A stretch of 64,000 nt of DNA from Microcoleus vaginatus PCC 9802 (lineage in GTDB: Bacteria; Cyanobacteriota; Cyanobacteriia; Cyanobacteriales; Microcoleaceae), in contig CP031740.1 of assembly GCA_022701275.1 (NCBI GenBank), positions 5,593,001 to 5,657,000 on the forward strand, given 5' to 3'. Under the pieces are notes generated by a model. The model searched no databases, was not told the DNA's origin, and saw nothing but the letters and a program-made list of their open reading frames with translations. Positions 1-64,000 of the stretch are shown one piece after another. Both the position numbers and the translations under genes were made by a program. Each line of letters starts with the position of its first letter. Positions within the stretch are counted from its first letter, which is position 1.

Positions 1-975
1 CCGCAAATTCGGGGAATGTACAACGGCGACCAAGCGCGCAAAAAAGTATTAATCGAACACGGTTTTCGCTTGCCCAGCGCGGCAGATAACCGCCCTTTAA
101 AAGCAGAGGAATTCTGGGCAAAAGAAAATCAGTGCATCTTTGTTTCTGCTACGCCTGGGGATTGGGAAATGGAAATATCGGAAGGCAGAGTTGCAGAGCA
201 AGTAATTCGCCCTACCGGAGTAATAGATCCGACTATTTTTGTGCGCCCGACGGAAGGACAAATTGATGATTTGTTGGGGGAAATTAAGGAGAGAGTAAGT
301 CGGGACGAGCGAGTTTTGGTGACGACTTTAACGAAGCGGATGGCGGAAGATTTAACGGAATATTTGCAGGAGAGGGCTATTAAAGTCCGGTATTTGCACT
401 CGGAAATTCAGTCGATTCAACGCATCGAAATTATCCAAGATTTGCAGGATGGTAAGTTTGATGTATTGATTGGCGTTAACTTGCTGCGGGAAGGTTTGGA
501 TTTGCCAGAAGTTTCGCTGGTGGTAATTTTGGATGCGGATAAAGAGGGGTTTTTGCGATCGGGACGTTCGTTGATTCAAACGATTGGAAGGGCGGCGCGG
601 CACGTTCAGGGACAGGCTATTTTGTACGCGGATAATTTGACGGATAGTATGGTTAAGGCGATCGACGAAACGGATCGACGCCGGGGGATTCAGCTAGCGT
701 ACAATAAGATGCACGGGATTACGCCGCAGCCGATCGCGAAAAAGCGATCGAGTAATGCGATTTTGGCATTTTTGGATGTGTCGCGCAAGCTGAATTCTCA
801 GCAGTTGGAGGAGGTTTACGAACAGGTAAACGAGTTATCTTTGGATGAGATTCCTCAGTTAATCGGGCGGTTGGAAGCGCAGATGAAGGCGGCGGCTAAG
901 AAGTTGGAGTTTGAGGAGGCGGGTAAATTGCGCGATCGGATTAAGCATTTGCGGGATAAGCTATTGGGACATTAG
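1..975 (+). CDS. uvrB: UvrABC excinuclease subunit B, C-terminal half (5' end outside window)
   Basis: Open from base 1, so only the last 324 residues of a protein normally near 665 are present. UvrB is the damage-verifying helicase-like subunit of nucleotide excision repair, handing DNA from UvrA to UvrC. The visible part holds the second RecA-like helicase domain, with [14 protein letters not shown] (motif V region) and QTIGRAARH (motif VI with the arginine finger). A final UVR coiled-coil module ([13 protein letters not shown]) contacts UvrC. The reading frame is intact to a TAG at 973-975. Identity is secure. Confidence 0.97.
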
Positions 976-999
976 ACTTCTGATGAAAAGCAGAGTCTT

Positions 1000-1020
1000 G
1001 AGCAGGCAAGATGCCTGCTC
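1000..1020. repeat. Hairpin repeat downstream of uvrB
   Basis: GAGCAGGCA and TGCCTGCTC form a perfect 9-bp stem with a 3-base loop, 25 bases after the uvrB stop. There is no T-run, so it looks more like a dispersed palindromic repeat than an intrinsic terminator. Confidence 0.5.
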
Positions 1021-1043
1021 CACAAGAATTATGCGAGACATAA

Positions 1044-1442
1044 ATGAGCAAATTTCAATTATTGGATGCCGTGACTTTAACCGAAGCAGTCGCCCTCGCA
1101 GATGGCGGAGTTGCACCCCCAGAAACAGCCGGGGCGATTGTTGAGGTATTCAAAAAGGGTGAAGCCTATTTAGTCGAGTTATTTGGCGGATGGGTGAAAG
1201 CAGAAGTTGGCGGGGATTTTGTGCCTGCAACTCAGGATGAACCGGGCGCATTTATGGAAACGATTGGTGTTGAAACAGTTTATCCGCATCAGTTGCAATT
1301 AGTAAAATCTGCCAGCGAAATGATGGGAGATCGAGAGCGTTTACAGTCAGTTTTGGATAATTTATCTGAAGATTTAGTGGCTGAAGTCTGCGATTTTGCC
1401 GAGTTTTTGCAGGAAAAACAGCAAAAAGTGCGATCGGATTAA
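1044..1442 (+). CDS. DUF4926-like domain fused to DUF2281-like tail
   Basis: A 132-residue protein of unknown function. Residues 1-85 resemble DUF4926, the small SH3-like family that reads 'LLDAVTL...GGVAPPETAGAIVEVF...YLVELFGG' and is often found next to toxin-antitoxin genes. Residues 95-132 (VLDNLSEDLVAEVCDFAEFL) resemble DUF2281, a short helical antitoxin-like family. The two are normally separate small proteins, so this looks like a fusion. It stands alone between uvrB and the convergent ATPase gene. Family assignments come from remembered patterns; no function is claimed. Confidence 0.6.
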   Translation: MSKFQLLDAVTLTEAVALADGGVAPPETAGAIVEVFKKGEAYLVELFGGWVKAEVGGDFVPATQDEPGAFMETIGVETVYPHQLQLVKSASEMMGDRERLQSVLDNLSEDLVAEVCDFAEFLQEKQQKVRSD

Positions 1443-1506
1443 GGATTTGTGAGAAAAACTACTCTGTCATTAACCTTAAACTTAAAAACTATTATAATTG
1501 TGTCTC

Positions 1507-4194
1507 TCAAGACTTCTGTCCAGCACGGCGTGCTAAAGCTAGAATTCTTGGACGCCCACCAGCCGTCATTGAAAAGTCTAACCCCCAACGGAAAATTTCC
1601 GGCATATAATATTCATCATTTTCACGGATGACTACACCATTATCTTCCAAGATTTTCATTTCTTCTACTGAGAGTTCAATCATATCCCTCGTGAAGGGTA
1701 TTTTCCGCTTTTCTTTTGGTAAGTTACGCAACTTAGTGAATACATCTTTCAATGCTGTGTTTTCTATCTCAATTTCATCAATTTTGTTCCGGCTGCATTC
1801 GGGCAATGCCCCCTTGATGGCTGTAGGGATAAGTATCCGATCTTGCCAGCGACTATCATCATTGACAGACTCTTTGGCTGCTAAGTGTAGAAGCCGTACC
1901 AAATCCCGTGCTTGAATTTGTCCCCTGAGATCCGAGATTGCTGCGAGCGCAAATCTGGCAGAACCAGCTTCTTTAGAGCGTTCGCTTCCCAGTCTTTTAC
2001 CCCATAAAGGAACTAAAGCTTCCGTCAGTTCTTCTTCATTCATATTTTGAAGTTTTTCATAATTAATTTGGGGAAGCATATTTACTCGTTTTGTTACCCA
2101 AGCAACCAGCCGCAGTGCTTCTTCCCGATTCCACTTCAAAGCGTAAGGTTCATATCGAGCCATCATTTGAGCTGCATTTTGGTGTACAGCAGCAAGCACT
2201 ATATCGCGTCGCACAAATATAATAATACCTAACGGAAGACCCGGCTGTTGCCCTAGCCATTCAGGGACATCCTGAAGCAGAGATCGGATAGCAGTTTGTT
2301 GAGCTGGATTGCTGGCAAAGTTTTGGAAAAGGTCTTCTAAGCCATCAATAACAACAACCAGTTGCTTTTTAGTAGCGGCTAGATACTCAGTTAATCTTCG
2401 GCCAGCATTTTCTAGCGTAGTATCTTCTGCTTGGGATTTTGTTTTTTTATGGTCGAAGCCAACACCCCAGGCTATAACATTTAACCAGCGATCGCGCCAC
2501 TCTCCTTCGTGAAGATTATTGAGCCGATAACTATCTCTGATATAGTCACGAATAGGACTGGCATCTGGCGCCTCGAAACCCAACACCTGTGCTGCCTTTG
2601 TTCGCACGTTTCGGACTATATTTTGAGCAGATTCTTGCAGGTTGCTTGACTCTATAATGGGGCAAATAACAGCATTACTTTGGACTTCTATTGCACCAGC
2701 ATCTATGGCAAACTTTTGCCATGTTTCTCTGCAAACAATCTGGAGAAAAGTGTAAGTTTTACCTGAACCTTTCGCGCCAACTATTACTGTAATAGGGAGG
2801 CGGCGACGGTGATCAGAAGCCAAGTGCCGCAAGGGAGTGGTAGCTAAAAAGTCATTTACTTCTGCATTTTCTGCAAACACTAATTGTTTAGCTATCTTGC
2901 TCAGTTCTTCTCTTTGGGACTTCAAGCTAGAAAGGGGGTCTTCAATAAGTTTGCTGCACTGAATTGGTAACCATTCTACTAAAGGACGTACAGCATCAAC
3001 AATTCCCGATCGCAACAGACGAGTGACTACCTCTTCCCAAGTAGGAGGCAAAACCAGTAGACTGTCAGTAAATGATGTCAAGACTCTCACAGGTTCGCCA
3101 CCTTCTCCTAAAAACGGACTAGCAGCTTCAAGCAGTTTAGTTTCCGCTTCTAATACTATATCGCTGGGTCGCTCCTGGTCTGGAATCTGGTTAATAATCA
3201 ATGCAGGCAATGGTTCAGTATCTCTCCTAGAAAGCGATCTTTCTCCAAGAAGCTCTAGAAGTCTTACTGTTCCTGAAATAGACTGTGCGCTTAAAGTGGT
3301 AACAAAGATACGGTAGACTCGCGGATCTAAGATTAGACCTGTAGAAAGTTCAGAAACTCCAGCCCGCAGGTCTACTATCACAAAATCAGCGCCTAAAGCT
3401 TGACCGAGACTAGCTAAAATATTCGTTAATATAAAAGGGTTTTTAGCACCTTGAAAAAGATGTTCTGGTCGGATCTCTAAAGCAGTAAATTTTTCTGTGA
3501 AACGGAACGAAGGTAACACATAAATCCCATCAATTAGAGCATTTTGAATTCGGTCTGCTACTAATTGAACAGCATCTACAGCGTCAGGAGAAGGATCGCC
3601 GTGAACGAGGGCGATCAGGTCAGCAAAGGAGACACTAGGATTAGGCAATCGGCGAGCAAAAACCCAACTAATCCCAGGTGCTTCTAAGTCTCCATCTACA
3701 AGGAGAACTTTATGTTTATCTTCCGTTAGAGCCTGTGCTAAAGCCAGAGCATGGGTTGTGCGTCCAACGCCACCTTTAAAGGAATGAAAAGCTACTACTG
3801 GCGGTAAATCAGGTGGTAAAATGTCTGGATATTCAATATCTTCGCTAGGGTGCCAAATCACTGCTGGTCTGGACAAACTGGGGGTTAGTCTAGGAGTAGA
3901 TGGTTCTTCTTCTGTCTCCTCAAAAAAAACTGGGAGAGTACGTTCATGGTTGGGGAGACTTTCTAAAACAATCAAACCCTCTACCATCTCTTGCTCTGGA
4001 TTAATTCGGAACCGAGGATCATAGACCTCGTACAACCAATTCTTTGCTTGTACTTGAGTGCCGGGGCGAATTCCCATAGTTAGCTCGTCCCAGTAAGCTC
4101 TTGCCCATACCAGCCATTCTGGCCACTGTTGCATTCGCAGTAAAACTTCTTCTGCGTCAACCCAAGTGTAAAGACGAATATCTGACGGAATCAT
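1507..4194 (-). CDS. KGGVGR-type ParA-like ATPase fused to a second P-loop NTPase domain
   Basis: An 895-residue protein with two nucleotide-binding modules. After a 130-residue N-terminal region comes a MinD/ParA-like domain with the deviant Walker A SFKGGVGRTT (about 138-147), LLVDGDLEAPG and FVIVDLRAG. A second AAA/STAND-like domain has GAKGSGKT (about 473-480) and Walker B VVVIDGLEDLF (about 613-623), then a helical and winged-helix-like C terminus. ParA-type ATPases with KGGVGR motifs are known in bacterial conflict gene neighbourhoods. The start lies 2 bases after the stop of the upstream HEPN-like gene, so the two are very probably co-translated. No transmembrane segment is evident. 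The biological role is inferred only. Confidence 0.75.
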   Translation of the reverse strand: MIPSDIRLYTWVDAEEVLLRMQQWPEWLVWARAYWDELTMGIRPGTQVQAKNWLYEVYDPRFRINPEQEMVEGLIVLESLPNHERTLPVFFEETEEEPSTPRLTPSLSRPAVIWHPSEDIEYPDILPPDLPPVVAFHSFKGGVGRTTHALALAQALTEDKHKVLLVDGDLEAPGISWVFARRLPNPSVSFADLIALVHGDPSPDAVDAVQLVADRIQNALIDGIYVLPSFRFTEKFTALEIRPEHLFQGAKNPFILTNILASLGQALGADFVIVDLRAGVSELSTGLILDPRVYRIFVTTLSAQSISGTVRLLELLGERSLSRRDTEPLPALIINQIPDQERPSDIVLEAETKLLEAASPFLGEGGEPVRVLTSFTDSLLVLPPTWEEVVTRLLRSGIVDAVRPLVEWLPIQCSKLIEDPLSSLKSQREELSKIAKQLVFAENAEVNDFLATTPLRHLASDHRRRLPITVIVGAKGSGKTYTFLQIVCRETWQKFAIDAGAIEVQSNAVICPIIESSNLQESAQNIVRNVRTKAAQVLGFEAPDASPIRDYIRDSYRLNNLHEGEWRDRWLNVIAWGVGFDHKKTKSQAEDTTLENAGRRLTEYLAATKKQLVVVIDGLEDLFQNFASNPAQQTAIRSLLQDVPEWLGQQPGLPLGIIIFVRRDIVLAAVHQNAAQMMARYEPYALKWNREEALRLVAWVTKRVNMLPQINYEKLQNMNEEELTEALVPLWGKRLGSERSKEAGSARFALAAISDLRGQIQARDLVRLLHLAAKESVNDDSRWQDRILIPTAIKGALPECSRNKIDEIEIENTALKDVFTKLRNLPKEKRKIPFTRDMIELSVEEMKILEDNGVVIRENDEYYMPEIFRWGLDFSMTAGGRPRILALARRAGQKS

Positions 4195-4196
4195 CG

Positions 4197-4802
4197 CTAT
4201 ATTTCCTCTTTAATCCAGTTGTAAATTTTTTCCAGCCACTCAACTAGCTGCTTTTCCTTCTCAACGTTCATCCCAATTCCATATCGCCATACTTGATGAG
4301 CTTTGGCTACTTCTAAGTCAGAGCCACCAACAGCCAAGCTGAAAGCAGGCGCATAACCAATGGTAGCAGAAATTTTGAGTTCTTTTTTCCATCTATTTAA
4401 GTTATGACCATCTGGAGATAACATAGTTGAGTCGGCAATATCATTTGTCGTTCTCAGATTATTGCGTTTTAACCACACACTCTTCATGCCGCATTCAGCA
4501 GCATAAAAGAGTAACAAGTAAGAAGAAAGACCTTGTGTTTTTTTAGCGGCGGCATTATGAGCATTAAAGGCTTGCTTCAATCCTCTCACATGAGCAGCAA
4601 CCATTTTAGAGCCTAGCTTTGTTTTTTGACCTTTGATTTGGACTAGAGCCTTTTTTAGATTATCTAAATAAGTGAGCTCCTCAGACTTTTGTGCTGGGTC
4701 AACTAGCAATTCGATGTAATTTAATAACTCCTCGATCGCCTTCAGTGTTTGCCGATCCAGATTCAGTTTAGAAAAGTCTAGGTTTCGTAAAGAGTCGGGC
4801 AT
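4197..4802 (-). CDS. HEPN-like helical protein, partner of the KGGVGR ATPase
   Basis: A 201-residue all-alpha protein, first gene of a two-gene minus-strand operon; its TAG is followed after two bases by the ATPase ATG. The central stretch (LLLFYAAECGMKSVWLKRN, then HNLNRWKKELK) has the look of HEPN domains, with hydrophobic helices followed by charged R/K/N/H residues, but the canonical R-x4-6-H RNase motif is not clear. The C-terminal RYGIGM segment followed by a helix is also reminiscent of HEPN-type proteins. It could be the effector or a regulatory partner of the ATPase. Family call tentative; gene reality good because of the coupling. Confidence 0.6.
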   Translation of the reverse strand: MPDSLRNLDFSKLNLDRQTLKAIEELLNYIELLVDPAQKSEELTYLDNLKKALVQIKGQKTKLGSKMVAAHVRGLKQAFNAHNAAAKKTQGLSSYLLLFYAAECGMKSVWLKRNNLRTTNDIADSTMLSPDGHNLNRWKKELKISATIGYAPAFSLAVGGSDLEVAKAHQVWRYGIGMNVEKEKQLVEWLEKIYNWIKEEI

Positions 4803-4979
4803 AGTAACTTTGAATGTATTCTTCTTATATTATAGCTGAGCTATCAACACCTAACTACCTAAAAATTAGTGGATGCTTGGCAAGATAAACTGTTGCCGCT
4901 CTTTGGCTTTATGAGGGCAGGCAAGCTTGCTGCCACGCTTAGCCTGCCACATAATATCAAACTTAAAACCAGTTGTCAA

Positions 4980-6017
4980 CTATGGCGTCGGATTCGGATA
5001 CTTAGCGTGCACCGCATCGATTTCCGCTACAATCTCCCGATCCAAATTCACCTCCAAACTACCGATATTTTCCTCCAACTGTTCGAGACTTGTTGCACCG
5101 ATAATTGTGCTAGTTACAAACCAGCGCGATCGCACATACGCCAAAGCCATCTGCGCCGGACTTATCCCATGTTTCCCCGCAATCTCAACATACGCTTTCA
5201 CCGCATCGTTCAGATTAGTTTTATCGTAACGCTGGCCGAATCCCGCGAATAAAGCCAACCTAGAATTTTCGGGAATTCCATTCAAGTATTTACCCGTTAA
5301 CAGCCCAAATCCCAAAGGACTGTAAGCCATCAATCCCACATTCTTAAAACGGCAAGTTTCTGCTAAATTTAGGTGAAATGTCCGATTGCTCAAACTGAAA
5401 GCATTCTGAATCGAAACAACTTTCGGCAATCCGTGTTTTTCCGCCAAGGTGCAGAACTCGCAAACTCCCCAAGGTGTCTCGTTGCTCAAACCCAAATAGC
5501 GGATTTTCCCAGCTTTAATCAAGTCAGCAAATACCTCTAACTGTTCCAAAATCGGGACTGTTTCGTGTTCTTGGGCGAGGTCGTAATCCGGCGCGCCAAA
5601 TAGCGGGACGTAGCGATCGGGCCAGTGGATTTGATACAGGTCAATGTAGTCAGTTTGCAAGCGCTTCAGGCTGTCATTCAGGGCTTTTTCGACATTTGGG
5701 CGATCGATCTGATTTTTCCCTTCCCGAATCCACTTTAATCGAGTGCTTCTGCCCGCCACTTTAGTAGCTATAATGACTTTATCCCGCTGCTGTTTCGCCA
5801 ACCATTCGCCGATATATTCCTCTGTTTTTCCCTGAGTTTCCGCCTTTCCAGGGACGGGATACATTTCTGCCGTATCGATAAAGTTGATGCCTCTATCGAT
5901 CGCAAAATCGAGCTGTTGGGCCGCTTCCTCAACGGTGTTCTGCTGACCGTAAGTCATCGTACCCAAACAGATTTCAGATACTGATAAGTCGCTGTCGCCG
6001 AGTTTTTTGTATTCCAT
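4980..6017 (-). CDS. Aldo/keto reductase (Tas-like)
   Basis: A 345-residue NADPH-dependent oxidoreductase of the AKR TIM-barrel family. Visible signatures are the N-terminal KLGDSDLSVSEICLGTMT, the catalytic Asp and Tyr in NFIDTAEMYP, the Lys in KVIIATKVAG and the His in DLYQIHWPDR. It is closest in style to E. coli Tas, which has the same PVPGKAETQGKTEEYIG segment. I start at the ATG of MEYKKLG (6015-6017). The frame stays open further upstream, but that extension runs through sequence antisense to the DegT gene and is not protein-like. Substrate unknown. Confidence 0.92.
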   Translation of the reverse strand: MEYKKLGDSDLSVSEICLGTMTYGQQNTVEEAAQQLDFAIDRGINFIDTAEMYPVPGKAETQGKTEEYIGEWLAKQQRDKVIIATKVAGRSTRLKWIREGKNQIDRPNVEKALNDSLKRLQTDYIDLYQIHWPDRYVPLFGAPDYDLAQEHETVPILEQLEVFADLIKAGKIRYLGLSNETPWGVCEFCTLAEKHGLPKVVSIQNAFSLSNRTFHLNLAETCRFKNVGLMAYSPLGFGLLTGKYLNGIPENSRLALFAGFGQRYDKTNLNDAVKAYVEIAGKHGISPAQMALAYVRSRWFVTSTIIGATSLEQLEENIGSLEVNLDREIVAEIDAVHAKYPNPTP

Positions 6018-6222
6018 GATTGCGATTGCTGCAAAATTCTCTGCTTCTATATTACCGAAAAACTTTCCTTTAGTTGAACGCTCAAAAAAAAGTACGTGAA
6101 GCGCAGCTATTCCGTAAAAAATCTCCCTTTCCCCTCTTTTACTCTGCGTCCTCTGCGGTAAAAAAAAATTAAATGCTATCCGCACTAAAATGTTAATATA
6201 AAGAATTATGTCTCGATAGTTT

Positions 6223-7362
6223 ATGAGTAACCGCCCGCCAAAAGTTCCGTTTGTAAACTTTTCACTGCAACACCAACCAATTGAATCGCAAATAGCAGAA
6301 GCAATTAGAAAAATAATCCAGGAAGGAGACTTTATTTTAGGCCATGCACTCGCAGAATTTGAAACAGCATTTGCAGCAGCTTCTGGAGTAAAATACGGCG
6401 TAGGAGTGGCTTGTGGAACAGATGCGATCGCTCTGGGACTCCAAGCTTGCGGCATTAATCCGGGCGACGAAATTATCATACCCGCTAACACTTTTATCGC
6501 CACCGCGATCGCCGTCCTCGAAGCCAAAGCTATACCTATTCTTGTAGATTGCGACCCAGAAACCGCCCTGATTGACCTCACAGCAGCCGAAACAGCAGTT
6601 ACCTCGAAAACTAAAGCAATTATCCCCGTACACCTCTACGGTCAAATGGTATCGCCCCGGCAGCTTTTAGATTTTGCGAAGCGCCACGATTTAATCATAT
6701 TTGAAGATGCCGCCCAAGCGCACTTAGCCCACAGAGAAGGATACCGCGCCGGTTCCATTGGTAAAGCAGCAGCATTCAGCTTTTATCCCAGCAAAAACCT
6801 TGGTTCTTTTGGCGACGGCGGGATGTTAATTACTAACGATGCACAACTCGCACAAAAAATGCGAACTCTCCGCAATTACGGAGCACCCAGCAAATATTTG
6901 CACACAGAAATTGGTACAAACAGCCGTCTCGACAATTTGCAAGCGGCCGTGCTCAATGTTAAATTGCCTTACTTAGAAAAATGGAATCGCGATCGCACCG
7001 CCGCCGCCCAACATTACGATACTCTACTAGAACCCCTGAAACACAAAGGCATTGTACCGATCGCCAACCACAGCAGCAGCGGTCACATTTATCACCTCTA
7101 TGTGATCAAAATTACTGAGGAAAGCTCGATCGACCGCAACACCCTTCAGGAAAAACTTGCCCAAGACGGCATTCAAACAGGCATACACTATCCCCTACCT
7201 TGCCACCTGCAACCCGCCTACCAAAACTTAGGCACTCGGGGCGACTTCCCCCGCGCAGAAACCCTGTGCCAACAAATTTTATCATTGCCAATGTATCCCG
7301 GATTGAGCAATACTCAGATCGAGCAAGTTGTTCGGGCGATCGTACTATCATTGAATTGCTAA
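6223..7362 (+). CDS. DegT/DnrJ/EryC1/StrS aminotransferase (sugar aminotransferase)
   Basis: A 379-residue PLP enzyme of the sugar aminotransferase family, which moves an amino group onto a nucleotide-linked keto sugar. It has VACGTDAIALGLQACG, the cofactor-binding FEDAAQAHLA and the Schiff-base lysine in SFYPSKNLGSFGDGG. Length is normal. It heads a same-strand run that continues with cyanoexosortase and polysaccharide export genes, which suggests a role in building an aminosugar for extracellular polysaccharide. That role is inference from neighbours. Confidence 0.93.
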   Translation: MSNRPPKVPFVNFSLQHQPIESQIAEAIRKIIQEGDFILGHALAEFETAFAAASGVKYGVGVACGTDAIALGLQACGINPGDEIIIPANTFIATAIAVLEAKAIPILVDCDPETALIDLTAAETAVTSKTKAIIPVHLYGQMVSPRQLLDFAKRHDLIIFEDAAQAHLAHREGYRAGSIGKAAAFSFYPSKNLGSFGDGGMLITNDAQLAQKMRTLRNYGAPSKYLHTEIGTNSRLDNLQAAVLNVKLPYLEKWNRDRTAAAQHYDTLLEPLKHKGIVPIANHSSSGHIYHLYVIKITEESSIDRNTLQEKLAQDGIQTGIHYPLPCHLQPAYQNLGTRGDFPRAETLCQQILSLPMYPGLSNTQIEQVVRAIVLSLNC

Positions 7363-7511
7363 TTGTTCATAAAATTTATGCGGCAGGTGTTTCAAGCACT
7401 AAGGTGCGGTTATCAAAGCGTTTTTGTGGGGAATTAATAAATCTTTAACTGACAGTTCAAAACCGCACAGCGTTGCGAATCCAGCGCGGCAATCTTAAAA
7501 CTTCTGACACC

Positions 7512-8390
7512 ATGCAAATCCAGCGCAAAATTCGCATTGTTTTCAAGCGATACCTACTGGCGGAAGGTATCACGGTGCTCCTAGTGCTGCTGTACGCCCC
7601 CCTGCTAGTACACTGGTACGACGGCTGGCTCAACAAAAGCATCAGCCTCGAACACGAATATTTCAGCCACGGACTAATTGGTTTGCCCTACGCAGCTTAT
7701 ATTGCTTGGATGAACCGAAAGTGCTGGCGCAGCTTACCCAACTCACCGCATTTTTTGGGAGGCTTTTTGCTGGTACTAGCCACGCTTTTTTATCTGAGTC
7801 GCTTGAGCGATTTAGTAAATTTATCCCTGCCCGTAATGCTGGTCAGCATTTGCTTATCTTTAAAAGGAATTCCCGGCTTGCAATTGCAGGCGATGCCGCT
7901 TTTGTTCGTATTTCTAGCCTCGCCGAACCACATTCCTTACCTCATAGAACCCTACGCCTTGCCCTTACAGCAATTCATTGCTGAAACATCAGGCTGGATA
8001 TTAATTAAGGTTGGTCTCAATGTGAGAGTCGAAGAAATTTATCTGTACGTAAACGAGCGCATTGTAGAAGTTGCTCCACACTGTGCAGGCTTAAAAATGC
8101 TGTTTACCAGTCTTTATGTCAGCTTAATTCTGCTGGATTGGACGGGAGTTTGGAGGTCTCGCAAAAAAAGTCTTTTGTTTTTAGTGATTACATCCATTAT
8201 TAGCATCACTTCCAACATTTTTCGCAATACCTTGCTAACTTACTTTCACGGAACCGACAGAGAGGCGCTTTTTAATTGGCTACACGCCGGATGGGGCGGA
8301 GATTTATATTCTGCTAGTATACTAGGGTTATTGGTACTTCTCCTCAACGGGATGGACAAGTATTTCCCAACTCAGTCTGGCAATGAATGA
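7512..8390 (+). CDS. Cyanoexosortase (membrane transpeptidase/protease)
   Basis: About 292 residues with eight or so hydrophobic segments. Exosortases cleave and probably anchor PEP-CTERM proteins at the inner membrane. The catalytic triad is readable: Cys in VEVAPHCAGLKML, Arg in SNIFRNTLL, and His in NWLHAGWGGDLYS. The motif set matches the cyanobacterial branch. I chose the ATG at 7512 over an in-frame TTG at 7473; neither has a strong ribosome site. Its stop overlaps the next start by 4 bases (ATGA), so the partner gene is coupled. A plausible substrate is encoded at 59230-60111. Confidence 0.88.
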   Translation: MQIQRKIRIVFKRYLLAEGITVLLVLLYAPLLVHWYDGWLNKSISLEHEYFSHGLIGLPYAAYIAWMNRKCWRSLPNSPHFLGGFLLVLATLFYLSRLSDLVNLSLPVMLVSICLSLKGIPGLQLQAMPLLFVFLASPNHIPYLIEPYALPLQQFIAETSGWILIKVGLNVRVEEIYLYVNERIVEVAPHCAGLKMLFTSLYVSLILLDWTGVWRSRKKSLLFLVITSIISITSNIFRNTLLTYFHGTDREALFNWLHAGWGGDLYSASILGLLVLLLNGMDKYFPTQSGNE

Positions 8391-9106
8391 AACAGATGAT
8401 TTCAGCACAGAAACTACTGCGGCGGTATCAATTATCTAAAATTATGGTACTGGTGTTTTTGCTGGTATTAGTTGGGGCAGTAGCAATTCCCGGCTACGCG
8501 ACGGGAAGGTGGCCTTGGACAAACCCGCCAATCCTTGCCAACCTCAAGCAATTAAGAAGTTTGCGCCAAAACGGGATAAAAATTCCTGGGTGGCAGGTTA
8601 TAGCCGTTCAGAATAACGTCCAAATTGGCGCTCACAGATGGTTAGTTGAAGAAATTAAAAATGATCAAACAATTGCCATTTTATTGCTGTTGCCTCAAAA
8701 TTACCCCAAAAACCAGCCCCAAGTGGAATGGCTAGATATCGATGGATTTCACCGGTGGCAAACCGATTCTCATCGCACTTTGAGGTTTACAGTTAAATTA
8801 GCACCAATACCCGACCAGCCACCGCCTACTGTCGAGGCCCGGTTGTTCCGAAGCTGGACTGCCCAACAAACTTTTGCTGTCGTGCAGTGGTACGCTTGGC
8901 CTAACGGGGGTTCTCCAACAACCATTCGCTGGTTTTGGGAAGACAGCATTGCTAGACTCTCGAACCGCCGCGCCTCTTGGGTTGCTGTCAGTATCATCCT
9001 CCCCATTCAACCGCAGGGCGACATTAAGATAGCTCAACCATTGCTCAAATCTCTTGCCGAAAGTGTCCAGGCTAAATTAATTACAGAAACTTTTCGGTTT
9101 GAGTAA
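8387..9106 (+). CDS. Cyanoexosortase-associated protein (EpsI-like role)
   Basis: A 239-residue protein with one N-terminal membrane segment (about 19-37: KIMVLVFLLVLVGAVAIPG) and an extracytoplasmic domain. It starts inside the stop codon of the exosortase gene. The pairing and overall form match the small accessory proteins that accompany cyanoexosortases, analogous to EpsI next to XrtA in proteobacteria. No catalytic motif was recognised. Function is inferred from position and family resemblance. Confidence 0.8.
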   Translation: MKQMISAQKLLRRYQLSKIMVLVFLLVLVGAVAIPGYATGRWPWTNPPILANLKQLRSLRQNGIKIPGWQVIAVQNNVQIGAHRWLVEEIKNDQTIAILLLLPQNYPKNQPQVEWLDIDGFHRWQTDSHRTLRFTVKLAPIPDQPPPTVEARLFRSWTAQQTFAVVQWYAWPNGGSPTTIRWFWEDSIARLSNRRASWVAVSIILPIQPQGDIKIAQPLLKSLAESVQAKLITETFRFE

Positions 9107-9292
9107 GCAGGGATGTGCCAATAAATCAGCCTAGGGCGTGGGCAGGTTTTGCCAAAATCAACTGCTTCCTAGTAAATATCCGGATTCAACTCGCCCCTAA
9201 AATATCTTATTGTTTTTTCTCGTCGCTATATTTAGATGAAACTTACAAGTCAGGCTATTATTCACAATATTACTTTTTTAAATACTCTCAAA

Positions 9293-9457
9293 ATGCGGGA
9301 AAAATCCACAATTAAAAATCGCCTCGCTTTTTCCTTTGCCAGCCTGTATTCAACTGCTTGGACTCTATCTTTTGCTGCTGTATTCTGAGGTTTTAATAGC
9401 AAAAATTTTTCGGAAACGGCTTTAGCTCAATCTGTTGTTCCAAGAGACGAGCGACTT
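9293..9457 (+). other. Signal-peptide-coding leader interrupted by in-frame TGA
   Basis: In the same frame as the export gene that follows, an ATG at 9293 opens a textbook signal peptide: basic MREKSTIKNR, a hydrophobic core LAFSFASLYSTAW..LSFAAVF, then after the stop SETALAQS with an ALA-Q cleavage site. A TGA at 9386-9388 (codon 32) interrupts it. No ATG, TTG or other GTG occurs between the TGA and the GTG at 9458. The leader and the mature protein clearly belong together. Confidence 0.75.
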
Positions 9458-10813
9458 GTGGCGCCACCGCCATTGCGTGTACCGCCACTGCCGCCTGCCA
9501 ATTTCAACCGGGATATTAACCCAGCTTTTCGGAATCGGCCCTACCGCCTGGGCCCGGGAGACCAGATTACTGTTCAAGTTCAGCGCTTCCCAGAGCTAGG
9601 TTTTACAGGTCCAATCAGCCCTGAAGGGGTAATTGTACTGCCGCTAATCGGAACAGTAAATGTGCGTGGTCTTACTGTCGAAGAATCACAGCAGCGCCTC
9701 CGCGAGCGCTTTGGCCAATTTATCAAAAATCCTCAAATCTCGGCTGCTTTGGTCGTTCAGCGCCCTGTAGTGGTGACGGTGACGGGGGAAGTGGCGAGAC
9801 CAGGGTTTTATCCGCTCCAAACCCCCCAGCTTCCGGCGGCTCTGGCGGCTGCTGCTGGGACTACTCCTACGGCCGAACTGCGGGCGGTGCGGGTGCGGCG
9901 GACTCTGCCGGGAGGTGCTGTCGCGGAGCAAGTTGTTGATATTTTGACACCGTTGCAAACTGGTATTGCTCCGCCGGATTTGCGTTTGGAAGATGGAGAT
10001 GCGATCGTCGTACCGTATAAACAGGTTACGCCCGATCGCAAATCCGATCAAGATTTAGCATCCAGGTACAGCCTCGCTGCTGCTCCTGTCCCCGTCCAAA
10101 TCACTGTCACCGGAGAAGTCAGCAAACCGGGTTTTTACACGCTTCCGGCGGGTTCTGGTCGAATTTCGGCTGCTTTGGTGATTGCGGGGGGAGTCACGGG
10201 AAAAGCCGATTTGCGGGAGGTGCGAGTGCGGCGGACGCTGATGGACGGCTCGTCCGTGGAGGAGCCAATCGACCTCTACACTCCCCTAGCAAACGCTAAC
10301 GATTTGTTCGATTTTCCTTTGGCATCGGGAGATGTGATTGTCATCCCGGAATTGGACGCTAGTACCAAAAACCTAGACTACGACAAAGCTCTGGTTTCGC
10401 GGTCTACTCTGATTAAACCCAGGATCTACGTTCGAGTTTTGAGTTACGCTAGTGGTGGTTTGACCTCGTTCTACGTAGAAAATGGCAGCAGGTTTTTGGA
10501 TGCTCTCAATAACTTGCCTGTTAATCTTGCTGACTTGCGGAAAATAGCCCTGATTCGGTTCGACGAAAAGCAAGGTAGAGCAGTCAACCGTTCGATAGAT
10601 GCTAAAGCTGCTTTGGAGGGCAATGTTTCTCAGAACCCGATGCTCGAAGATAATGATGTGATTGTGATTGGTAGGAATTTGGTCGAGCGCATTGGTTATG
10701 TAATCAATACTTTTACTCGACCATTCCGCGATACTTTGGGATTTATTCTGTTCTTTGAGCAGTTGAGAAATGGGGTAACAGATTTGTTCGGCCCGTCACG
10801 TAATGATAGGTAG
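9458..10813 (+). CDS. Polysaccharide biosynthesis/export protein with SLBB domains (Wza-like)
   Basis: The mature part of an outer-membrane polysaccharide export protein. It has a Poly_export domain (YRLGPGDQITVQVQRFPELG, GVIVLPLIGTVNVRGLTVEE) followed by two SLBB domains (VVVTVTGEVARPGFYPL and VQITVTGEVSKPGFYTL), each closing with a 'gDaIvVP' turn. Wza-type proteins form the channel through which capsule or EPS leaves the cell. The only start after the TGA is GTG 9458, which would give a protein with no signal peptide. With the leader at 9293 the full product would be about 506 residues. It may therefore be a disabled gene, a sequencing artefact, or read through. Followed by the Wzc-like gene. 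Confidence 0.85.
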   Translation: MAPPPLRVPPLPPANFNRDINPAFRNRPYRLGPGDQITVQVQRFPELGFTGPISPEGVIVLPLIGTVNVRGLTVEESQQRLRERFGQFIKNPQISAALVVQRPVVVTVTGEVARPGFYPLQTPQLPAALAAAAGTTPTAELRAVRVRRTLPGGAVAEQVVDILTPLQTGIAPPDLRLEDGDAIVVPYKQVTPDRKSDQDLASRYSLAAAPVPVQITVTGEVSKPGFYTLPAGSGRISAALVIAGGVTGKADLREVRVRRTLMDGSSVEEPIDLYTPLANANDLFDFPLASGDVIVIPELDASTKNLDYDKALVSRSTLIKPRIYVRVLSYASGGLTSFYVENGSRFLDALNNLPVNLADLRKIALIRFDEKQGRAVNRSIDAKAALEGNVSQNPMLEDNDVIVIGRNLVERIGYVINTFTRPFRDTLGFILFFEQLRNGVTDLFGPSRNDR

Positions 10814-10950
10814 TCATATCATTTTCGATTTTCGATTTTCGATGGGGAATGACTTATGCGATATGCGTTTACAACTTACCTACAGTTGCAGCTTTTTGGG
10901 AAATGGGTATCATTTGTCAGCAATCATTAGTTATCGTTAACAATTAGCAA

Positions 10951-10973
10951 TCTAAAATCTAAAATCTAAAATC
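10951..10973 (+). repeat. TCTAAAA heptamer tandem repeat ending 3 bases before a start codon
   Basis: Three units of TCTAAAA plus TC, directly before the ATG at 10977, occupying the place where a Shine-Dalgarno sequence would be. The same repeat in the same orientation precedes starts at 24381 (minus), 28226 and, less tightly, 56647. Confidence 0.85.
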
Positions 10974-10976
10974 GTC

Positions 10977-13253
10977 ATGACTTTATCCGTTGTCAAACGT
11001 TATTTAATTGCTTTCGACCAATACAAGTGGGTGGGACTGGCTACTCTCGCGGTGACTGTGGGCGTATCGGGAGTAGTGGCTGTGCAGCCAAAGGCGGCGC
11101 CAGTTTACGCTGCTACAGGTACGCTGGCTTACCGCAGACCGAGCGTGATTTTTTCATCGACTACTACTAAAATTCAACAGGAAGGACAAGAAATAACTAA
11201 AGATATGCTGCTGGATACAACGGTGGTTGAAGCAGCAGCAAAAAAACTCATCAAACCCGCAAAAAAATTAAACCAAAAAGAAGAGCAAGAAGAAGTAAAA
11301 GCTTTGGCTAAAAAGCTGGTAAAAGATGTGCAAGTAAAGATGCCCAGTAAGAATAATGACCCCAGCGCTTTGATTCAAGTATTGTACAAAAATGCCGATC
11401 GCAAAAAAGCAGAAGCGGTAGTAAAGACGCTGATGAACGAAATGGTGAAGTACAGCACAACATTTAATACTTCTAGACTGCGAGACACGATCACGCAAAT
11501 TAACCAGCGTTTGCCGAAAGTAACTCAGGAACTCAGAGAGACGGAAGCAAAACTTGAAGCCTACGCAAAACGAGAAGGAACTTCAATTTTAGCTGCTCAG
11601 AGCGGTGCTTTGCCGCAAGCGATTACCAGCATCCAACAGCAGCAGCGGCAACTCCGCGTGCAGTTGGGAGGAATTGAAGCTCAAATTAATAGTTTGCAGG
11701 ATCGCTTGGGATTGAATGTGGAGCAAGCTTACGTCGCTCAAGCACTCTCTGCCGATCCAATTATTGCCCAACTGCGAGTGCAATTGTTTTCGATCGAATC
11801 TCAGCTCAAAATTCTCCGCAGCGACTTGCAGGAGGAGCACCCGAAAATTGTAGAATTGCTCAAACAAAAACTTGCTTTTGAGCAGCAGTTGCAGCAGCGG
11901 CAATCTGAGGTACTCGGCGGTAACGGGGTGGCGGCTCCGCTCAGAAGTGCCGATCGAATTCGGGTAGACTCTTCTTTAGATCCGGCCAGACAGCAGTTAG
12001 CTCAAACTTTGATTGCTTTGCAAACGCAGCGCGATACGGTGCAACAGCAACTTCAAGGAATCGAGAAAACTGAAAAAGAATTGCGTCGGGAACACGCGAC
12101 AATCCCGAACAAGCAGTTAGAACAAGCGCGGTTGGCCCAACAAGTGGCGTTCAAACAAGCTCTCTACGACAAGATGCAGTCGGCTTTGGTAGATGCTGAG
12201 GCGGCGGTAGCTGAGACAACGGGGAGTTTGACAATCGCCCAATTGCCGCAAACTGATGACGTTGAGTCAAATAAGAGAGGTTTGCCCGTGATGCTGGCGG
12301 TGGGCGGATTTGTGGGATTGCTGCTGGGCGGGGGGTTGATATTTTTGTTGGGGATGCTCAACGGCAAGTTTTACAGTTGGGAAGAAGTGCGGGCGGCTTT
12401 GGTGGAAAAAGAGGTGCCGATACTGGCAGTTTTGCCTGAAGTGACGGTGTTTGATTCCTACGGCGATGAAATGCCTCTGGCCCTAGAGGCAAATTCTCCC
12501 TATTTGGAATTTTACGAGCGGTTGCGTACTAATTTGCGCCGGATCGGGAACAAACCCGTGAAGGTGGTGTTGCTGACTTCGGCGGCGCCTTTGGAGGGGA
12601 AAAGTTTTAGTGCTTACAATTTGGCAATTGCATCGGCTCGATCGGGTAAACGGACTTTGCTAATTGAAGCAGATTTGCGATCGCCTTCTAACGTTGAATC
12701 TTTGAAAATTGCTGCTGATCCTTTGGCGACGGTGGAACCTTTGCACTATTACGGCAATATTAGCGAGTGCGTCCTTTTGGTTCCAGAGGTAGAGAATCTA
12801 TACGTTGTGCCGAGTCCCGGCTTTTTGCGACAAGCCTCGGCCGTACTAGAATCAAGCGAAATGCGGAGATTGTTTGAGGATGTTCGCAACCGCTTTGATT
12901 TTGTGGTGGTGGATTCTCCGGCTTTGAGCGAGTGCAACGACGCGCTGACGCTGGAACCGTACACGGACGGTATGATTTTGGTGGCGCGGCCTGGTTACAC
13001 TTTGTCTAGTATGTTGTCTGAGGCGGCAGATCAGTTGCTGGAATCTGAGGATGAGGAGTCGAATAAATCCGGGCCGCGGCTATTGGGAGCGATTATTAAC
13101 GGTGCTGACATTCCGGTCAAGTTCCGCAATGATATTGATGAATTGGAGCTGCCTTTGAGTGCGATCGGCGATCGCGCGATCGAAGTGAAATCGAGGCAAT
13201 TACCGCAGCAGTCAAAGCCTAAAAACAAGGCTATTAATAGTAAATTGAGCTAA
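10977..13253 (+). CDS. Wzc-like polysaccharide co-polymerase with CpsD/BY-kinase-type ATPase domain
   Basis: A 758-residue inner-membrane protein controlling chain length and export of exopolysaccharide. A Wzz-type N terminus has a membrane segment at about 17-36, then a long periplasmic coiled coil rich in Q/R/E (about 160-400). A second membrane helix near residues 438-462 (MLAVGGFVGLLLGGGLIFLL) is followed by a cytoplasmic ATPase domain. That domain has Walker A TSAAPLEGKS, Walker A' TLLIEADLRSPS and Walker B FDFVVVDSPAL. Wzc kinases end in a tyrosine cluster, but this C terminus has none, so kinase cycling as in E. coli Wzc may not apply. It partners the SLBB export gene upstream. Confidence 0.9.
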   Translation: MTLSVVKRYLIAFDQYKWVGLATLAVTVGVSGVVAVQPKAAPVYAATGTLAYRRPSVIFSSTTTKIQQEGQEITKDMLLDTTVVEAAAKKLIKPAKKLNQKEEQEEVKALAKKLVKDVQVKMPSKNNDPSALIQVLYKNADRKKAEAVVKTLMNEMVKYSTTFNTSRLRDTITQINQRLPKVTQELRETEAKLEAYAKREGTSILAAQSGALPQAITSIQQQQRQLRVQLGGIEAQINSLQDRLGLNVEQAYVAQALSADPIIAQLRVQLFSIESQLKILRSDLQEEHPKIVELLKQKLAFEQQLQQRQSEVLGGNGVAAPLRSADRIRVDSSLDPARQQLAQTLIALQTQRDTVQQQLQGIEKTEKELRREHATIPNKQLEQARLAQQVAFKQALYDKMQSALVDAEAAVAETTGSLTIAQLPQTDDVESNKRGLPVMLAVGGFVGLLLGGGLIFLLGMLNGKFYSWEEVRAALVEKEVPILAVLPEVTVFDSYGDEMPLALEANSPYLEFYERLRTNLRRIGNKPVKVVLLTSAAPLEGKSFSAYNLAIASARSGKRTLLIEADLRSPSNVESLKIAADPLATVEPLHYYGNISECVLLVPEVENLYVVPSPGFLRQASAVLESSEMRRLFEDVRNRFDFVVVDSPALSECNDALTLEPYTDGMILVARPGYTLSSMLSEAADQLLESEDEESNKSGPRLLGAIINGADIPVKFRNDIDELELPLSAIGDRAIEVKSRQLPQQSKPKNKAINSKLS

Positions 13254-13638
13254 TTTATCGGGCTTGATTCTTGGAAAGCAATCCTCAACGAAATATGAAT
13301 ATATTGTAGGTTGCAACCTAAACAGCTTAAGCTTAAAGCACCGTTAACAGCCAGTCGATTTTAGATTTGAGATTTGAGATTTTAGATTCGACTCCACAGA
13401 TGAATCTGGGAGGCTAAACTTTACTCTAAAATTTTGCGATCCGGGCGACTCCTGTCTTCAAGCAAGTATCAGTTTTTGGGCGAGTTCAACATTCAACAGT
13501 CTGTCGATTTTAGATTTTAGATTTGAGATTTGAGATTTAAAAATTGACTCCACAGATGAATCTGGGAGCTGGAACTTCGGTCTAAAATTTTTAGCTTGTC
13601 AACAGTCAACAGTCATTACTTGAAAATGTGTCATCGCA
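13254..13638. repeat. Intergenic region with two copies of a heptamer-repeat module
   Basis: No gene seen. Two related blocks occur at about 13355-13435 and 13497-13592. Each starts with a TTTTAGA/TTTGAGA heptamer run, then GACTCCACAGATGAATCTGG, and ends in TCTAAAATTT. A CAACAGT heptamer pair follows at 13599-13614. A similar module in the opposite sense lies at about 60485-60525. Confidence 0.7.
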
Positions 13639-13917
13639 CTATTGATTGGATTCAGGGCGTTTCTGGTGTTTGCTCTGGATAAACTGTTCCAAATCGGCAA
13701 TCGCATCTTCAAAATCCGACAAATTAATTTTCGCAGGTCTAGTCTTCTTCGGCAAACTCGAAGACTGACTCGAAGACTTAGCCTGAGGCGGTGGAGATTT
13801 AGGTTGTGCCGCTTGAGTGCTGTTCGATTCTATAGAATCGAACAATTCATCCAGGGACTCAAAAAATGATTGAGCCGAGGCCCGGCGTAAATCTTTCTGG
13901 TCGTCGTCATCCGTCAT
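13639..13917 (-). CDS. Small acidic, low-complexity hypothetical protein
   Basis: About 92 residues with no recognised domain. It starts MTDDDDQKDLRR, has a middle rich in Ser, Pro and Gln and an amphipathic C-terminal helix (LSDFEDAIADLEQFIQS). I prefer the ATG at 13917, which has GGAG six bases upstream; in-frame alternatives at 13929 and further upstream are possible. It is not in an obvious operon. Gene reality moderate; function unknown. Confidence 0.5.
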   Translation of the reverse strand: MTDDDDQKDLRRASAQSFFESLDELFDSIESNSTQAAQPKSPPPQAKSSSQSSSLPKKTRPAKINLSDFEDAIADLEQFIQSKHQKRPESNQ

Positions 13918-14357
13918 AAGCCACTCCATAGACTCTAAAAGTTGCCAACAAACTCTGCCAGCCCCCGGCGCGTGCAGACATGAAAAGCCGACTAAAACAA
14001 GCAGGCGCACACAATTTAACCGGGCGGTGGAATGCTTGCGGCTGAACTTGCTGCCCCCATATAAAACCCACAGCGGGCAGTGTCAGCCCTCAAACTATAT
14101 TTAACTTTACACCCGCCTACTGAGTGATTTGAGACTTGGTGCAGACTCTGCTCAAAATCATTGACCCTGAAAAAATCTCAGTTACGGCTCTTTCGTTGTC
14201 TAATTAACCCTAGTCTAGTCGAGAATAAGGAAATAGGACTTGGGCAACTATTACCGCTGTTCAAGGGTTGCGATCGCAACGCGCCAGCTCGAAAGGACGG
14301 ACATACGGTGTTTTTTGCTTGAGTTCTAAGATTTCAAAGGCATTAGGAGATTTTAAG
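13918..14357. other. Intergenic region upstream of lpdA
   Basis: 440 bases between divergent genes. Nothing recognisable apart from a HIP1-like GCGATCGC near 14270 and the AGGAGA at 14345-14350 that probably serves lpdA. Confidence 0.4.
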
Positions 14358-15794
14358 GTGACTCAGGGATTTGATTACGATTTAGCAATTATCGGCGCTG
14401 GCGTGGGCGGACACGGGGCGGCCATACACGCGGTTAGCTGCGGGCTGAAAGTGGCAATTATCGAAGCGGGGGACATGGGGGGGACTTGCGTCAACCGCGG
14501 CTGCATTCCCTCTAAGGCGCTGTTGGCGGCTTCCGGGCGAGTGCGAGATTTGCGGAATGCCCACCACCTGAAGACTTTGGGAATTCAATTGGGCAGTGTG
14601 GATTTCGATCGCGGGGCGATCGCCAATCACGCTAACACTATTGTTAGCAAACTTCGCGGCGACTTGACCAACAGCCTCAAACGTTTGAACGTCGATGTCA
14701 TCCAAGGTTGGGGCAAAATTGCCAGTGCTCAAAAAATTACCGTCGAAACCGATAAAGGCGAGAAAACTATTACCGCCAAGGATATTATTCTCGCTCCCGG
14801 TTCAATTCCTTTCGTCCCCCCCGGGATAGAAATTGACGGCAAAACTGTATTTACCAGCGACGATGCTGTCAGGTTGGAATCGCTACCGAAATGGATTGCA
14901 ATTATTGGTAGCGGTTACATCGGTTTGGAGTTTTCCGATATTTACACCGCACTGGGCTGTGAAATCACGATGATTGAGGCTCTAGATCAGTTGATGCCGA
15001 CTTTCGATCCAGATATTGCTAAGTTAGCAGAACGAGTGTTAATTGCACCTCGCGATATTGAAACAAAAGTGGGTGTTTTGGCTAAGAAGATTACTCCTGG
15101 TTCGCCGGTGATTATTGAATTAGCTGATTTCAAGACTAAGGAAATTGTCGAAGTTTTGGAAGTAGATGCTTGTTTGGTAGCAACTGGCCGAGTTCCTGTC
15201 AGTAAGAATTTGGGGTTAGAAACTGTTGGCGTGGAAACGATGCGCGGTTATATCCCAGTTAACGATAAGATGCAGGTTTTGGCGGCGGGAGAACCGGTGC
15301 AAAATTTGTGGGCGATCGGCGATGTTAATGGCAAGATGATGTTAGCGCATTCTGCGTCTGCTCAGGGAATTGCTGCGGTGGAAAATATTTGCGGGCGTGC
15401 CCGCGAAGTTGACTATTTGAGTATCCCGGCGGCGGCGTTTACTCACCCGGAAATTAGCTATGTGGGGATGACGGAACCTGCGGCCAAAGAGTTAGGAAAA
15501 ACAGAAGGGTTTGAGGTAGCTTCTGTCAAGACTTATTTTAAGGGAAATTCTAAGGCTATTGCTGAAGGGGAAACCGACGGTACGGCTAAGGTGATTTACC
15601 GGAAAGATACTGGGGAGTTGTTGGGAGTTCACATTTTCGGTTTGCACGCTTCGGATTTGATTCAGGAAGCGGCAAATGCGATCGCCCAGCGCGATTCTGT
15701 GAACAATTTAGCATTCCGAGTGCACACGCACCCAACGCTTTCGGAAGTGTTGGATGAGGCGTTTAAACGGGCGGCTGGAGCGGGTAGTCATTAA
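14358..15794 (+). CDS. lpdA: Dihydrolipoyl dehydrogenase (E3)
   Basis: A 478-residue FAD disulfide oxidoreductase that reoxidises lipoamide for the pyruvate dehydrogenase complex and the glycine cleavage system. It has the FAD motif [16 protein letters not shown], the redox-active cysteines in [16 protein letters not shown], the NAD-binding [15 protein letters not shown], and the C-terminal catalytic HTHPTLSE. I start at GTG 14358 ([13 protein letters not shown]), which follows AGGAGA; an in-frame start 90 bases upstream gives an unconserved extension. Length fits cyanobacterial homologues. Confidence 0.95.
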
Positions 15795-15864
15795 TTTGTA
15801 GGGGCGGTTTTCTTGTTTTATATCCCCGGCTTCTTGAAGAAGTCGGGGATTTCGGTATACTGTT

Positions 15865-16254
15865 TTAGGGCGGTGGTAGAGTGCCGATCGCATTTTGGGC
15901 TAATTCGAGAAATTCTTCAGCTTGGGCGATCGAATCTGCGGCTTGATCGCTCGTAACGGCATCAAGTTCGCCGTAATCTCCAGCATTTCGCAATTCCTGA
16001 GCTCTGATGAGGTATTGGTGAAACTTAACAGGAACTCTTCCGGTACGAGCAAATTCTCGGCCAAAGGCACTAATGACTGCGGAATGTTTAGAAAAAGATA
16101 ACCCTTCCCCTTCTAAAAATGCTTCGGCAATATAAAACATACTGTAGTAGGCGCGAGAGGCTGCATAATCTGGGTATTCGCCATCTAACATTAACTTAGC
16201 CGCTGAAAGGCTTTGACGAGCTTTTGCGAGTAAGTTTAATTGAGCCGATGTCAT
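15865..16254 (-). CDS. HEPN-domain protein, putative toxin of HEPN/MNT pair
   Basis: 129 residues. The SRAYYSMFYIAEAFLEGEG segment is the hallmark of small HEPN proteins that accompany minimal nucleotidyltransferases. In HepT/MntA pairs the HEPN protein is an RNase-type toxin that the partner nucleotidyltransferase neutralises by adding AMP to a tyrosine. The start overlaps the MNT stop by 4 bases (ATGA), so the pair is translationally coupled, with the MNT gene first. A canonical R-x4-6-H catalytic motif is not obvious, so activity is uncertain. Confidence 0.85.
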   Translation of the reverse strand: MTSAQLNLLAKARQSLSAAKLMLDGEYPDYAASRAYYSMFYIAEAFLEGEGLSFSKHSAVISAFGREFARTGRVPVKFHQYLIRAQELRNAGDYGELDAVTSDQAADSIAQAEEFLELAQNAIGTLPPP

Positions 16255-16577
16255 ATTAAAATTCCCTCTTTACGGATATTTCTGAGCAAAGGGCCTTGAT
16301 AATTAGTAAATTTTTCTTCATTCATAAACTGGCAGCTAATCACTTCATCATTTTCGAGCGACAAATCTGCTACAATCTGAAGAGTTCTATCAATTTCTTC
16401 GCCTGCTTGAACTGGCGCTTTCAGAACTACTAAAACATCTATATCTGAGTCGGGATGTGCATCGCCTCGCGCTTGGGAACCGTAGAGCACCATTTGCGTG
16501 AGCCGATCGCCGTAAAGTTGCTCGAAGTGCGATCGTAACTGAGTTAGGATGGTCTTGAGTTTATCGTTAATAGTCAT
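16251..16577 (-). CDS. MNT-type nucleotidyltransferase, putative antitoxin
   Basis: 108 residues of the minimal nucleotidyltransferase family. The active-site signature is complete: GSQARGDAHPDSDIDVLVVL, giving GS-x10-DxD. It is the upstream gene of the HEPN/MNT cassette and overlaps the HEPN gene by 4 bases. By family knowledge it probably modifies or blocks the HEPN protein. Confidence 0.88.
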   Translation of the reverse strand: MTINDKLKTILTQLRSHFEQLYGDRLTQMVLYGSQARGDAHPDSDIDVLVVLKAPVQAGEEIDRTLQIVADLSLENDEVISCQFMNEEKFTNYQGPLLRNIRKEGILI

Positions 16578-16663
16578 ATTAGTGATAAATTATTTAAGGT
16601 CGATATATCCTCTGTGCTAAAATTGCTGTATAGGAACAGGATTAAGCATAAACCAGGTGCGAG

Positions 16664-16987
16664 GTGATTTCAAGTCAAGATTGGACATGTCCAGAAGCAG
16701 CCAGCCAGAAAATACCCGAATCCTGGGGCGATGCACAGCCAAACAAAAAGAAACCAGGTTGGCGGTGGCAAGAGCCAACAAATCAGGGAAATGGTGTAAG
16801 AATTGACAAAGGGGATGCAGATAGCAGTTTTCCTTGTCAGCAGGTAGACCACGTTATTATTAGAAAAGACGGTCAAGTTATCGGTAAAAATGGTCAACCC
16901 ATCCCAGGTAGCATCAAAAATAGTCCCACAGAAGCTCACATCCCTTTAGATGAATGGTTGCAGTGGCCAACCTGGTACGCACCTTAG
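16664..16987 (+). CDS. Orphan polymorphic-toxin C-terminal domain
   Basis: 107 residues from a GTG start. The segment GWRWQEPTNQGNGVRIDKGD, then QQVDHVIIRKDGQVIGKNG and SPTEAHIPLDEWLQWPTW, matches a toxin tip domain found at the C terminus of large RHS/YD and other polymorphic toxins (I recall it as the type 37 class). No delivery, repeat or pre-toxin region precedes it: upstream is a short intergenic gap and then the HEPN/MNT genes. An immunity gene follows after 16 bases. It may be a displaced toxin tip or a solo effector. Family number is from memory. Confidence 0.65.
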   Translation: MISSQDWTCPEAASQKIPESWGDAQPNKKKPGWRWQEPTNQGNGVRIDKGDADSSFPCQQVDHVIIRKDGQVIGKNGQPIPGSIKNSPTEAHIPLDEWLQWPTWYAP

Positions 16988-17003
16988 TAAAGGAGAAAGT
17001 TGT

Positions 17004-17462
17004 ATGGTAAAGTATCCGAAAATGAGAGAGGAGTTATTAGAAACTCTCCGAAGTTTGGCAGATAGAGAATATCAACATAAAGCTTGGCTAGAGAGCGATT
17101 ATCCGCCCGGTATTGAGTGCGACAGTTTTGATGAGGCGGTTCATTTTCTTTACGACGATACAGTGCTGGCAGAAAACCCAAAGGCGGCAATCGGAGTAAT
17201 TATTGAAGATGAAAAAGAAGCCCGTTTGATCTCAGCAGTTTGTCAGGCTATAGACTTAGTGTTTGAGGCGTTGGGGACAGGAGTTTCTGATGAGGAGTAT
17301 ATTAAATCTTCTGAGTGGACAAGCGTAGTTGAGGCGGCATCGAGAGCGTTGCAGGCGATGAAATTCAATCGCAGGAAGCGGTTAAGGTTTAAGTTAAAGT
17401 GCGATCCCCGACGGGATAGCTACCCTCCACGCACTTTAGGCAGAATCCTGCAATGTGGCTGA
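17004..17462 (+). CDS. SCO4402-like immunity protein
   Basis: 152 residues starting at ATG 17004 behind a strong AAGGAGA. The sequence YPKMREELLETLRSLADREY, FDEAVHFLYDD, AAIGVII and a C-terminal helical bundle resemble the SCO4402 family, which is frequently the gene next to polymorphic-toxin tips. Its position 16 bases after the toxin-domain gene supports an immunity role. The last ~20 residues (RRDSYPPRTLGRILQCG) look unlike the rest and may be a run-on into a foreign sequence. Confidence 0.7.
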   Translation: MVKYPKMREELLETLRSLADREYQHKAWLESDYPPGIECDSFDEAVHFLYDDTVLAENPKAAIGVIIEDEKEARLISAVCQAIDLVFEALGTGVSDEEYIKSSEWTSVVEAASRALQAMKFNRRKRLRFKLKCDPRRDSYPPRTLGRILQCG

Positions 17463-17677
17463 ATTTTGGCAACAACAAAAGGGGATTCGATATCGAGCGA
17501 CCACTTTTCATCAATAATTTTGAGATGGGTATCTAAAATCAGAGTCAGTTCGCCAATTTCATCATCGCCATCATCGCTAACCAGGTTGTTTTCGCCAGCA
17601 GATAAATCGGCTTTGAGTAAAAATTTAAGTTTAATCCAGTGAGAAGTGGAATGGTTGTTGATGATATTCGTGCCCAT
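17420..17677 (-). CDS. Hypothetical protein fragment
   Basis: 85 residues, not recognised. The middle (DDEIGELTLILDTHLKIIDEKW) has a beta-rich, protein-like look, but the frame overlaps the 3' end of the convergent immunity gene by 43 bases. It may be a remnant of a larger gene. Low confidence that it is expressed. Confidence 0.3.
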   Translation of the reverse strand: MGTNIINNHSTSHWIKLKFLLKADLSAGENNLVSDDGDDEIGELTLILDTHLKIIDEKWSLDIESPFVVAKIQPHCRILPKVRGG

Positions 17678-18028
17678 TGATCGACTGATTAACTCAGCAT
17701 AGATTGGATGAATGAAAGCTATTTATTCATAAAATTTATTGCTATCCCAGTAACCGCGTATTTTGTAATTGCAGCACTCTAGATGTTTCTCTATGACGTG
17801 ATTCAGGGCGATCGGTGCTAATAGTTGAGCAAGTTCATCCCAAATTTGGTGATTGGTCACAGTTACTGCATTCCTCAGATTCCATTGGGTTGTCTGCGCT
17901 CGGGATTATTTCATTATACCAAATATCCCACTCCGAATTTCTCCTACTGGCTATAGCTTGCCTTATGAATGGTTGTCAAAGCGGTAAAAATTCCCTATGC
18001 TGTTGGAGAAACAGAATTAGTGATAGTC
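17678..18028. other. Intergenic region between convergent genes
   Basis: No convincing gene. The plus-strand frame here has no conserved look. A HIP1-containing terminator hairpin follows at 18033-18075. Confidence 0.4.
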
Positions 18029-18032
18029 AAAA

Positions 18033-18075
18033 AAAGAGCGATCGCACCTCAATAATAGAAGGGCGATCGCTCTTT
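18033..18075 (-). terminator. Intrinsic terminator built from two HIP1 octamers
   Basis: AAAGAGCGATCGC (18033-18045) and GCGATCGCTCTTT (18063-18075) form a perfect 13-bp stem with a 17-base loop. Read on the minus strand it is followed by seven T residues (A-run 18029-18035). It lies 19 bases past the stop of the LRAT-like gene. Confidence 0.8.
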
Positions 18076-18093
18076 CAGCAGCTAAATCAATTT

Positions 18094-18855
18094 TCACTCG
18101 CATTGGAGTAGGTGATAAGCACCTAAACCAATTGCTATACCTAATACTGCGGGAGCCGCAACAGCAGCAGCAATGGCAACGCTACCACCAACCGTAGCAG
18201 CAGCAATACCTCCGCCAACACCTCCAATTGTTGATGCAACTTGTCCTGCTATTCTTCCATTTTTTCGTGCTTCACGTTCGCGTTCAGTCAAAGCTTCATC
18301 ATCTTCAAGTATCTTGCCAACTATGAAATCAGCAGCTAATCCACTGGCTATGCCACCCACACCTACAATACCAGCAGCCGCTTTACCCGCTACAGCAGGC
18401 GCTTGTTTAAGCCCTACATTGATGAGAACTTTAGATATAGGGTCAGCAGATTTAATAGCAGCTTCAGTGGCGATTTTAGTTGCAAACTTGGTTCCTGCGC
18501 CAATAGCGCTTCCTTGAACTAAACCAGCAACTCCAGCTTGAGCTTGTGCTACTTGTTCACTCTTATATTTTCCTGTTTTGCACCAATAAGCAAAATGCTC
18601 ACAATTATTGCTAAAAAGGTCATATCCTTTTTCGCCTAACCTGGCCTCTGCTCGTCTGACTACTGAATCATCTGAATAACATTTCCCATACTCCTTTACA
18701 TTAATTTTGTTTCCTGATGCAAAATCATTTTTAGAAATACGACAAATTTTTTCACCCCCACGCCTTCCGAAATGAATAACACTATCATCGCCACAGTCGA
18801 TACCGTGATGAGTGTATCCAACGTGTTGAATGTAGATATGATCGCCTTTTGCCAT
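18094..18855 (-). CDS. LRAT-like (NlpC/P60 superfamily) protein with glycine-zipper tail
   Basis: 253 residues. The first ~95 form an LRAT/HRASLS-type domain: GDHIYIQHVGYTHHGIDCGD supplies the catalytic His, and LFSNNCEHFAYWCKTG the Cys (NCEHF is diagnostic). These enzymes are thiol acyltransferases or lipases acting on membrane lipids. The remainder is unusually rich in Gly, Ala and Val (GIVGVGGIASGLAADFIVG and further runs near the C terminus), a glycine-zipper pattern suited to membrane insertion. A charged segment (EREREARKNGR) separates the hydrophobic runs. A phospholipid-directed effector is possible but unproven. Confidence 0.75.
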   Translation of the reverse strand: MAKGDHIYIQHVGYTHHGIDCGDDSVIHFGRRGGEKICRISKNDFASGNKINVKEYGKCYSDDSVVRRAEARLGEKGYDLFSNNCEHFAYWCKTGKYKSEQVAQAQAGVAGLVQGSAIGAGTKFATKIATEAAIKSADPISKVLINVGLKQAPAVAGKAAAGIVGVGGIASGLAADFIVGKILEDDEALTEREREARKNGRIAGQVASTIGGVGGGIAAATVGGSVAIAAAVAAPAVLGIAIGLGAYHLLQCE

Positions 18856-19271
18856 ACCTTGTAACTAGGTGAGGTTCAATAAGTATTGAATATCACAGAT
18901 AACCAGGCTCAGTCAATACGGGAAAACACTTAGACCCTCTGCAAGAAGTTAAAAATAGTGGCAACAATGATTCAAGATTTATTTAGTGGCATCCTAGCGA
19001 AATTTTTGAGAGAAAATGCAATTATTTCGCTCGCACTTTTTGAAAGTGATGCAATCCTTGGGACGGCGTTCATTAATTGAAAAAATCCCGAAGGGCGATC
19101 GCACATTTTTCACTCTTGCACCGATACTAAAAGAGTATGTGAAAACTAACTATTCCCGCCCAAACATAGAAAAAGAAGCCCGATCGCCCTTTTAGTTAAA
19201 TTGGGGTTTTAGCCGTTCGCACTTAAATTTGATAGAATTAGGTATCTGCCAAACATCTGAACGATCGCTCA
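18856..19271. other. Intergenic region with distant HIP1 inverted repeat
   Basis: No solid gene; a 37-codon reading frame at 18967-19080 is unrecognised. AAGGGCGATCG (19091-19101) and CGATCGCCCTT (19181-19191) are inverted with a 79-base spacer. Confidence 0.4.
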
Positions 19272-19571
19272 ATGCACGTTATCAGCCGCAAAAAATTAAG
19301 AGACTACTGCCAAAATCATGCTGATTCCTGCGAAGCCCTCGATGATTCGTACAAGATTGCTAGTCAAGCCAACTAAACTAAACTTATTGAAGTTCCAACT
19401 ATTTATCCTCAAGCTGAAGCAGTTGGAAATTTTACAATTTTCAACATCAAAGGAAATAAATATCGCTTAACCGTAAGTCTTAACTATCAAAAGTAGATTG
19501 TTTATATCAAGTACATTTAGACTCAGGCAGAATATGACAAAGACAACTGGAAAAATGACGCTTACTTTTGA
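19272..19571 (+). pseudogene. higB: HigB-family mRNA interferase toxin, inactivated by three in-frame stops
   Basis: One continuous frame reads MHVISRKKLRDYCQNHADSC, YKIASQAN, stop, TKLIEVPTIYPQAEAVGNF, TIFNIKGNKYRLTVSLNY, stop, IVYIKYI, stop, [12 protein letters not shown]. This is the full length of a HigB toxin, a ribosome-dependent mRNA interferase. Stops are TAA 19374-19376, TAG 19494-19496 and TAG 19518-19520; there is no frameshift. The 3' end overlaps the start of the antitoxin gene, the usual higBA arrangement. The toxin is evidently dead unless stops are read through. Confidence 0.85.
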
Positions 19572-19959
19572 CTCCGACAGGTACAGCAGCCTGCTATCTC
19601 AATATCAACCTCGACTTATTAAAAATGAAGATGAAAACGAGACTTTTTTAGAAATAGTTGAAAAGTTGCTCTCTCGGAAAAATCTAACTCCCGAAGAAGA
19701 TACTCTGTTAGAACTTTTAGTCAAACTAATTGAGGATTATGAAGAAACTCACTATCAACTGAATGCTTCAAATCGCCACTCAAGACTTCTTCATTTGATG
19801 GAGGCTAGAAGTTTAGAACCAGCAGATTTAGTAGAAATTATTGGCACAGTTGAGACGGTAACTGAAATCGTTAACGGTCAGCTAGAAATTAGCAAAAAAC
19901 AAGCTGAGGCTTTGGGAAATTTTTTTCGTGTAAATCCGGGTTTGTTTCTGTTTGATTAA
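19555..19959 (+). CDS. higA: HigA-type antitoxin (intact, orphaned)
   Basis: 134 residues from ATG 19555 ([20 protein letters not shown]). The N-terminal part matches the partner of HigB toxins. The C-terminal helix-turn-helix ([20 protein letters not shown], then [20 protein letters not shown]) should bind the operon promoter. Its toxin partner immediately upstream carries three stops. Upstream in-frame ATGs at 19498 and 19534 fall within the toxin frame, so the conserved start was chosen. It may be kept as a regulator or by neutralising a related toxin elsewhere. Confidence 0.85.
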
Positions 19960-20017
19960 TCGTAAACCATTATATAATACGTTGAAACTTGTTACGATCG
20001 CCCTTTATCCCCCTATC

Positions 20018-20917
20018 ATGCTTCAAATCCGCCGCCGTCCCCCCAGCACATCAGTCTCCGTCCTCTACCTCAGCTACCAAATCGCCGTACCCGACGCCGA
20101 ACCCCAGCACATCCTCGAAGAAATCGTCTGGCAAAAAGAAGCGGAAGTGGCCCAAAAGCGCGATCGCACCCCGTTAGCCGATCTTCACAAAAAACTCCCC
20201 TTTGCACCGCCAACTCGCGACTTTCTTGCCGCCCTCAAAAACGGTAAAACCACACCCGCTATCATCGCCGAAGTTAAAAAAGCTTCCCCCAGCAAAGGCG
20301 TAATTCGCGAAGATTTCGACCCGGTGGCGATCGCCCTAGCTTACGAACAAAACGGCGCCAGTTGCATCTCTGTACTTACCGATGAAAAGTTCTTTCAAGG
20401 CAGCTTCGACAACCTAGCTAAAATCCGTGCCGCCGTCGATTTACCCTTACTTTGCAAAGAGTTTATTATCTATCCCTACCAAATCTATCTCGCCCGGATT
20501 CACGGCGCCGATGCTGTATTGTTAATCGCAGCTATTCTATCTGACAAAGACTTACAATACTTTGTAAAAATTGTCAAGACTTTGGGCATGACAGCTTTAA
20601 TAGAAGTTCACACTCTCGAAGAACTCGATCGAGTATTAACCCTACAAGGCGTCAACCTAATCGGCATCAACAACCGCAACCTAGAAGACTTTTCCGTCAG
20701 CTTAGAAACCACCAGCCAACTATTAGCCGATCGACAAACCGAAATCCAAGCAAAAGGCATCCTCATCGTCAGCGAGTCAGGAATCCACACTCCCGACGAC
20801 CTAGCTAAAGTGGCCAGCGCCGGCGCCCAAGCCGTCCTCATAGGCGAATCTCTAGTCAAACAGCCCGATCCGGGTGCTGCTTTAGCCTCGCTTGCCGATC
20901 GCCCTCCCAGCCTGTGA
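20018..20917 (+). CDS. trpC: Indole-3-glycerol phosphate synthase
   Basis: 299 residues. Catalyses ring closure of carboxyphenylaminodeoxyribulose phosphate in tryptophan biosynthesis. The barrel shows [13 protein letters not shown] (catalytic Lys), [51 protein letters not shown] and [12 protein letters not shown]. The start MLQIRRRPP at 20018 matches the extended N terminus usual in cyanobacteria; a start 66 bases upstream is less likely. It stands alone, as trp genes often do in cyanobacteria. Confidence 0.96.
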
Positions 20918-21267
20918 AAGGCGAGACCGCTTGACAAACCACCCTTAATTCTGATAAAAAATGATTAAGTAGGTAAATAATGAGAATTTCTAGCCTGCAT
21001 CGACTCAAGCGCTTGACTGTAAAAAAAATAGCACTCAAAGCTATATTGCATAGAAATATTTTGCCAGAAAGCAATTAAATCTATTCTGTAAGCCTGTCGA
21101 TCGCAAAATTTAGCGTTTCCAACGCACCCAGCCCCGAATATTCGATCGGCAAAGCAGGGGTTGCTGTACGGTTAGAAAACAAATAAAAAATCGGGCATCT
21201 AATGTTCACCTGTGATGCCTCATGCAATTGCCATGGGGTGTCGGTTCGCTGAGGTATATTAGCTTTC
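20918..21267. other. Intergenic region between trpC and the DUF5340-like gene
   Basis: 350 bases with no convincing gene; a 71-codon minus-strand frame (21081-21296) overlaps the next gene and is probably chance. Confidence 0.35.
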
Positions 21268-21513
21268 ATGGAGCCAATTCCCCTTCCTTCGTACATTCAT
21301 TATGAATTGCTACTTCAATTGTTAGAACGCAAAACGATGTTTGCTGTCAGTCCACAATCGCCGCAGCAGCAACAAGTTCACCAACTTATTATTACACTGC
21401 GTAAAGCCCTGGCCATTCAAAAGCAATTAGAACAAAGCTGCGAGCGATCGAACTTAGCGGTAGAACATCGCTGGTCTCTCAATGAAATTAACCAGAAGGG
21501 AGTTAAAAGTTAA
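21268..21513 (+). CDS. Small conserved cyanobacterial protein (DUF5340-like)
   Basis: 81 residues beginning MEPIPLPSYIHYELLLQLLE, a pattern I recall from a cyanobacteria-only family (DUF5340). It is helical and Gln-rich (SPQQQQVHQLI) with no catalytic motif. It precedes the aminotransferase gene by 78 bases on the same strand. Function unknown. Confidence 0.65.
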   Translation: MEPIPLPSYIHYELLLQLLERKTMFAVSPQSPQQQQVHQLIITLRKALAIQKQLEQSCERSNLAVEHRWSLNEINQKGVKS

Positions 21514-21591
21514 AAAAGTTAGAGTAGCGACGTGACGTATCGTATTTGATTTATTCTATATAACTCCCACAGAAAAACTTAGGACAATATC

Positions 21592-22749
21592 ATGGACAAC
21601 AAATTAATGCTGATGATTCCCGGCCCGACGCCGGTACCTGAAGCGGCCTTGTTAGCGATGGCAAAACACCCGATGGGCCACCGCAGCAAGGAATTTGACG
21701 GGATTTTTGCAGAATGTACCGAAAATTTGAAATGGCTGCACCAAACTAAAAGTGACGTGCTGAGTTTAACCGTTTCCGGTACCGGGGCGATGGAAGCTGG
21801 GATAATTAATTTCCTGAGTGCGGGCGATCGAGTTTTAATCGGTACCAACGGCAAATTTGGCGAACGCTGGGCTGAAGTGGCCGAAGCTTACGGTTTAAAT
21901 GTCGAAATCATCAAAGCCGAGTGGGGCCAACCTTTAGACCCCGAAAACTTCCGCGAAAAACTCGAAGCAGATACAGAGAAGCAAATCAAAGCTGTCATCA
22001 TCACCCACTCGGAAACCTCTACCGGCGTCCTCAACGACCTCGAAACCATCAACCGCCACGTTAAAGCCCACGGTGAAGCTTTAATTATGGTCGATGCTGT
22101 CACTAGCTTAGGCGCAGTCAATATTCCGATGGACGCTTGGGGAATCGATGTCATTGCTTCGGGTTCTCAGAAAGCTTACATGATTCCTCCAGGTTTGGGT
22201 TTTGTGGCCGTCAGTCCCAAAGCTTGGGAAGCTTACAAAACTGCGAAACTGCCCCGCTATTATTTGGATTTGGGTAAATATAGCAAAGACGCTGCCAAAA
22301 ATACCACTCCTTTTACTCCACCGGTAAATATGTTTTTTGCCCTGCAAGCATCGCTGCAGATGATGAAAACAGAAGGGTTGGAAAATGTTTTCGCAAGGCA
22401 CAAACGCTTAATGACAACTACTCGCGCTGCAGTAAAAGCTTTAGGTTTGCCGTTGTTTGCCGCTGACGAAGCCGCGAGTCCTGCGATTACTTCGGTTATG
22501 CCACCAGAATCCGTAGATGCTCAAAAAGTGCGGACTTTGATGCGAAAGAGATTTGACATTGCTCTCGCCGACGGACAAGACCATTTGAAAGGTAAAATCT
22601 TCCGAATCGGCCATTTGGGCTTTGTGTCCGATCGCGATATTCTAGCAGCAATTTCCTCTTTAGAAGTGGTGTTGCGAGAATTGGGTCATGAAGGCTACAC
22701 TCCTGGTGCCGGCGTTGCCGCTGCTGCGAAGCATTTGGCTGAATCTTAA
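21592..22749 (+). CDS. Class V aminotransferase (alanine/serine-glyoxylate aminotransferase family)
   Basis: 385 residues of the PLP class V fold. MIPGPTPVPEAALLAM is the family N-terminal signature, VSGTGAMEAGI binds the cofactor, VDAVTSLGAVNI carries the PLP-ring Asp, and SGSQKAYMIPPG the Schiff-base Lys. In cyanobacteria these enzymes act in photorespiratory glyoxylate metabolism; some older annotations call the family a 'soluble hydrogenase subunit', which is misleading. Exact amino donor cannot be set by eye. Confidence 0.92.
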   Translation: MDNKLMLMIPGPTPVPEAALLAMAKHPMGHRSKEFDGIFAECTENLKWLHQTKSDVLSLTVSGTGAMEAGIINFLSAGDRVLIGTNGKFGERWAEVAEAYGLNVEIIKAEWGQPLDPENFREKLEADTEKQIKAVIITHSETSTGVLNDLETINRHVKAHGEALIMVDAVTSLGAVNIPMDAWGIDVIASGSQKAYMIPPGLGFVAVSPKAWEAYKTAKLPRYYLDLGKYSKDAAKNTTPFTPPVNMFFALQASLQMMKTEGLENVFARHKRLMTTTRAAVKALGLPLFAADEAASPAITSVMPPESVDAQKVRTLMRKRFDIALADGQDHLKGKIFRIGHLGFVSDRDILAAISSLEVVLRELGHEGYTPGAGVAAAAKHLAES

Positions 22750-22776
22750 TCCCAGTTATGAAAGGATTTTGGATTT

Positions 22777-22809
22777 TTGATTATTTATATCTAAAATCTA
22801 AAATCCTTT
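22777..22809. repeat. TCTAAAA heptamer repeat between convergent genes
   Basis: ATCTAAAATCTAAAATCCTTTT preceded by an imperfect complementary run (GGATTTTGGATTTTTGAT, 22763-22780); the pair could also fold into a weak hairpin between the two gene ends. Confidence 0.55.
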
Positions 22810-23024
22810 TAATATGCTTGGGATAACCAATCAAAGATTTTATCCAATTGGTCGAGAGTGACTAAACCGTACTGCCACAGAACCATCGGCAAGGAATTCG
22901 GGTCTTGATAGCGCTGCCGCTGTTTGTCACCACCGACACGTTCGGCGACAGCAATTGACGCGGGAGAAATTGCCAAATCTTCTTGTAAAAATCGAATTAA
23001 TCGAGTGTATGTAGCGGGTGCCAT
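22809..23024 (-). CDS. DUF2949 family protein
   Basis: 71 residues. MAPATYTRLIRFLQEDLAIS, the Gly/Asp-rich turn, then PMVLWQYGLVTLDQLDKIFD match a small cyanobacterial family (DUF2949) of unknown function. It has a good ribosome site (AGGTGA) ahead of the ATG. No operon partner is visible. Confidence 0.75.
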   Translation of the reverse strand: MAPATYTRLIRFLQEDLAISPASIAVAERVGGDKQRQRYQDPNSLPMVLWQYGLVTLDQLDKIFDWLSQAY

Positions 23025-23850
23025 GTGATTTCACCTGTAAGTATAGGACACCATTTTCTGATGTGAACCTGATGTTTTTGATGAGTAATAAGCCAGTTTT
23101 AAATTTGTCTTGTAACCGTCGATAGCTGTGAAAACAGTATTAGCGGTTAAACTGCCAAACAGAATGCTGAGTGCGACTGTAAAGCGAACCTTTCCCAAAA
23201 AGTGAAAGGTTTTGCAATTTTGGTGATTTCTGCCCGAGCGACTTGCGATCGCGATCGAACCTAAACTGAATACCTCGGCATCTTTGCAGTGCGAATCAGA
23301 ATTTATTCTGCTACCTAAAACTACTAAACCAGGTTCAGAGTTTAACTTCATCTGCCGAAATGCAGAATCCGCAAATCTACTTCGGCAAAATTAGTTAGAT
23401 ATTTCGATCAAACCCGAAACTGCTACCAGAAGTTAAGTTTGCCAAGTACCGCCAATTAACTTGGCTCGTAGCATATTACTTTAGATAGGGTTAGTAGATT
23501 TAGCTCGATCGCCAGAATTTCCAGAGAATTTCTTTTCGTGTTGCTACCTCTTGAGGCTGAGTATCGTCTCTCAGGATTGGTAACGAGTCGCTGACTCGTC
23601 TCATACCTGCGACCAACAATCAACAGCTTCCGGAAACAAGCTCAAGTCCAGACTGGCTGAGATCGACATCGTAGCAAATCTTTCGGTGTTTGTACTGAAT
23701 GTTACATTAATATTTTAACGGATTTTATCAATTTTTGTAAAGTTTCTAAATTTTCTCCGGTCTTCCGAAGGCAGGGGGCAGTTCGCCAACCGATTCCGTA
23801 ACGGATGTAAGGGATGGTAAAAAGAAGGAACAAGGAAACCGGGGGATTGT
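23025..23850. other. Long intergenic region
   Basis: About 825 bases between two minus-strand genes. A 106-codon minus-strand frame (23031-23351) has no domain-like features and I do not call it. A short palindrome ACGAGTC-GCT-GACTCGT lies near 23585-23601. Possible regulatory DNA; nothing else recognised. Confidence 0.4.
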
Positions 23851-24381
23851 TTATTGATGCAGGTTTTCGTTCAAAAACTCTATTTCAACACGATCGCCCA
23901 CTTTGAGACCGAGTTCAGCAGCCCGCCCGCCCCGGAGTTCAATAACTCGATCGACAGCAGTATTGGGCCCGTAGGTAGGACAAGGATCGGCAGTACAAGG
24001 AGGTGCAGAAACTTCGATCGCCTCAACCACCCCATCCCGCAGAAAAATCATATCCAGAGAAATCTTGCAATTTTTCATCCAAAAATTGACCTGCCGCGCC
24101 GCTTTAAACTCAAACAGCATTCCTCTGTCATCCGGCAAAGAAGTTCTGTACATTAAACCCATAGCCTGCTGTTCCACTGTTTTCGCCACTTCGAGTTCGA
24201 TTGGGCGATCGCCTATCCGAGCTCTAGCAGAAACAGGCAGCACCTGACCCGAGGTTGTCGCCGTCGGAGACTGAGCCGCCACAATACCAGTAGCACCAGC
24301 ATTCGCGACAGGTAAAGTCGGCGAACATCCCAGCAAAAATATACTTACTCCAATACCGAGCAAAGTAGCTAAATAATTCAT
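23851..24381 (-). CDS. DUF192 family lipoprotein
   Basis: 176 residues. It starts with a lipoprotein signal (GIGVSIFLLGC, lipobox LLGC) and a Ser/Thr/Ala linker. The DUF192 domain follows: IELEVAKTVEQQAMGLMYR, GMLFEF, VNFWMKNCKISLDMIFL and a C-terminal RVIELRGGRAAELGLKVGD. DUF192 proteins are small beta-barrels of unresolved function. The ATG is preceded within 3 bases by a TCTAAAA heptamer run on its coding strand, leaving no ordinary ribosome-binding sequence. Confidence 0.88.
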   Translation of the reverse strand: MNYLATLLGIGVSIFLLGCSPTLPVANAGATGIVAAQSPTATTSGQVLPVSARARIGDRPIELEVAKTVEQQAMGLMYRTSLPDDRGMLFEFKAARQVNFWMKNCKISLDMIFLRDGVVEAIEVSAPPCTADPCPTYGPNTAVDRVIELRGGRAAELGLKVGDRVEIEFLNENLHQ

Positions 24382-24384
24382 ATT

Positions 24385-24416
24385 GATTTTAGATTTTAGA
24401 TTTTAGATTTTAGATT
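24385..24416 (-). repeat. TCTAAAA heptamer tandem repeat at a start codon
   Basis: Four units (TTTTAGA on the plus strand). Read on the minus strand they end three bases before the ATG of the DUF192 gene. Confidence 0.85.
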
Positions 24417-24423
24417 GGTAATT

Positions 24424-24479
24424 GACCATTGGACATTGGACATTGGAACTAGCCAACAGTCAACAGTCAACAGTCAACT
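24424..24479. repeat. Two further heptamer repeats (ACATTGG and CAACAGT)
   Basis: GGACATTGGACATTGG at 24431-24446 and CAACAGTCAACAGTCAACAG at 24454-24473, next to the TCTAAAA run, so three heptamer types are clustered in 100 bases. Confidence 0.8.
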
Positions 24480-24486
24480 GACTGCT

Positions 24487-25182
24487 TCAAGCTTCCCGCA
24501 TCACATAGCCAACACCACGCACCGTTTGAATCAAACGCTTTTCGCCCTCATCTTCAATCTTGAGGCGCAGATAGCGGATGTAAACCTCAATTACATTCGA
24601 CTCGCCCAAAAAGTCGTAACCCCAAACATTTTCGAGAATTTGTTCCCGAGTCAAAACCTCGCGGGGATGTTCCATCAAATACTTTAGCAGCTCAAATTCC
24701 TTCATCGTCAGGTCGATCGCCCGTCCGTTCCGCAGGGCCCGCCTAGAGGCCAAATCCAAAACTAAATCGCCAAACCTCAATTGTTCGTTGCTGCTGTTAT
24801 CCGGCTGCAAATACAAGCGCACCAACTGCAAAAACTCCTCAGTGCGGTAAGGTTTAAGAAAATAATCATCCGCCCCAGCTTCCAGACAAGCTACGCGATC
24901 GTCAACTGTATCACGGCCGACGAGTAGCAGCACCGGCACCCGATTGCCAATACTTCTGAGGTAAGAACACAGTGACAGCCCCGACTCAGCGCCAAGTATC
25001 CGGTCAATTACAATCAAAGCAGGCTGCAATTCATGAGCTAAATTTTGGCCGGTGGCGGTGTTAGAAGCTACTACGGGTTCATAGCCGGAGGATTTTAAGT
25101 CTAGACTCAAGTGTCCGGCGAGAACTTCGTCTGTTTCAACTAGCAGGACACAGGGATTGCGATCGAGAGTAATTGCTGCCAT
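24487..25182 (-). CDS. nblR: OmpR-family response regulator, NblR-like
   Basis: 231 residues: a receiver domain with the phosphoacceptor-position Asp in ALIVIDRILG (about residue 60) and the conserved Lys in YFLKPYR, then an OmpR/PhoB winged helix (LTMKEFELLKYLMEH, ENVWGYDFLGESNVIEVYIR, IQTVRGVGYVMRE). The N terminus (RNPCVLLVETDEVLAGHLSL) resembles NblR, which controls phycobilisome degradation and survival in nutrient or high-light stress. The acidic pocket is atypical (E-T-D), as in NblR, which can work without phosphorylation. I start at the inner ATG 25182. The nblR symbol is a resemblance call. Confidence 0.8.
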   Translation of the reverse strand: MAAITLDRNPCVLLVETDEVLAGHLSLDLKSSGYEPVVASNTATGQNLAHELQPALIVIDRILGAESGLSLCSYLRSIGNRVPVLLLVGRDTVDDRVACLEAGADDYFLKPYRTEEFLQLVRLYLQPDNSSNEQLRFGDLVLDLASRRALRNGRAIDLTMKEFELLKYLMEHPREVLTREQILENVWGYDFLGESNVIEVYIRYLRLKIEDEGEKRLIQTVRGVGYVMREA

Positions 25183-25425
25183 TGAATTGACCTGTGAAGA
25201 CCATAACTGTTCTAGCACGTCTTAAGGAAGAGAGGGAGAGGGGGAGAGAGGGAGAGGGGGAAAGTGGGAGAATGGGAGAATTACCAATTACCAATTAAGC
25301 TATTTGGCATTTAAATTGAAGCTTGCTCGCGCCGGGCTATCCTGCCCGCCCCACAAGAGTTTAAGTAAAAAGTAGTTTACAAATTAAATGCGCTACAGCT
25401 TACCAATTACCAAATTGAATAATTT
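25183..25425. repeat. Purine-rich repeat tract between nblR-like gene and rbsK
   Basis: GAGGGGGAGAGAGGGAGAGGGGGA-type purine tract at about 25228-25280, followed by repeated ACCAATTACCAATTA. No gene seen. Confidence 0.6.
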
Positions 25426-26346
25426 ATGAGCATCATTGTATTCGGCAGTATCAACATCGACCTAGCAGCAAAAACTCCCCGGTTGCCGCAGCCAGGGGAA
25501 ACAATCATCGGTAGCAATTTTTTCACAGCAGGCGGCGGCAAAGGAGCAAATCAAGCCGTCGCCGCCGCCCGTCTCGGCACTTCTACCCACATCATCGGCC
25601 GCGTCGGCAACGATAAATTTGCTGAAGAATTATTGACAAATTTACAATCTTATGGTTTAAGTACAGACAATGTATTAATAGACCAAAACACTCATTCAGG
25701 AGTGGCAATTATCGCCGTAGACGAGACAGGTCAAAATAATATTATTGTGATTCCGGGCGCGAATAACAATGTCGGTGAAGCAGATCTAGAACGTCTCCAA
25801 AAACTGTTAACACCAGCTACATCCTTGCTGTTACAGTTAGAAATTCCCCTGGAAATTGTCCAAAAAGCTGCGAAAGCTGCTCGTCAAGCGGGGGTGCGAG
25901 TTATTCTCGATCCAGCACCGGCTAGGGCGGATTTGCCGATCGAACTTTATCCGCTAATTGACATTATCACGCCGAATGAAGTGGAAGCGGGTCAGTTAGT
26001 CGGTTTTCGGGTGAATGACACGGAAACAGCGATTGTAGCTGCCAAACAGTTGCAGGAGCGCGGTGTCAAGAATGTTATTGTCAAATTGGGCGATCGCGGG
26101 GCTGTTGCTGTTACGGCGGATGAAACCTTTTTTGTACCGGCTTTTGCTGTGGAGGCGATCGACACTGTGGCTGCTGGCGATGCTTTTAACGGCGGGTTAG
26201 CCTCTGCATTAGATGCCGGTCTGTCCTTGTCAGAGGCGGTGCGGTGGGGCGCAGCAGCGGGCGCTTTGTGCACAACTAAAGTGGGTGCTCAAGTTGCTAT
26301 GCCCGATCGGGCAACTTTTGATAAATTTTTGCAGAATTTAATTTGA
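25426..26346 (+). CDS. rbsK: Ribokinase (PfkB family)
   Basis: 306 residues. Phosphorylates ribose at O5. Signatures are VFGSINIDLAAKTPRLPQPG, GGGKGANQAVAAARLG (substrate binding) and DTVAAGDAFNGGLASAL with the catalytic Asp of the PfkB C-terminal motif. No ribose transporter is adjacent. Related pentose or nucleoside kinases share these motifs, so ribose is likely rather than certain. Confidence 0.92.
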   Translation: MSIIVFGSINIDLAAKTPRLPQPGETIIGSNFFTAGGGKGANQAVAAARLGTSTHIIGRVGNDKFAEELLTNLQSYGLSTDNVLIDQNTHSGVAIIAVDETGQNNIIVIPGANNNVGEADLERLQKLLTPATSLLLQLEIPLEIVQKAAKAARQAGVRVILDPAPARADLPIELYPLIDIITPNEVEAGQLVGFRVNDTETAIVAAKQLQERGVKNVIVKLGDRGAVAVTADETFFVPAFAVEAIDTVAAGDAFNGGLASALDAGLSLSEAVRWGAAAGALCTTKVGAQVAMPDRATFDKFLQNLI

Positions 26347-26391
26347 ATTTGTAAGGTGCGCCGCAGAGCACCCTACTTTAACTATGTTTAT

Positions 26392-26706
26392 TTAATCGTC
26401 GTCTTTGAATTCTTTGGCTAAGCGATCGAGTCTGTCGTTCGTTTCTTTAGTAAACTTGAGTAACCCAACGCTGACAATATTTGATGTTAATCCGCCAGCG
26501 GTGGCAACTGAGCCTTCTGTGACTTTTCCAGAAAACAACAGTCCGATGCCTAAAATACTGATGGAGGCACTTACTATTGTTAACCCAAGAATCACGTTAA
26601 CAGTGAATTTAGCTTGACGCAAACGTTCTTGCATGACATCCCGCTTCATTTCTGGGTAATCATCCGAAGGGAATGGTTGGTTGGTATTGGACTTATTAAG
26701 AAGCAT
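26392..26706 (-). CDS. TRADD-N-associated membrane domain protein
   Basis: 104 residues. After a polar N terminus come two hydrophobic segments (TVNVILGLTIVSASISILGI and a Gly/Ala/Val stretch, VATAGGLTSNIVSVGLL), then a charged helix KETNDRLDRLAKEF. This matches the small membrane domain described as associated with bacterial TRADD-N domains in NTPase-based conflict systems. The adjacent AAA genes on the other strand strengthen the link. No TRADD-N domain itself is present here. It may act as a membrane-targeting or pore-forming component. Confidence 0.75.
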   Translation of the reverse strand: MLLNKSNTNQPFPSDDYPEMKRDVMQERLRQAKFTVNVILGLTIVSASISILGIGLLFSGKVTEGSVATAGGLTSNIVSVGLLKFTKETNDRLDRLAKEFKDDD

Positions 26707-26957
26707 TTCATTTCTTTAAACTCTACAATGTCTATCTTCCACCTACTGAAACAGCTTTGGAACGATTCTGAAGACGATAGGCAGGAACTTTGTAGATTTT
26801 GAGTAATTAACTTTGCCATCTCAGTTCCAGCTAGCTTTTCAGCTTGGAAGGCTGAGATCCGAGCAAACTTGGTTTACTGGCTTAAGTTCATATAAACTAT
26901 TACTATCTTCCTTAAGTTCGGGAATATCGTCACCCGAACGTTAAACTTCGCCAACTT

Positions 26958-28109
26958 ATGAATTCACGGACGCTGCCGCGCGCTCGCGGTGTGATACTGA
27001 CACCCACAGGACAGCAGAAACTTCAGGCTGAGATACATCGGTTAGGTATCCGCAGTCAAAAAAATGCCGTCAGTAAGATAGTTGAAAAAATTCAACTTGA
27101 GCTCAAGGATGAAACGTTAGGTTCTGATACAGTCAGGAAAATAGTGCACGGTGAAGGAGTCCAAAAAAGCTCTCTTGAACTTGTTTTTAGGGCGCTTCGG
27201 CTAAAACTGGAGGAGGGCGACTGTGATTTTGCTCCTAAAAATCAACTGCAAAATGCAGAAGATAGCGAAACTTCCTCGTTTGTAACTGGCACTCCCATCA
27301 CCCATCCGCACCACTTTTTCGGGCGGCAGAAAGAACTCAAACGCCTATTCGACTTACTGAAACGTCGTCCCCTGCAAAATGCTGCGATTATCGGCAAGAG
27401 GCGCAGTGGCAAGACTTCTTTGCTGCAATACTTGAAAAATATTACCACCACCCCAACAGAACAGTTGCGTCCCGGTCAAAAATCTGACTGGTTGCCCCAT
27501 CCAGAAAACTATCGCTGGATTTTCGTAGATTTTCAAGATCCGCGACTGCAGAGTCGGGAAGGGCTGCTGCGCTACATTTTAGAATGCCTAAAAATGTCAG
27601 TACCTAACCCTTGCGACTTAGAGAGATTTATGGATGTGGTTAGCAGTAATTTACGTCAGCGTACAGTCATCCTATTAGATGAAATTGGTGTAGGTTTACA
27701 GGGCTGTCCCGAATTAGATGATCGGTTTTGGGAGAGTTTGCGCTCTTTGGCGACTAACCAAACCAATGGGAATTTAGGCTTTATCTTGGCAACTCCAGAA
27801 TCGCCGATCGAATTAGCGCGTAGCACCGGACATAGTTCGCCTTTTTTCAATATCTTTGGATATACCGCAACTCTGGCTGCTTTGACTGAAGCTGAAGCGC
27901 GCGAGTTGATAGCCAGTTCGCCCACTCCTTTTCCGGCTGAGGATATCGAGTGGATTTTGACTCAAAGTAAATGCTGGCCTCTGCTGCTGCAAATCCTTTG
28001 TCGAGAACGATTATTTAGTCTGGAACATGGGGAAATGGGGGATGATTGGCAGGAAGAAGGGTTACAACAGATGCAGCCCTTCACTCATTTATTGGAGAAA
28101 CTTGTCTAG
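26958..28109 (+). CDS. HTH-AAA ATPase (Cdc6/Orc-like)
   Basis: 383 residues. The first ~85 form a domain beginning RGVILTPTGQQKLQAEIHRL and ending SSLELVFRALRLKLEEGD, a helix-turn-helix-type region that I know from many cyanobacterial NTPase and WD40 proteins. The AAA/STAND-type module follows: FFGRQKELKRLFDLL, Walker A IIGKRRSGKTSLLQYL and Walker B TVILLDEIGVGLQG. It is followed after 116 bases by another AAA gene and flanked by the TRADD-N-type membrane gene, a layout typical of signalling or defence NTPases. Target unknown. Confidence 0.8.
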   Translation: MNSRTLPRARGVILTPTGQQKLQAEIHRLGIRSQKNAVSKIVEKIQLELKDETLGSDTVRKIVHGEGVQKSSLELVFRALRLKLEEGDCDFAPKNQLQNAEDSETSSFVTGTPITHPHHFFGRQKELKRLFDLLKRRPLQNAAIIGKRRSGKTSLLQYLKNITTTPTEQLRPGQKSDWLPHPENYRWIFVDFQDPRLQSREGLLRYILECLKMSVPNPCDLERFMDVVSSNLRQRTVILLDEIGVGLQGCPELDDRFWESLRSLATNQTNGNLGFILATPESPIELARSTGHSSPFFNIFGYTATLAALTEAEARELIASSPTPFPAEDIEWILTQSKCWPLLLQILCRERLFSLEHGEMGDDWQEEGLQQMQPFTHLLEKLV

Positions 28110-28193
28110 CGCTCGTTATATTTATGAAACAACTCAAAATTAAGTACCTAAAGCAATTTGATCGCAAGCCCTGGCATTTATCTGTGGGCTCAA

Positions 28194-28223
28194 TCTAAAA
28201 TCTAAAATCTAAAATCTAAAATC
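28194..28223 (+). repeat. TCTAAAA heptamer tandem repeat at a start codon
   Basis: Four units plus TC, ending two bases before the ATG at 28226 of the large AAA gene. Confidence 0.85.
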
Positions 28224-28225
28224 GG

Positions 28226-31126
28226 ATGACCTCACCCAACGTGCCGCCCAACGCCTACACCGATTCACCGGAACAGCATCCCAACCTAATTCTTGGTAGC
28301 CTGCAACTGCTGTTTTGGATTTTCTTTCGTCCCTCAGCATTGCTTAATCATGCAGAGCGGATTGACCTCGATTTAAACTCTAACTCAGCTAGACGGAGGC
28401 CTTTACAGTGGGAGAGTCCAAAATTGTGGCGGTTCAGGCTCCAGACCTACTTGGTTCTGCCTTTATTAATTACTTTGTCGCTAGCTTTGGTGGTGTGGAT
28501 ATTGGGCCCGTTTATTCAAAAGACTATATTTCGCGTGGCGATCGGCTTTGCATATGGCTTGGCGCTATTCATACCATTTCAGTTAGTTAACAAAACACTC
28601 TATGTTGTCTTTTCTGTATTGCAAATCGGTGCGATTACCATCGAGCTAGTAACAATTTTCGGCTGGAAAGTTCTGTTCGGAGTCGGGGTGGCGCTAGCCC
28701 TAATGTGTTGTATTTTGTGTTGGATTTATGCAGGTTTTCTGTTCATGAATGATCAAGGAGAAGGGGTGAAGGCCAACCAGGGCAAACAATTAATAATGAA
28801 CTCCGTTATCGCTATCATCTTTCTGCTATTCTGTACCGCCATCATCTCTCTCCTATTATACGCACGAATAATGTACGCAGTGACACCCAGAACAGAGGTT
28901 GCGGTACATTACATGAAAGTTCTGTTCGGAGCCGGGGTGGTGCTAGCCCTAATGTGTTTGATTTATGGAGGCTTTCTCTACCTAACAGATGGAGATAAGG
29001 GCCCAGAGCGCGGCAAAAACATAATAATCAACTCCGTTATCGCTATCATCTTTCTCCTATTCTGTACCGCCATCATCTCTCTCCTCTTATACCTAATAGT
29101 GTACGTAGTGACACCCATAACAGAGGTTGCGGTACATTACATGAAAGTTCTGTTCGCAGTCGGGGTGGCGCTACCCCTAATGTTTTTGATTTATGGAGGC
29201 TTTCTCTACCTAACAGGTGGAGATAAGGGCCCAGAGCGCGGCAAAAAAATAATAATCAACTCCGTTATCGCTATCATCTTTCTCCTAGCCTGTACCGCGA
29301 TCATCTGTGTCGTATTATACCCAATAATGTACGCACTGACACCCATAATAGAGGTTGCGGTACATTACATGGCTGAAATCGTTGGGTTTAGCGTAGCCTT
29401 AATCTTGAATTTGTGGCTACCTGTGGTACTTTATCCCTTTCTGATAATATGGAATACCCTGCTTTATCAACTAGACAAAGGACGCACAGCTACTAAACCC
29501 AGTTTCTTACGTTGGCATTCTGCTTTTTGGGATGAGCGGCAGCGCCTTCCCCTACAAGGTTTAGACCAGCACGTTCTCTTAGTAATGGAGCGTAACCCAG
29601 AAGAGGGCAAAGCCGCACTCAACTATTTAAGTACCAGTCGTCAGCGTTGGGCTGCACAAGCTGTACAAATTGAACTTGATGTACAGGAATTAGAAGGTTG
29701 TACGGATGTAGCTGCTATCGGTAACGCCTACCGCAATCTAGCCCTTGGAGGACTGAATAGTCCAGTTAGTTTCCTCCTAACTAGCTTTAGTCGCATCAGC
29801 GAGGATGTAGCAGCAGCCCTCAACCAAAATAGTGCTTACAACCAGCGTTTAGCCCTCAGTGCTGTAGCAGAAAGATTAAATGGTTTAATTCGAGAATTGA
29901 CCCGCAGTGGTGACAAATATGCAGTACGTTTTCGCCCTATTGCATATAGTTGGTATGAAATTGTCACTGACTATGTGCGGGAACTAGCAGAAGTTGTCGA
30001 ACTGCGACAAGAAATCGACAACCCTTATATAATCGGCGTACCCCTGACAGAACAACAGGAAATCTTTGTCAAACCCGTTGACTTAAGTGGAACTTACATC
30101 AGTACGCGCATCGAGCAATTACTGCTAGACCGCCGCCGCCTTCCCTTGCTACTCTACGGACAGCGGCGCATGGGCAAAACATCCCTCCTCAACAATTTGG
30201 GACGCTTGCTACCCAGCACTATCATTCCCATGTTTGTAGACTTACAAGGGCCAGTTTCATCAGCCAGTGATTATGCTGGTTTTCTCTACAATATCGCCAG
30301 GAGTATGGCAAACTCATCCCAGCGCCAAAGCGCCTTCACTCTCCCATCTCTTAACCGCGAAACACTACAAGATGACCCTTTTACCCGCTTTGATGAATGG
30401 CTGGACGAAGTAGAACAAGCGCTACAACAAAATATTGCCCTGCTTGCCTTGGATGAATTCGAGGCGCTAGATAATGCCATCACAAAAGGACGCTTTGATC
30501 AGGAGGATGTTCTGGGAATGTTGCGTCACCTGATTCAACATCGTCCCCGCTTCAAAGTGCTGCTAGCCGGTTCCCATACAATAGAAGAATTTCAGCGTTG
30601 GGCTAGCTATTTAATCAATGTCCAAGTCGTTCATATCAGCTACCTGAAACAAGCCGAAGCGCGTCAACTAATTGAGCAACCAGTCCAAGATTTTACCCTC
30701 CGTTACGAACTCAATGCGGTCGATCGAGTTTTGCAACTCACCCGCTGTCACCCTTTCCTAATACAACTCCTCTGCGCTGAAATTATCGCCCTAAAAAACG
30801 AGCAAGATCCATCTATCCGCCGACTGGCAACTTTAGCCGATGTAGAAGCAGCAATACCAGAGGCTTTAAGTGTTGGCAGTTTCTTTTTTGCCGATATTCA
30901 AAGCAATCAAGCAGATGCAGCAGGATTAGCTCTTTTGCAGTTTTTGGCAGCACAAGGAGAAGGGGCAATAGTCAGCAGATTAGCTATTTTGCAACACTTT
31001 CCCGATAAATCCGATGCTCTCAATTTACTTCTGCAACGCGAATTGATTGAGGAAGTTAGTGAAGGCTACCGTTTCCAAGTAGAATTAATTCGCCGCTGGT
31101 TTGCATCATCTCTGTCTGTCATTTAG
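28226..31126 (+). CDS. Membrane AAA ATPase with three tandem VirB2/TrbC-like hairpin repeats
   Basis: 966 residues. The N-terminal ~430 are largely hydrophobic. Within them three near-identical units are repeated, each with a helix, IYGGFLYLTGGDKGPERGK and a second helix IIINSVIAIIFLLFCTAII, then TPITEVAVHYMK. That form (GG-F-Y, Gly-Asp loop, K/R turn, second helix) resembles two-helix T4SS pilins (VirB2/TrbC). The C-terminal half is soluble, with an AAA/STAND ATPase: Walker A YGQRRMGKTSLLNNLG, Walker B ALLALDEFEALD and a C-terminal winged-helix region (LLQRELIEEVSEGYRFQVEL). The N-terminal residues before the repeats are unrecognised. It seems co-directional with the HTH-AAA gene upstream. 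A membrane effector tied to an ATP switch is inferred, not shown. Confidence 0.8.
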   Translation: MTSPNVPPNAYTDSPEQHPNLILGSLQLLFWIFFRPSALLNHAERIDLDLNSNSARRRPLQWESPKLWRFRLQTYLVLPLLITLSLALVVWILGPFIQKTIFRVAIGFAYGLALFIPFQLVNKTLYVVFSVLQIGAITIELVTIFGWKVLFGVGVALALMCCILCWIYAGFLFMNDQGEGVKANQGKQLIMNSVIAIIFLLFCTAIISLLLYARIMYAVTPRTEVAVHYMKVLFGAGVVLALMCLIYGGFLYLTDGDKGPERGKNIIINSVIAIIFLLFCTAIISLLLYLIVYVVTPITEVAVHYMKVLFAVGVALPLMFLIYGGFLYLTGGDKGPERGKKIIINSVIAIIFLLACTAIICVVLYPIMYALTPIIEVAVHYMAEIVGFSVALILNLWLPVVLYPFLIIWNTLLYQLDKGRTATKPSFLRWHSAFWDERQRLPLQGLDQHVLLVMERNPEEGKAALNYLSTSRQRWAAQAVQIELDVQELEGCTDVAAIGNAYRNLALGGLNSPVSFLLTSFSRISEDVAAALNQNSAYNQRLALSAVAERLNGLIRELTRSGDKYAVRFRPIAYSWYEIVTDYVRELAEVVELRQEIDNPYIIGVPLTEQQEIFVKPVDLSGTYISTRIEQLLLDRRRLPLLLYGQRRMGKTSLLNNLGRLLPSTIIPMFVDLQGPVSSASDYAGFLYNIARSMANSSQRQSAFTLPSLNRETLQDDPFTRFDEWLDEVEQALQQNIALLALDEFEALDNAITKGRFDQEDVLGMLRHLIQHRPRFKVLLAGSHTIEEFQRWASYLINVQVVHISYLKQAEARQLIEQPVQDFTLRYELNAVDRVLQLTRCHPFLIQLLCAEIIALKNEQDPSIRRLATLADVEAAIPEALSVGSFFFADIQSNQADAAGLALLQFLAAQGEGAIVSRLAILQHFPDKSDALNLLLQRELIEEVSEGYRFQVELIRRWFASSLSVI
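28667..29371 (+). repeat. Three tandem in-frame coding repeats
   Basis: Units start with AAAGTTCTGTTCG at 28667, 28916 and 29144 and end with TTGCGGTACATTACATG. Lengths are 249, 228 and 228 bases, all multiples of three. Copies two and three are nearly identical at DNA level, implying recent duplication. Confidence 0.9.
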
Positions 31127-31159
31127 TCTAGGGCGAGATAAAGAAGATATTGCCTGTAG

Positions 31160-31180
31160 GGACACAACAGTGTTGTGTCC
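31160..31180. terminator. Hairpin between convergent genes
   Basis: GGACACAAC-AGT-GTTGTGTCC, a perfect 9-bp stem with a 3-base loop, between the AAA gene and rca. The flanks carry only short T/A runs, so it may be a weak terminator or a dispersed repeat. Confidence 0.5.
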
Positions 31181-31204
31181 TTCATAACTTTAACTACTTT
31201 AGCT

Positions 31205-32482
31205 TTAACCCTGCGGCCGCTGAATAATTGTTTCAGCTACCCGCCGCTTGACTTTTGGATCGATACCAATCAGCCGCACGTATTGGCCGCCGTGTTCGGC
31301 CAAACAAGTTTCTAAAGATGCAACCACATCTTTTTCCTGTGCATTGTTAATCGTCGCGCAACTTTGCCAAGAACCAGTCTTAAATCGGCGATTATCTGCA
31401 TATTCCATGCCAATTTTGCAGCCTCTTGCTAATAACTGTTTTACTTGTTCCAATACCTCGGAACTCAGCCGCGCCGCATGACCGTTACCACCTTCAGAAC
31501 TTGGCTCAACGTAAGCCTTATAATATTTGGAGGACGGGTCGTTTAATTCACTTTGCGTGGGCGCAGCAGCAGGGGCCTTGGGAGTTCCTTGAACGTTAAA
31601 CAGGCGCGATTGGTTGTATTCATCTACTAAGCGCATTTCCTGAATCCGCTTTTGTTGACCCACCATCAAACTGCCCATTTCTAATAAATGAGCGAGGCTG
31701 AAATTCGGGTTCTGGAAATCTGGCGCTGCTTCCAAAGTGTTTACCAAACGCTTGGAAACTCGCTCAATTCCTATTTTGTGAATGAATTCGCGGATTTGTT
31801 CGTCGTAAATGCGCGATCGCAAAGCACTAAAAAAGTCGATCGCCTGATCGGGAAAATTATCAACCAACCCCACAATCTCGGTTTTTGACAATTTGTCCGA
31901 CTCAAAAATTCCTCCAACAATCCCAATTTTATCATCCCGGCTGGGTTCCCAATAAAACTTTTCCATCCGCCCGTCGCGAATCAGCGGCGCGTACAGGGTA
32001 GAAAAATCATTTCCGGTGACAATAATCGGCACTCGATCCAGAGGCGTACTGTCATAACTTCCCGGTAACTGCACATTAGTTGGATTATCAGCAATATTCA
32101 TCAGAGTGGCATTGACCATCTGAGTATTGACAGTATATTGAGTAGTCGAATCGAACCTGCCAGCACCAGCATCCAAATCGTTAATAAAGATGGCGCACAT
32201 CTCGCCGCGCACGCGAATTTGCTCCGCAGCTTCCCGGTAGCGCAAGCGAATTAAACGCGCCGGATCTCCAGCATCCGGGCTTTCTAATTCCCCGCCAGAT
32301 ATCATCACCGGTTCAAAGCCCATCCGCCGAAAAACCAGTTCGGTTTGAAAAGTTTTGCCTTCTCCTTTGCGGCCATGAATTCCCAAAATTAGGGGGACTC
32401 TTACTCCGGGCAAATTTAAAAAGTTTTTAGTGATGTGCACCGCAACTTTATCGAGAAAGTTAGGAGAAATGTAATAACTCAT
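31205..32482 (-). CDS. rca: Rubisco activase with C-terminal SSUL (small-subunit-like) domain
   Basis: 425 residues. The AAA+ core ([16 protein letters not shown]alker [15 protein letters not shown]alker [21 protein letters not shown] sensor region) belongs to red/green-type Rubisco activases that strip inhibitory sugar phosphates from Rubisco. A Pro/Ala/Ser linker near residues 300-335 leads to an ~85-residue domain ([41 protein letters not shown]) like RbcS and the repeats of CcmM. Such tails recruit the activase to Rubisco and the carboxysome. Divergent from argD. Confidence 0.95.
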
Positions 32483-32610
32483 CAGTAGATTTGTGAGGGA
32501 TTAATTGAGTTTACTGTTATGATTTTATGACAAAACTAACAGCCTGCACCGCTAACCTGGATTTTTACCGTACAATCGAGGTCTGCATATTATGTGTTAA
32601 GGAGCGATTC

Positions 32611-33882
32611 GTGAGTCCAGAAACCTTACTAAAAGAACCAAACGTGCAAGCCGAAGCCAGTCCCTTCAGTTCTGAGAGCTTCGACAGCTATGTAATGACA
32701 ACTTACGGGCGTTTTGCGATCGCCCTAGAACGGGGCCTTGGCTGCCGCGTTTGGGATACCGAGGGCCGCGAATATCTCGATTTTGTGGCTGGTATTGCTA
32801 CCTGCACTCTGGGACACGCCCACCCGGCAATGATTGCAGCGGTAACTCAGCAAATTCAGACCCTACACCACGTTTCTAATCTTTATTACATCCCCGTACA
32901 GGGCGAGCTGGCGAAGTGGCTTGTAGACCATTCTTGCGCGGACAGAGCCTTCTTTTGCAACTCCGGCGCGGAAGCGAATGAAGCGGCAATTAAACTCGCC
33001 CGCAAGTACGCCCACGAAAAATTAAATATCTCGAATCCGACAATCATTACCGCCGTTGCGAGTTTCCACGGGCGGACTTTAGCGACAATTACGGCAACCG
33101 GACAGCCTAAATACCAAAAGGGTTTTAGCCCTTTGGTGCCGGGATTTCACTATGTGCCCTACAACGATATTAGTGCGATCGAAAGTGCGATCGAGCAACT
33201 CGACAAAGACGAACGCCAAGTAGCAGCAATTATGCTCGAAGCGCTGCAAGGCGAAGGCGGAGTTCGCCCCGGAGAGCTCGCCTACTTCCAGCGCATTCGG
33301 GAAATCTGCGACGAAAAAGGCATTTTGCTCATTCTCGACGAAGTGCAAGTCGGGATGGGACGCAGCGGCAAATACTGGGGCTACGAAAACCTTGGCATTG
33401 AACCCGATATCTTTACGTCTGCCAAAGGATTGGGCGGCGGTATCCCGATCGGCGCTATGCTGTGCAAATCTTTCTGCGATGTATTTGAACCGGGAAGTCA
33501 CGCCAGCACTTTCGGCGGCAATCCTTTTGCTTGCGCTGTAGCTTTGTGCGTTTGCCAAACTTTAGAACGGGAAAACCTTCTAGAAAACGTGCAGCAGCGC
33601 GGGGAACAGTTGAAAGCAGGCCTCAACAAGTTGGCGGCCGCATATCCGCATTTAATTGCTGAGGTGCGCGGCTGGGGTTTGATTGTCGGGATGGAATTGC
33701 AAGCTGACATCGAACTGACATCGGGCGATATCGTCAAATCTGCCATCGCCGCAGGAGTGCTCTTGGTTCCCGCAGGGCCGAAAGTGCTGAGATTTGTCCC
33801 GCCGCTGATTGTCACCGCCGCAGAAGTCGATCGAGCTCTGCTGGCAGTGGAGTCAGCGTTGGGCTCTCAAGCGGTACAGTAA
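32611..33882 (+). CDS. argD: Acetylornithine aminotransferase
   Basis: 423 residues. Class III PLP aminotransferase of arginine biosynthesis. Motifs include DFVAGIATCTLGHAHP, FCNSGAEANEAAIKLARK, SFHGRTLATITATGQ, ILDEVQVGMGRSG (PLP Asp region) and SAKGLGGGIPIGAM (Schiff-base Lys). I start at GTG 32611 with AAGGAG 8 bases upstream; an in-frame start at 32527 gives an unconserved extension. A closely related ornithine or GABA aminotransferase activity cannot be excluded by eye. Confidence 0.94.
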   Translation: MSPETLLKEPNVQAEASPFSSESFDSYVMTTYGRFAIALERGLGCRVWDTEGREYLDFVAGIATCTLGHAHPAMIAAVTQQIQTLHHVSNLYYIPVQGELAKWLVDHSCADRAFFCNSGAEANEAAIKLARKYAHEKLNISNPTIITAVASFHGRTLATITATGQPKYQKGFSPLVPGFHYVPYNDISAIESAIEQLDKDERQVAAIMLEALQGEGGVRPGELAYFQRIREICDEKGILLILDEVQVGMGRSGKYWGYENLGIEPDIFTSAKGLGGGIPIGAMLCKSFCDVFEPGSHASTFGGNPFACAVALCVCQTLERENLLENVQQRGEQLKAGLNKLAAAYPHLIAEVRGWGLIVGMELQADIELTSGDIVKSAIAAGVLLVPAGPKVLRFVPPLIVTAAEVDRALLAVESALGSQAVQ

Positions 33883-34233
33883 AATCTACTGAAAAATCTA
33901 CTGAGTTGATTTTTGTTAGCTGTAGCGCTGAAGCTCGCCCAATATCCTAAACTCACTTAGTCTAGGACACACTCTTCCTCAGAAACCGGGTTTATTTCGA
34001 GATTTCTCGTTACTAAACCCCATAGTTTCCCAGAAACCGGGTTTCTTAGCCTAAGTCCGATCGGGGTAAAATTAAACCCGTCCCGCTGCAAATCTGTCGG
34101 GGCGGGTTTGTCAAGTTTAGAACTGTCTGTGAAACCCGCTCCGACAGACACACGGCGCCTTTAAGCGATTGTAGGTGCTACTTTCGCTATCTGCGTGTCT
34201 GTTGGGACTTGTGAATCCTGGTTTAACTATTTC
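33883..34233. repeat. Intergenic region with AAACCGGGTTT repeats and a long inverted repeat
   Basis: CAGAAACCGGGTTT occurs at about 33978 and 34030; the same element recurs near 49967 and, in variant form, near 54574 and 62937. CTGTCGGGGCGGGTTT (34094-34109) pairs with AAACCCGCTCCGACAG (34132-34147) in a 16-bp stem with one G-U. No gene is convincing; a 64-codon minus-strand frame here is made of these repeats. Confidence 0.6.
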
Positions 34234-35671
34234 GCGCCCTTCCCACTAAACGAAGTACCGTTATAGTGGGAAGGGCGGGTGACGACGAGCGCATCTTTGA
34301 GCAGTTTTTGGGACAGCTTTCAAGACATACAAGATGCAATCGTCATCACCCAATTTTTCCCTAATGCTGTGCTCGTCAACTGTATATTGTGAGAGAATAG
34401 AAGAACCAAGGAGGTGATGTTGAGTGCTACACAGGGCTATCCAAGTTCGTTTGTATCCTACCCAAAAGCAACAAATACAATTAGCTCCCGCTTTGGGTTG
34501 TGCGCGTTGGTGCTCTAATTATGGTCTAAATAAATCAATTGAATTTTATAAAAAAACTGGTAAGAAACTTGGCTGCTCCGAACTCAACACACTTTTACCC
34601 GATCTCAAAAAATCATATAGAAGTGCATGGCTAGGTGAGTGTTACAGCCAAGTTTTGCAAGCTACTACGCTCAAGTTAACCACTGCCTACAAAATTATTT
34701 TTCATAAACTTGTTGGGTTTCCTAAGTTCAAAATGCAGCCTAAAAAACAGTCTGTTCAGTATCGTCAAAACGTCAAAATTCTTGAGGATAGTGTCACAGT
34801 TGGTCGCAATAGTGGAATAGCTAAACCCAAAATATCTAGATTAATTGAGGGTAAAAATAAGAGTGTAATTATTAGGAAAAATTATTCCAAAAAATCTCTG
34901 GCATCTATTATCCTGAATGAAATTGAGTGTGAGAACCAGACAACAAAAGAAGGTAGGATTTATGGCATTGATTTAGGAGTGAAACACTTTGCTATTGTCA
35001 CCGAGGGGGAAAAAAAATCTAAATATGACAAGGCTAAGCATTTTGGCCAGCACGAGAAGAACTTGAAGCGCCAGCCGCAAAAGTTAAGGCGCCAGCAGAC
35101 AATAAATAATTCTTGGTACAAATATAGAAAAGTTGTTGCCAAGCTATACGAACAGTTTAGGAATTCGCGGCAATATTTTCTACATAAACTTAGTTATAAG
35201 TGGGTCAGCGATCGCCTCGCGGTCATAGTAGAAAACTTTCATTTCTGGAACAGGAGTCGCAATCAAAATGTGGCGAAAGCAAGATCGGATGAGGTTTGGG
35301 AAAGTTTTACCAACTTCTTAGCCTACAAGTTGGAACGCAAAGGCGGGAACTTAGTCGAGATTGATAGAGGGGTTTCCAGTTCCAAACTTTGTTCTAATTG
35401 TTTCCATCAAATGACCGAGATGCAATTAGATATGAGGGAAGGGACTTGTCCTCACTGTGCTACCGATCGCGATCGGGAGCGCGAGAAGAAAGCAGGGATA
35501 AAGATAAAAGCAGAAGGTATCAAAATACTAAAGGCGGAAGGTTCAGCCGTTTCTGCTTTAGGATGCGAGGTAATACCCAAGCAGGGACGAAAGTCTAAGC
35601 TAAGGCACTCGCCTATGAGTACAGAAGCCCCTACTATATTCGGTACTACGATTTAGCGGTGGGTAGTTCAC
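34227..35671 (+). mobile_element. TnpB-only IS200/IS605 (IS1341-type) element, proposed ends
   Basis: The element carries one gene, tnpB, and no TnpA transposase. Proposed left end: after TTTAA at 34222-34226, with a perfect 14-bp hairpin CGCCCTTCCCACTA/TAGTGGGAAGGGCG (34235-34248 and 34264-34277) close to it. Proposed right end: GCGGTGGGTAGTTCAC at about 35656-35671, the kind of 3' terminus seen in this group. The 3' part of tnpB to 35671 should encode the omega (right-end) RNA, whose guide would be read from the flanking bases. Boundaries are inferred from motifs, not from an empty site. Confidence 0.6.
34424..35656 (+). CDS. tnpB: RNA-guided TnpB endonuclease
   Basis: 410 residues from GTG 34424, which follows AAGGAGG. 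TnpB is the RuvC-type RNA-guided nuclease ancestral to Cas12. N-terminal YPTQKQQIQLAPALGCARW is the usual helix-turn-helix start. RuvC residues are readable: Asp in IYGIDLGVKHFAI, Glu in LAVIVENFHFW, and Asp in CATDRDREREKKAG. The zinc ribbon is CSNC and CPHC. The third motif usually reads DRDxNAAxN; here the Asn is replaced by Arg and the Ala pair by Lys-Lys, so it is a diverged copy, perhaps active. It ends 68 bases before the start of the TPR-CHAT gene. Confidence 0.9.
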   Translation: MLHRAIQVRLYPTQKQQIQLAPALGCARWCSNYGLNKSIEFYKKTGKKLGCSELNTLLPDLKKSYRSAWLGECYSQVLQATTLKLTTAYKIIFHKLVGFPKFKMQPKKQSVQYRQNVKILEDSVTVGRNSGIAKPKISRLIEGKNKSVIIRKNYSKKSLASIILNEIECENQTTKEGRIYGIDLGVKHFAIVTEGEKKSKYDKAKHFGQHEKNLKRQPQKLRRQQTINNSWYKYRKVVAKLYEQFRNSRQYFLHKLSYKWVSDRLAVIVENFHFWNRSRNQNVAKARSDEVWESFTNFLAYKLERKGGNLVEIDRGVSSSKLCSNCFHQMTEMQLDMREGTCPHCATDRDREREKKAGIKIKAEGIKILKAEGSAVSALGCEVIPKQGRKSKLRHSPMSTEAPTIFGTTI

Positions 35672-35723
35672 TTGGTTGCACGGAAGCAGCGCTCCTATGG
35701 TTAATAGTTTGGCGGAATGCACG

Positions 35724-38700
35724 ATGGACGAACAGCGTCGCAAAACTGATGTTAATATGCTCCAAGCGCTGCTGGAAAATCCTGGCGACTCAGGAATAGA
35801 TTTGATTTTGAGGACGAACCCAAAGTCGATCGACTTTGGGTTCGTGCAAACGCTTTATTTGGAAGAAGTGGCACTGACGCGAGAAAGCTTGCTGAAAGCT
35901 GCAAAATTTTTCCAAAGGGCGATCGCACCCTTAGAATCTGCAAAGGGCACTTCTAAACTGCCCGCAACCGGGGCAGCCTATCTGGCTTTTTTAGCAGAAG
36001 TATTGCAGGCAGTGGCGCGCGGCGCTGATTCGCAGCACCTGTACTCGCTGCTGAGAAACAATTTAGACAAACTCGACCAGAATTTCGCACAACTGCTGCG
36101 CGGATGGGCAACTTTGGTGTTTTCTGCAGCCAAAGAATCGGAAACTAGGCGCATTGCAGCCCTGATCGGCAATCTGAGCAACAAAATTGGGCGGTTTCCC
36201 CTCGGCAGCAAGGCTAATAACTTGGAAATCGAAATTGCCGGTTACGAAACAGTGGCTAAGGTGTTTACCCGCAAAGACTTTCCCCAAGAATGGGCGGTGA
36301 TGCAAAACAATCTGGGCAACGCTTATAGCGATCGCCCCAAAGGTGATAAGGCTCAAAATATCGAACAGGCGATCGCTTGCTTTGAAAATGCCCTACAAGT
36401 ACGCACGCCCGAACAGTACCCGGAACAGTGGGCGACGCTGCAAAACAATCTAGGCAACGCTTATAGCGAGCGTCTCAGGGGAGATCCGGCAGACAATTTA
36501 GAACAGGCGATCGCCTGCTATCAAAACGCACTGCGAGTTCGCAGCCGCGAGGCTTTCGGGCAAGAGTGGGCGAGCACTCAAAACAATCTAGGCCGCGCTT
36601 ACAGTCGCCGACTGCGGGGCAACCGAGCTGAAAATCTGGAACTGGCAGTCGCTTGCTACCAAAATGCTTTGCAAGTCTACAACCGCAAGGTGTTTCCCCG
36701 GCGTTGGGCTACAACTCAAAATAATTTGGCAAATGCTTACTGCGAGTTGCTGCGGGGCAACCGAGCTGAAAATCTCGAATACGCGGTTACGTGCTATCAG
36801 AGAGCTTTGCAGGTGCGGACTCGGGAAGCTTTTCCGCAGCAGTGGGCGACTACTCAAAGGAATTTGGGTCGGGTGTTTGTCGATCGCATCAAAGGCGATC
36901 CGGTGGAAAATTTGGAAATGGCGATCGCCTGCTATCAAAATGCTTTACAAGTCTACACCCGCATCAAATTTCCCGAAGCCTGGGCTTCGATCCAAACTTA
37001 CCTCGGTAGGATCTACAGTCGGCGGGTGAAAGGGGAAAAAGCCGAAAATATGGAAATGGCGATCGCCTGCTATCAAAATGCTTTGCTGTTTTGCAACCGC
37101 CAAAAAACTCCCGAACGCTGGGCGATGCTGTGTGCCTACCTCGGCCGCGCTTTCTGCGAACACCTGAAAGGGGAAAAAAACCGCAACCTCAAAAGCGCGA
37201 TCGCCTGCTATCAAAATGCGGGCGAAGTCTACACCAGGCAGGCCTATCCCAACCGCTGGGCAATGCTGCAAATTTATCTCGGCAGGGCTTATTCGCAACT
37301 GACGGAGGCGGAAAACTTGTCCCACATGGAAAGTGCGATCGGCTGCTATCACAGCGCCTGTCAAGTCTACACTCGCGAAACCTATCCCCACCGCTGGGCT
37401 GAAATTTTATTTTATTTGGGTCAAGCTTACCGAGTTCGAGGCGACTTGCTTCGCGCCTACGGAGTTTTTACTGCTGCGGTCGATACTGTTGAATTCTTGC
37501 GTTGCGAAGTTGGGGTTGATACAGTCGATTTTGGCGATCAGACGAGTACCGCAAAAGTCAAATTAACCCGCACTTGGGCTGGACTCTATAAATGCCTGGT
37601 GCAAGTTTGCCTGGAGCTCGGCGCTAGCCAACCTGAATATTACGCTAAGGCTCTGGAATACGCCGAACGCCACAAAAATCGGAATTTGGTAGAACTGCTG
37701 GTTAAATGCCACTTGACTCCGAAAGCCGAAATTCCTGCAGCGGTGCGAAGCGAGTTGGAGTCGCTGCGACTGGAAATAGCGGGGGAACAGCGGCACCAAG
37801 AACAGGGAGAACCTGAGCCGAACACGACCTTGATTTCTGAGGGCGATAGCCAAGGTTGGAACAGCGGTTCTCTGCTGCCGAACTCGGACTTCATGCACTT
37901 AAATCGATTGTGGAAGCAGTTTGATAGGTTGATTGCGCGGGAGGTGCAGGCAAACGATCCTTTCTTCAGCCTAGCTCACAAAGTTGAACCGATCGCTTTC
38001 GAGCAAATCCGCCAATTGTTACCTGATGACAATTGCGCTGCTGTGGTGTGGGCGAGTTTGGGGGAGTTGCTGGTTGCTTTTGTGGTGGTAAAGAGTGCAC
38101 AATATCCCGCCGTTCACCTGTGTTCCCCGCAAAATGCTTTGGCTGCCGAAACTTGGGCCCAGGAGTACCTCAGCGCTTATTCTGAACAAAAAGGTCGCTG
38201 GATCAATCATCTCCCGGCTCGCCTCAAACGCTTGGCTACGATGCTGGAAATCGATCGAGTGGTGGCGCTGATTCCCGATAATTGCGATCGGCTGATTTTT
38301 GTGCCGCACCGATTTTTGCACGCTTTGCCACTCCACGCTTTGCCTGTGGGGGGGAGAGACGGGTTTGAGGACGGTGGGGGAATTTTTAGGTCTGGGTGGA
38401 GCGATCGCAGCGGTTTTGATGTGGAAACCTACAGCCTTTCCGATTTTTCTCAAAGTTCGTCTTTTGGCGACGTTGCAGCGCCTGCTGCTTATTTGAGCGA
38501 TCGATTTGCCGGAGGAATTCGCTATGCTCCTAGCTGTCAGCTATTGCTATTGAGACAAAGTGCGCGCGGAGCAGCTATTGGTCGGTACAGACCCCGTTTG
38601 GATCACCTTTTGGCAATTCCAACTTTCACCAGAGATGCGTTCTACAGCAACATTGAAATCGGCAATATTTCCCAGTATTTTTCCAGTGCAGAAGTGGTGC

Positions 38701-39353
38701 GCCATAAGCCGGCAATTAAAGAGGCTTTTTCCCAAGAAATGTCTGCTAATAATGGGAATTTGCCCCAGCAAATAGGGCAGTTGCAGCAGAAAAAATGCGC
38801 TCACTTTGCTTGTTTGAGTTTGCTTAATTTGGCTTGGCCTCTGAAATCCGCCGTGTTTTTGAGGAATGATTCTCTGAGTTTGGAGGAAATTTTTAATCTG
38901 GATTTTAGACAATATTTTTTAGTTACTTTATCGGGTTGCGAAATTGCCGCTGGCGGAGTTAGTGGTGCTGGAGGAGATTTTGTGGGTTTGTCGGCGGGTT
39001 TGTTGTATGCTGGCACCTCTAGTGTGGTTAGCAGTCTTTGGAAGGTGAACGATGTTTCTACGCTGCTGCTGACGAGCAAGTTTTATGAAAATCTGGGACG
39101 GTTTTCTCGGTTGCAGGTGGGAGATGTGGCGATCGCGCTGGGGGACGCTCAAAGGTGGCTGCGGGATTTGACTAGCGAGGAATTGGAGGTGTTGCTGGCG
39201 GATTTTCAACCTCAAATTTCGCAAATGTTCGATCGGCTTTCTCAAAGTTCTCGCCTGATTGCTGAGGCATCTTTGCAGCAAATTCGCAACCGCAAACCCT
39301 ATCCTTTTGCCAATCCTTATTATTGGGCCGCTTTTACGGCTGCTGGGGTTTAG
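35724..39353 (+). CDS. TPR-CHAT protein with degenerate protease site
   Basis: About 1209 residues. After an N-terminal helical region, roughly eight to nine tetratricopeptide repeats follow with a unit near 46-50 residues (consensus WATTQNNLGNAY...NLE.AIACYQNALQVYTR). The C terminus is a CHAT caspase-like peptidase domain. The Cys is kept in LVTLSGCEIAAGG (residue about 1072), but the His of the usual FACHG motif is Leu: HFACLSLLNLAW (codon 38814-38816). CHAT proteases are effectors or regulators in signalling and defence. This copy may be a pseudoenzyme. I start at ATG 35724; ATG 35697 is possible. A TnpB element ends just upstream and may have replaced its promoter. Confidence 0.85.
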   Translation: MDEQRRKTDVNMLQALLENPGDSGIDLILRTNPKSIDFGFVQTLYLEEVALTRESLLKAAKFFQRAIAPLESAKGTSKLPATGAAYLAFLAEVLQAVARGADSQHLYSLLRNNLDKLDQNFAQLLRGWATLVFSAAKESETRRIAALIGNLSNKIGRFPLGSKANNLEIEIAGYETVAKVFTRKDFPQEWAVMQNNLGNAYSDRPKGDKAQNIEQAIACFENALQVRTPEQYPEQWATLQNNLGNAYSERLRGDPADNLEQAIACYQNALRVRSREAFGQEWASTQNNLGRAYSRRLRGNRAENLELAVACYQNALQVYNRKVFPRRWATTQNNLANAYCELLRGNRAENLEYAVTCYQRALQVRTREAFPQQWATTQRNLGRVFVDRIKGDPVENLEMAIACYQNALQVYTRIKFPEAWASIQTYLGRIYSRRVKGEKAENMEMAIACYQNALLFCNRQKTPERWAMLCAYLGRAFCEHLKGEKNRNLKSAIACYQNAGEVYTRQAYPNRWAMLQIYLGRAYSQLTEAENLSHMESAIGCYHSACQVYTRETYPHRWAEILFYLGQAYRVRGDLLRAYGVFTAAVDTVEFLRCEVGVDTVDFGDQTSTAKVKLTRTWAGLYKCLVQVCLELGASQPEYYAKALEYAERHKNRNLVELLVKCHLTPKAEIPAAVRSELESLRLEIAGEQRHQEQGEPEPNTTLISEGDSQGWNSGSLLPNSDFMHLNRLWKQFDRLIAREVQANDPFFSLAHKVEPIAFEQIRQLLPDDNCAAVVWASLGELLVAFVVVKSAQYPAVHLCSPQNALAAETWAQEYLSAYSEQKGRWINHLPARLKRLATMLEIDRVVALIPDNCDRLIFVPHRFLHALPLHALPVGGRDGFEDGGGIFRSGWSDRSGFDVETYSLSDFSQSSSFGDVAAPAAYLSDRFAGGIRYAPSCQLLLLRQSARGAAIGRYRPRLDHLLAIPTFTRDAFYSNIEIGNISQYFSSAEVVRHKPAIKEAFSQEMSANNGNLPQQIGQLQQKKCAHFACLSLLNLAWPLKSAVFLRNDSLSLEEIFNLDFRQYFLVTLSGCEIAAGGVSGAGGDFVGLSAGLLYAGTSSVVSSLWKVNDVSTLLLTSKFYENLGRFSRLQVGDVAIALGDAQRWLRDLTSEELEVLLADFQPQISQMFDRLSQSSRLIAEASLQQIRNRKPYPFANPYYWAAFTAAGV

Positions 39354-39391
39354 TGATTAGTTATTAGTTATTATTCATTAGTCATTTAAAA

Positions 39392-39432
39392 ACCCGACAC
39401 TGACAACTTATTTAAAATTGTCAGTGTCGGGT
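39392..39432. terminator. Bidirectional intrinsic terminator
   Basis: ACCCGACACTGACAA (39392-39406) and TTGTCAGTGTCGGGT (39418-39432) form a perfect 15-bp stem with an 11-base loop, between the convergent TPR-CHAT and gltX genes. A-rich sequence lies on the left side, so it should serve gltX well. Confidence 0.8.
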
Positions 39433-39459
39433 ACAAATTCAACAAATTACAGCAAAAGT

Positions 39460-41769
39460 TTAGGATTTTTTGCCGAAAACTTGTTCTTTCAAGGCTTGAA
39501 TTTCTTGACCTAATTGTTGCCGGTTGGACGATCGCAGCAAATAGCGGTAGACAAACCACCCGGTGTATCCGATACCAATTAGCTCGAATGTGGGTGCTAG
39601 CAGGGGGATGTCGTTGAGTTCATCTATTATCCCCAAAAGCACTTTCAAAGAGATAATCGACGCTACAATTACACCGATAACAGTCAGGGGACTTTTGTAC
39701 TGCTCGTAAAAGCTGCCGATGTAAGCCGGAAACTCGGACAAAATTGAGAGAATTTGTTCTTTGATCTGCTGGGTCTGACTTGGCGGTTCGTCGGTAATTA
39801 TGACTTGTGTTGTACCCATCGAACTTTCTGCTTCATTTCCGGCAGGAATTTCGGTGATGATAACGGTTGTTTCTGGTTCGTTTGATGAAGTCATTTCTCC
39901 ACTCGCAATAGTTTTTTGCTGGTTGGCGGCAGGTATTTCAACTGCTGCTGCGGCTGTTTCAGGAGTCGATATATCGACTGCTGAAACCTCGGTTCCGACT
40001 GTTTCCACAGGCGATATTTCGACTGCTGCGGCCTCCGTTGGGAATATTTCGGCAGTCGGTATTTCGACTGCTGAAACCGATGCGGAGATTGCTTCGGTCG
40101 TCGGTATTTCGACTGCTGAAACCGAAGCTGCGACTGTTTCTGGAGTCGGTATTTCGACTGTTTCTGGAACCGGTATTTCGACTGCTGTCACCTCGGGCGC
40201 TGCTGTTTCAACAGTCGGTGTTTCGACTGCTGGCTGTTCTGTAGCAGGAGTTTCGGCAACTGTTTCTGCGTTTGGTTGTTCTGGGGTAGGAGTTTCGGCT
40301 GCGACACCAACAGCCGGCAAATTCAAGTTGCTAATGGCATCAAGCAAGCGGGTTTTAGCCGTCCCCCGCTGATGAAGGATTACCCACGATTCTATCAGGT
40401 CGGGGCCGTGCATTGCACCTGTCAGAGCGGCTCTGAGCGATCGCATAATTAGCCCTTTGTTAAGAGTTTTCTCTTTACTGAGCTTTTTAGTGATTTTCTG
40501 AGCTTCCGCTGATGTCAGGGACGAATGACTTTCCATCGCTTCTACAACTGCTTGTAAAGCCTGTGCAGCCCCTTTTTGCTGCAACTGTGCGAGTGCTTCT
40601 TCTTCGTATTCCACCGTGGTGGAGAAGAATACCTTACACATATCCACAGCATCGGTTAAGCGAACGAGACTCGGGCCGATTAAAGCAGCTATTTGTTCGA
40701 GCCAGGGGCGGTCTGCCTCCAAGTCAAACTCATAACCGCCTTTCTGCCACCAATAAGGTATCAGCAAATCTGTCAATTGCGGCACTGGCATTTTGTGCAG
40801 GTATTGACTGTTTAGCCAATTGAGTTTATCCCAATCAAATTTTGCACCAGCTTTGTTGACTCGATAGAATGTAAATAATTCTGCTGCTTCCGACAGTGTA
40901 AATATTTCCTGCGTTGAATCCGGCGGAGTCCAGCCCAGCAAAGTCATGTAATTAACTAGAGCTTCGGGGACGTAACCCATATCTTTGAAGTCAGAAATCG
41001 AGGTTACGCCGTCGCGTTTAGAAAGCTTTTGCCCTTGCGTGTTTAAAATCAGTGGCGTGTGGGCAAATTCTGGGATTGTCGCGCCCAAAGCTTCGTAGAG
41101 CAATATTTGTTTCGGAGTATTGCCGATGTGATCTTCGCCGCGGATGACGTGGGTGATGCCCATGTCGATGTCATCGACAACTACGGCGAGGTTGTAGAGT
41201 GGTTGGCCGATGACGCCGCCGCTGGATGCCCTGGCAATTACCATGTCGCCGCCGAGGTCGCTACCTTTCCAGGTTACGGTGTCGCGCACCATGTCGTTCC
41301 AAGAAATTGTGCGATCGTCGTCAATGATAAACCGAATCACAGCTTGTCGCCCTTCGCCTTCAAAAGCTGCGCGCTGTTTGCTTGTCAAGTTGCGGTGCCG
41401 GTTGTCGTAGCGGGGGGCTTGTTTGTTGGCTTTTTGTGCTTCCCGCATTTCGTCGAGTTCTTCCGACGTGGTGTAGCAGCGGTAGGCGAGTCCATTGTCT
41501 AGAAGGGTTTGGACTGCTTGGCGGTATATTTCCAGACGTTGGGACTGAAAACTCGGGCCTTCGTCCCAGTTCATCCCCAGCCATGTGAGTCCTTCGAGGA
41601 TGTTATCGGTGTATTCGCTTTTAGAACGTTCTACGTCTGTGTCTTCTACCCGCAGGATGAATTGGCCGCCTTGGTTGCGGGCAAACAGCCAGTTGAATAC
41701 GGCGGTTCTGGCGGTACCGATGTGTAGGTTTCCGGTGGGACTGGGGGCTAGACGGACTCTGACATTCAT
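39460..41769 (-). CDS. gltX: Glutamyl-tRNA synthetase with repetitive linker and C-terminal CAAD membrane domain
   Basis: 769 residues against about 480 for ordinary GluRS. The catalytic part is complete: [19 protein letters not shown] (HIGH-type) and [11 protein letters not shown] (KMSKS-type), then the anticodon-binding helices to about residue 485. A ~185-residue linker of Val/Glu/Pro/Thr repeats (variants of [11 protein letters not shown]) follows. The last ~100 residues contain two hydrophobic helices ([20 protein letters not shown] and [15 protein letters not shown]) typical of the CAAD domain, a cyanobacterial add-on that anchors aminoacyl-tRNA synthetases to membranes. Downstream terminator at 39392-39432. 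Confidence 0.95.
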
Positions 41770-42154
41770 GTAGATTTTTGCTTTTAGATTGGGCGATTTA
41801 CGGGTTGGGGGAATAGCTGATGTTTAAGACTTCAAATTTTATTATATTTTGTTGTCGACTTAAAATTTGTGCTTGGCAGGTGCTTTGCCTCGAATTGCTT
41901 GATAATACGCGATCCTCTTCGAGGGCTGTCCTTCGGATCGCGGAGTTAACGAGCTATCGGGCGAAAGTCTCCGGCAAGGCACTAGAAGGCATCTTGATGA
42001 TATTAGCATTGCGGGCGGCCAAGACTGGATTCACCTTTGGGACTATTTTTCACACCACAAATAACTGCTTTAGGAGTACCCAAGGCGCACCTGATAACTA
42101 TGGATGCTTGTAAAATGTTTGTGTGCGATCGACGACATTAAAATATATTTCCCT
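41770..42154. other. Intergenic region
   Basis: No gene recognised. Contains an 8-bp inverted repeat CGCGATCC/GGATCGCG (41908-41915 and 41935-41942). Confidence 0.4.
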
Positions 42155-42652
42155 ATGTCTGCTGCTAAAACTGAGTTTTCCGAATCTGTTGCGCCCTCAC
42201 CCGAGTCTGTTGCGCCTGCTTGGCAGATTGAGTTGCTGTACGACGGTGAATGTCCTCTGTGCGTGCGGGAGGTTAATTTATTGAAAAAACGCGACGCGGG
42301 GCGAGGTTTAGTGTCGTTTGTGGATATTGCGGATGATGGCTACAACCCGAAGACTCACGGCGGAATTGACTACGAAACGGCGATGGGCCGGATTCACGCG
42401 GTGTTACCCGACGGTACGACGGTTAAAAATGTAGAGGTTTTTCGCCGCACCTACGAGATTTTAGGTATGGGCTGGGTTTATGCTGTGACTAAGTTACCAG
42501 CGATCGGGGCGATCGCCAATTGGCTGTACGGAATTTGGGCTGACTGGCGGCTGAAGCTGACGGGAAGGCCGGATTTAGCAACAATTATGAGCTCACGAAC
42601 TCAGCGGATCGAGTGCGAAAGTCAAGGCCGCTGCCGACCCAACTCGAAATGA
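42155..42652 (+). CDS. DCC-family thiol-disulfide oxidoreductase (DUF393)
   Basis: 165 residues. The signature LLYDGECPLCVREVNLLKK holds the C-x-x-C pair of the DCC family, a thioredoxin-like group of predicted thiol oxidoreductases. Later motifs FVDIADDGYNP and AVLPDGTTVKNVEVFRRTY are typical. I start at ATG 42155 (MSAAKTEFS). The last ~18 residues may be a run-on. Function in vivo unknown. Confidence 0.85.
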   Translation: MSAAKTEFSESVAPSPESVAPAWQIELLYDGECPLCVREVNLLKKRDAGRGLVSFVDIADDGYNPKTHGGIDYETAMGRIHAVLPDGTTVKNVEVFRRTYEILGMGWVYAVTKLPAIGAIANWLYGIWADWRLKLTGRPDLATIMSSRTQRIECESQGRCRPNSK

Positions 42653-42749
42653 GTCATATTTAATAAGTGCGATCGACCTATTAGAAGATGTCACCAGAAA
42701 CAGACTGCAACTAACATTCAAGATGGACTACTATTAAAGGTCAAAAAAA

Positions 42750-42959
42750 ATGCAAGATGCAGGCTATACAGTCTTCATGGGCTTCGGTGGTCTCTGGATA
42801 CTTATGGGAATTGCTGCTGTGATTTTCCTGTTCAAATCCGACGGTCAAAAACTTAGGTTTGGCAAATGGGGACTGCTAGTTGCTATTCCGATTCTCGTGC
42901 CTATAGTCCTGGTTCTGACATATCAGATCGCCAGACCCTTTATTTCCTCGCACCTTTGA
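42750..42959 (+). CDS. Small two-helix membrane protein
   Basis: 69 residues with two predicted transmembrane helices (GFGGLWILMGIAAVIFLF and LLVAIPILVPIVLVLTY) joined by a basic loop. A possible AAAGG lies 10 bases before the ATG. Not recognised. Confidence 0.5.
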   Translation: MQDAGYTVFMGFGGLWILMGIAAVIFLFKSDGQKLRFGKWGLLVAIPILVPIVLVLTYQIARPFISSHL

Positions 42960-43037
42960 GCGCTGCTGGGAGTCGCTCGTAACTGTAAGCAGGAGTTTTT
43001 TGGCCCGCCTTTTCGGGTAAACTTTACCGCGTAGTAG

Positions 43038-43687
43038 TTAGTTTACCTAAAACACTTTCTCCATCGAATTCCTAAGCCAAGTAAGCCGACAACTAAAGCT
43101 CCGACTGTACTCGATCTCTTCTGCGGTGCAGGTGGGATGAGTTTAGGTTTTCAAAATGCCGGCTGTGAGATTCTAGGGGGTATTGATAAAAATCCCCATG
43201 CCATCAGAACTCATCATAGAAACTTCCCTAACTGCCAGCTCAAGCTTGATGCCCAACCGATAGAATCTCTGATTAACTTGAGTCAACTAGATATTCAGCC
43301 GGGAGAAGTTAATATTTTAATTGGTGGGCCGCCTTGTCACGTATTTTCATTAGTTGGTAAAGCCAAAATGAGGTCTTTAGGCAAACAGATAGAAAGCGAT
43401 ATTAGAAATTTTTTATACGAACAGTTCATCCGCTTTGTAGAATATTACAAAGCGCTATTTTTTGTAATTGAAAATGTTAATCATCCCCGCAACCACTGGA
43501 TATTCCATACTTTGATAGGAGATTTGGAAAAAAGATTGCATAACACAACAAATTGCAATTATCCACGCTATAATATTAGCAAACTTTCCCAGAGCGCTTT
43601 GTATTTGACGCACCTATGACTAGGAGGTGGGAGTTAGTTGGGAATTCTGTGCCGCCTCTTTTAGCACAGGCGATCGCCGTCAAGTAG
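43038..43687 (+). pseudogene. C5 cytosine DNA methyltransferase, internally deleted remnant
   Basis: Frame 1 (43038-43619) reads APTVLDLFCGAGGMSLGFQN (motif I), GGPPCHVFSLVG (the catalytic Pro-Cys motif, with H-V replacing the usual Q-G), and FVIENV (motif VI region). It lacks a normal start codon before motif I and stops at 43619. In another frame, 43616-43687 reads WELVGNSVPPLLAQAIAVK, which is the motif X C terminus. The middle, including the target-recognition domain, is missing. An HNH nuclease gene starts 15 bases later, so this was probably the methylase of a type II system. Confidence 0.85.
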
Positions 43688-43702
43688 CTGAAGTAGTAAT
43701 AA

Positions 43703-44515
43703 ATGACTTTAGGAAAGCGTTGGACACGAGATGAACTCATTATCGCAATGAATTTATACTGCAAGCTACCATTTGGACAGCTAGATCGTCGCACGCCAAT
43801 TATTATTGAAGTAGCTCAAAAGCTGGGAAGAACACCAAGCAGCCTATCAATGAAGCTTTGTAATTTAGCTTCATTCGATCCTGTACTGCAAGCCCGTGAC
43901 ATTAAAGGCCTTCGCGGTGCAAGTAACGCGGATCGCGGCATTTGGCAAGAGTTTTATACAAATTGGGAAGAACTAGGAGTTAAAAGCGAAGAACTATTAC
44001 AAGAACTATTTGATAATGTAATACCTGAAGAGTATCAGCTACCCCGACAACCAAAATCTCAAAATGTCAGGGAAATCAAAATACCTAAAAGTCAGCCAAC
44101 TGGCGATACCGAAGTAGAAGCTAGTGTAAAAGCACGAATCGGACAAAGTTTTTTTCGCCAAACTATTCTAGCTAACTACAATAGCCGTTGCTGTATTACT
44201 GGTAATCCAATTCCACAACTTTTGATCGCGAGCCATATACTACCTTGGGGCGATTACCCAGAACATCGACTCGATCCTCATAATGGTTTGTGCCTTGCTC
44301 GTACTCAGGATGCAGCTTTTGATGGGGGAATGATTACATTTGATGAAGATTATCGACTGGTTCTTAGTTCATATCTTGAAAGTTTCTTGCCGGAAGATGT
44401 ATTAGAGCATGACTTTGTTGCCTATCACGGGAAGCAAATGCGTTTACCTGAAAAATTTCAACCTAATCCTAACTTTCTCCGCCGTCATAGAGAAGAAATT
44501 TTCCTTGACAATTAA
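43703..44515 (+). CDS. HNH endonuclease (type II restriction-like)
   Basis: 270 residues. N-terminal WTRDELIIAMNLYCKLPFG with LGRTPSSLSMKLCNLASFDP is the DNA-recognition helix typical of a restriction-type HNH family. The C-terminal HNH_2-like domain has CCITGNP, LIASHILPWGDYPEHRLDP, HNGLCLARTQDAAFDGGMI. The residue that is usually the last His (T-H-D) reads Gln 202 (codon CAG 44306-44308), so catalysis may be lost. It follows a broken cytosine methylase gene. Enzymes like this cut unmethylated DNA, and without a methylase a fully active copy would be harmful. Confidence 0.8.
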   Translation: MTLGKRWTRDELIIAMNLYCKLPFGQLDRRTPIIIEVAQKLGRTPSSLSMKLCNLASFDPVLQARDIKGLRGASNADRGIWQEFYTNWEELGVKSEELLQELFDNVIPEEYQLPRQPKSQNVREIKIPKSQPTGDTEVEASVKARIGQSFFRQTILANYNSRCCITGNPIPQLLIASHILPWGDYPEHRLDPHNGLCLARTQDAAFDGGMITFDEDYRLVLSSYLESFLPEDVLEHDFVAYHGKQMRLPEKFQPNPNFLRRHREEIFLDN

Positions 44516-44664
44516 ATTAACAGGTAGACTTGCACATTTTTTGCATACCCTTGACAAACAAGATTATTATTTTTTTCTGCGACTGCTTGCCCGCGATCGA
44601 ATGCGCCTTGTACCTCGCTCTCAACTTGGTCTTCTGGGGGACTGCGGGTTGGCAGTTCAATTTG

Positions 44665-45113
44665 TGATCGCCTGTCAGCCCAGGCACCAGAACAAACCGA
44701 ATCCAAGTCGGTTTATTAATTTTACTCAAATATGTTGCGAGAATTAGTGTTGGTTCGATATCGAGGCTGATGACATTCCGATACGTTGCAGGAGCCAAAG
44801 ATTTAATATCGAGTAGAAAGAGCTAGGTAAATTCTAAAACGGGTTTAGCTGCCTGCAAGTCGCAGTATCCAGAGCTATCTAATCCCGTGTGAATTCCTAA
44901 TGTTAGACAACGCTTAAAAATTTAGGTGACGAAGTGAGCTTGAAACAATGCCTCACCTCCACTAATGGTAACTCGACCTCCCGAATAATTCATGTAAGAC
45001 CTGTATTTCTGAATTTCTTCGATTAGTTCATCAACACTGACCTTTTTAAGGTTTTCTAGATATCGGCAATGTGGATTAGAACAGTAAAGGCCACGTAGCA
45101 GACAGCCTGCTGT
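44665..45113 (-). pseudogene. pflA: Pyruvate formate-lyase activating enzyme (radical SAM) remnant
   Basis: A single minus-strand frame reads AGCLLRGLYCSNPHCRYLEN, VDELIEEIQKYRSYMNYSGG, VTISGGEALFQAHFVT, stop, FKRCLTLGIHTGLDSSGY, QAAKPVLEFT, stop, LDIKSLAPATYR, then INKPTWIRFVLVPGLTG. These are the characteristic segments of PflA-type glycyl-radical activases. It has TAA at 44922-44924 and TAG at 44823-44825, and a further TAA just 5' of the remnant. The N terminus is missing and the C-x3-C-x2-C cluster is broken (second Cys is Gly). No pflB was seen nearby. Confidence 0.85.
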
Positions 45114-45150
45114 TTACCTTCTGAGGTTGATCTAGGCTTTGTAAAACAAA

Positions 45151-45180
45151 CGCTTGTACTGTGCTAACTCAGTACAAGCG
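45151..45180 (-). terminator. Terminator-like hairpin after tRNA-Asp
   Basis: CGCTTGTACTG (45151-45161) and CAGTACAAGCG (45170-45180) form a perfect 11-bp stem with an 8-base loop. On the minus strand it is followed by TTTGTTTT. It is 54 bases downstream of the tRNA gene. Confidence 0.7.
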
Positions 45181-45234
45181 GTTATTTTTCAGCATATCGC
45201 CTTTTTCAGCAATCTGAACATTTTCTATTTTGAA

Positions 45235-45308
45235 CGGGACAGACGGGGCTCGAACCCGCAACTTCCGCCGTGACAGGGCGGTGCTCTAACCAATTGAACT
45301 ACTGTCCC
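45235..45308 (-). tRNA. tRNA-Asp (GTC)
   Basis: 74 bases on the minus strand. Acceptor GGGACAG pairs with CTGTCCC, D-arm region AGTTCAATTGGTTAGAGC, anticodon stem-loop CCGCCCTGTCACGGCGG with anticodon GTC, and the T-arm GCGGGTTCGAGCCCCGT. Discriminator G, as in tRNA-Asp. CCA is not encoded. Confidence 0.95.
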
Positions 45309-45364
45309 TCGTTTTGCCGTTTTTTCAGGCACAATTTCTATTATGCCTATAACTTCACCTTTTG

Positions 45365-46492
45365 TCAAGAGGTTTTTTGAACTTTTATTTGGAAGCCCAA
45401 AATTTGAGTCTCTTGCAGGGGACTGAAGTTGTTGTCGCTCACCAAAATCAGACCTCTGCTAGCATCCGCCAGGGCGGGGCCAAATGTCAACCCCTCAATG
45501 TTGTCTAGGGGAATTTTCAGCGTTTCCAAATCCAGCAGCAGGCGTTTTTGAGCGGGAGAAACCTCGCTGAGACGGCTTTGGAGGCTTTCGAGTGCTTCAA
45601 TACGATCGCCCTTTTCCAGAGAAATCTCAAAAATTCTGATAGTTATGCCGGTTTCCAGGGAGAAAGCACGCTCTAAACTCAGCAAGCGGTTATCGTCGAT
45701 CGCCAACAAATCCACTAAACCGTTGCTAGTTAATTTTCCCACAGGATTCGCACCAGCCGGTAGCGGTTCGGTGATGTAGAGAAACGATGCTTGTGGATTG
45801 CCGCTGACGGCATCGTAGCGCAAAATCCGGCACGGGCTCCCGGTTTCCAGGGAAGCTACGGCGCCATCTTGAACCAAGGCGTTTTCGGTAGCGGTGAATA
45901 GGTATTTGCGATCGGGCGTTAAAGTTAAACTTTCAAAAGCGAGATTGTTGCGGATGCCTTTAGTGCCTTTGTCATCCGGCAAAAATAGTTCAGGAATTGG
46001 CAGCGTTTTCAGCAGTTTACCATCGAGGGAGAACTCTTTGATAAAAGGATTTATTTGGCGCTCGACATCTCCCTCAGAAGAAACAAACACGCTATTGCCA
46101 GTAAAAGCTATCCCTTCCGGATCTAAACTTAATTCAGGAAAACCTTTGCCGTTTTCATCTAATAAAGTAGTGACACCAGTAAAAGTAATTTGCTCTTTTT
46201 GCAGTTTACCAGATTGCAAGTTGATTTTGAGAGTATAGAAGCGCGCCGGAGCCTTGCTGCTGCGGTCATCAGAAATGGCATAATAAACTTGTTTTTCGGC
46301 ATCATAAGTAATGCTCGATAGTCCGCCAATTTCCGTCCCCTGAAACGGAGAACCTGTAGGAAATATTGCTCTGCCGATAAAATCTATTTTCGTAACGGCG
46401 AAAGATTTGGCTGACTGGTTTACCCAAATAGCAACAGTTGCTGCCATCAAAAAACAGACAATAAATATAGTTGCTTTTCCTAGCTTTCGCAT
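45365..46492 (-). CDS. Phytase-like esterase domain protein, secreted
   Basis: 375 residues with an N-terminal signal segment ([18 protein letters not shown]). The body matches the esterase-like domain of phytase beta-propellers: [54 protein letters not shown] and [11 protein letters not shown]. These are extracytoplasmic beta-propeller proteins, and their substrates are poorly defined. It ends 56 bases from tRNA-Asp on the same strand. Confidence 0.85.
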
Positions 46493-46604
46493 TTTACCAA
46501 TAAATACATTATTACCTATCTTCCTCTTCCCTTTCTTCCTTCGCGCCCTACCCTTCGGGAACGGCTTCGCCGAACGCGTCTTCGCGGTTCATTACATCTA
46601 AAAA

Positions 46605-48401
46605 TCACGGCTCATGATTCAGCAAAAAATTGGTCAACCAATCTTTAACTATGTATGTAGCGCGACAGTCGTCCTCATTGTAGCGGACGATCGCCTCTAA
46701 GAGCGATCGATCGCCGGTTTTAAGCCAATCCTCGTACCAGCAGACGCACTGAGCACCATTAGCCTTAGCATCTCGCCAGTCAAAACCCAGCCAGCGGGCA
46801 ATTGGTTTGAGTGCGTAACTTTCCACCGGCATAATCGCCTTTTGCGTCACTTGTTTGTGAATATCTACAAACCGTTTCAGCACGGGTTTCCACAAATAAG
46901 CTGGAGTATTGTAAAGTTTAGCCAGTCGCTTAAAAGTCTTGACTTCGTAGTCGCAAAAATGGAAAATCGGAGCAATGGGATAAGCCCACATTAATTCTAA
47001 GAATTGCTCCCAGATTGCACCTTCCTCTGCTGCTGATTCTGCTAAAAAACCGTGGAATTTTTCCGTATTGTTGGATCGGTCAACAACTAAGACTCCGTGG
47101 AGGTAATCCAAGTTTAACTCGGGTTCGGCTTCAATATCAAAGTAGAGTTCGATTGGGGCGATAGGCAAAAAGACTGATTGGGAATAGGGAATTGGTTTCT
47201 TGCGGAGAATTGGCGCCGGTATAGAAGATGTGGCAGGTTTATTTTCTCTAATTTTTACTTCCTCAACTGCGATGTCATTCAAGATATGGTCTACAATATC
47301 TGGTACTATTTCAGATGAGTTAACTTCTTCTGAATTATCACTTCTACGTTCTTCTCGATCGTTACTCCCTGTATCCGTGTCGTGCCTTCCTTCTTCCCTT
47401 CTTCCTTCTTCCTTCTTCCTTCTTCCTTCTTCCCGCAACAGCGGTTGATTTAGCAAGTGCGATTGAGCTTGCTGCACTACATCAAAAGCAACTCTGTCGG
47501 GGAATTCTGGATACTCAGCTAGCAGTTCGGGACTAGCATTAGCGAGAGCTTCTACATCAGTAATTTCGAGAGTTTTTAGCCTAGCATAGCGGCTGGCAGT
47601 AACTCCCGGCAATAACGAAAGATGTTTAATAGATTCGGCTTCGGCGTGACAGATAGTATACCAACCGCAAAGATTGCACTTTTGCCGGGAAATAAACACC
47701 TCTGGTTTATCCCGATTTTCTATCATCTGAATGCAGTTGTCTAAAATCTCGAACATCTCAGGAGTTCGCTGGTCTAGATTCACCGACCACAGCCCTTTTT
47801 TTCGCAGCATCAGCCACGCAGTCTCGGGGATTGTTTCCTGCAGGGAAGCTAAAACTTGGGCGTGAAAAGCTGCGATAATTTGATACTCTAGTTTTGGTCG
47901 CTTGCTAAGCCAAATATCCGCAGTAATATAACTCCAATCGCCAAATTTTGATTTTCCCGGCTGTTTGATTAATAAATGGGGGCGGCCGATCAGGGTAATG
48001 TTTGAAGAGGGAAGATTGGAGGATGAAAGATGAACGGGAGTTTCGGGGATTTCGCCAAATTCTGGGAAATATTGACCGTCAATTCCTACCAGAGAAGTTG
48101 TTGCGCCGTTGGCTTGGCCGAATTCGCCCTGGATGAGAACTCCTCGGTAAATGCGATCGACCCCTTGCTGCATTAAACTCAATGTAGCGGCCGCGCCAGC
48201 TTCCCAATCCCCTCTAGGATAATATGGTTGTTGGTAAGTCTCGTGTTCCAAAGCTTGCTGCTGGTATGCGGCGCTGTCGCGCATCAGTTTCAGCAGAAAG
48301 TCGCTGGGGGGGTCTTGTTGTTTCCAGTCTCCGCAGGTATCTAAAAATGCTCGGAGATGGCATCGTTGATAGGAAAGTAGCAGTTTGTCAGTTATTAACA
48401 T
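46605..48401 (-). CDS. TM0106-family RecB-like nuclease with a repeat-derived insertion
   Basis: 598 residues. The N-terminal RecB-like region has the cysteine pattern of iron-sulfur nucleases: CHLRAFLDTCGDW and CNLCGWYTIC. The C-terminal half is an RNase H-like exonuclease fold: IELYFDIEAEPELNLDYLHG, FCDYEVKTFKRL and RYNEDDCRATYIVKDWL. Between them lies a low-complexity linker (EEGRRKKEEGRREEGRH) encoded by a TTCCTTC heptamer run at about 47394-47436 that keeps the frame. Role in DNA repair or degradation is inferred from the family. Confidence 0.85.
   Translation of the reverse strand: MLITDKLLLSYQRCHLRAFLDTCGDWKQQDPPSDFLLKLMRDSAAYQQQALEHETYQQPYYPRGDWEAGAAATLSLMQQGVDRIYRGVLIQGEFGQANGATTSLVGIDGQYFPEFGEIPETPVHLSSSNLPSSNITLIGRPHLLIKQPGKSKFGDWSYITADIWLSKRPKLEYQIIAAFHAQVLASLQETIPETAWLMLRKKGLWSVNLDQRTPEMFEILDNCIQMIENRDKPEVFISRQKCNLCGWYTICHAEAESIKHLSLLPGVTASRYARLKTLEITDVEALANASPELLAEYPEFPDRVAFDVVQQAQSHLLNQPLLREEGRRKKEEGRREEGRHDTDTGSNDREERRSDNSEEVNSSEIVPDIVDHILNDIAVEEVKIRENKPATSSIPAPILRKKPIPYSQSVFLPIAPIELYFDIEAEPELNLDYLHGVLVVDRSNNTEKFHGFLAESAAEEGAIWEQFLELMWAYPIAPIFHFCDYEVKTFKRLAKLYNTPAYLWKPVLKRFVDIHKQVTQKAIMPVESYALKPIARWLGFDWRDAKANGAQCVCWYEDWLKTGDRSLLEAIVRYNEDDCRATYIVKDWLTNFLLNHEP
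47394..47436. repeat. TTCCTTC tandem repeat inside a coding sequence
   Basis: Runs of TTCTTCCTTCTTCC within the TM0106-type nuclease gene. The same repeat lies outside genes at 59173-59224. Confidence 0.85.
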
Positions 48402-48561
48402 TTAGTATTCGCAAGGCATAGAATAATTAGAAGGAAAGCACCACACGGATTTTGACACGGATACACGGATTGATTATTTAGCTTGAGGCACAAGTCAAAG
48501 GATAGAAAGTTCACACCATCAGTTATTCAATATTAACGCTATCAATAATTCGCCAGAAAAA

Positions 48562-49926
48562 ATGACAAAGGACAATCACCGGCAACAATTCCCAGCTTTG
48601 GCCAATAAAGCTTATTTTAACTACGGCGGACAAGGGCCGCTGCCTGAGCCTGCTTTAGAGGCGATTTATGAGGCTTACAAACGGGTACAGCTTGGAGGGC
48701 CGTTTTCGGCGGAGGTGGGGGCTTGGGTGGTTCAGGAGGCGATGCTGACGCGACGTGCGATCGCATCTGAGTTGACCGTACCTCCTGAAACCATTGCCCT
48801 GACTGAAGATGTCACCGTCGGCTGCAATATTGCGCTGTGGGGCATTGACTGGAAAGCTGGCGACCATTTGCTGCTTTCTGATTGCGAACATCCGGGCATT
48901 GTAGCTAGTGTAATGGAACTTCAGCGCCGTTTCAACATTGAGGTTTCGGTTTGTCCGTTGGCGGCTACTTTGAATGAGGGCGATCCGGTGGCGGTGATTG
49001 CTGATAGTTTGCAGCCAAATACTCGCTTGTTGGTTATCAGTCACATTTTGTGGAATACTGGCCAAGTTTTGCCTCTGGCTGAGATTGTGAAAGTGTGTCA
49101 TGAACGCCCCCTAGCCCCCCCTTGCCAAGGGGGGGGACAAGAGGATTTTTCGCTGATTCAATCCGCCGAGGAGGAAACAGATATAAAACCCCCCCTAACC
49201 CCCCCTTGCCAAGGGGGGGGACAAGAGGATTTTTCTCTGGTTCAAGGGGAGGGAAAAGAGGATTTGTCCCTGATTCAAGGGGGGGAACAAGAGGAATTGC
49301 CTGCCAAGGATTACAAAGTTAGAGTGTTAGTTGATGCGGCTCAATCTGTGGGGGTTTTGCCTTTAAATTTGATTGAATCGGGGGTTGATTTTTATGCTTT
49401 TACTGGTCACAAATGGTGGTGCGGCCCGGAAGGTTTGGGGGGGCTTTATGTGAGTGCTGAAGCTTTGGCAGATTTGCATCCGGTGTTTATCGGTTGGCGG
49501 GGAATTGTGACGGATGCTAATGCTAAAGTCCTTGGGTGGAAGTCGGGATCGCAGCGCTATGAAATTGCGACTTCGGCTTATCCTTTGTATGCGGGTTTGC
49601 GGAGTGCGATCGCCCTGCAACATGAATGGGGTACGATCGAGGAAAGGTATGCAGAAATTTGCCGTTTGAGTAAGTATCTCTGGGAGCGTTTATCGGAACT
49701 TCCCGATGTCGAATGTTTGCGAAAATCTGCGCCGGAAGCGGGTTTGGTTTCGTTTCGATTAACTAATGGGATGCCGCACAAAAAGCTAGTTGATGTCTTG
49801 GAGAAACAGGGGATTATGGTGCGGACAATTCTTAATCCTGATTGTGTGCGGGCTTGTGTTCACTATTTTACAACTGAGGCGGAGATGGATAAGTTGGTTG
49901 GGGCGATCGCAATTCAATTCGTATAG
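48562..49926 (+). CDS. PLP-dependent class V lyase (cysteine/cystine C-S lyase-like) with repeat insertions
   Basis: 454 residues. It has KAYFNYGGQGPLPEPALEAI, LTEDVTVGCNIALWGIDWK, HPGIVASVMELQRRFNIEV, VLVDAAQSVGVLPLNLIESG and the Schiff-base Lys in FTGHKWWCGPEGLGGL. The pattern resembles Synechocystis C-DES, which cleaves cystine for iron-sulfur assembly; cysteine desulfurase is an alternative. Between HILWNTGQVLPLAEIVKVCH and VRVLVDAAQ lies an insertion of about 65 residues (49104-49306) made of tandem copies of a GC-rich palindromic repeat translated as PPCQGGGQEDFSL. Terminator at 50008. Confidence 0.85.
   Translation: MTKDNHRQQFPALANKAYFNYGGQGPLPEPALEAIYEAYKRVQLGGPFSAEVGAWVVQEAMLTRRAIASELTVPPETIALTEDVTVGCNIALWGIDWKAGDHLLLSDCEHPGIVASVMELQRRFNIEVSVCPLAATLNEGDPVAVIADSLQPNTRLLVISHILWNTGQVLPLAEIVKVCHERPLAPPCQGGGQEDFSLIQSAEEETDIKPPLTPPCQGGGQEDFSLVQGEGKEDLSLIQGGEQEELPAKDYKVRVLVDAAQSVGVLPLNLIESGVDFYAFTGHKWWCGPEGLGGLYVSAEALADLHPVFIGWRGIVTDANAKVLGWKSGSQRYEIATSAYPLYAGLRSAIALQHEWGTIEERYAEICRLSKYLWERLSELPDVECLRKSAPEAGLVSFRLTNGMPHKKLVDVLEKQGIMVRTILNPDCVRACVHYFTTEAEMDKLVGAIAIQFV
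49104..49306. repeat. Palindromic repeat copies inserted in frame
   Basis: Two full copies contain the near-palindrome CCCCCCCTTGCCAAGGGGGG (from 49115 and 49199), each followed by GGACAAGAGGATTTTTC, then two shortened copies of the AAGAGGAxTTxTC/CTGATTCAAGGGG unit. Total length keeps the reading frame of the PLP lyase. Confidence 0.9.
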
Positions 49927-50007
49927 CCGGGGCAGGTTTATCTATAGTCCTGGACGCAGGGGTAGTCAGAAACCGGGTTTTTGCGAGAATACTTGGTTAC
50001 AGCCTTT

Positions 50008-50038
50008 GAACCGGGCAAAAAACCCGGTTCCTTTTTTT
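50008..50038 (+). terminator. Intrinsic terminator made from an AAACCGGGTTT-type repeat
   Basis: GAACCGGG-CAAAAAA-CCCGGTTC stem-loop (50008-50030) followed by C and seven T residues (50032-50038). It ends transcription of the PLP lyase gene. Confidence 0.85.
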
Positions 50039-50055
50039 GGCATCAATATAATAAG

Positions 50056-50451
50056 ATGGATTCGGTGTTATTGGCTACAGGCTTGCCATGTATGAGTGGA
50101 ATTGACCGTGAAGTTACTCTAGAAACCCGAAGCAGTCTCATTGACAAACATCTCCCCGGAACCCAAAAAGCAGAAAGCGAACTTGAAAGCGAAGGAATTG
50201 TCCATCTCTTTAATGATAGAGAAACAATGGAAAGAGTCGCCGCAGAAATCAAGACAAGAGGCGAACGCACAGGAGCGGACGATCCAGAGGATAATTATGA
50301 ACGCTATGGATTGTACTTTTCAGAACAAATTGGTTATATACTGAAAGCAGACGGTACTCGGATACCACTAAACTACGGTGAAATAAAGATTAAGAAAACC
50401 ACAGGTAAATATCATGTCATACCTCGCACAAGACCCCGTACAAGCTACTAA
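50056..50451 (+). CDS. Putative small toxin-like protein (BECR/EndoU-like pattern)
   Basis: About 131 residues from ATG 50056 (an inner ATG at 50092 is possible). Sequence landmarks are ETRSSLIDKHLPGTQ, GIVHLFNDRETMERV, ERYGLYFSEQIGYI, GEIKIKKTTGKYHVIPRTRP. This domain recurs at the end of large polymorphic proteins; the His in DKHLPG and the C-terminal YHVIPR invite comparison with EndoU/barnase-like RNases. No upstream delivery region. The following gene overlaps by 38 bases and could be its immunity partner. Tentative. Confidence 0.55.
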   Translation: MDSVLLATGLPCMSGIDREVTLETRSSLIDKHLPGTQKAESELESEGIVHLFNDRETMERVAAEIKTRGERTGADDPEDNYERYGLYFSEQIGYILKADGTRIPLNYGEIKIKKTTGKYHVIPRTRPRTSY

Positions 50452-50692
50452 AATCAGTCAAGAATCAGAGCAAGAGAGTGAGTGGGAGTTTGCGGAAATC
50501 TGGGCTGATACTCTGATATCTCCTCCTTATATCCTGATGTTAGTTAAGGAAAAATCAGGTAAGTTTTGCATCCATAACCCGGCACAAAATTATAAAATTA
50601 TTTTTTCTAGTGACAATTACGAAGCTGCTAAAATGTGGCTCCTAGAGGATGAATATGAGCGTTTGAATAGTCGCATTTTACAAGAAGTATAA
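50414..50692 (+). CDS. Small acidic protein, possible immunity partner
   Basis: 92 residues, unrecognised: MSYLAQDPVQATKISQ, a Ser/Glu-rich stretch, WEFAEIWADTLISPPYILML and an acidic C terminus. It overlaps the preceding toxin-like gene by 38 bases in another frame, a tight coupling usual for toxin-immunity pairs. Function inferred from arrangement only. Confidence 0.5.
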   Translation: MSYLAQDPVQATKISQESEQESEWEFAEIWADTLISPPYILMLVKEKSGKFCIHNPAQNYKIIFSSDNYEAAKMWLLEDEYERLNSRILQEV

Positions 50693-50726
50693 AGTAATGT
50701 CGCGAAGAGGGATTTGATTATTTATG

Positions 50727-51095
50727 TCACCAAACTTCGTTCCCCATAGCAACTCCACTGTCAATCTCATTATGAAGATTCTCAGGCGCGATCGCCTCAA
50801 CCAACTCCTCAAGGGAATACCGCCGACGAGTTACGGATTCGATAATTTTCTCAGCGTCAATAGAGGCATCTATTTCCTGAGAGTGGGCGGCATAAAAAGC
50901 GAGAACATCGTTCACTTGAGCTTCACTTAAGTCATACTCAGCCGCAATTTGGTTTGGCGAAAAACCCCATTTCTGGGCTGCGATGACTATTGTTTGCACC
51001 CGCAAGCGAGTGCCGCGCAAAACTGGAACGAGTTGGCCACTAGCGCCGCGCACATAGGTAATTTCAGGAAAAGTGCGATCGTCATTCTGTTTCAT
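50727..51095 (-). CDS. DUF433 / MazE-tail chimeric antitoxin-like protein
   Basis: 122 residues. The first ~70 match DUF433 (ITYVRGASGQLVPVLRGTRL, VIAAQKWGFSPNQIAAEYDL, VNDVLAFYAAH), a winged-helix family usually paired with PIN-like toxins. The last ~30 (RRRYSLEELVEAIAPENLHN, then GVAMGNEVW) match the toxin-binding tail of MazE antitoxins. No PIN or MazF gene is adjacent. Instead it is the third gene of the ParA/ParB-like operon, 12 bases after the ParB-like stop. Confidence 0.75.
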   Translation of the reverse strand: MKQNDDRTFPEITYVRGASGQLVPVLRGTRLRVQTIVIAAQKWGFSPNQIAAEYDLSEAQVNDVLAFYAAHSQEIDASIDAEKIIESVTRRRYSLEELVEAIAPENLHNEIDSGVAMGNEVW

Positions 51096-51107
51096 GGAAA
51101 ATTGGTA

Positions 51108-51665
51108 TTAATTAACGGTTAAAAAATCGGATACCAGGGGAATTTTTGCTTTGCCGATTCCACATTTTAAAGTAGTCAAAAAGTTTAGGCTTGTAGGCTT
51201 CTTTGTCTTCCTGTATTCCATGATAGCCTTGGCAGCGTTTAAGGCATCAACCTTGCCAAAACTAGGCTGTTGAGCTTTGATGCGCTCTAGTGCTTCCTGT
51301 ATTTCTTGCTCGGAAGCGACAAGGATGTTAGTTGCTACTGTAGGCGGAGTAATAACCAGCCCAGCTTCTATTTGTATCTGTTCCAGCATTGGCTCATCAA
51401 CAATGATACACCAGACGAAATCCTTTTTAGCTAAACGGGCTGCATCTAATATCTGAGTATTGAAAACTGATTGGTAGTTGTCTTCATCTAAGGGCTTAAC
51501 TACAATAGGCAAAATGTTTTTTTCCGTTTTACTCAACTGCTCTGCTATGGCTTCGATTTGTTTGGCAGCTACATTTGACTTACCCTGAATAAACTTACAT
51601 GGTAATTGCAAAACTTGTCCTAGTGGAATGTCAGCCGAGAATTCTTCTTCTTGAAAAGGTGCCAT
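51108..51665 (-). CDS. ParB/sulfiredoxin-like partner protein
   Basis: 185 residues. The N-terminal IPLGQVLQLPCKFIQGK, AAKQIEAIAEQLSKTEKNIL PIVVKPL pattern (given in pieces) is the ParB N-terminal nuclease-type fold, but the classical GERR motif is absent. The C-terminal part (VDALNAAKAIMEYRKTKKP) is helical and unassigned. It lies between a ParA-nuclease fusion (9-base gap upstream) and the antitoxin-like gene, as ParB would. A short ParB-like adaptor is the best description; DNA binding is not shown. Confidence 0.65.
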   Translation of the reverse strand: MAPFQEEEFSADIPLGQVLQLPCKFIQGKSNVAAKQIEAIAEQLSKTEKNILPIVVKPLDEDNYQSVFNTQILDAARLAKKDFVWCIIVDEPMLEQIQIEAGLVITPPTVATNILVASEQEIQEALERIKAQQPSFGKVDALNAAKAIMEYRKTKKPTSLNFLTTLKCGIGKAKIPLVSDFLTVN

Positions 51666-51674
51666 AATTGCCTG

Positions 51675-53057
51675 CTAATTATCGATAAAGTTGTGCTGGA
51701 GAAATACTTCTTGGGCGAGGTTTTTGTAGAGTTTGGTGATGGGGGATTTGTGCCAGCAAATTACTGGTCGTTGTTGAAATTCTGCAACCTTAGTCTGAGC
51801 GTAACTTTTTAACTCAGTTTTGTAGGGCTTTCCAGTGAAGTTTAGTTGTGTGATTGTATCGTTGATGTGATTCTGGAGGATGCTGCCCTTTTCAGCAGGA
51901 CAATTGCTGAACACTAAACCAAGGTTCCAGGGAGCAACAGGCAATTCCCCCTTCTGAACCCTAGCATTTCTCCATCTAGGAATGGCCTTGTCAACTCCTG
52001 CTGCATGATGCAGTGATTTTTTGTCAAAATCCACAGGGATTAAAACAGTGTCGCAAGAAGCTAGCATCGCCAATGTCAAGATATCTGCTGTAGGGGAAGC
52101 GTCAATGAATATGTAGTCGTAGTCATCACTCAGCAGGTTAATAATTGTCTTGACGAATGACCTTTTGAGCGAGTCTGGAAAGTTGGTGCTATCTCGAAAA
52201 GCTTTTAACTCCTCCGTCTCTCCCGGCAAAACTGACAAGGAAAAAGGCTTGCTGTCAGTGGTCGGGAAATTGCGGAGTTGGACTGCATTGCTCAAAATCT
52301 TCTTGGTAGTTTTGTCGTTTTTAACTTGAATTTGATCGCTGCAATCCTTCAAGTAGTTCTTAACTTGAATCTTGGCTTTCAGCCCTCTGGTTAAATCAGT
52401 TTGCGGGTCTAAGTCAATCAGCAAAACCTTCTTGCCTTCTGTCGCGAGTGCTGCGCCTAGATTGATGGTGTTAGTTGTCTTTGCTACGCCTCCTTTCTGA
52501 TTCCAAATGGCTGTTACCAAAGCCCGCTGAGGAGTCAAGCAATACTCTAATTGACGCAAAAGCTTATGAAAATTTGCTGCTGTCACTTTTAGCACGGGAG
52601 TTAAAGGGAAAACCAGCCCTTCAACTCGCCGCCAAACTTGAAAGAAGTCACCATTAAATACCCATCCGTAAGCAGCTAGATAGTCAAGCGGTACTTTTGT
52701 ATTGTCGAGGTACTGCTTAATTCCATTGTTACCTGTACTATTATAGCCTACCGCATCTTTATACAACTTTTGCTGCTGGCAAAAATCGGAGAACCCTTGC
52801 TCTGGAGCGTCATAAAATAAGCTACTACGCTTTTTAATCTCAACAACTATTCTAGGTGGCTTGTCTAATTCGTCATATATTAAGTAATCGGGTTTTAAGC
52901 CTGTTCCAGAACCTAAACTTCCAGTCGTTATCTGCTCGAACTTAAGACCTATAACCTCCCATATCAGGGGAATTAAGTGTGCTTTCAGATCGGCTTCTGA
53001 GTAGTTACTTGGTAGAGATTTCCAGCGCTCTATTAACTTACTGATACTGGTTCCCAT
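51675..53057 (-). CDS. ParA-type ATPase fused to an N-terminal PD-(D/E)XK nuclease-like domain
   Basis: 460 residues from ATG 53057 (an upstream in-frame start adds 20). Residues 1-160 look like the N-terminal nuclease domain of HsdR type restriction subunits: EADLKAHLIPLIWEVIG, then LKPDYLIYDE and IVVEIKK, giving PD57...E73-x-K75, followed by GWVFNGDFFQVWRR. Residues 178-460 are a full ParA ATPase: AIWNQKGGVAKTTNTINLG (Walker A with the signature Lys), LLIDLDPQTDLTRGL, YIFIDASPTADILTLA. The combination with ParB-like and antitoxin-like genes downstream is unfamiliar to me. A defence or element-maintenance role is inferred. Confidence 0.8.
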   Translation of the reverse strand: MGTSISKLIERWKSLPSNYSEADLKAHLIPLIWEVIGLKFEQITTGSLGSGTGLKPDYLIYDELDKPPRIVVEIKKRSSLFYDAPEQGFSDFCQQQKLYKDAVGYNSTGNNGIKQYLDNTKVPLDYLAAYGWVFNGDFFQVWRRVEGLVFPLTPVLKVTAANFHKLLRQLEYCLTPQRALVTAIWNQKGGVAKTTNTINLGAALATEGKKVLLIDLDPQTDLTRGLKAKIQVKNYLKDCSDQIQVKNDKTTKKILSNAVQLRNFPTTDSKPFSLSVLPGETEELKAFRDSTNFPDSLKRSFVKTIINLLSDDYDYIFIDASPTADILTLAMLASCDTVLIPVDFDKKSLHHAAGVDKAIPRWRNARVQKGELPVAPWNLGLVFSNCPAEKGSILQNHINDTITQLNFTGKPYKTELKSYAQTKVAEFQQRPVICWHKSPITKLYKNLAQEVFLQHNFIDN

Positions 53058-53121
53058 TTTTACCCCAACAAGATTGTGGCTATCATTGTTAAGTTTTACA
53101 GTACCATAAATAAGCAAAAAA

Positions 53122-53154
53122 ATCGCCCTTTCTCTAAAACAAGCAAAGGGCGAT
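53122..53154 (-). terminator. Intrinsic terminator of the ferrochelatase-like gene
   Basis: ATCGCCCTTT (53122-53131) and AAAGGGCGAT (53145-53154) form a perfect 10-bp stem. The minus strand runs on into a T-tract (A-run 53116-53122). It lies between two minus-strand genes and separates their transcripts. Confidence 0.75.
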
Positions 53155-53174
53155 CGACTTTTTAACTCAACTAA

Positions 53175-54464
53175 TTAATGACTGTGCCCGTGCCCGTGAG
53201 AATGGCCATGCCCGCCATGAGAATGACCGTGTTCACCATGAGAATGCCCGTGCCCGCCATGAGAATGCCCGTGATCACCATGAGAATGCCCGTGATTACC
53301 ATGAGAATCCCCGTGTCCGCCATGAGAATGCCCGTGCCCTTCATGAGAATGCGCGTGCTCGCGGTGCGCTGAAGCCAAACTCGGATTAACAGCAACCGCA
53401 GTTTCACTCAACAACGCTTCAATCTGCGGATTTGCCCACTCAGCGGCCATTTTCAGAAACTCTGGATGGTCATTCACGCAAGGCAATTTGCGGTAAGTAA
53501 CTCCTTGACGCTGTTTCTGCAAAGACTCAATAATGTGGTCTACATCTAACAATGTTTCGTGATTTTCTGTCGCAAATCCGATCGGCATAAAGACGATCGC
53601 AGTTGCACCCAAATCAATCAAATTCTTCGCAGCCAACGTCGCATCCGGCTGTGTCCATTCAATCAGCGGTGTGTCGTGATTCAGCCAACCCACCGAAATC
53701 AAAGGATAGCGATACATCAAACGTTCCCGCACGCGATCGTACAAAGCTTGACTTTCCACAATTCCCGAAGTAAAGCCCTTCGCCTTGTGCGGACAACCGT
53801 GATTCATCAGCACAATCCCAATCTGAGAAGGCAAATGCGCTACAGCTAAATCGTTCTTAATTTCCTCTTCAACCAAATCCGCCATTAGCTGGATGTAAGC
53901 AGGTTCATCGTAAAAAGAAGGAATGTAGCGTTGTCCTTTTACCCAATGTTCCTTACCATCAAAGGTTTGTGCTAAAGCTTTATTCACCTGTTCGACTGCA
54001 ATGCCGCTGGTGAAAACAGAATCAACTACCAACAGGGGATAAATCAGAATTTTGTCAAATCCTTCTGCTTGAATTTGAGGGATTACTTGTTCCGGCAAAA
54101 ACGGGGCGCAAAAGTTAAAAGCTTTGAACACTTTTACTTTATCGCCCCATTTCTCCTGTAAATTCTTTTCAATCCCAGCGCGCTGCTGTTCAAAAATTGC
54201 ATTGTGCGGCGAAACGAATTGACCGTGTTGGTGACTCCACTCGTGCAAGTCAAAGATTGCCAAAATCTTCGCCAGCGGCGGATAAATCCAAAGCGGTACT
54301 GGCGCAAACTTTGCCGTAAGCAAATTTAAAGCTTGTTCGTTGTAGTTGGCAAAATCGTCGTAGCTTTCGACTTCGCCGTAACCCATCAGTAATACAGCAA
54401 CCCGATCATTACTTGCGGGTGCTGCAGATGTTTTGGACTCGATTTTTTCTGGAGAAGCAACCAC
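53175..54464 (-). CDS. Ferrochelatase-like class II chelatase with a His-rich tail
   Basis: 429 residues. The body resembles ferrochelatase/HemH-type chelatases: VAVLLMGYGEVESYDDF, the catalytic-type VLMNHGCPHKAKGFTSG, and TAIVFMPIGFATENHETLLD, where ENHET matches the metal-binding Glu/His region of ferrochelatases. The last ~70 residues are tandem HGHSHGG-type heptads (21-base DNA units, eight or so). Such tails bind nickel, cobalt or zinc. The tail may store or deliver metal, or be a different chelatase's specificity element. Exact substrate cannot be set. Confidence 0.8.
   Translation of the reverse strand: MVASPEKIESKTSAAPASNDRVAVLLMGYGEVESYDDFANYNEQALNLLTAKFAPVPLWIYPPLAKILAIFDLHEWSHQHGQFVSPHNAIFEQQRAGIEKNLQEKWGDKVKVFKAFNFCAPFLPEQVIPQIQAEGFDKILIYPLLVVDSVFTSGIAVEQVNKALAQTFDGKEHWVKGQRYIPSFYDEPAYIQLMADLVEEEIKNDLAVAHLPSQIGIVLMNHGCPHKAKGFTSGIVESQALYDRVRERLMYRYPLISVGWLNHDTPLIEWTQPDATLAAKNLIDLGATAIVFMPIGFATENHETLLDVDHIIESLQKQRQGVTYRKLPCVNDHPEFLKMAAEWANPQIEALLSETAVAVNPSLASAHREHAHSHEGHGHSHGGHGDSHGNHGHSHGDHGHSHGGHGHSHGEHGHSHGGHGHSHGHGHSH
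53184..53360 (-). repeat. 21-base coding tandem repeat (His-rich tail)
   Basis: About eight imperfect units with core CATGAGAATGCCCGTG on the plus strand, encoding HGHSHGG/D/E/N heptads. Confidence 0.9.
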
Positions 54465-55043
54465 TTTGTATTCCTCAATTTTATTTATTCTAAGAGATCC
54501 AGGCAGGATGAAGGGTGAATCGGAGATTTTTCATTCTTTGCGATCGCACGACTGGCCCGCGCGGGGCTGATTCCCGGTTTCTGCGCCCATACTTCCCGGT
54601 CAAACCTCTTATTTATCCTAGAAACCGGATTGATGAGCATCAGTCCTAAGTCGGTTTTTTGACCCTGACCCGAAATTCGTAGGGCAGCTAAGCTGGCAGG
54701 CCTCTAATTTTCACAATCCTGTTTCTTTAAGCTTTTGTGGGGTCGGCTTCGACGCCGCCAGAAAAGTTAAATCTAAATACAGAACAGCTTAAAACTAGAA
54801 TCAGGCTTTGCTAAGCTTGACAGGGAATGGGGCCGGGGGGGATAAGTTTTATGTTTTCTTAAGACTCCCTGACCTTGCCTCAGATTAAAGCTGTTTGGAG
54901 CGTTCCCAGCATTTAACTTGGGGGGATACTCTTCAAACTTGACTCTATTATCAGTTTAACACCCTATCCCCAGGGGTAGTATATGATATAGTAGGCATAT
55001 GATAAAGTTATGTTGCGAACTATATTAACTTTCTTGACGAACT
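54465..55043. other. Intergenic region with a CCCC/GGGG palindrome
   Basis: 579 bases between divergent genes. AAACCGG-type repeats occur near 54570-54625. CTATCCCC-A-GGGGTAG (54964-54979) is a near-perfect palindrome about 65 bases before the next plus-strand start, of the kind bound by CsoR/RcnR-type metal regulators. No gene or known RNA seen. Confidence 0.45.
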
Positions 55044-55628
55044 ATGAGACTGGTAATTTGCCCCGGAGTGCACGAACCAAAGCTAACCGACTGTTTCCTG
55101 GCGGGACTTTCGGGGCTTTGGGGGCTGGCAGCCGATCGCCAAAACCAGCAAATAGTCGAGCCTGTCAAGATTTTTCCCGCTCATAAATATCCGCCTTTTT
55201 CTGCTCTTGACATATTGCACTTTTTGTACAGCGAAGAGTTAGCAGGAGAAAGTCTAGTATTTGTCAGCTTTTCGGCAGGAGTAGCCGGGGCGATCGGGGC
55301 GGCTTGGATGTGGCAGCAACTCGGCGGCAAAGTCGGGGCTTTTTTTGCCTTAGACGGTTGGGGAGTACCTCTGGTGGGCAATTTTCCCATCCACCGAATC
55401 AGCCACGATAGCTTTACGCACTGGAGTTCGGCAATTCTCGGTGGCGGTGGAGAAAGCTTTTATGCAGATCCGGCGATCGAACATTTGGATTTATGGCGAA
55501 CTCCCGAAACGGCAAAAGGCTGGCACGTCAGCCAAAGCGCCGCCGGCATTGAGACTGTCGCACCCACAACCGCAGCAAAATTTTTAGTCCACCTATTGAA
55601 ACAATACGGAGTCCAATCAGTTGTTTAA
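55044..55628 (+). CDS. Conserved cyanobacterial alpha/beta-hydrolase-like protein
   Basis: 194 residues: RLVICPGVHEPKLTDCFLAG at the N terminus, then a nucleophile-elbow-like VFVSFSAGVAGAIGAAW, and FPIHRISHDSFTHWSSAILG. I recognise the pattern as a cyanobacteria-specific protein without an assigned job. It overlaps the DUF3120 gene by 8 bases, so the two are co-expressed. Confidence 0.7.
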   Translation: MRLVICPGVHEPKLTDCFLAGLSGLWGLAADRQNQQIVEPVKIFPAHKYPPFSALDILHFLYSEELAGESLVFVSFSAGVAGAIGAAWMWQQLGGKVGAFFALDGWGVPLVGNFPIHRISHDSFTHWSSAILGGGGESFYADPAIEHLDLWRTPETAKGWHVSQSAAGIETVAPTTAAKFLVHLLKQYGVQSVV

Positions 55629-56346
55629 TCTTAATTTAGTATCCTCAGCGATCGCACCTATTGCCACCATCGCCCGCCTCGACAATTCTGTCACTTCAGG
55701 CACAACAAACACCATCAAACAGTGGTTAATATTTAGCGCCTCAGCATTTTTAGTCTCAATTCCAGTATTCGTGCAAGCACCGTTAGTGCGTTTATATCCA
55801 ACCATCAGTTTGCTATCAACTATCCCCTGGTTCGTACTTAGTTTAATCCTAATTTTTCGCCCTAAAACCCAACTTTGGGGAGATTTATTATTAGGATTTG
55901 CCGGATGTTGGCTGGCAGGTTCTATCTATTGGGGCTGGTTTAGATGGGAACCAATTTTACATCTACCTATAGAATCAATTGGCTTGCCTTTTGCTATTTG
56001 GTGCTTGGGCAAATCTTGGGGAAAAGTTGGCGGATATTTTTACTTGGGTTCGCTATTCGGTACTGCCATTACTGATTTATATTTTTATTTAACAGGGTTG
56101 ATGCCCTACTGGCGGCAAGTGATGCACGCAGAACCGGAATTAGCTATGCCGATTTTTCAAAGTGCGATCGGTCAAATCGAAACTCCTTGGGGCATAGGTT
56201 GTGCTTTAGTGTTGATCGCTGTGTTGCTAACAGTCGGTTTGCTGAGTTTGCGCGATCGAGAACTGCACTGGCGCGCTTTCAGCGGAGCTGTGTTAAGCAC
56301 GCTTTTGGTAGATGGTTTATTTTGGCTGGCTGCTTCTGCGGCTTAA
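55621..56346 (+). CDS. DUF3120 membrane protein
   Basis: 241 residues from a TTG start overlapping the previous gene's stop. Six or so hydrophobic segments (WLIFSASAFLVSIPVFV, LLGFAGCWLAGSIYWGW and others), with the motif VSIPVFVQAPLVRLYP. Matches DUF3120, found in cyanobacteria and plastids, of unknown function. Confidence 0.8.
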   Translation: MFNLNLVSSAIAPIATIARLDNSVTSGTTNTIKQWLIFSASAFLVSIPVFVQAPLVRLYPTISLLSTIPWFVLSLILIFRPKTQLWGDLLLGFAGCWLAGSIYWGWFRWEPILHLPIESIGLPFAIWCLGKSWGKVGGYFYLGSLFGTAITDLYFYLTGLMPYWRQVMHAEPELAMPIFQSAIGQIETPWGIGCALVLIAVLLTVGLLSLRDRELHWRAFSGAVLSTLLVDGLFWLAASAA

Positions 56347-56374
56347 GATTTATGATTCGTTCCTATGTTGGTAA

Positions 56375-56536
56375 TTTTTTACCGCAGATGTGGGCGGATT
56401 GACGCAGATTAACGCAGATTTTTTTGATAGATGCAATATTAAATTGCTTTGTGATTTCTGGTGGTTTCTATGGGTAGGATTTTTTACCGCAGATGTGGGA
56501 GGATTGACGCAGGTTAACGCTGAGTTTTTTGATGGG
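56375..56536 (+). repeat. Two copies of the ACCGCAGAT...TTAACGC repeat
   Basis: TTTTTTACCGCAGATGTGGG followed by GGATTGACGCAGATTAACGC is present twice, about 105 bases apart (starts near 56378 and 56482). A dispersed intergenic repeat; no gene here. Confidence 0.75.
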
Positions 56537-56602
56537 TGTAGTCTTAAGATTCCTGACTTTTTAAAGAAGTCGGGAATTTGGGTATTTAGTGAACAATTAT
56601 GA

Positions 56603-56634
56603 GTTAAAATCTAAAATCTAAAATCTAAGAATCC
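56603..56634 (+). repeat. TCTAAAA heptamer repeat upstream of a start codon
   Basis: AAAATCTAAAATCTAAAATC with a variant unit (TAAGAATC), ending some 13-20 bases before the ATG at 56647, in the coding-strand orientation. Confidence 0.8.
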
Positions 56635-56646
56635 CAAATCAATATC

Positions 56647-57495
56647 ATGTCTTTCATTTCAATTCGCGGTGTAGAACATTATTACGAGTGGATAACGGCA
56701 GATAACACGGTTCAACCTAGCGGGAAACCAGTGATGGTATTTCTGCACGGCTGGGCGGGATCAGCGCGCTACTGGGAAAGCACGGCACGGGCTATGGCTG
56801 ATGATTTTGATTGTTTGCTTTACGATATGAGAGGTTTTGGTCGATCGCCTTTGCCAAAAGAGCCTCCTGAGTCCAGCTACGAACTCGAAACCTATGCCCG
56901 CGACTTAGCGGAATTATTAGAATCTCTGAATTTAAGCCGCGTCTTTCTCAATGCTCACTCCACAGGTGCATCAATTGCTACTTTATTTCTGAACCTTTAC
57001 CCCGAAAAAGTAGAAAAAGCAATTCTCACTTGCAGCGGGATTTTTGAATACGACGAAAAATCTTTTACAACTTTTCACAAATTCGGTGGCTATGTGGTAA
57101 AATTTAGACCCTCTTGGCTGGCATCCATCCCGTTTGCCGATCGGCTATTTATGGCCCGGTTTTTGCGCCGTTCCCTGCCCAGAGAGGTCAGTCTGGCGTT
57201 TCTCAAGGATTTTTTAATGGCAGACGAGCAAGCTGCTATAGGTACAATGGTGACGGCCGTCAGCAAAAGAGCAGCCGAGGAAATGCCCCAAGAATTTGCG
57301 CGGCTGAGTGTTCCCACACTGCTTGTTGCCGGAGAATTCGACCAAATTATCCCCGCCGTCATGGGAGAGCAAGCAGCCTCCCTCAGCAAAAAAGTAGAAT
57401 TTGTTATAATTCCGAATACGGCTCACTTTCCGATGCTGGAGGATGCCGCAACATATTTGCAGCGAATTCGAGAATTTTTGCCAGCAGCGGCTTAG
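56647..57495 (+). CDS. Alpha/beta hydrolase
   Basis: 282 residues. Oxyanion HG in MVFLHGWAGSARYWE, nucleophile Ser in NAHSTGASIA (a variant G-x-S-x-G with Ala-His before Ser), acid in VAGEFDQIIPA and His in IPNTAHFPMLED. Family is broad (esterases, haloperoxidase-like, lipases), so substrate is unknown. Confidence 0.9.
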   Translation: MSFISIRGVEHYYEWITADNTVQPSGKPVMVFLHGWAGSARYWESTARAMADDFDCLLYDMRGFGRSPLPKEPPESSYELETYARDLAELLESLNLSRVFLNAHSTGASIATLFLNLYPEKVEKAILTCSGIFEYDEKSFTTFHKFGGYVVKFRPSWLASIPFADRLFMARFLRRSLPREVSLAFLKDFLMADEQAAIGTMVTAVSKRAAEEMPQEFARLSVPTLLVAGEFDQIIPAVMGEQAASLSKKVEFVIIPNTAHFPMLEDAATYLQRIREFLPAAA

Positions 57496-57603
57496 CTGAG
57501 TTATTGTTCATCTAATGTACGATCGGACAAGCAAGCTTTGAGAACGGCTTTTGCTCCGATCTTAATTTTTAATTCCTAATTTCTTAAAGCGAAAGGTGGT
57601 ACA

Positions 57604-58791
57604 ATGAACGACCTCGACCAATACTATAAAGTGCTGGGACTGTTGCCGGGAGCTTCCAGAGAAGAAATTAGCCAAGCCTACAAGGATTTAGCGTTCATTT
57701 GGCACCCCGATCGCATCCCCAAAGACAATCCCAGACTACTACAGAAAGCTGAAGAAAAGATTAAGGAAATTAATCAAGCTCGCGAACAATTGCGATCGAT
57801 TCAACCAAGAGGTCAGAATCAGAACGTTCAGCACAAACATACTCAGCACAAACACACCCAGCAACAAAACGCTCAGTACAGAAACACTCAGCAACAAAAT
57901 ACCCAGCAACAAAACGCTCAGTACAGAAACACTCAGCAACAAAATACCCAGCAACAAAACGCTCAGTACAGAAACACTCAGCAACAAAATACCCAGCAAC
58001 AAAACGCTCAGTACAGAAACGCTCAGCAACAAAATACCCAGCAACAAAATACCCAGTACAGAAATACCCAGCAACAAAATACCCAACAACAAAATACCCA
58101 GCAACAAAATACCCAGCAACCCAATACTCAGCAACCCAATACTCATTACCAAAACACTCAGCAACCCAATACTCAGTACCAAAACACTCAGTACCAAAAC
58201 ACTCAGTACAGAAATAGTCAGTATCCAAACACCCAGCACCAAAACACCCAGCCACCATCGGCCACCCCAAAAGAACCCCGCTACTCTTCTGAACCCTCTT
58301 CAGGAAAATATGCTGGAAATTATGCGGGAAACTATGGGGGAAACCCTGCAGGGCCCTATTCAGAGGCGTCCCGCTACCAATCACAGCCACCGCCATCTCA
58401 GTCTTACCGCCAAGCTGGGCCGCAAGCTCCCGATTTGAGCGGTTCTAACTTCAAAGGAGCTTCCTTAAAAGAAAAGGATTTTTCAGGAAGAAACTTGAGC
58501 AATGCAAACCTGAGTGAAGCCGACTTAAGTGATGCTTTTCTACACAATGTCAATCTCACAGGCGCGAATTTGCACCAAGCAAACTTGTTCAGGGCCAATT
58601 TGTTAGGAGCTTGTTTGATCAATGCCAACTTGAGAGAAAGCAACTTAATCGGAGCCGATTTGAGCGGTGCTGACTTGAGCGGTGCTGACTTAACAGGAGC
58701 GAAAATCGGTTACGGCGATCGAGTTATGGTCAAGCTCACCCGGACTACATTAACAGGTACAATCTTACCCGACGGTACCGTTCATAGCTAA
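57604..58791 (+). CDS. J-domain protein with QN-rich repeat region and pentapeptide repeats
   Basis: 395 residues. Residues 1-65 are a J domain with the Hsp70-activating HPD (DLAFIWHPDRIPKDNP). Residues about 75-220 are a five-residue-period tract of QQQNT/QYRNT, prion-like in composition. A Ser/Pro/Gly linker follows. The last ~110 residues are pentapeptide repeats (GADLSGADLSGADLTGAKIG and relatives), a right-handed beta-helix. Ribosome site AAAGGTGG precedes the ATG. It may recruit DnaK to a self-assembling or membrane-associated scaffold; this is inference. Confidence 0.9.
   Translation: MNDLDQYYKVLGLLPGASREEISQAYKDLAFIWHPDRIPKDNPRLLQKAEEKIKEINQAREQLRSIQPRGQNQNVQHKHTQHKHTQQQNAQYRNTQQQNTQQQNAQYRNTQQQNTQQQNAQYRNTQQQNTQQQNAQYRNAQQQNTQQQNTQYRNTQQQNTQQQNTQQQNTQQPNTQQPNTHYQNTQQPNTQYQNTQYQNTQYRNSQYPNTQHQNTQPPSATPKEPRYSSEPSSGKYAGNYAGNYGGNPAGPYSEASRYQSQPPPSQSYRQAGPQAPDLSGSNFKGASLKEKDFSGRNLSNANLSEADLSDAFLHNVNLTGANLHQANLFRANLLGACLINANLRESNLIGADLSGADLSGADLTGAKIGYGDRVMVKLTRTTLTGTILPDGTVHS
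57840..58250 (+). repeat. 15/45-base tandem repeats encoding the QN tract
   Basis: Units of CAGCAACAAAATACC type; a higher-order 45-base unit (ending GCTCAGTACAGAAAC) is present about four times at the 5' side. Confidence 0.9.
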
Positions 58792-59229
58792 AAGATTTAG
58801 TTTTTAGTCAGTTGTTGTAGAGGCGGGTTTTACCCAAAATATTTGCTGCAACTCCAAATACAAAAAAATCCGCCCTTCGCGAATTTTGGATCAAAACTTA
58901 TATTCTGTCCGCTAGAACAACCGCAATAAAATTGGTTCGTAGTGAGGGCGTTCGTCGTCAGAATTGTATGAGGACTTGCATTCCTCGCTGCGTACCCATA
59001 ATGGTTAAATTACTTGACATGATATTACGCGATCGCGATCGCACAAACCGAGTTTTTTACCCCCTTCAAAAACTGCAACGAGGTCTTTTCGTTCATCAAA
59101 CCCCGTTTCTGTCTCCAACACGGCTAATCGAGATTCATATTACAGCAACCGCCAAAATGGTTCCTGTTCTGTTTCTTCCTTCTTCCTTCTTCCTTCTTCC
59201 TTCTTCCTTCTTCCTTCTTCCTTCCGTTA
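58792..59229. repeat. Intergenic region ending in a TTCCTTC tandem repeat
   Basis: No gene recognised. TTCCTTC-type run at about 59173-59224, directly before the 3' end of the PEP-CTERM gene. A double HIP1 (GCGATCGCGATCGC) lies near 59030. Confidence 0.7.
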
Positions 59230-60111
59230 TTAATTACTTCCGCCACGGCGATTGCGTAACTTTCGTCCAGCAGCCAGCATAGCGCCTCCCGCCATCAAAC
59301 CCCCCACAGTCATCGGTTCGGGAACCGGCTCAGGTTGAACCGTCCCCACAGAACCGCCTTTAATAAATACAGCAGAATCTAAATTGCCATCACCCACATC
59401 TTTAATGCGAATGCTGAGAACATTCGTCTGATTTTGCTTGAGCAAACCCTCAAAACCTAAAACTTTAGTAAAACCGTCCAGCTTAATGATGTTAGCAGCA
59501 ATACCTGTAAAACTTGGGTTGTCAATATAGTCTGGGTGATCTGTAGAGCGATTATTTGAATTGGGAACAAGATTATTAATCGTAACTGTTTTTCCGTCGC
59601 TCAATTTGGCCAAATTAGTGCCATTCAGCAGCAGTTCAAAATCATCATTAAACTTAGGATAATCGCCGAACTCAGGAAACTCCTCCGAAGCAAATACATA
59701 TTCAAAGAACAACTTTTCCACCGTGCTATTAGCAAAAAAGCTGAGGTTTAGCTGAGTCAAATCCCCCTTTTCACCCTTAGCGCCAAAGTCCGTGTTTAAA
59801 TCGCTGTCCTTTGTCGTGAAGTTATCTTTCCGATTCTGACCAGGTATATCGGCAACTTTACCAGTGCTGAGAACAACGCCTGATGTCAAACCGAAGGGGT
59901 CATTAGTGAAAGTACCAAAAGCAGCGGAGTTACCCGTAATTGAAACAGAGAAATTACTCAACCCGGCTGTATTAGCCCCCAATAAATTATTTTTTAAAGT
60001 CTCAGTTTTATTAGTTGCCCCTACCGAAAATGCCATTGCTGGCGCTGCCAACCAACTCAGAGCAGTAGTTAATGTAGCTGTTAAAGCAGCAAATTTGTGA
60101 GTAATTATCAT
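59230..60111 (-). CDS. Choice-of-anchor L, PEP-CTERM protein (exosortase substrate)
   Basis: 293 residues. A signal peptide (LTTALSWLAAPAMAFS) is followed by a choice-of-anchor L domain: FGLTSGVVLSTGKV, FFEYVFASEEFPEFGDYP, NDDFELLLNG. The C terminus has PEPVPEPMTVGGLMAGGAML then RKLRNRRGG: the PEP motif, a hydrophobic stretch and a basic end, as recognised by exosortases. The enzyme for it could be the cyanoexosortase encoded at 7512-8390. Likely a surface or matrix protein. Confidence 0.92.
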   Translation of the reverse strand: MIITHKFAALTATLTTALSWLAAPAMAFSVGATNKTETLKNNLLGANTAGLSNFSVSITGNSAAFGTFTNDPFGLTSGVVLSTGKVADIPGQNRKDNFTTKDSDLNTDFGAKGEKGDLTQLNLSFFANSTVEKLFFEYVFASEEFPEFGDYPKFNDDFELLLNGTNLAKLSDGKTVTINNLVPNSNNRSTDHPDYIDNPSFTGIAANIIKLDGFTKVLGFEGLLKQNQTNVLSIRIKDVGDGNLDSAVFIKGGSVGTVQPEPVPEPMTVGGLMAGGAMLAAGRKLRNRRGGSN

Positions 60112-60588
60112 AAATTTTTCCTGGAAGATACAGACCTGATTTTATGCCCAACTTCATTTTTACATTAAATAAGTATCAATGTCTAGTGCCTTTACAATAA
60201 CTTTACACATAAGTGAATTTACGCTTTTTGTGATTATTTGTTTTGGTAATTGTTGGCAGTTAGTCAGCCAATAAACATCAGCGCAAAAATACGGATGCAA
60301 AAATAAACGTACACAGACTAATAATTTCAGGACTTACGCACTGGAGACAAAAGAAACCAGGTTTTAATACCGTTTGCGAGATCCAAAATGACTAATGACT
60401 AATGACTAATGACTCATGACCTCGCCCAAAAAACGGATACCAGCCCCCCAATCCTGTCGTAGAGATATCAAAATTTTTGACCCTAGTTCAACCTCGCAGA
60501 TTCATCTCTGGAGTAAATCTAAAATCGTTGAGTCGCCGAAGTCTCACCCCCGTCTGAAATCTAAAATCTCTAATCGACTGACTGTTGA
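60112..60588. repeat. Intergenic region with several repeats
   Basis: No gene seen. TAATGAC heptamers at 60388-60420, a module with CAGATTCATCTCTGGAG and TCTAAAATCG near 60498-60525, and ATCTAAAATCTCTAATCG near 60558. Confidence 0.65.
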
Positions 60589-62316
60589 CTAAAACCCCCT
60601 TGCTTCTCCTTCGCCGCGCCGATCGGCAGCCCCCTCCAACCAACCATCCGTAGTCAGCACGATCGCATTGGCATTGCCCCAGCCGTCACCTTCGACAATC
60701 TGGTGTCCCCGCCGCCGCAACTCCGAAAGCGTCGCAGCCTCAACACCTCCCCGTTCCACCATCAGGCGATCCGGTTTCCACTGGTGGTGTATCCGAGGTG
60801 CAGACACAGCCTCGCCGACATTCATGTCGTAAACCAACACATTCAGCACTATTTGCAACACCGTAGTAATAATCGTGCTGCCTCCGGGAGCCCCCGCTGC
60901 GAGGCGAAATTTGCCATTTTCTGTGACGATGACCGGCGTCATGCTGGATAAAGGAGTTTTCCCCGGGGCGATCGAATTTGCCTCCCCGCCCACCAAACCA
61001 AACAAATTCGGCACTCCCGGCGCCGCTGCAAAATCATCCATCTCGTTGTTGAGCAAAATTCCTGTACCCGCGGCCACCACTCCAGCCCCAAAACCGCCAT
61101 TCACCGTAAACGTTAAGCTTACTACATTGCGCTCTTTGTCAACTACCGTCAGGTGGGTAGTTTCGGGAGACTCCCACACAAAGCGGTTCAAAGTTTCAGC
61201 GTCAATAGCCTTTACCTCGCTAGAGGGTGTGGCTTTTGACATTTGGATTTGCGATCGTCTCCATTTGCCATAATTGCTGCTAGTCAGAGCTTTGACCGGT
61301 ACCCTCACAAAATCCGGGTCGCCCAAATACTGTGCCCGGTCAGCATAAGCAATCCTCATGCTCTCCGCCAGTAAATGTAGCGTATCTGGACTTTGCCTCC
61401 CCAACCTCTTGAGATCCGTATCTCCCAGAATATTTAAGATTTGCAACAAATGAACGCCGCCGGAAGAAGGAGGCGACATGGCGCAAATTTCGTAAGTGCG
61501 AAAGTTCCCGCAAACCGGATTCCGCCAAATCGGCGTATAGTTTTTCAAATCTTCCAGAGTGATAATGCCGCCGTTTTTAGCCATGTCGGCGGCGATCGCC
61601 CGCGCAATGTCCCCGGTATAAAAACTCTGCGGATTTTGTGCAATCTGCCGCAAAGTCCGCGCCAAATCCCGCTGCACCAAAAGCTCACCCGGCTGGTATA
61701 AAATGCCACCACGAGTAAAAACCTCCCGCGCCGCCCCGTTTTTTTTGATCACATCCTGTCGTCGCCCGGTAGCCGTGGTAAACCGCGAACTTACCGGAAA
61801 GCCTTTTTCAGCCAGGGCGATCGCCGGCGCCACCACCGCAGCCCAAGGCAACTTACCATACTCGCGGTGCACCGTGTAAAGTCCAGCAACAGTTCCCGGA
61901 ATACCCGCCGCCAAATGCCCGTCCAGACTTGCCCTTTGGCGCACCTTGCCTTGCTTGTCGAGGTACATATCCCGCGCCGCCCGTTTCGGAGCTCGTTCCC
62001 GGAAATCCAGCGCTTGCACAGTCCCCGTTTCCGCCCGCCGCAGGAGCAAAAAACCCCCGCCACCGATACCCGCCGAAAAAGGCTCCACCACCGAAATCGC
62101 CAAAGCCGTAGCAGCCGCCGCATCCACTGCATTGCCTCCCTGTTGCAGCAGGGCCAGCCCCGCAGCGCTCCCCAGATGGTGAGCCGAAACTGCCATGCCC
62201 TGTTTGCTGCGCTGCTGTTGCAAGTTTGGCTGTAGCTGCTGCTGGCAGCCGCCCAACACCAAGACTGTTAGGCAACAAGTATAAATTTCCACTTTGCTCA
62301 AGAAATTTGGCAACAT
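60589..62316 (-). CDS. ggt: Gamma-glutamyltransferase
   Basis: 575 residues. N-terminal lipoprotein-type signal (CCLTVLVLGGCQQQ). It cleaves gamma-glutamyl bonds of glutathione in the periplasm. Signatures: GGNAVDAAAATALAISVVEP, GIGGGGFLLLR, LDFRERAPKRAARDMYL. The autoprocessing Thr nucleophile is in SPETTHLTVVDKERNVVS; downstream GILLNNEMDDFA and PLSSMTPVIV are the binding motifs. It is autocleaved into two subunits. Single gene. Confidence 0.95.
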   Translation of the reverse strand: MLPNFLSKVEIYTCCLTVLVLGGCQQQLQPNLQQQRSKQGMAVSAHHLGSAAGLALLQQGGNAVDAAAATALAISVVEPFSAGIGGGGFLLLRRAETGTVQALDFRERAPKRAARDMYLDKQGKVRQRASLDGHLAAGIPGTVAGLYTVHREYGKLPWAAVVAPAIALAEKGFPVSSRFTTATGRRQDVIKKNGAAREVFTRGGILYQPGELLVQRDLARTLRQIAQNPQSFYTGDIARAIAADMAKNGGIITLEDLKNYTPIWRNPVCGNFRTYEICAMSPPSSGGVHLLQILNILGDTDLKRLGRQSPDTLHLLAESMRIAYADRAQYLGDPDFVRVPVKALTSSNYGKWRRSQIQMSKATPSSEVKAIDAETLNRFVWESPETTHLTVVDKERNVVSLTFTVNGGFGAGVVAAGTGILLNNEMDDFAAAPGVPNLFGLVGGEANSIAPGKTPLSSMTPVIVTENGKFRLAAGAPGGSTIITTVLQIVLNVLVYDMNVGEAVSAPRIHHQWKPDRLMVERGGVEAATLSELRRRGHQIVEGDGWGNANAIVLTTDGWLEGAADRRGEGEARGF

Positions 62317-63255
62317 TTTTTACGGGTGATTCCAGGATTTTTTACAGTATAGTTTTACGATCGTCTTCCCTAAGACCTAGCGGCACAAAGTTCAATCGCA
62401 GATAAATTACCTGTTATGACAGACGGGAAAACAATTTGACCCTGGGAGGCTCTCGCGGTACAAGAGGAAGAGAGAAAGGAGGGACAGCTTAGGGTAACTT
62501 AATAATTAAACAAGTTAGAAAAAGCATCTTTTTTGAGAAAATACTGATTTCACAAAATCTGATGAACGCAGAAAAACGGCGTTTGTGATTTACTGTAGGA
62601 AAAATTAAAGAGGCAAATCATATAAACAGTATTCATAAAGCTTCGGACTTTTCAATTTATTTTTTTTCATATCCTGATTAAGCAGCAGCAAAACAATCAG
62701 TATTTTAGGTGATTGCTATGGTCATGCAACACATAGCAGACTTAGCATAGCAGTTTTTGGGCAGTGGTTCGACTGGTAAGTGAATCAATAAAAAAGGATT
62801 TACCCAATCTTGCCCTCAAGTGGGATTAAATAATTATAATTAGGTTTGTAGTGAGGAATCAAAGTCCTTACTCGCCCCCCCCTGGCACATGACAAACAAT
62901 TTTATGCTCAGCGATTAACCGGAATCAATGTGAGTCAGAAACCCGGTTTTTTAGTAGTTCTAGAGTTCTCAAACCAATAATTTTGGGTGAGGCTGGCTTT
63001 TTCTGGGTAAGCCGTATTAAAGCAAAAATATCCGCTCAAATTTATGACAACTCCAGTCCCCGGAAAAAACCCTCAATCCCTCGCACCCGTCGCCTTTGTG
63101 TCAGACAAATTGCCCGCCAAATAATAGTCTGCACTCCGGCTGCTAAGGGCTGTCCCATCCTTATGGTAGATAACACTGACATCGGTAAATCTGTTATATT
63201 GGCAGTATGTAGGCAAGTTTCCTGACTACAGGTACTTGCACGTAAAGGAGTTAGA
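62317..63255. other. Long intergenic region between divergent genes
   Basis: About 940 bases, AT-rich, no gene recognised on either strand. Contains an imperfect inverted repeat (AGTGAGGAATCAAAGTCCTT near 62852) and an AAACCCGGTTTTTT element near 62940. A 139-codon minus-strand frame overlapping the glycosyltransferase start is a shadow. Confidence 0.45.
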
Positions 63256-64000
63256 GTGTCTGCTGAGAGACTATACTTCGGCGAACAACTACCAAACCAC
63301 ACCTTAATGCAAGTTATGAACAGCCAAAAAGTCAGCGTAATCATTCCTGCATTCAATGCTGCCGACACTCTGGCCGAGACAGTTGCCTCCGTACTCAATG
63401 GTACCCACAAGAATCTAGAAATTTTAATTGTTGATGACTGCTCTACTGATGCTACTGACAAAGTGGCTGCTAAGCTGGTAGAGCAAGATTCGAGAATTCA
63501 ATACTTCAGGAATTCCCAAAATTACGGGGTTTCTAAGTCGAGAAATTTAATGATATATCGCGCCACGGGCGAGTATGTAGCGTTTATCGACAGCGACGAT
63601 ACCTGGGAACCCAATAAGTTAGAAGTTTGTTTGAAGATGCTCGCAGACAATCCCGAAGTCAAAGCTGTGGCTCACGCTTTGCGATATTTAGACAAGCACG
63701 GTAAGAAGTTGAGTTATATTCCCACCTATCCTACCACTAAAGCAGAAATGCAGGCGATTAAGGAGACAGGGGAAAGTCCTTGGGTTTTCCCGTCTTCTGT
63801 TGTAGTTGATCGCTCCATTCTTCTCAAAGAAGGCGGGTTTGCAGAAGATTGGCAGGTAGGAGAAGATACAGAGTTATTTACCAAACTTGCTCAAAAGTAT
63901 GGCTTGCTAGCGGCGACAGAACCTTTGGGGAATTATCGAATTAGAGGGAAATCTCTCACAGATAAGCACTGGCTGAAAAAGCGCATAGCTTCTGAGTGTG
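63256..64000 (+). CDS. Family 2 glycosyltransferase, N-terminal part (runs off the window)
   Basis: 248 residues visible. The GT-A fold is clear: VSVIIPAFNAADTLAETVAS, EILIVDDCSTDATDKV, GVSKSRNLMIYRATGEYVAF and the metal-binding DSDD in FIDSDDTWEPNKLEV. A later VGEDTELFTKLAQKYG is the usual acceptor/base motif. I chose GTG 63256, with AAAGGAG six bases upstream; ATGs at 63307 and 63316 are alternatives. Probably acts in polysaccharide or glycolipid synthesis. Continues beyond 64000. Confidence 0.93.
   Translation, partial: MSAERLYFGEQLPNHTLMQVMNSQKVSVIIPAFNAADTLAETVASVLNGTHKNLEILIVDDCSTDATDKVAAKLVEQDSRIQYFRNSQNYGVSKSRNLMIYRATGEYVAFIDSDDTWEPNKLEVCLKMLADNPEVKAVAHALRYLDKHGKKLSYIPTYPTTKAEMQAIKETGESPWVFPSSVVVDRSILLKEGGFAEDWQVGEDTELFTKLAQKYGLLAATEPLGNYRIRGKSLTDKHWLKKRIASEC

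Follow-up and report, generated by a model that had tools for sequence, protein, structure and literature searches.

A cyanobacterial gene pair that joins a nuclease-like domain and ParA ATPase to a ParB-fold partner

Two adjacent genes of Microcoleus vaginatus PCC 9802, here called A and B, constitute a conserved accessory two-gene cassette (AB) that comes and goes among cyanobacterial genomes. A fuses a nuclease-like domain to a ParA ATPase, and B joins a ParB-type fold to a helix-hairpin-helix (HhH) region. Judged from this anatomy, AB may be an ATP-switched nuclease module acting against foreign or rival DNA, a reading that we hold tentatively and favour over that of a variant partition system. 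Coordinates refer to the window, the whole 64,000 nucleotide stretch of contig CP031740.1 that was analysed, and its relevant features are as follows:

51675..53057, minus strand: gene A (460 aa), PD-(D/E)XK (HsdR_N-like) domain fused to a ParA ATPase
52524..53057, minus strand: residues 1-178 of A, nuclease-like domain
52887-52889, minus strand: codon for putative active-site residue D57 of A
52839-52841, minus strand: codon for putative active-site residue E73 of A
52833-52835, minus strand: codon for putative active-site residue K75 of A
51675..52523, minus strand: residues 179-460 of A, ParA/Soj ATPase with a deviant Walker A (AAA_31; Soj/ParA structures match by sequence)
52494-52496, minus strand: codon for the signature lysine K188 of A, in the motif WNQKGGVAKTT
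51108..51665, minus strand: gene B (185 aa), ParB N-domain fold (approximately residues 12-106) and ComEA-like HhH region (approximately residues 109-185)
50727..51095, minus strand: gene C (122 aa), DUF433-MazE-tail chimera, a resident of the site outside the cassette
53175..54464, minus strand: chelatase-like flanking gene with a His-rich tail ("sirB"), conserved edge of the slot
48562..49926, plus strand: aminotransferase/cysteine-desulfurase-like flanking gene ("csd"), opposite edge of the slot

The names sirB and csd are used here for what these flanking genes presumably are, and come from no family scan. The layout of A, B and C is as originally predicted: three minus-strand genes separated by gaps of 9 bases (A to B, 51666-51674) and 12 bases (B to C, 51096-51107). 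The open reading frame (ORF) list starts A at a TTG codon at 53117; we prefer the ATG at 53057, since homology to most relatives begins at about this position.

The ParA ATPase of A is identified by Pfam (AAA_31, E 2.8e-31). For the N-terminal domain, Pfam gives no nuclease family match in A itself, and the assignment rests on a confident predicted structure of residues 1-178 (pLDDT 92.6), which matches type IIG and HsdR nuclease domains, together with HSDR_N and HSDR_N_2 matches found in relatives of A. The predicted structure contains a restriction-endonuclease-like core fold; a Foldseek search with this domain returned no match at E 0.001 or better. The architecture proposed for A in the original prediction, an HsdR-N-like nuclease domain with D57 and E73-x-K75 followed by a full ParA with its signature lysine, is upheld, with each of these residues present.

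D57, E73 and K75 were expected to be invariant in varied contexts, and they are nearly so in both near and far homologues. Among near relatives (121 rows, of which lettered rows were counted at each position), D57 is found in 118/118, E73 in 118/119 (the other has D) and K75 in 119/119; among 120 distant relatives the counts are 120/120, 119/120 and 119/120, respectively. A further 20 loci have E73 and K75 in every case and D57 in 19, the missing residue being due to a frame shortened by the choice of ORF. The three residues persist among relatives of about 30% identity, and their conservation suggests, at the sequence level, that catalysis by A has been kept. K188 is present in all 121 near rows and in 118 of the 120 far rows. 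The Walker A motif reads KGGV-A-KTT or KGGV-S-KTT in most near relatives, while the distant form has G (120/120).

Substitution rates were estimated by the Nei-Gojobori method from the window, L041 and L042, three sequences only, such that the dN/dS values obtained (0.42-0.48 for A and 0.36-0.53 for B) are indicative. Within A, dN/dS is 0.51-0.84 for the N-domain and 0.36-0.40 for the ParA half, based on few differences. This looser N-domain argues somewhat against strong nuclease constraint, or may reflect quick change around a fixed active site. For the flanking genes, compared between the window and L117 (same genome as L042), the first 340 codons of sirB have a dN of 0.019, a dS of 0.466 and a dN/dS of 0.04, and csd has a dN of 0.061, a dS of 0.334 and a dN/dS of 0.18. 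The dS of A (0.28) is lower than that of the flanking sirB (0.47), suggesting, from three sequences only, exchange between strains.

B was described as ParB-like but lacking GERR, the CTP-binding motif of ParB, and both points hold: the ParB N-domain fold is found, and the GERR position reads N69-T-Q-I. In an alignment of 23 B sequences, this position is N-T-Q-I or similar, with both arginines missing. No helix-turn-helix (HTH) family was detected in B by Pfam, and the absence of the ParB HTH from the structure matches does not amount to its exclusion. Downstream of residue 109, the C-terminal 75 or so residues match the HhH of ComEA, and by its anatomy B probably binds DNA via this region.

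The two genes travel together. Among the loci scanned (L002-L059), a strong A is present in 54 (49 distinct ones when the last 150 residues are compared). In 51 of the 54, and in 46 of the 49, A is followed by B in the same orientation. The A-B gap is between -85 and 53 bases in 49/51 pairs, and the two exceptions (L028 and L053) are short or broken A frames. B was undetected in two Mastigocoleus loci (L054 and L055), and the sequence of L059 ends within A. When neighbouring genes were clustered at 41 loci, all 41 had A and 39 had B, the next commonest cluster occurring in only 7, by which a conserved third partner is rejected. The gene order proposed to recur across genomes is thus conserved for the A-B pair and not for the A-B-C trio, as phmmer finds C at just one of the 54 A-bearing loci (L041).

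B occurs in at least 42 of 386 cyanobacterial genomes and at least 32 of 142 genera, and an N-domain model restricted to near relatives matches in at least 30 of the 386; with at most 8 candidates scored per genome, these counts are lower bounds. Among the matches listed for A, B and the distant N-domain (120, 96 and 120 rows, respectively), the organism, where named, is cyanobacterial, with two exceptions (P0073 and P0211), which one source assigns to Verrucomicrobia and another to Leptolyngbya; most rows carry no organism label, and the genome-level search covered cyanobacteria. Carriers range from a 1.7 Mb genome (L164) to large filamentous cyanobacteria. Broken copies of A, split by approximately 1.2 kb in G053 (L010) and divided into two ORFs in Pleurocapsa (L053), point to decay and dispensability.

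ParA proteins dimerise with ATP and attach to DNA. For AB as an interference module, ATP would place an A dimer on DNA and so pair two nuclease domains, while B would hold DNA by its HhH region, pick or report the target, and stimulate the ATP turnover of A, as ParB does for ParA. The AB complex could then cut misplaced DNA, foreign DNA or DNA of unusual structure. Its role would be interference with invading or competing DNA (phage or plasmid), carried by plasmids and chromosomes alike and with no part for C.

Enzymes of the HsdR/type IIG kind (EcoR124I HsdR, BpuSI and DrdV) share the fold of A residues 1-178 and the D, E-x-K set. A differs from these in carrying a ParA ATPase instead of a helicase, methyltransferase or specificity domain, none of which was found in A by Pfam. 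B differs from PadC-type ParB-like adaptors in its HhH, and its sequence match to PadC is at chance level (E 0.52); ComEA-type HhH proteins resemble the C-terminal portion of B, but in B the HhH is fused to a ParB-type domain. No system model in PADLOC-DB 2.0.0 matches A or B over most of its length, the only matches being partial ones to the ParA domain (PDC-M28B, best E 1e-5) and a chance-level one to Cas11b (E 0.014).

Defence context was assessed using the 7 nearest ORFs of at least 100 aa at 19 loci (133 proteins), with arbitrary places in the same genomes as controls (127 proteins listed; excluding one very long protein, the sole ORF of L186, gave 126 from 18 genomes). PADLOC families matched numbered 108 among the 133 neighbours and 62 among the 126 controls. 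Many of the PADLOC matches, as listed for the first 25 families, are general kinases or methyltransferases, the controls too have restriction and Cas12f-like rows, and Uma2 appears five times in each set; defence genes are weakly enriched around AB, and the difference is no more than suggestive.

A possible though less favoured reading is that AB serves plasmids, phage-plasmids and integrated elements as a variant module for their partition or maintenance. A would position DNA via its ParA half and B would be the adaptor linking DNA to A; the nuclease-like domain would serve in DNA binding, resolution or copy control, and the chromosomal copies would be captured elements. Classic partition pairs combine a ParA ATPase with a ParB-fold partner, and AB resembles ParABS (Soj/Spo0J, plasmid ParA/ParB) in having a signature-lysine ParA followed by a ParB-fold gene and in occurring on plasmids. 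It departs from ParABS in three respects: its ParA bears a PD-(D/E)XK-type domain, B has neither GERR nor a detected HTH and carries an HhH region at its end, and AB is also found on chromosomes and beside other partition genes. Moreover, partition alone leaves the nearly invariant D/E/K set unexplained.

The replicons carrying AB bear on this reading in both directions. AB is present on complete cyanobacterial plasmids as well as on chromosome-sized contigs. Besides AB, no ParA-type gene is annotated on Pseudanabaena ABRG53g (L036; 12.6 kb, with a CyRepA1 replication protein) or, according to the incomplete PLSDB gene table, on L. boryana pLBA (L037 and L204). In circular ABRG53g, an array of eight copies of a 23 nt GTAACA-type repeat (412-870) lies immediately beyond B, possibly iterons at a replication site or else a centromere. 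Plasmid linkage and this array favour maintenance. Also on pLBA are a gene for a terminase, a Rad52-like gene and two tyrosine recombinases, and this plasmid may be a phage-plasmid.

Against partition, Nostoc sp. UHCC 0870 plasmid 10 has, apart from AB, a further ParA (AAA_31) and a ParB containing ParB_N and HTH, and two Nostoc plasmids carry distant AB forms beside ParM-type genes (in plasmid 9, ParM and a ParA were scanned); a second partition-type gene is found on three AB-bearing Nostoc plasmids. In P. galeata pPg_01, another ParA-like ATPase lies near AB (25 of 226 kb covered). In the window, the surroundings of AB have no parS-like repeat family other than the array encoding the His-rich tail of sirB, and the searched stretches of pLBA and Nostoc plasmid 10 yielded nothing clear. 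Many copies of AB are on chromosome-sized contigs: contigs larger than 1.7 Mb carry it in 16 of 20 fetched genomes (picked for their long contigs), 15 of these 16 having the distant form, and in the window genome AB is in a single contig of 6.7 Mb.

A viral origin and insertion linked to tRNA genes were both considered and rejected. A viral-contig search found one locus with query A1 (ParA half only) and none with query A2, and of 127 phage records matching A none did so over 80% of its length. Linkage of insertion to tRNA genes was discarded, with a tRNA gene in only 3 of 25 fetched stretches.

The data fit both DNA-surveillance defence and element maintenance, and prove neither. The accessory, patchy behaviour of AB and its coexistence with other partition genes lead us to favour interference over plain partition. 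The same reading draws on its place in a slot that holds mazEF, or a TPR-CHAT protein and an ATPase, in other Microcoleus, and on the dN/dS of A and B, which in the three sequences exceeds that of sirB and csd. AB might further represent an undescribed class of DNA interference, in which ATP-driven dimerisation of ParA would activate an HsdR-type nuclease, with DNA recognition coming from a ParB-fold/HhH protein, although we put this forward with greater reserve than interference as such. A role in DNA repair, recombination or uptake, whereby the HhH of B would read DNA structure and A would process it under ATP control, is unlikely: a patchy distribution that includes a loss is ill-suited to a housekeeping role, and AB has no widely recurring neighbour.

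This loss is seen in the chromosomal slot that AB occupies (window 49926-53175), the content of which varies across Microcoleus. The sirB-like gene at one edge is present in 18 of 20 same-genus genomes (window genome included) and csd-like matches occur in all 20, in G206 by short repeats only; both are found in 10 of 14 stretches from other genomes, the remaining 4 stretches being short or on another contig. The slot contains AB in the window, G202 and L041, mazE-mazF-DUF433 in G203, and a chemotaxis-receptor gene in G195. In G207 and G201 it has a MazE tail separated from DUF433; in G166, G001 and G208 an ATPase gene accompanies a TPR or CHAT-TPR protein (the G166 pair, the only one scanned, has CHAT at E 4.6e-43 and AAA_16 below cut-off). 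Homology of G195 to the window stops at 51087 and restarts at 53013, within the opening codons of A; the A stub thus retained indicates that all or part of the cassette used to be present and has been lost.

The variable His-rich tail of the sirB-like gene is encoded by 21 bp tandem repeats (window 53173-53381). L120 (3629-8401) encodes a 1137 aa TPR-CHAT protein beside a 452 aa AAA_16-like ATPase, a possible defence pair, with shorter look-alikes in L115, L119 and L041.

C is a remnant chimera of DUF433 and a mazE tail that resides in this slot, outside the AB cassette. The DUF433 wing and MazE tail originally attributed to it were both detected, the former by Pfam at E 2.9e-9 and the latter (residues 64-122) at E 1.8e-7 and 31.4 bits, well below the curated cut-off of 113. 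As also predicted, inspection of the ORF list by eye shows nothing toxin-like beside C, and the ORF next to it (50414-50692) has no Pfam match at cut-off. In mazEF strains the halves of C are apart, with 50838-51083 matching DUF433 and 50708-50829 matching the mazE tail. C is present at the same site without intact AB in G195 (93% identity) and G204 (81%, partial), and L117 holds a 13-residue stub of it. A DUF433 gene with a longer N-terminus is found in G198, G166 and the DNA of G195; C of the window lacks this extension, and B stands where it would be. The DUF433 proteins of L122 (2178-2591) and L120 (3149-3547) have an extra N-terminal segment, ribbon-helix-helix-like by eye, that is missing from C of the window.

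C is not a third component, as it is rare beside A, occurs without intact AB and has halves that are separate genes in other Microcoleus. The proposal that A, B and C form one compact operon regulated by C is accordingly very improbable: although the three are closely spaced on one strand in the window and have the same order in L041, phmmer does not detect C at 53 of the 54 A-bearing loci, and its frame in L041 stops at 90 aa, short of the MazE tail.

We found no description of the combination of a nuclease-ParA fusion with a ParB-fold/HhH protein in the literature searched (a scope outside which most subscription papers and preprints fall), nor in the available portions of PMC10899382, PMC8600333, PMC2743648, PMC1913061 and PMC12707154. 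ParA-type switches are known to move DNA and other cargo. Here, such a switch is fused to a nuclease-type domain whose putative catalytic residues many cyanobacteria retain. Should the nuclease be active, AB would be a positioning machine turned cutting machine, or a partition system with its own weapon; if the interference reading is true, the segregation logic of chromosomes and plasmids would have been reused to find and cut DNA.

What the first reader, a model, noticed from the sequence alone, without database searches (positions are those of the whole stretch)
50727..53057. Three-gene operon: PD-(D/E)XK-ParA fusion, ParB-like protein, DUF433/MazE-like chimera
Seen: three minus-strand genes with 9- and 12-base gaps. 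The first fuses an HsdR-N-like nuclease domain (D57, E73-x-K75) to a complete ParA ATPase with the signature lysine. The second is ParB-like but lacks the GERR motif. The third joins a DUF433 wing to a MazE toxin-binding tail, with no toxin gene beside it. Known: ParA/ParB move or position DNA; PD-(D/E)XK domains cut DNA; MazE tails neutralise toxins. Inference: a compact self-regulated system, perhaps DNA-surveillance defence or maintenance of an integrated element, in which ATPase-driven location controls a nuclease. I do not know a described system with this composition.
Basis: partly seen in the sequence, partly recalled or inferred. Interest (0 to 1): 0.8.

Follow-up and report, generated by a model that had tools for sequence, protein, structure and literature searches.

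The report
Nuclease-ParA and ParB-like gene pair
Many cyanobacteria carry a two-gene unit in which a DNA-partition motor (ParA) is fused to a domain that looks able to cut DNA and is paired with a ParB-like DNA-binding protein; what it does is unknown, and it may be a new way of policing or positioning DNA.

Summary

Gene 1 fuses an HsdR_N-type PD-(D/E)XK domain to a full ParA ATPase. D, E and K are conserved: 118/118, 118/119 and 119/119 of top homologues with letters there; 120/120 in homologues of a second subfamily about 25-30% identical to this one; 48 of 51 unique locus copies. Gene 2 is a ParB/sulfiredoxin-like domain without GERR, plus a DNA-binding-type tail (ComEA-like HhH, or Rho_N/SAP). 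In 386 cyanobacterial genomes gene 2 follows gene 1 in 5 of 5 subfamily A and 34 of 44 subfamily B places; 7 of 7 plasmid records with gene 1 also have gene 2.

Gene 3 (DUF433) belongs to a variable insertion site: it occurs there without genes 1-2, and is lost or truncated beside them elsewhere.

Where the replicon could be told, most copies are chromosomal. Two plasmids read in full carry the pair beside another ParA or ParM. No parS-like repeats or clear defence island were seen.

Best reading (moderate to low confidence): a partition-derived, ATP-gated nuclease acting on unwanted or mis-managed DNA. My paper searches found no description.

The parts
51675..53057 (-). gene 1: HsdR_N-type nuclease domain fused to ParA ATPase, 460 aa
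52593..53057 (-). gene 1 residues 1-155: PD-(D/E)XK (HsdR_N) domain; D57 codon 52887-52889, E73 52839-52841, K75 52833-52835
   Evidence: conservation; homologous to the subfamily B domain by hhalign, prob 98.9, of which 18 of 20 match PF13588 HSDR_N_2; within subfamily A only 2 of 47 match HSDR_N directly
51675..52529 (-). gene 1 residues 177-460: complete ParA (deviant Walker A KGGVAKTT, K188/K193, D215/D217, D319)
51108..51665 (-). gene 2: ParB-like partner, 185 aa, 9 bases after gene 1
51351..51629 (-). gene 2 residues 13-105: ParB_N/sulfiredoxin-like fold, GERR replaced by NTQI
51117..51329 (-). gene 2 residues 113-183: helical C-terminal domain, ComEA-like HhH (DNA-binding type)
51088..53121 (.). 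approximate footprint of the two-gene cassette: G012 and G016 have homology on both sides of this interval but neither gene
50727..51095 (-). gene 3: DUF433 protein with MazE-like tail; neighbour, judged not part of the cassette

Best explanation
A two-gene, partition-derived nuclease system. Shown: gene 1 joins an HsdR_N-type PD-(D/E)XK domain with conserved catalytic residues to a complete ParA ATPase; gene 2 is a ParB-fold protein that lacks the GERR motif and ends in a DNA-binding-type domain; the order nuclease-ParA then ParB-like recurs across cyanobacteria, often with overlapping stop and start codons. Inferred: ATP-bound ParA dimerises on DNA and so brings two nuclease domains together. 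Gene 2, placed on particular DNA by its C-terminal domain, controls the ATPase cycle and thereby where or when DNA is cut. The most likely biological role is removal of foreign or mis-managed replicons (plasmid or phage DNA), with the cassette moving between loci and plasmids as an accessory module.
For: D/E/K conservation: 118/118, 118/119, 119/119; 48 of 51 locus copies; 120/120 of the closest homologues of one subfamily B member, and invariant in 20 diverse B proteins. HSDR_N_2 in 18 of 20 subfamily B N-domains, above Pfam's cut-off for 3 of 9 whole B proteins (L050, L067, L072); P0118 of subfamily A above the HSDR_N cut-off. The A and B N-domains are homologous. ParA residues retained. Tight pairing: A 5 of 5, B 34 of 44, plasmid records 7 of 7 (two of the seven are the same L. 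boryana plasmid in two strains). Patchy in the genus: 3 of 29 genomes have the close orthologue. Insertion and loss at a hotspot: G002 keeps only about 45 bases of gene 1. Two plasmids with the pair also have another ParA/ParB or ParM, so a pure partition role looks redundant there. A precedent for a ParA that evicts plasmids is ParI (PMC9178275, passage read).
Against: No cleavage, ATPase or protection data exist. The window's own N-domain has no nuclease hit, and in subfamily A only 2 of 47 members match HSDR_N, 3 MmeI_N and 1 VRR_NUC at E 0.05. Profile searches of the solved structures with the N-domains gave no credible relative. PADLOC: only weak ParA-region matches for gene 1. Neighbours are mostly housekeeping genes, not a defence island. 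Several lineages keep it at a fixed chromosomal place (six loci of genus g44), and four small-genome relatives keep gene 1 alone, which fits a house function as well. Selection on the nuclease domain is purifying but weaker than on ParA in Microcoleus (dN/dS 0.51-0.83 against 0.36-0.43). Three locus copies lost D or D and K.
Confidence: 0.38

Rival explanations
1. A partition or positioning module: a parAB operon whose ParA has an extra N-terminal domain used to bind DNA (as the HTH of type Ia ParA does), with gene 2 as an unusual centromere-binding protein.
For: Operon order parA-parB; ParA residues retained; the pair is on 7 plasmid records, one of 12.6 kb with CyRepA1 and no other annotated par gene.
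Against: Catalytic D/E/K need not be conserved for DNA binding alone. Where the replicon could be told, 19 of 21 subfamily B places are on contigs of 1.7 Mb or more. Two UHCC 0870 plasmids carry another ParA/ParB or ParM, and the host chromosome has a separate ParA with two ParB_N matches beside it, one above the cut-off. No iteron or parS-like repeat cluster was seen near the pair in the window. GERR is absent.
Confidence: 0.25
2. A chromosomal house function in cyanobacteria: an ATP-controlled nuclease for recombination, repair, chromosome copy control in polyploid cells or processing of incoming DNA, occasionally picked up by plasmids.
For: Shared chromosomal position in six g44 loci and stand-alone gene 1 beside a ribosomal S2-like gene in L222, L224 and L225; ComEA-like HhH in gene 2; no full-length copy found in phage or viral collections.
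Against: Not detected in most genomes (B in 42 of 386 at E 1e-60; A in 5 of 386; only the best 4 candidates per genome were scored) and its close orthologue is missing from 26 of 29 genomes of this genus; decaying copies; different sites in different lineages.
Confidence: 0.22
3. An addiction-type selfish module: gene 1 a toxic nuclease held in check by gene 2, like a toxin-antitoxin or restriction unit.
For: Two compact coupled genes, small footprint without mobility genes, solitary insertion at many loci and on plasmids, neighbouring PIN/DUF433 genes in some loci.
Against: Gene 1 occurs without a recognised gene 2 in six full-length places, so it is not obviously toxic alone; the family matches seen for gene 2 include no antitoxin (and the part shown).
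Confidence: 0.12

Closest known systems
ParABS (type I) partition operons
   Same: ParA with signature lysine followed by a gene for a ParB-fold protein on the same strand
   Different: ParA carries a catalytic-looking nuclease domain; the ParB-like partner lacks GERR and has an HhH or Rho_N/SAP-type tail; no parS found; in this genome an extra set beside the host's own ParA/ParB genes
HsdR_N / PD-(D/E)XK nuclease domain of type I restriction enzymes (PF04313, PF13588) and MmeI_N
   Same: N-terminal domain with E..D..E-x-K; Pfam cut-offs passed by some members
   Different: fused to a ParA ATPase instead of a helicase; no HsdM or HsdS beside it in the window
ParI, orphan ParA of a Pseudomonas putida genomic island (PMC9178275, passage read)
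   Same: chromosomal ParA outside the host par operon; plasmid destabilisation is a possible role
   Different: ParI is an orphan without ParB; as reviewed its Walker A/ATPase region is needed; no nuclease domain is mentioned in the passage read
ParB-CTPase fold fusions surveyed in PMC12704722 (abstract and section 7 read)
   Same: ParB fold joined to other domains, often outside the canonical operon
   Different: that section names HTH, HNH, UPF0020, DUF3850, CBS and others, not HhH or Rho_N; it reports only the DUF3850 fusion as consistently beside parA; its PF02195 cut-off would probably miss gene 2 (all ParB_N matches are below cut-off)
McdAB carboxysome positioning (PMC9178275, passages read)
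   Same: ParA-type ATPase with a small partner in cyanobacteria
   Different: McdA lacks the signature lysine and McdB is unrelated to ParB

Membership tests
ParA/MinD (deviant Walker A) ATPases | KGGxxKT with signature and catalytic lysines, Walker A' and B aspartates | tested here: met
   K188, K193, D215, D217 and D319 in the window; K188 in 53 of 54 and K193 in 54 of 54 unique locus rows; 120/120 in subfamily B homologues
ParABS partition system | ParB partner with the ParB_N fold | tested here: met
   by model and weak profile matches; against: a PF02195 search of the own genome did not list gene 2
ParABS partition system | GERR motif for CTP | tested here: not met
ParABS partition system | central HTH domain in ParB | tested here: inconclusive
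   C-terminal half matches HHH_3 or Rho_N/SAP in part of the members; the family table was cut at 25 rows
ParABS partition system | parS/centromere sites near the operon | tested here: inconclusive
   only short chance-like repeats; no binding-site search beyond that
ParABS partition system | needed for inheritance of the replicon | not testable with these tools
   two Nostoc plasmids have another ParA/ParM; ABRG53g has none annotated
PD-(D/E)XK (HsdR_N) nuclease | D..E-x-K motif | tested here: met
PD-(D/E)XK (HsdR_N) nuclease | family profile above curated cut-off | tested here: met
   for some members only: L050, L067, L072 (HSDR_N_2) of 9 B proteins and P0118 (HSDR_N); the window protein itself has no such hit and is linked through
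PD-(D/E)XK (HsdR_N) nuclease | fold | tested here: inconclusive
   the model was confident (pLDDT 93) but ParA filled the PDB lists; one phage HsdR_N protein matched at prob 0.96, E 0.09; the domain was not folded alone
Type I restriction-modification | HsdR helicase, HsdM, HsdS | tested here: not met
   gene 1 has ParA instead of a helicase; in the window its neighbours are a chelatase-like gene and genes 2-3
MazE antitoxin (gene 3) | profile cut-off and adjacent toxin | tested here: not met
   31.4 of 113 bits; no adjacent toxin recognised; a PIN gene lies beside its homologue in G002
Known anti-phage systems (PADLOC 2023) | match to a defence model | tested here: inconclusive
   PDC-M28B over residues 179-217 only (1e-5); gene 2 Cas11b 0.014
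McdAB | McdA without signature lysine; McdB not ParB-like | tested here: not met
   K188 present; gene 2 ParB-like; definition from PMC9178275 passages

The most novel reading that the evidence does not exclude
A previously undescribed class of DNA-surveillance system in which the partition motor itself is the DNA-cutting enzyme: a ParA dimer, licensed by ATP and steered by a GERR-less ParB-like loader, inspects DNA across the nucleoid and destroys replicons that lack, or carry, the right mark. The same machine is used by host chromosomes against invaders and by plasmids against rivals.
Probability: 0.25. Interest if true: 0.87.

Novelty: new variant of a known kind. Interest (0 to 1): 0.6.

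Why it matters
ParA ATPases are textbook DNA movers. A family spread over the cyanobacteria in which one carries a conserved, catalytic-looking nuclease domain and usually keeps a ParB-like partner would link segregation machinery to DNA destruction. It is directly testable: subfamily B homologues of gene 1 are listed under names such as Nostoc punctiforme PCC 73102 and Synechocystis sp. PCC 7509, harmless culture-collection strains. It also shows that proteins named 'AAA family ATPase' or 'cobyrinic acid a,c-diamide synthase' hide a distinct architecture.

Tried and rejected
Three-gene system: rejected. MazE identity of gene 3: below cut-off. Plain plasmid partition: weakened by chromosomal copies, second par systems and the nuclease motif, but not excluded. 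Phage origin: phage records gave only partial matches (127 records, none covering 80% of the query; the 20 listed cover residues from about 156 on); viral contigs gave 1 weak ParA-only locus for gene 1 and none for gene 2. Defence-island enrichment: neighbours of 13 of the 19 loci were listed (93 proteins) and 90 of them scanned (left out: L173:6735-7337, L181:147-500 and a gene 1 piece of L185). PADLOC matches were few per protein family (table cut at 25 of 69 families; in the part shown mostly methyltransferase models with one member each, PDC-S03 with two), Pfam was mixed (25 of 96 families shown), and there was no matched background set, so no enrichment is claimed either way. The context listing was cut in the middle (parts of L199-L202 not seen). 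Terminal or target-site repeats of the cassette: nothing beyond chance-like short matches (the 14-nt inverted pair 50713/53118 is AT-rich and judged chance without a test). Solved relatives of the N-domain by sequence profile: no credible hit. Sigma-70/terminator scan uninformative.

Paper searches without a description of this system. Papers read in part: PMC10899382 (passages), PMC9178275 (passages), PMC12704722 (abstract/outline, section 7, passages; its supplement not seen). Others were seen as search listings with abstract starts only.

Full report
OBSERVATION. The window lies at 5593001-5657000 of a single-contig 6.7 Mb genome; close protein hits that bear names are Microcoleus or relatives. 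The three minus-strand genes and the 9- and 12-base gaps are as described.

LINKAGE. Among 386 cyanobacterial genomes (only the best 4 or 8 candidates per genome scored), gene 2 lies just downstream on the same strand in 5 of 5 subfamily A places (one of them, G132, a broken gene 1) and 34 of 44 subfamily B places. Of the ten misses, four are fragments (two in G127, G191, G179:C88), and six full-length copies (G347, G320, G424, G287, G223, G138) have none found. Of 47 gene 2 places, 8 have no gene 1 of these lists beside them. Downstream ORFs of 75 aa or more of the six were inspected and no gene 2 was recognised. On plasmids, the 7 records with gene 1 (E limit 1e-20) are the same 7 that have gene 2; two of them are the same L. 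boryana plasmid from two strains. In many B loci the two genes overlap by 4 bases. All 19 loci found in a scan of 84,980 species' genomes with two narrow subfamily A patterns are cyanobacterial by title.

GENE 3 IS A NEIGHBOUR. The genome has 20 DUF433 matches. The interval between the aminotransferase-like gene (48562-49926) and the chelatase-like gene (53175-54464) is a variable site in the genus. Of 20 fetched loci, 2 have genes 1-2 (G011, G027), and 9 of the other 18 have a full or partial gene 3 match near the chelatase-like gene without them. In G011 homology to the window runs from 51057, that is, through only the first 39 bases of gene 3; in G027 gene 3 is a 90-aa version. In G002, gene 3 is 93% identical and converges with a PIN-domain gene, genes 1-2 are gone, and homology ends 45 bases inside gene 1. 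G012 and G016 show homology up to 51083 and from 53122 without the pair, which gives a footprint of about 2 kb for the cassette and no mobility gene in it. The MazE-like tail of gene 3 matches short ORFs of the same genus (mostly residues 77-122, 69-78% identical), so the chimera looks like a local recombinant (inference).

CONTEXT. The close orthologue is in 3 of 29 genomes of this genus. Of the 44 subfamily B places, 19 are on contigs of 1.7 Mb or more, 2 are on known Nostoc UHCC 0870 plasmids, and 23 are on draft contigs that I did not assign. Copies that were read lie between unrelated, mostly housekeeping genes (the listing was cut). In six of the seven g44 loci, which were fetched, the position is shared (one flank in 6 of 6, the other in 5 of 6), and in L222, L224 and L225 a lone gene 1 sits beside a ribosomal S2-like gene (my reading of the translation). 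Three Nostoc UHCC 0870 plasmids carry the pair; the two read in full also carry a separate ParA/ParB, or ParA and ParM. Pseudanabaena plasmid ABRG53g (12.6 kb) has CyRepA1 and no other annotated par gene. Of the 77.8-kb plasmid pLBA only 32.8 kb was read. The host chromosome has its own ParA near 811067 with two ParB_N matches next to it, one above the cut-off. A PADLOC and Pfam scan of 90 neighbours from 13 of 19 loci gave a mixed, mostly housekeeping picture without a matched control. In Microcoleus, dN/dS is 0.51-0.83 for the N-domain and 0.36-0.43 for ParA (three pairs each): the N-domain is under weaker constraint, which tempers the claim of strict catalytic selection in this genus.

MECHANISM. 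Step 1 (inferred from ParA biology): ATP makes a dimer that binds DNA non-specifically. Step 2 (inferred): dimerisation pairs the nuclease domains. Step 3 (inferred): gene 2 sits on chosen DNA through its tail and triggers the ATPase, so cutting, or its release, is local. Step 4 (least certain): the target is foreign, rival or mis-managed DNA. A genomic-island ParA that evicts plasmids, ParI, is a precedent for step 4 (PMC9178275, passage). The stand-alone copies of gene 1 mean that step 3 cannot hold everywhere.

KNOWN OR NEW. The parts belong to known families. The fusion and its two-gene unit were not found described in my searches. The 2025 survey of ParB-fold fusions (PMC12704722; abstract and section 7 read) reports only a DUF3850 fusion as consistently next to parA; its main text holds no 'helix-hairpin-helix', 'HhH', 'Rho' or 'SAP domain'. 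Its curated cut-off for PF02195 would probably miss gene 2. I call it a new variant of a known kind (a par operon with a nuclease ParA) and leave open that it is a new class.

Noticed in passing
49926-53175 and the same interval in L153-L172: A variable insertion site in the genus: PIN+DUF433 (L153), a two-gene AAA-like plus TPR unit (L160, L169, L171; AAA match below cut-off), Uma2 (L163), HEPN/MNT-like genes (L165, my reading) and DUF6972 occur in different strains.
   Followed up: partly
50092-50451 and 50414-50692: A DUF6972 protein (PF22319, 145 bits) overlapping a 92-aa gene without family match; both recur at this site in other strains and may be a unit of their own.
   Followed up: partly
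53178-53400: The chelatase-like gene ends in a His-Gly-Ser repeat tail that appears to differ in length between strains.
   Followed up: no
L222:1040-2494, L224, L225: In small-genome cyanobacteria gene 1 stands alone beside a ribosomal S2-like gene, keeping D and E-x-K.
   Followed up: partly
L197:5666-6763, L198:9488-9940: An IscB-like ORF (my reading, no family search) directly beside the subfamily B pair; shorter in L198.
   Followed up: no
L227:2835-3206: A lone, shortened subfamily A gene 2 next to a separate ParA/ParB-like pair (my reading) on a 34-kb contig that also carries a subfamily B pair.
   Followed up: partly
L189:1364-4304: The Gloeomargaritales chromosome has a second, partial gene 1/gene 2 copy about 6-8 kb from the full one.
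   Followed up: no
outside the window, G000:C1:5664913-5665134: A 94-aa frame with a ParB_N match above the cut-off (possibly a sulfiredoxin) beside another DUF433 gene, about 8 kb past the window's end.
   Followed up: no
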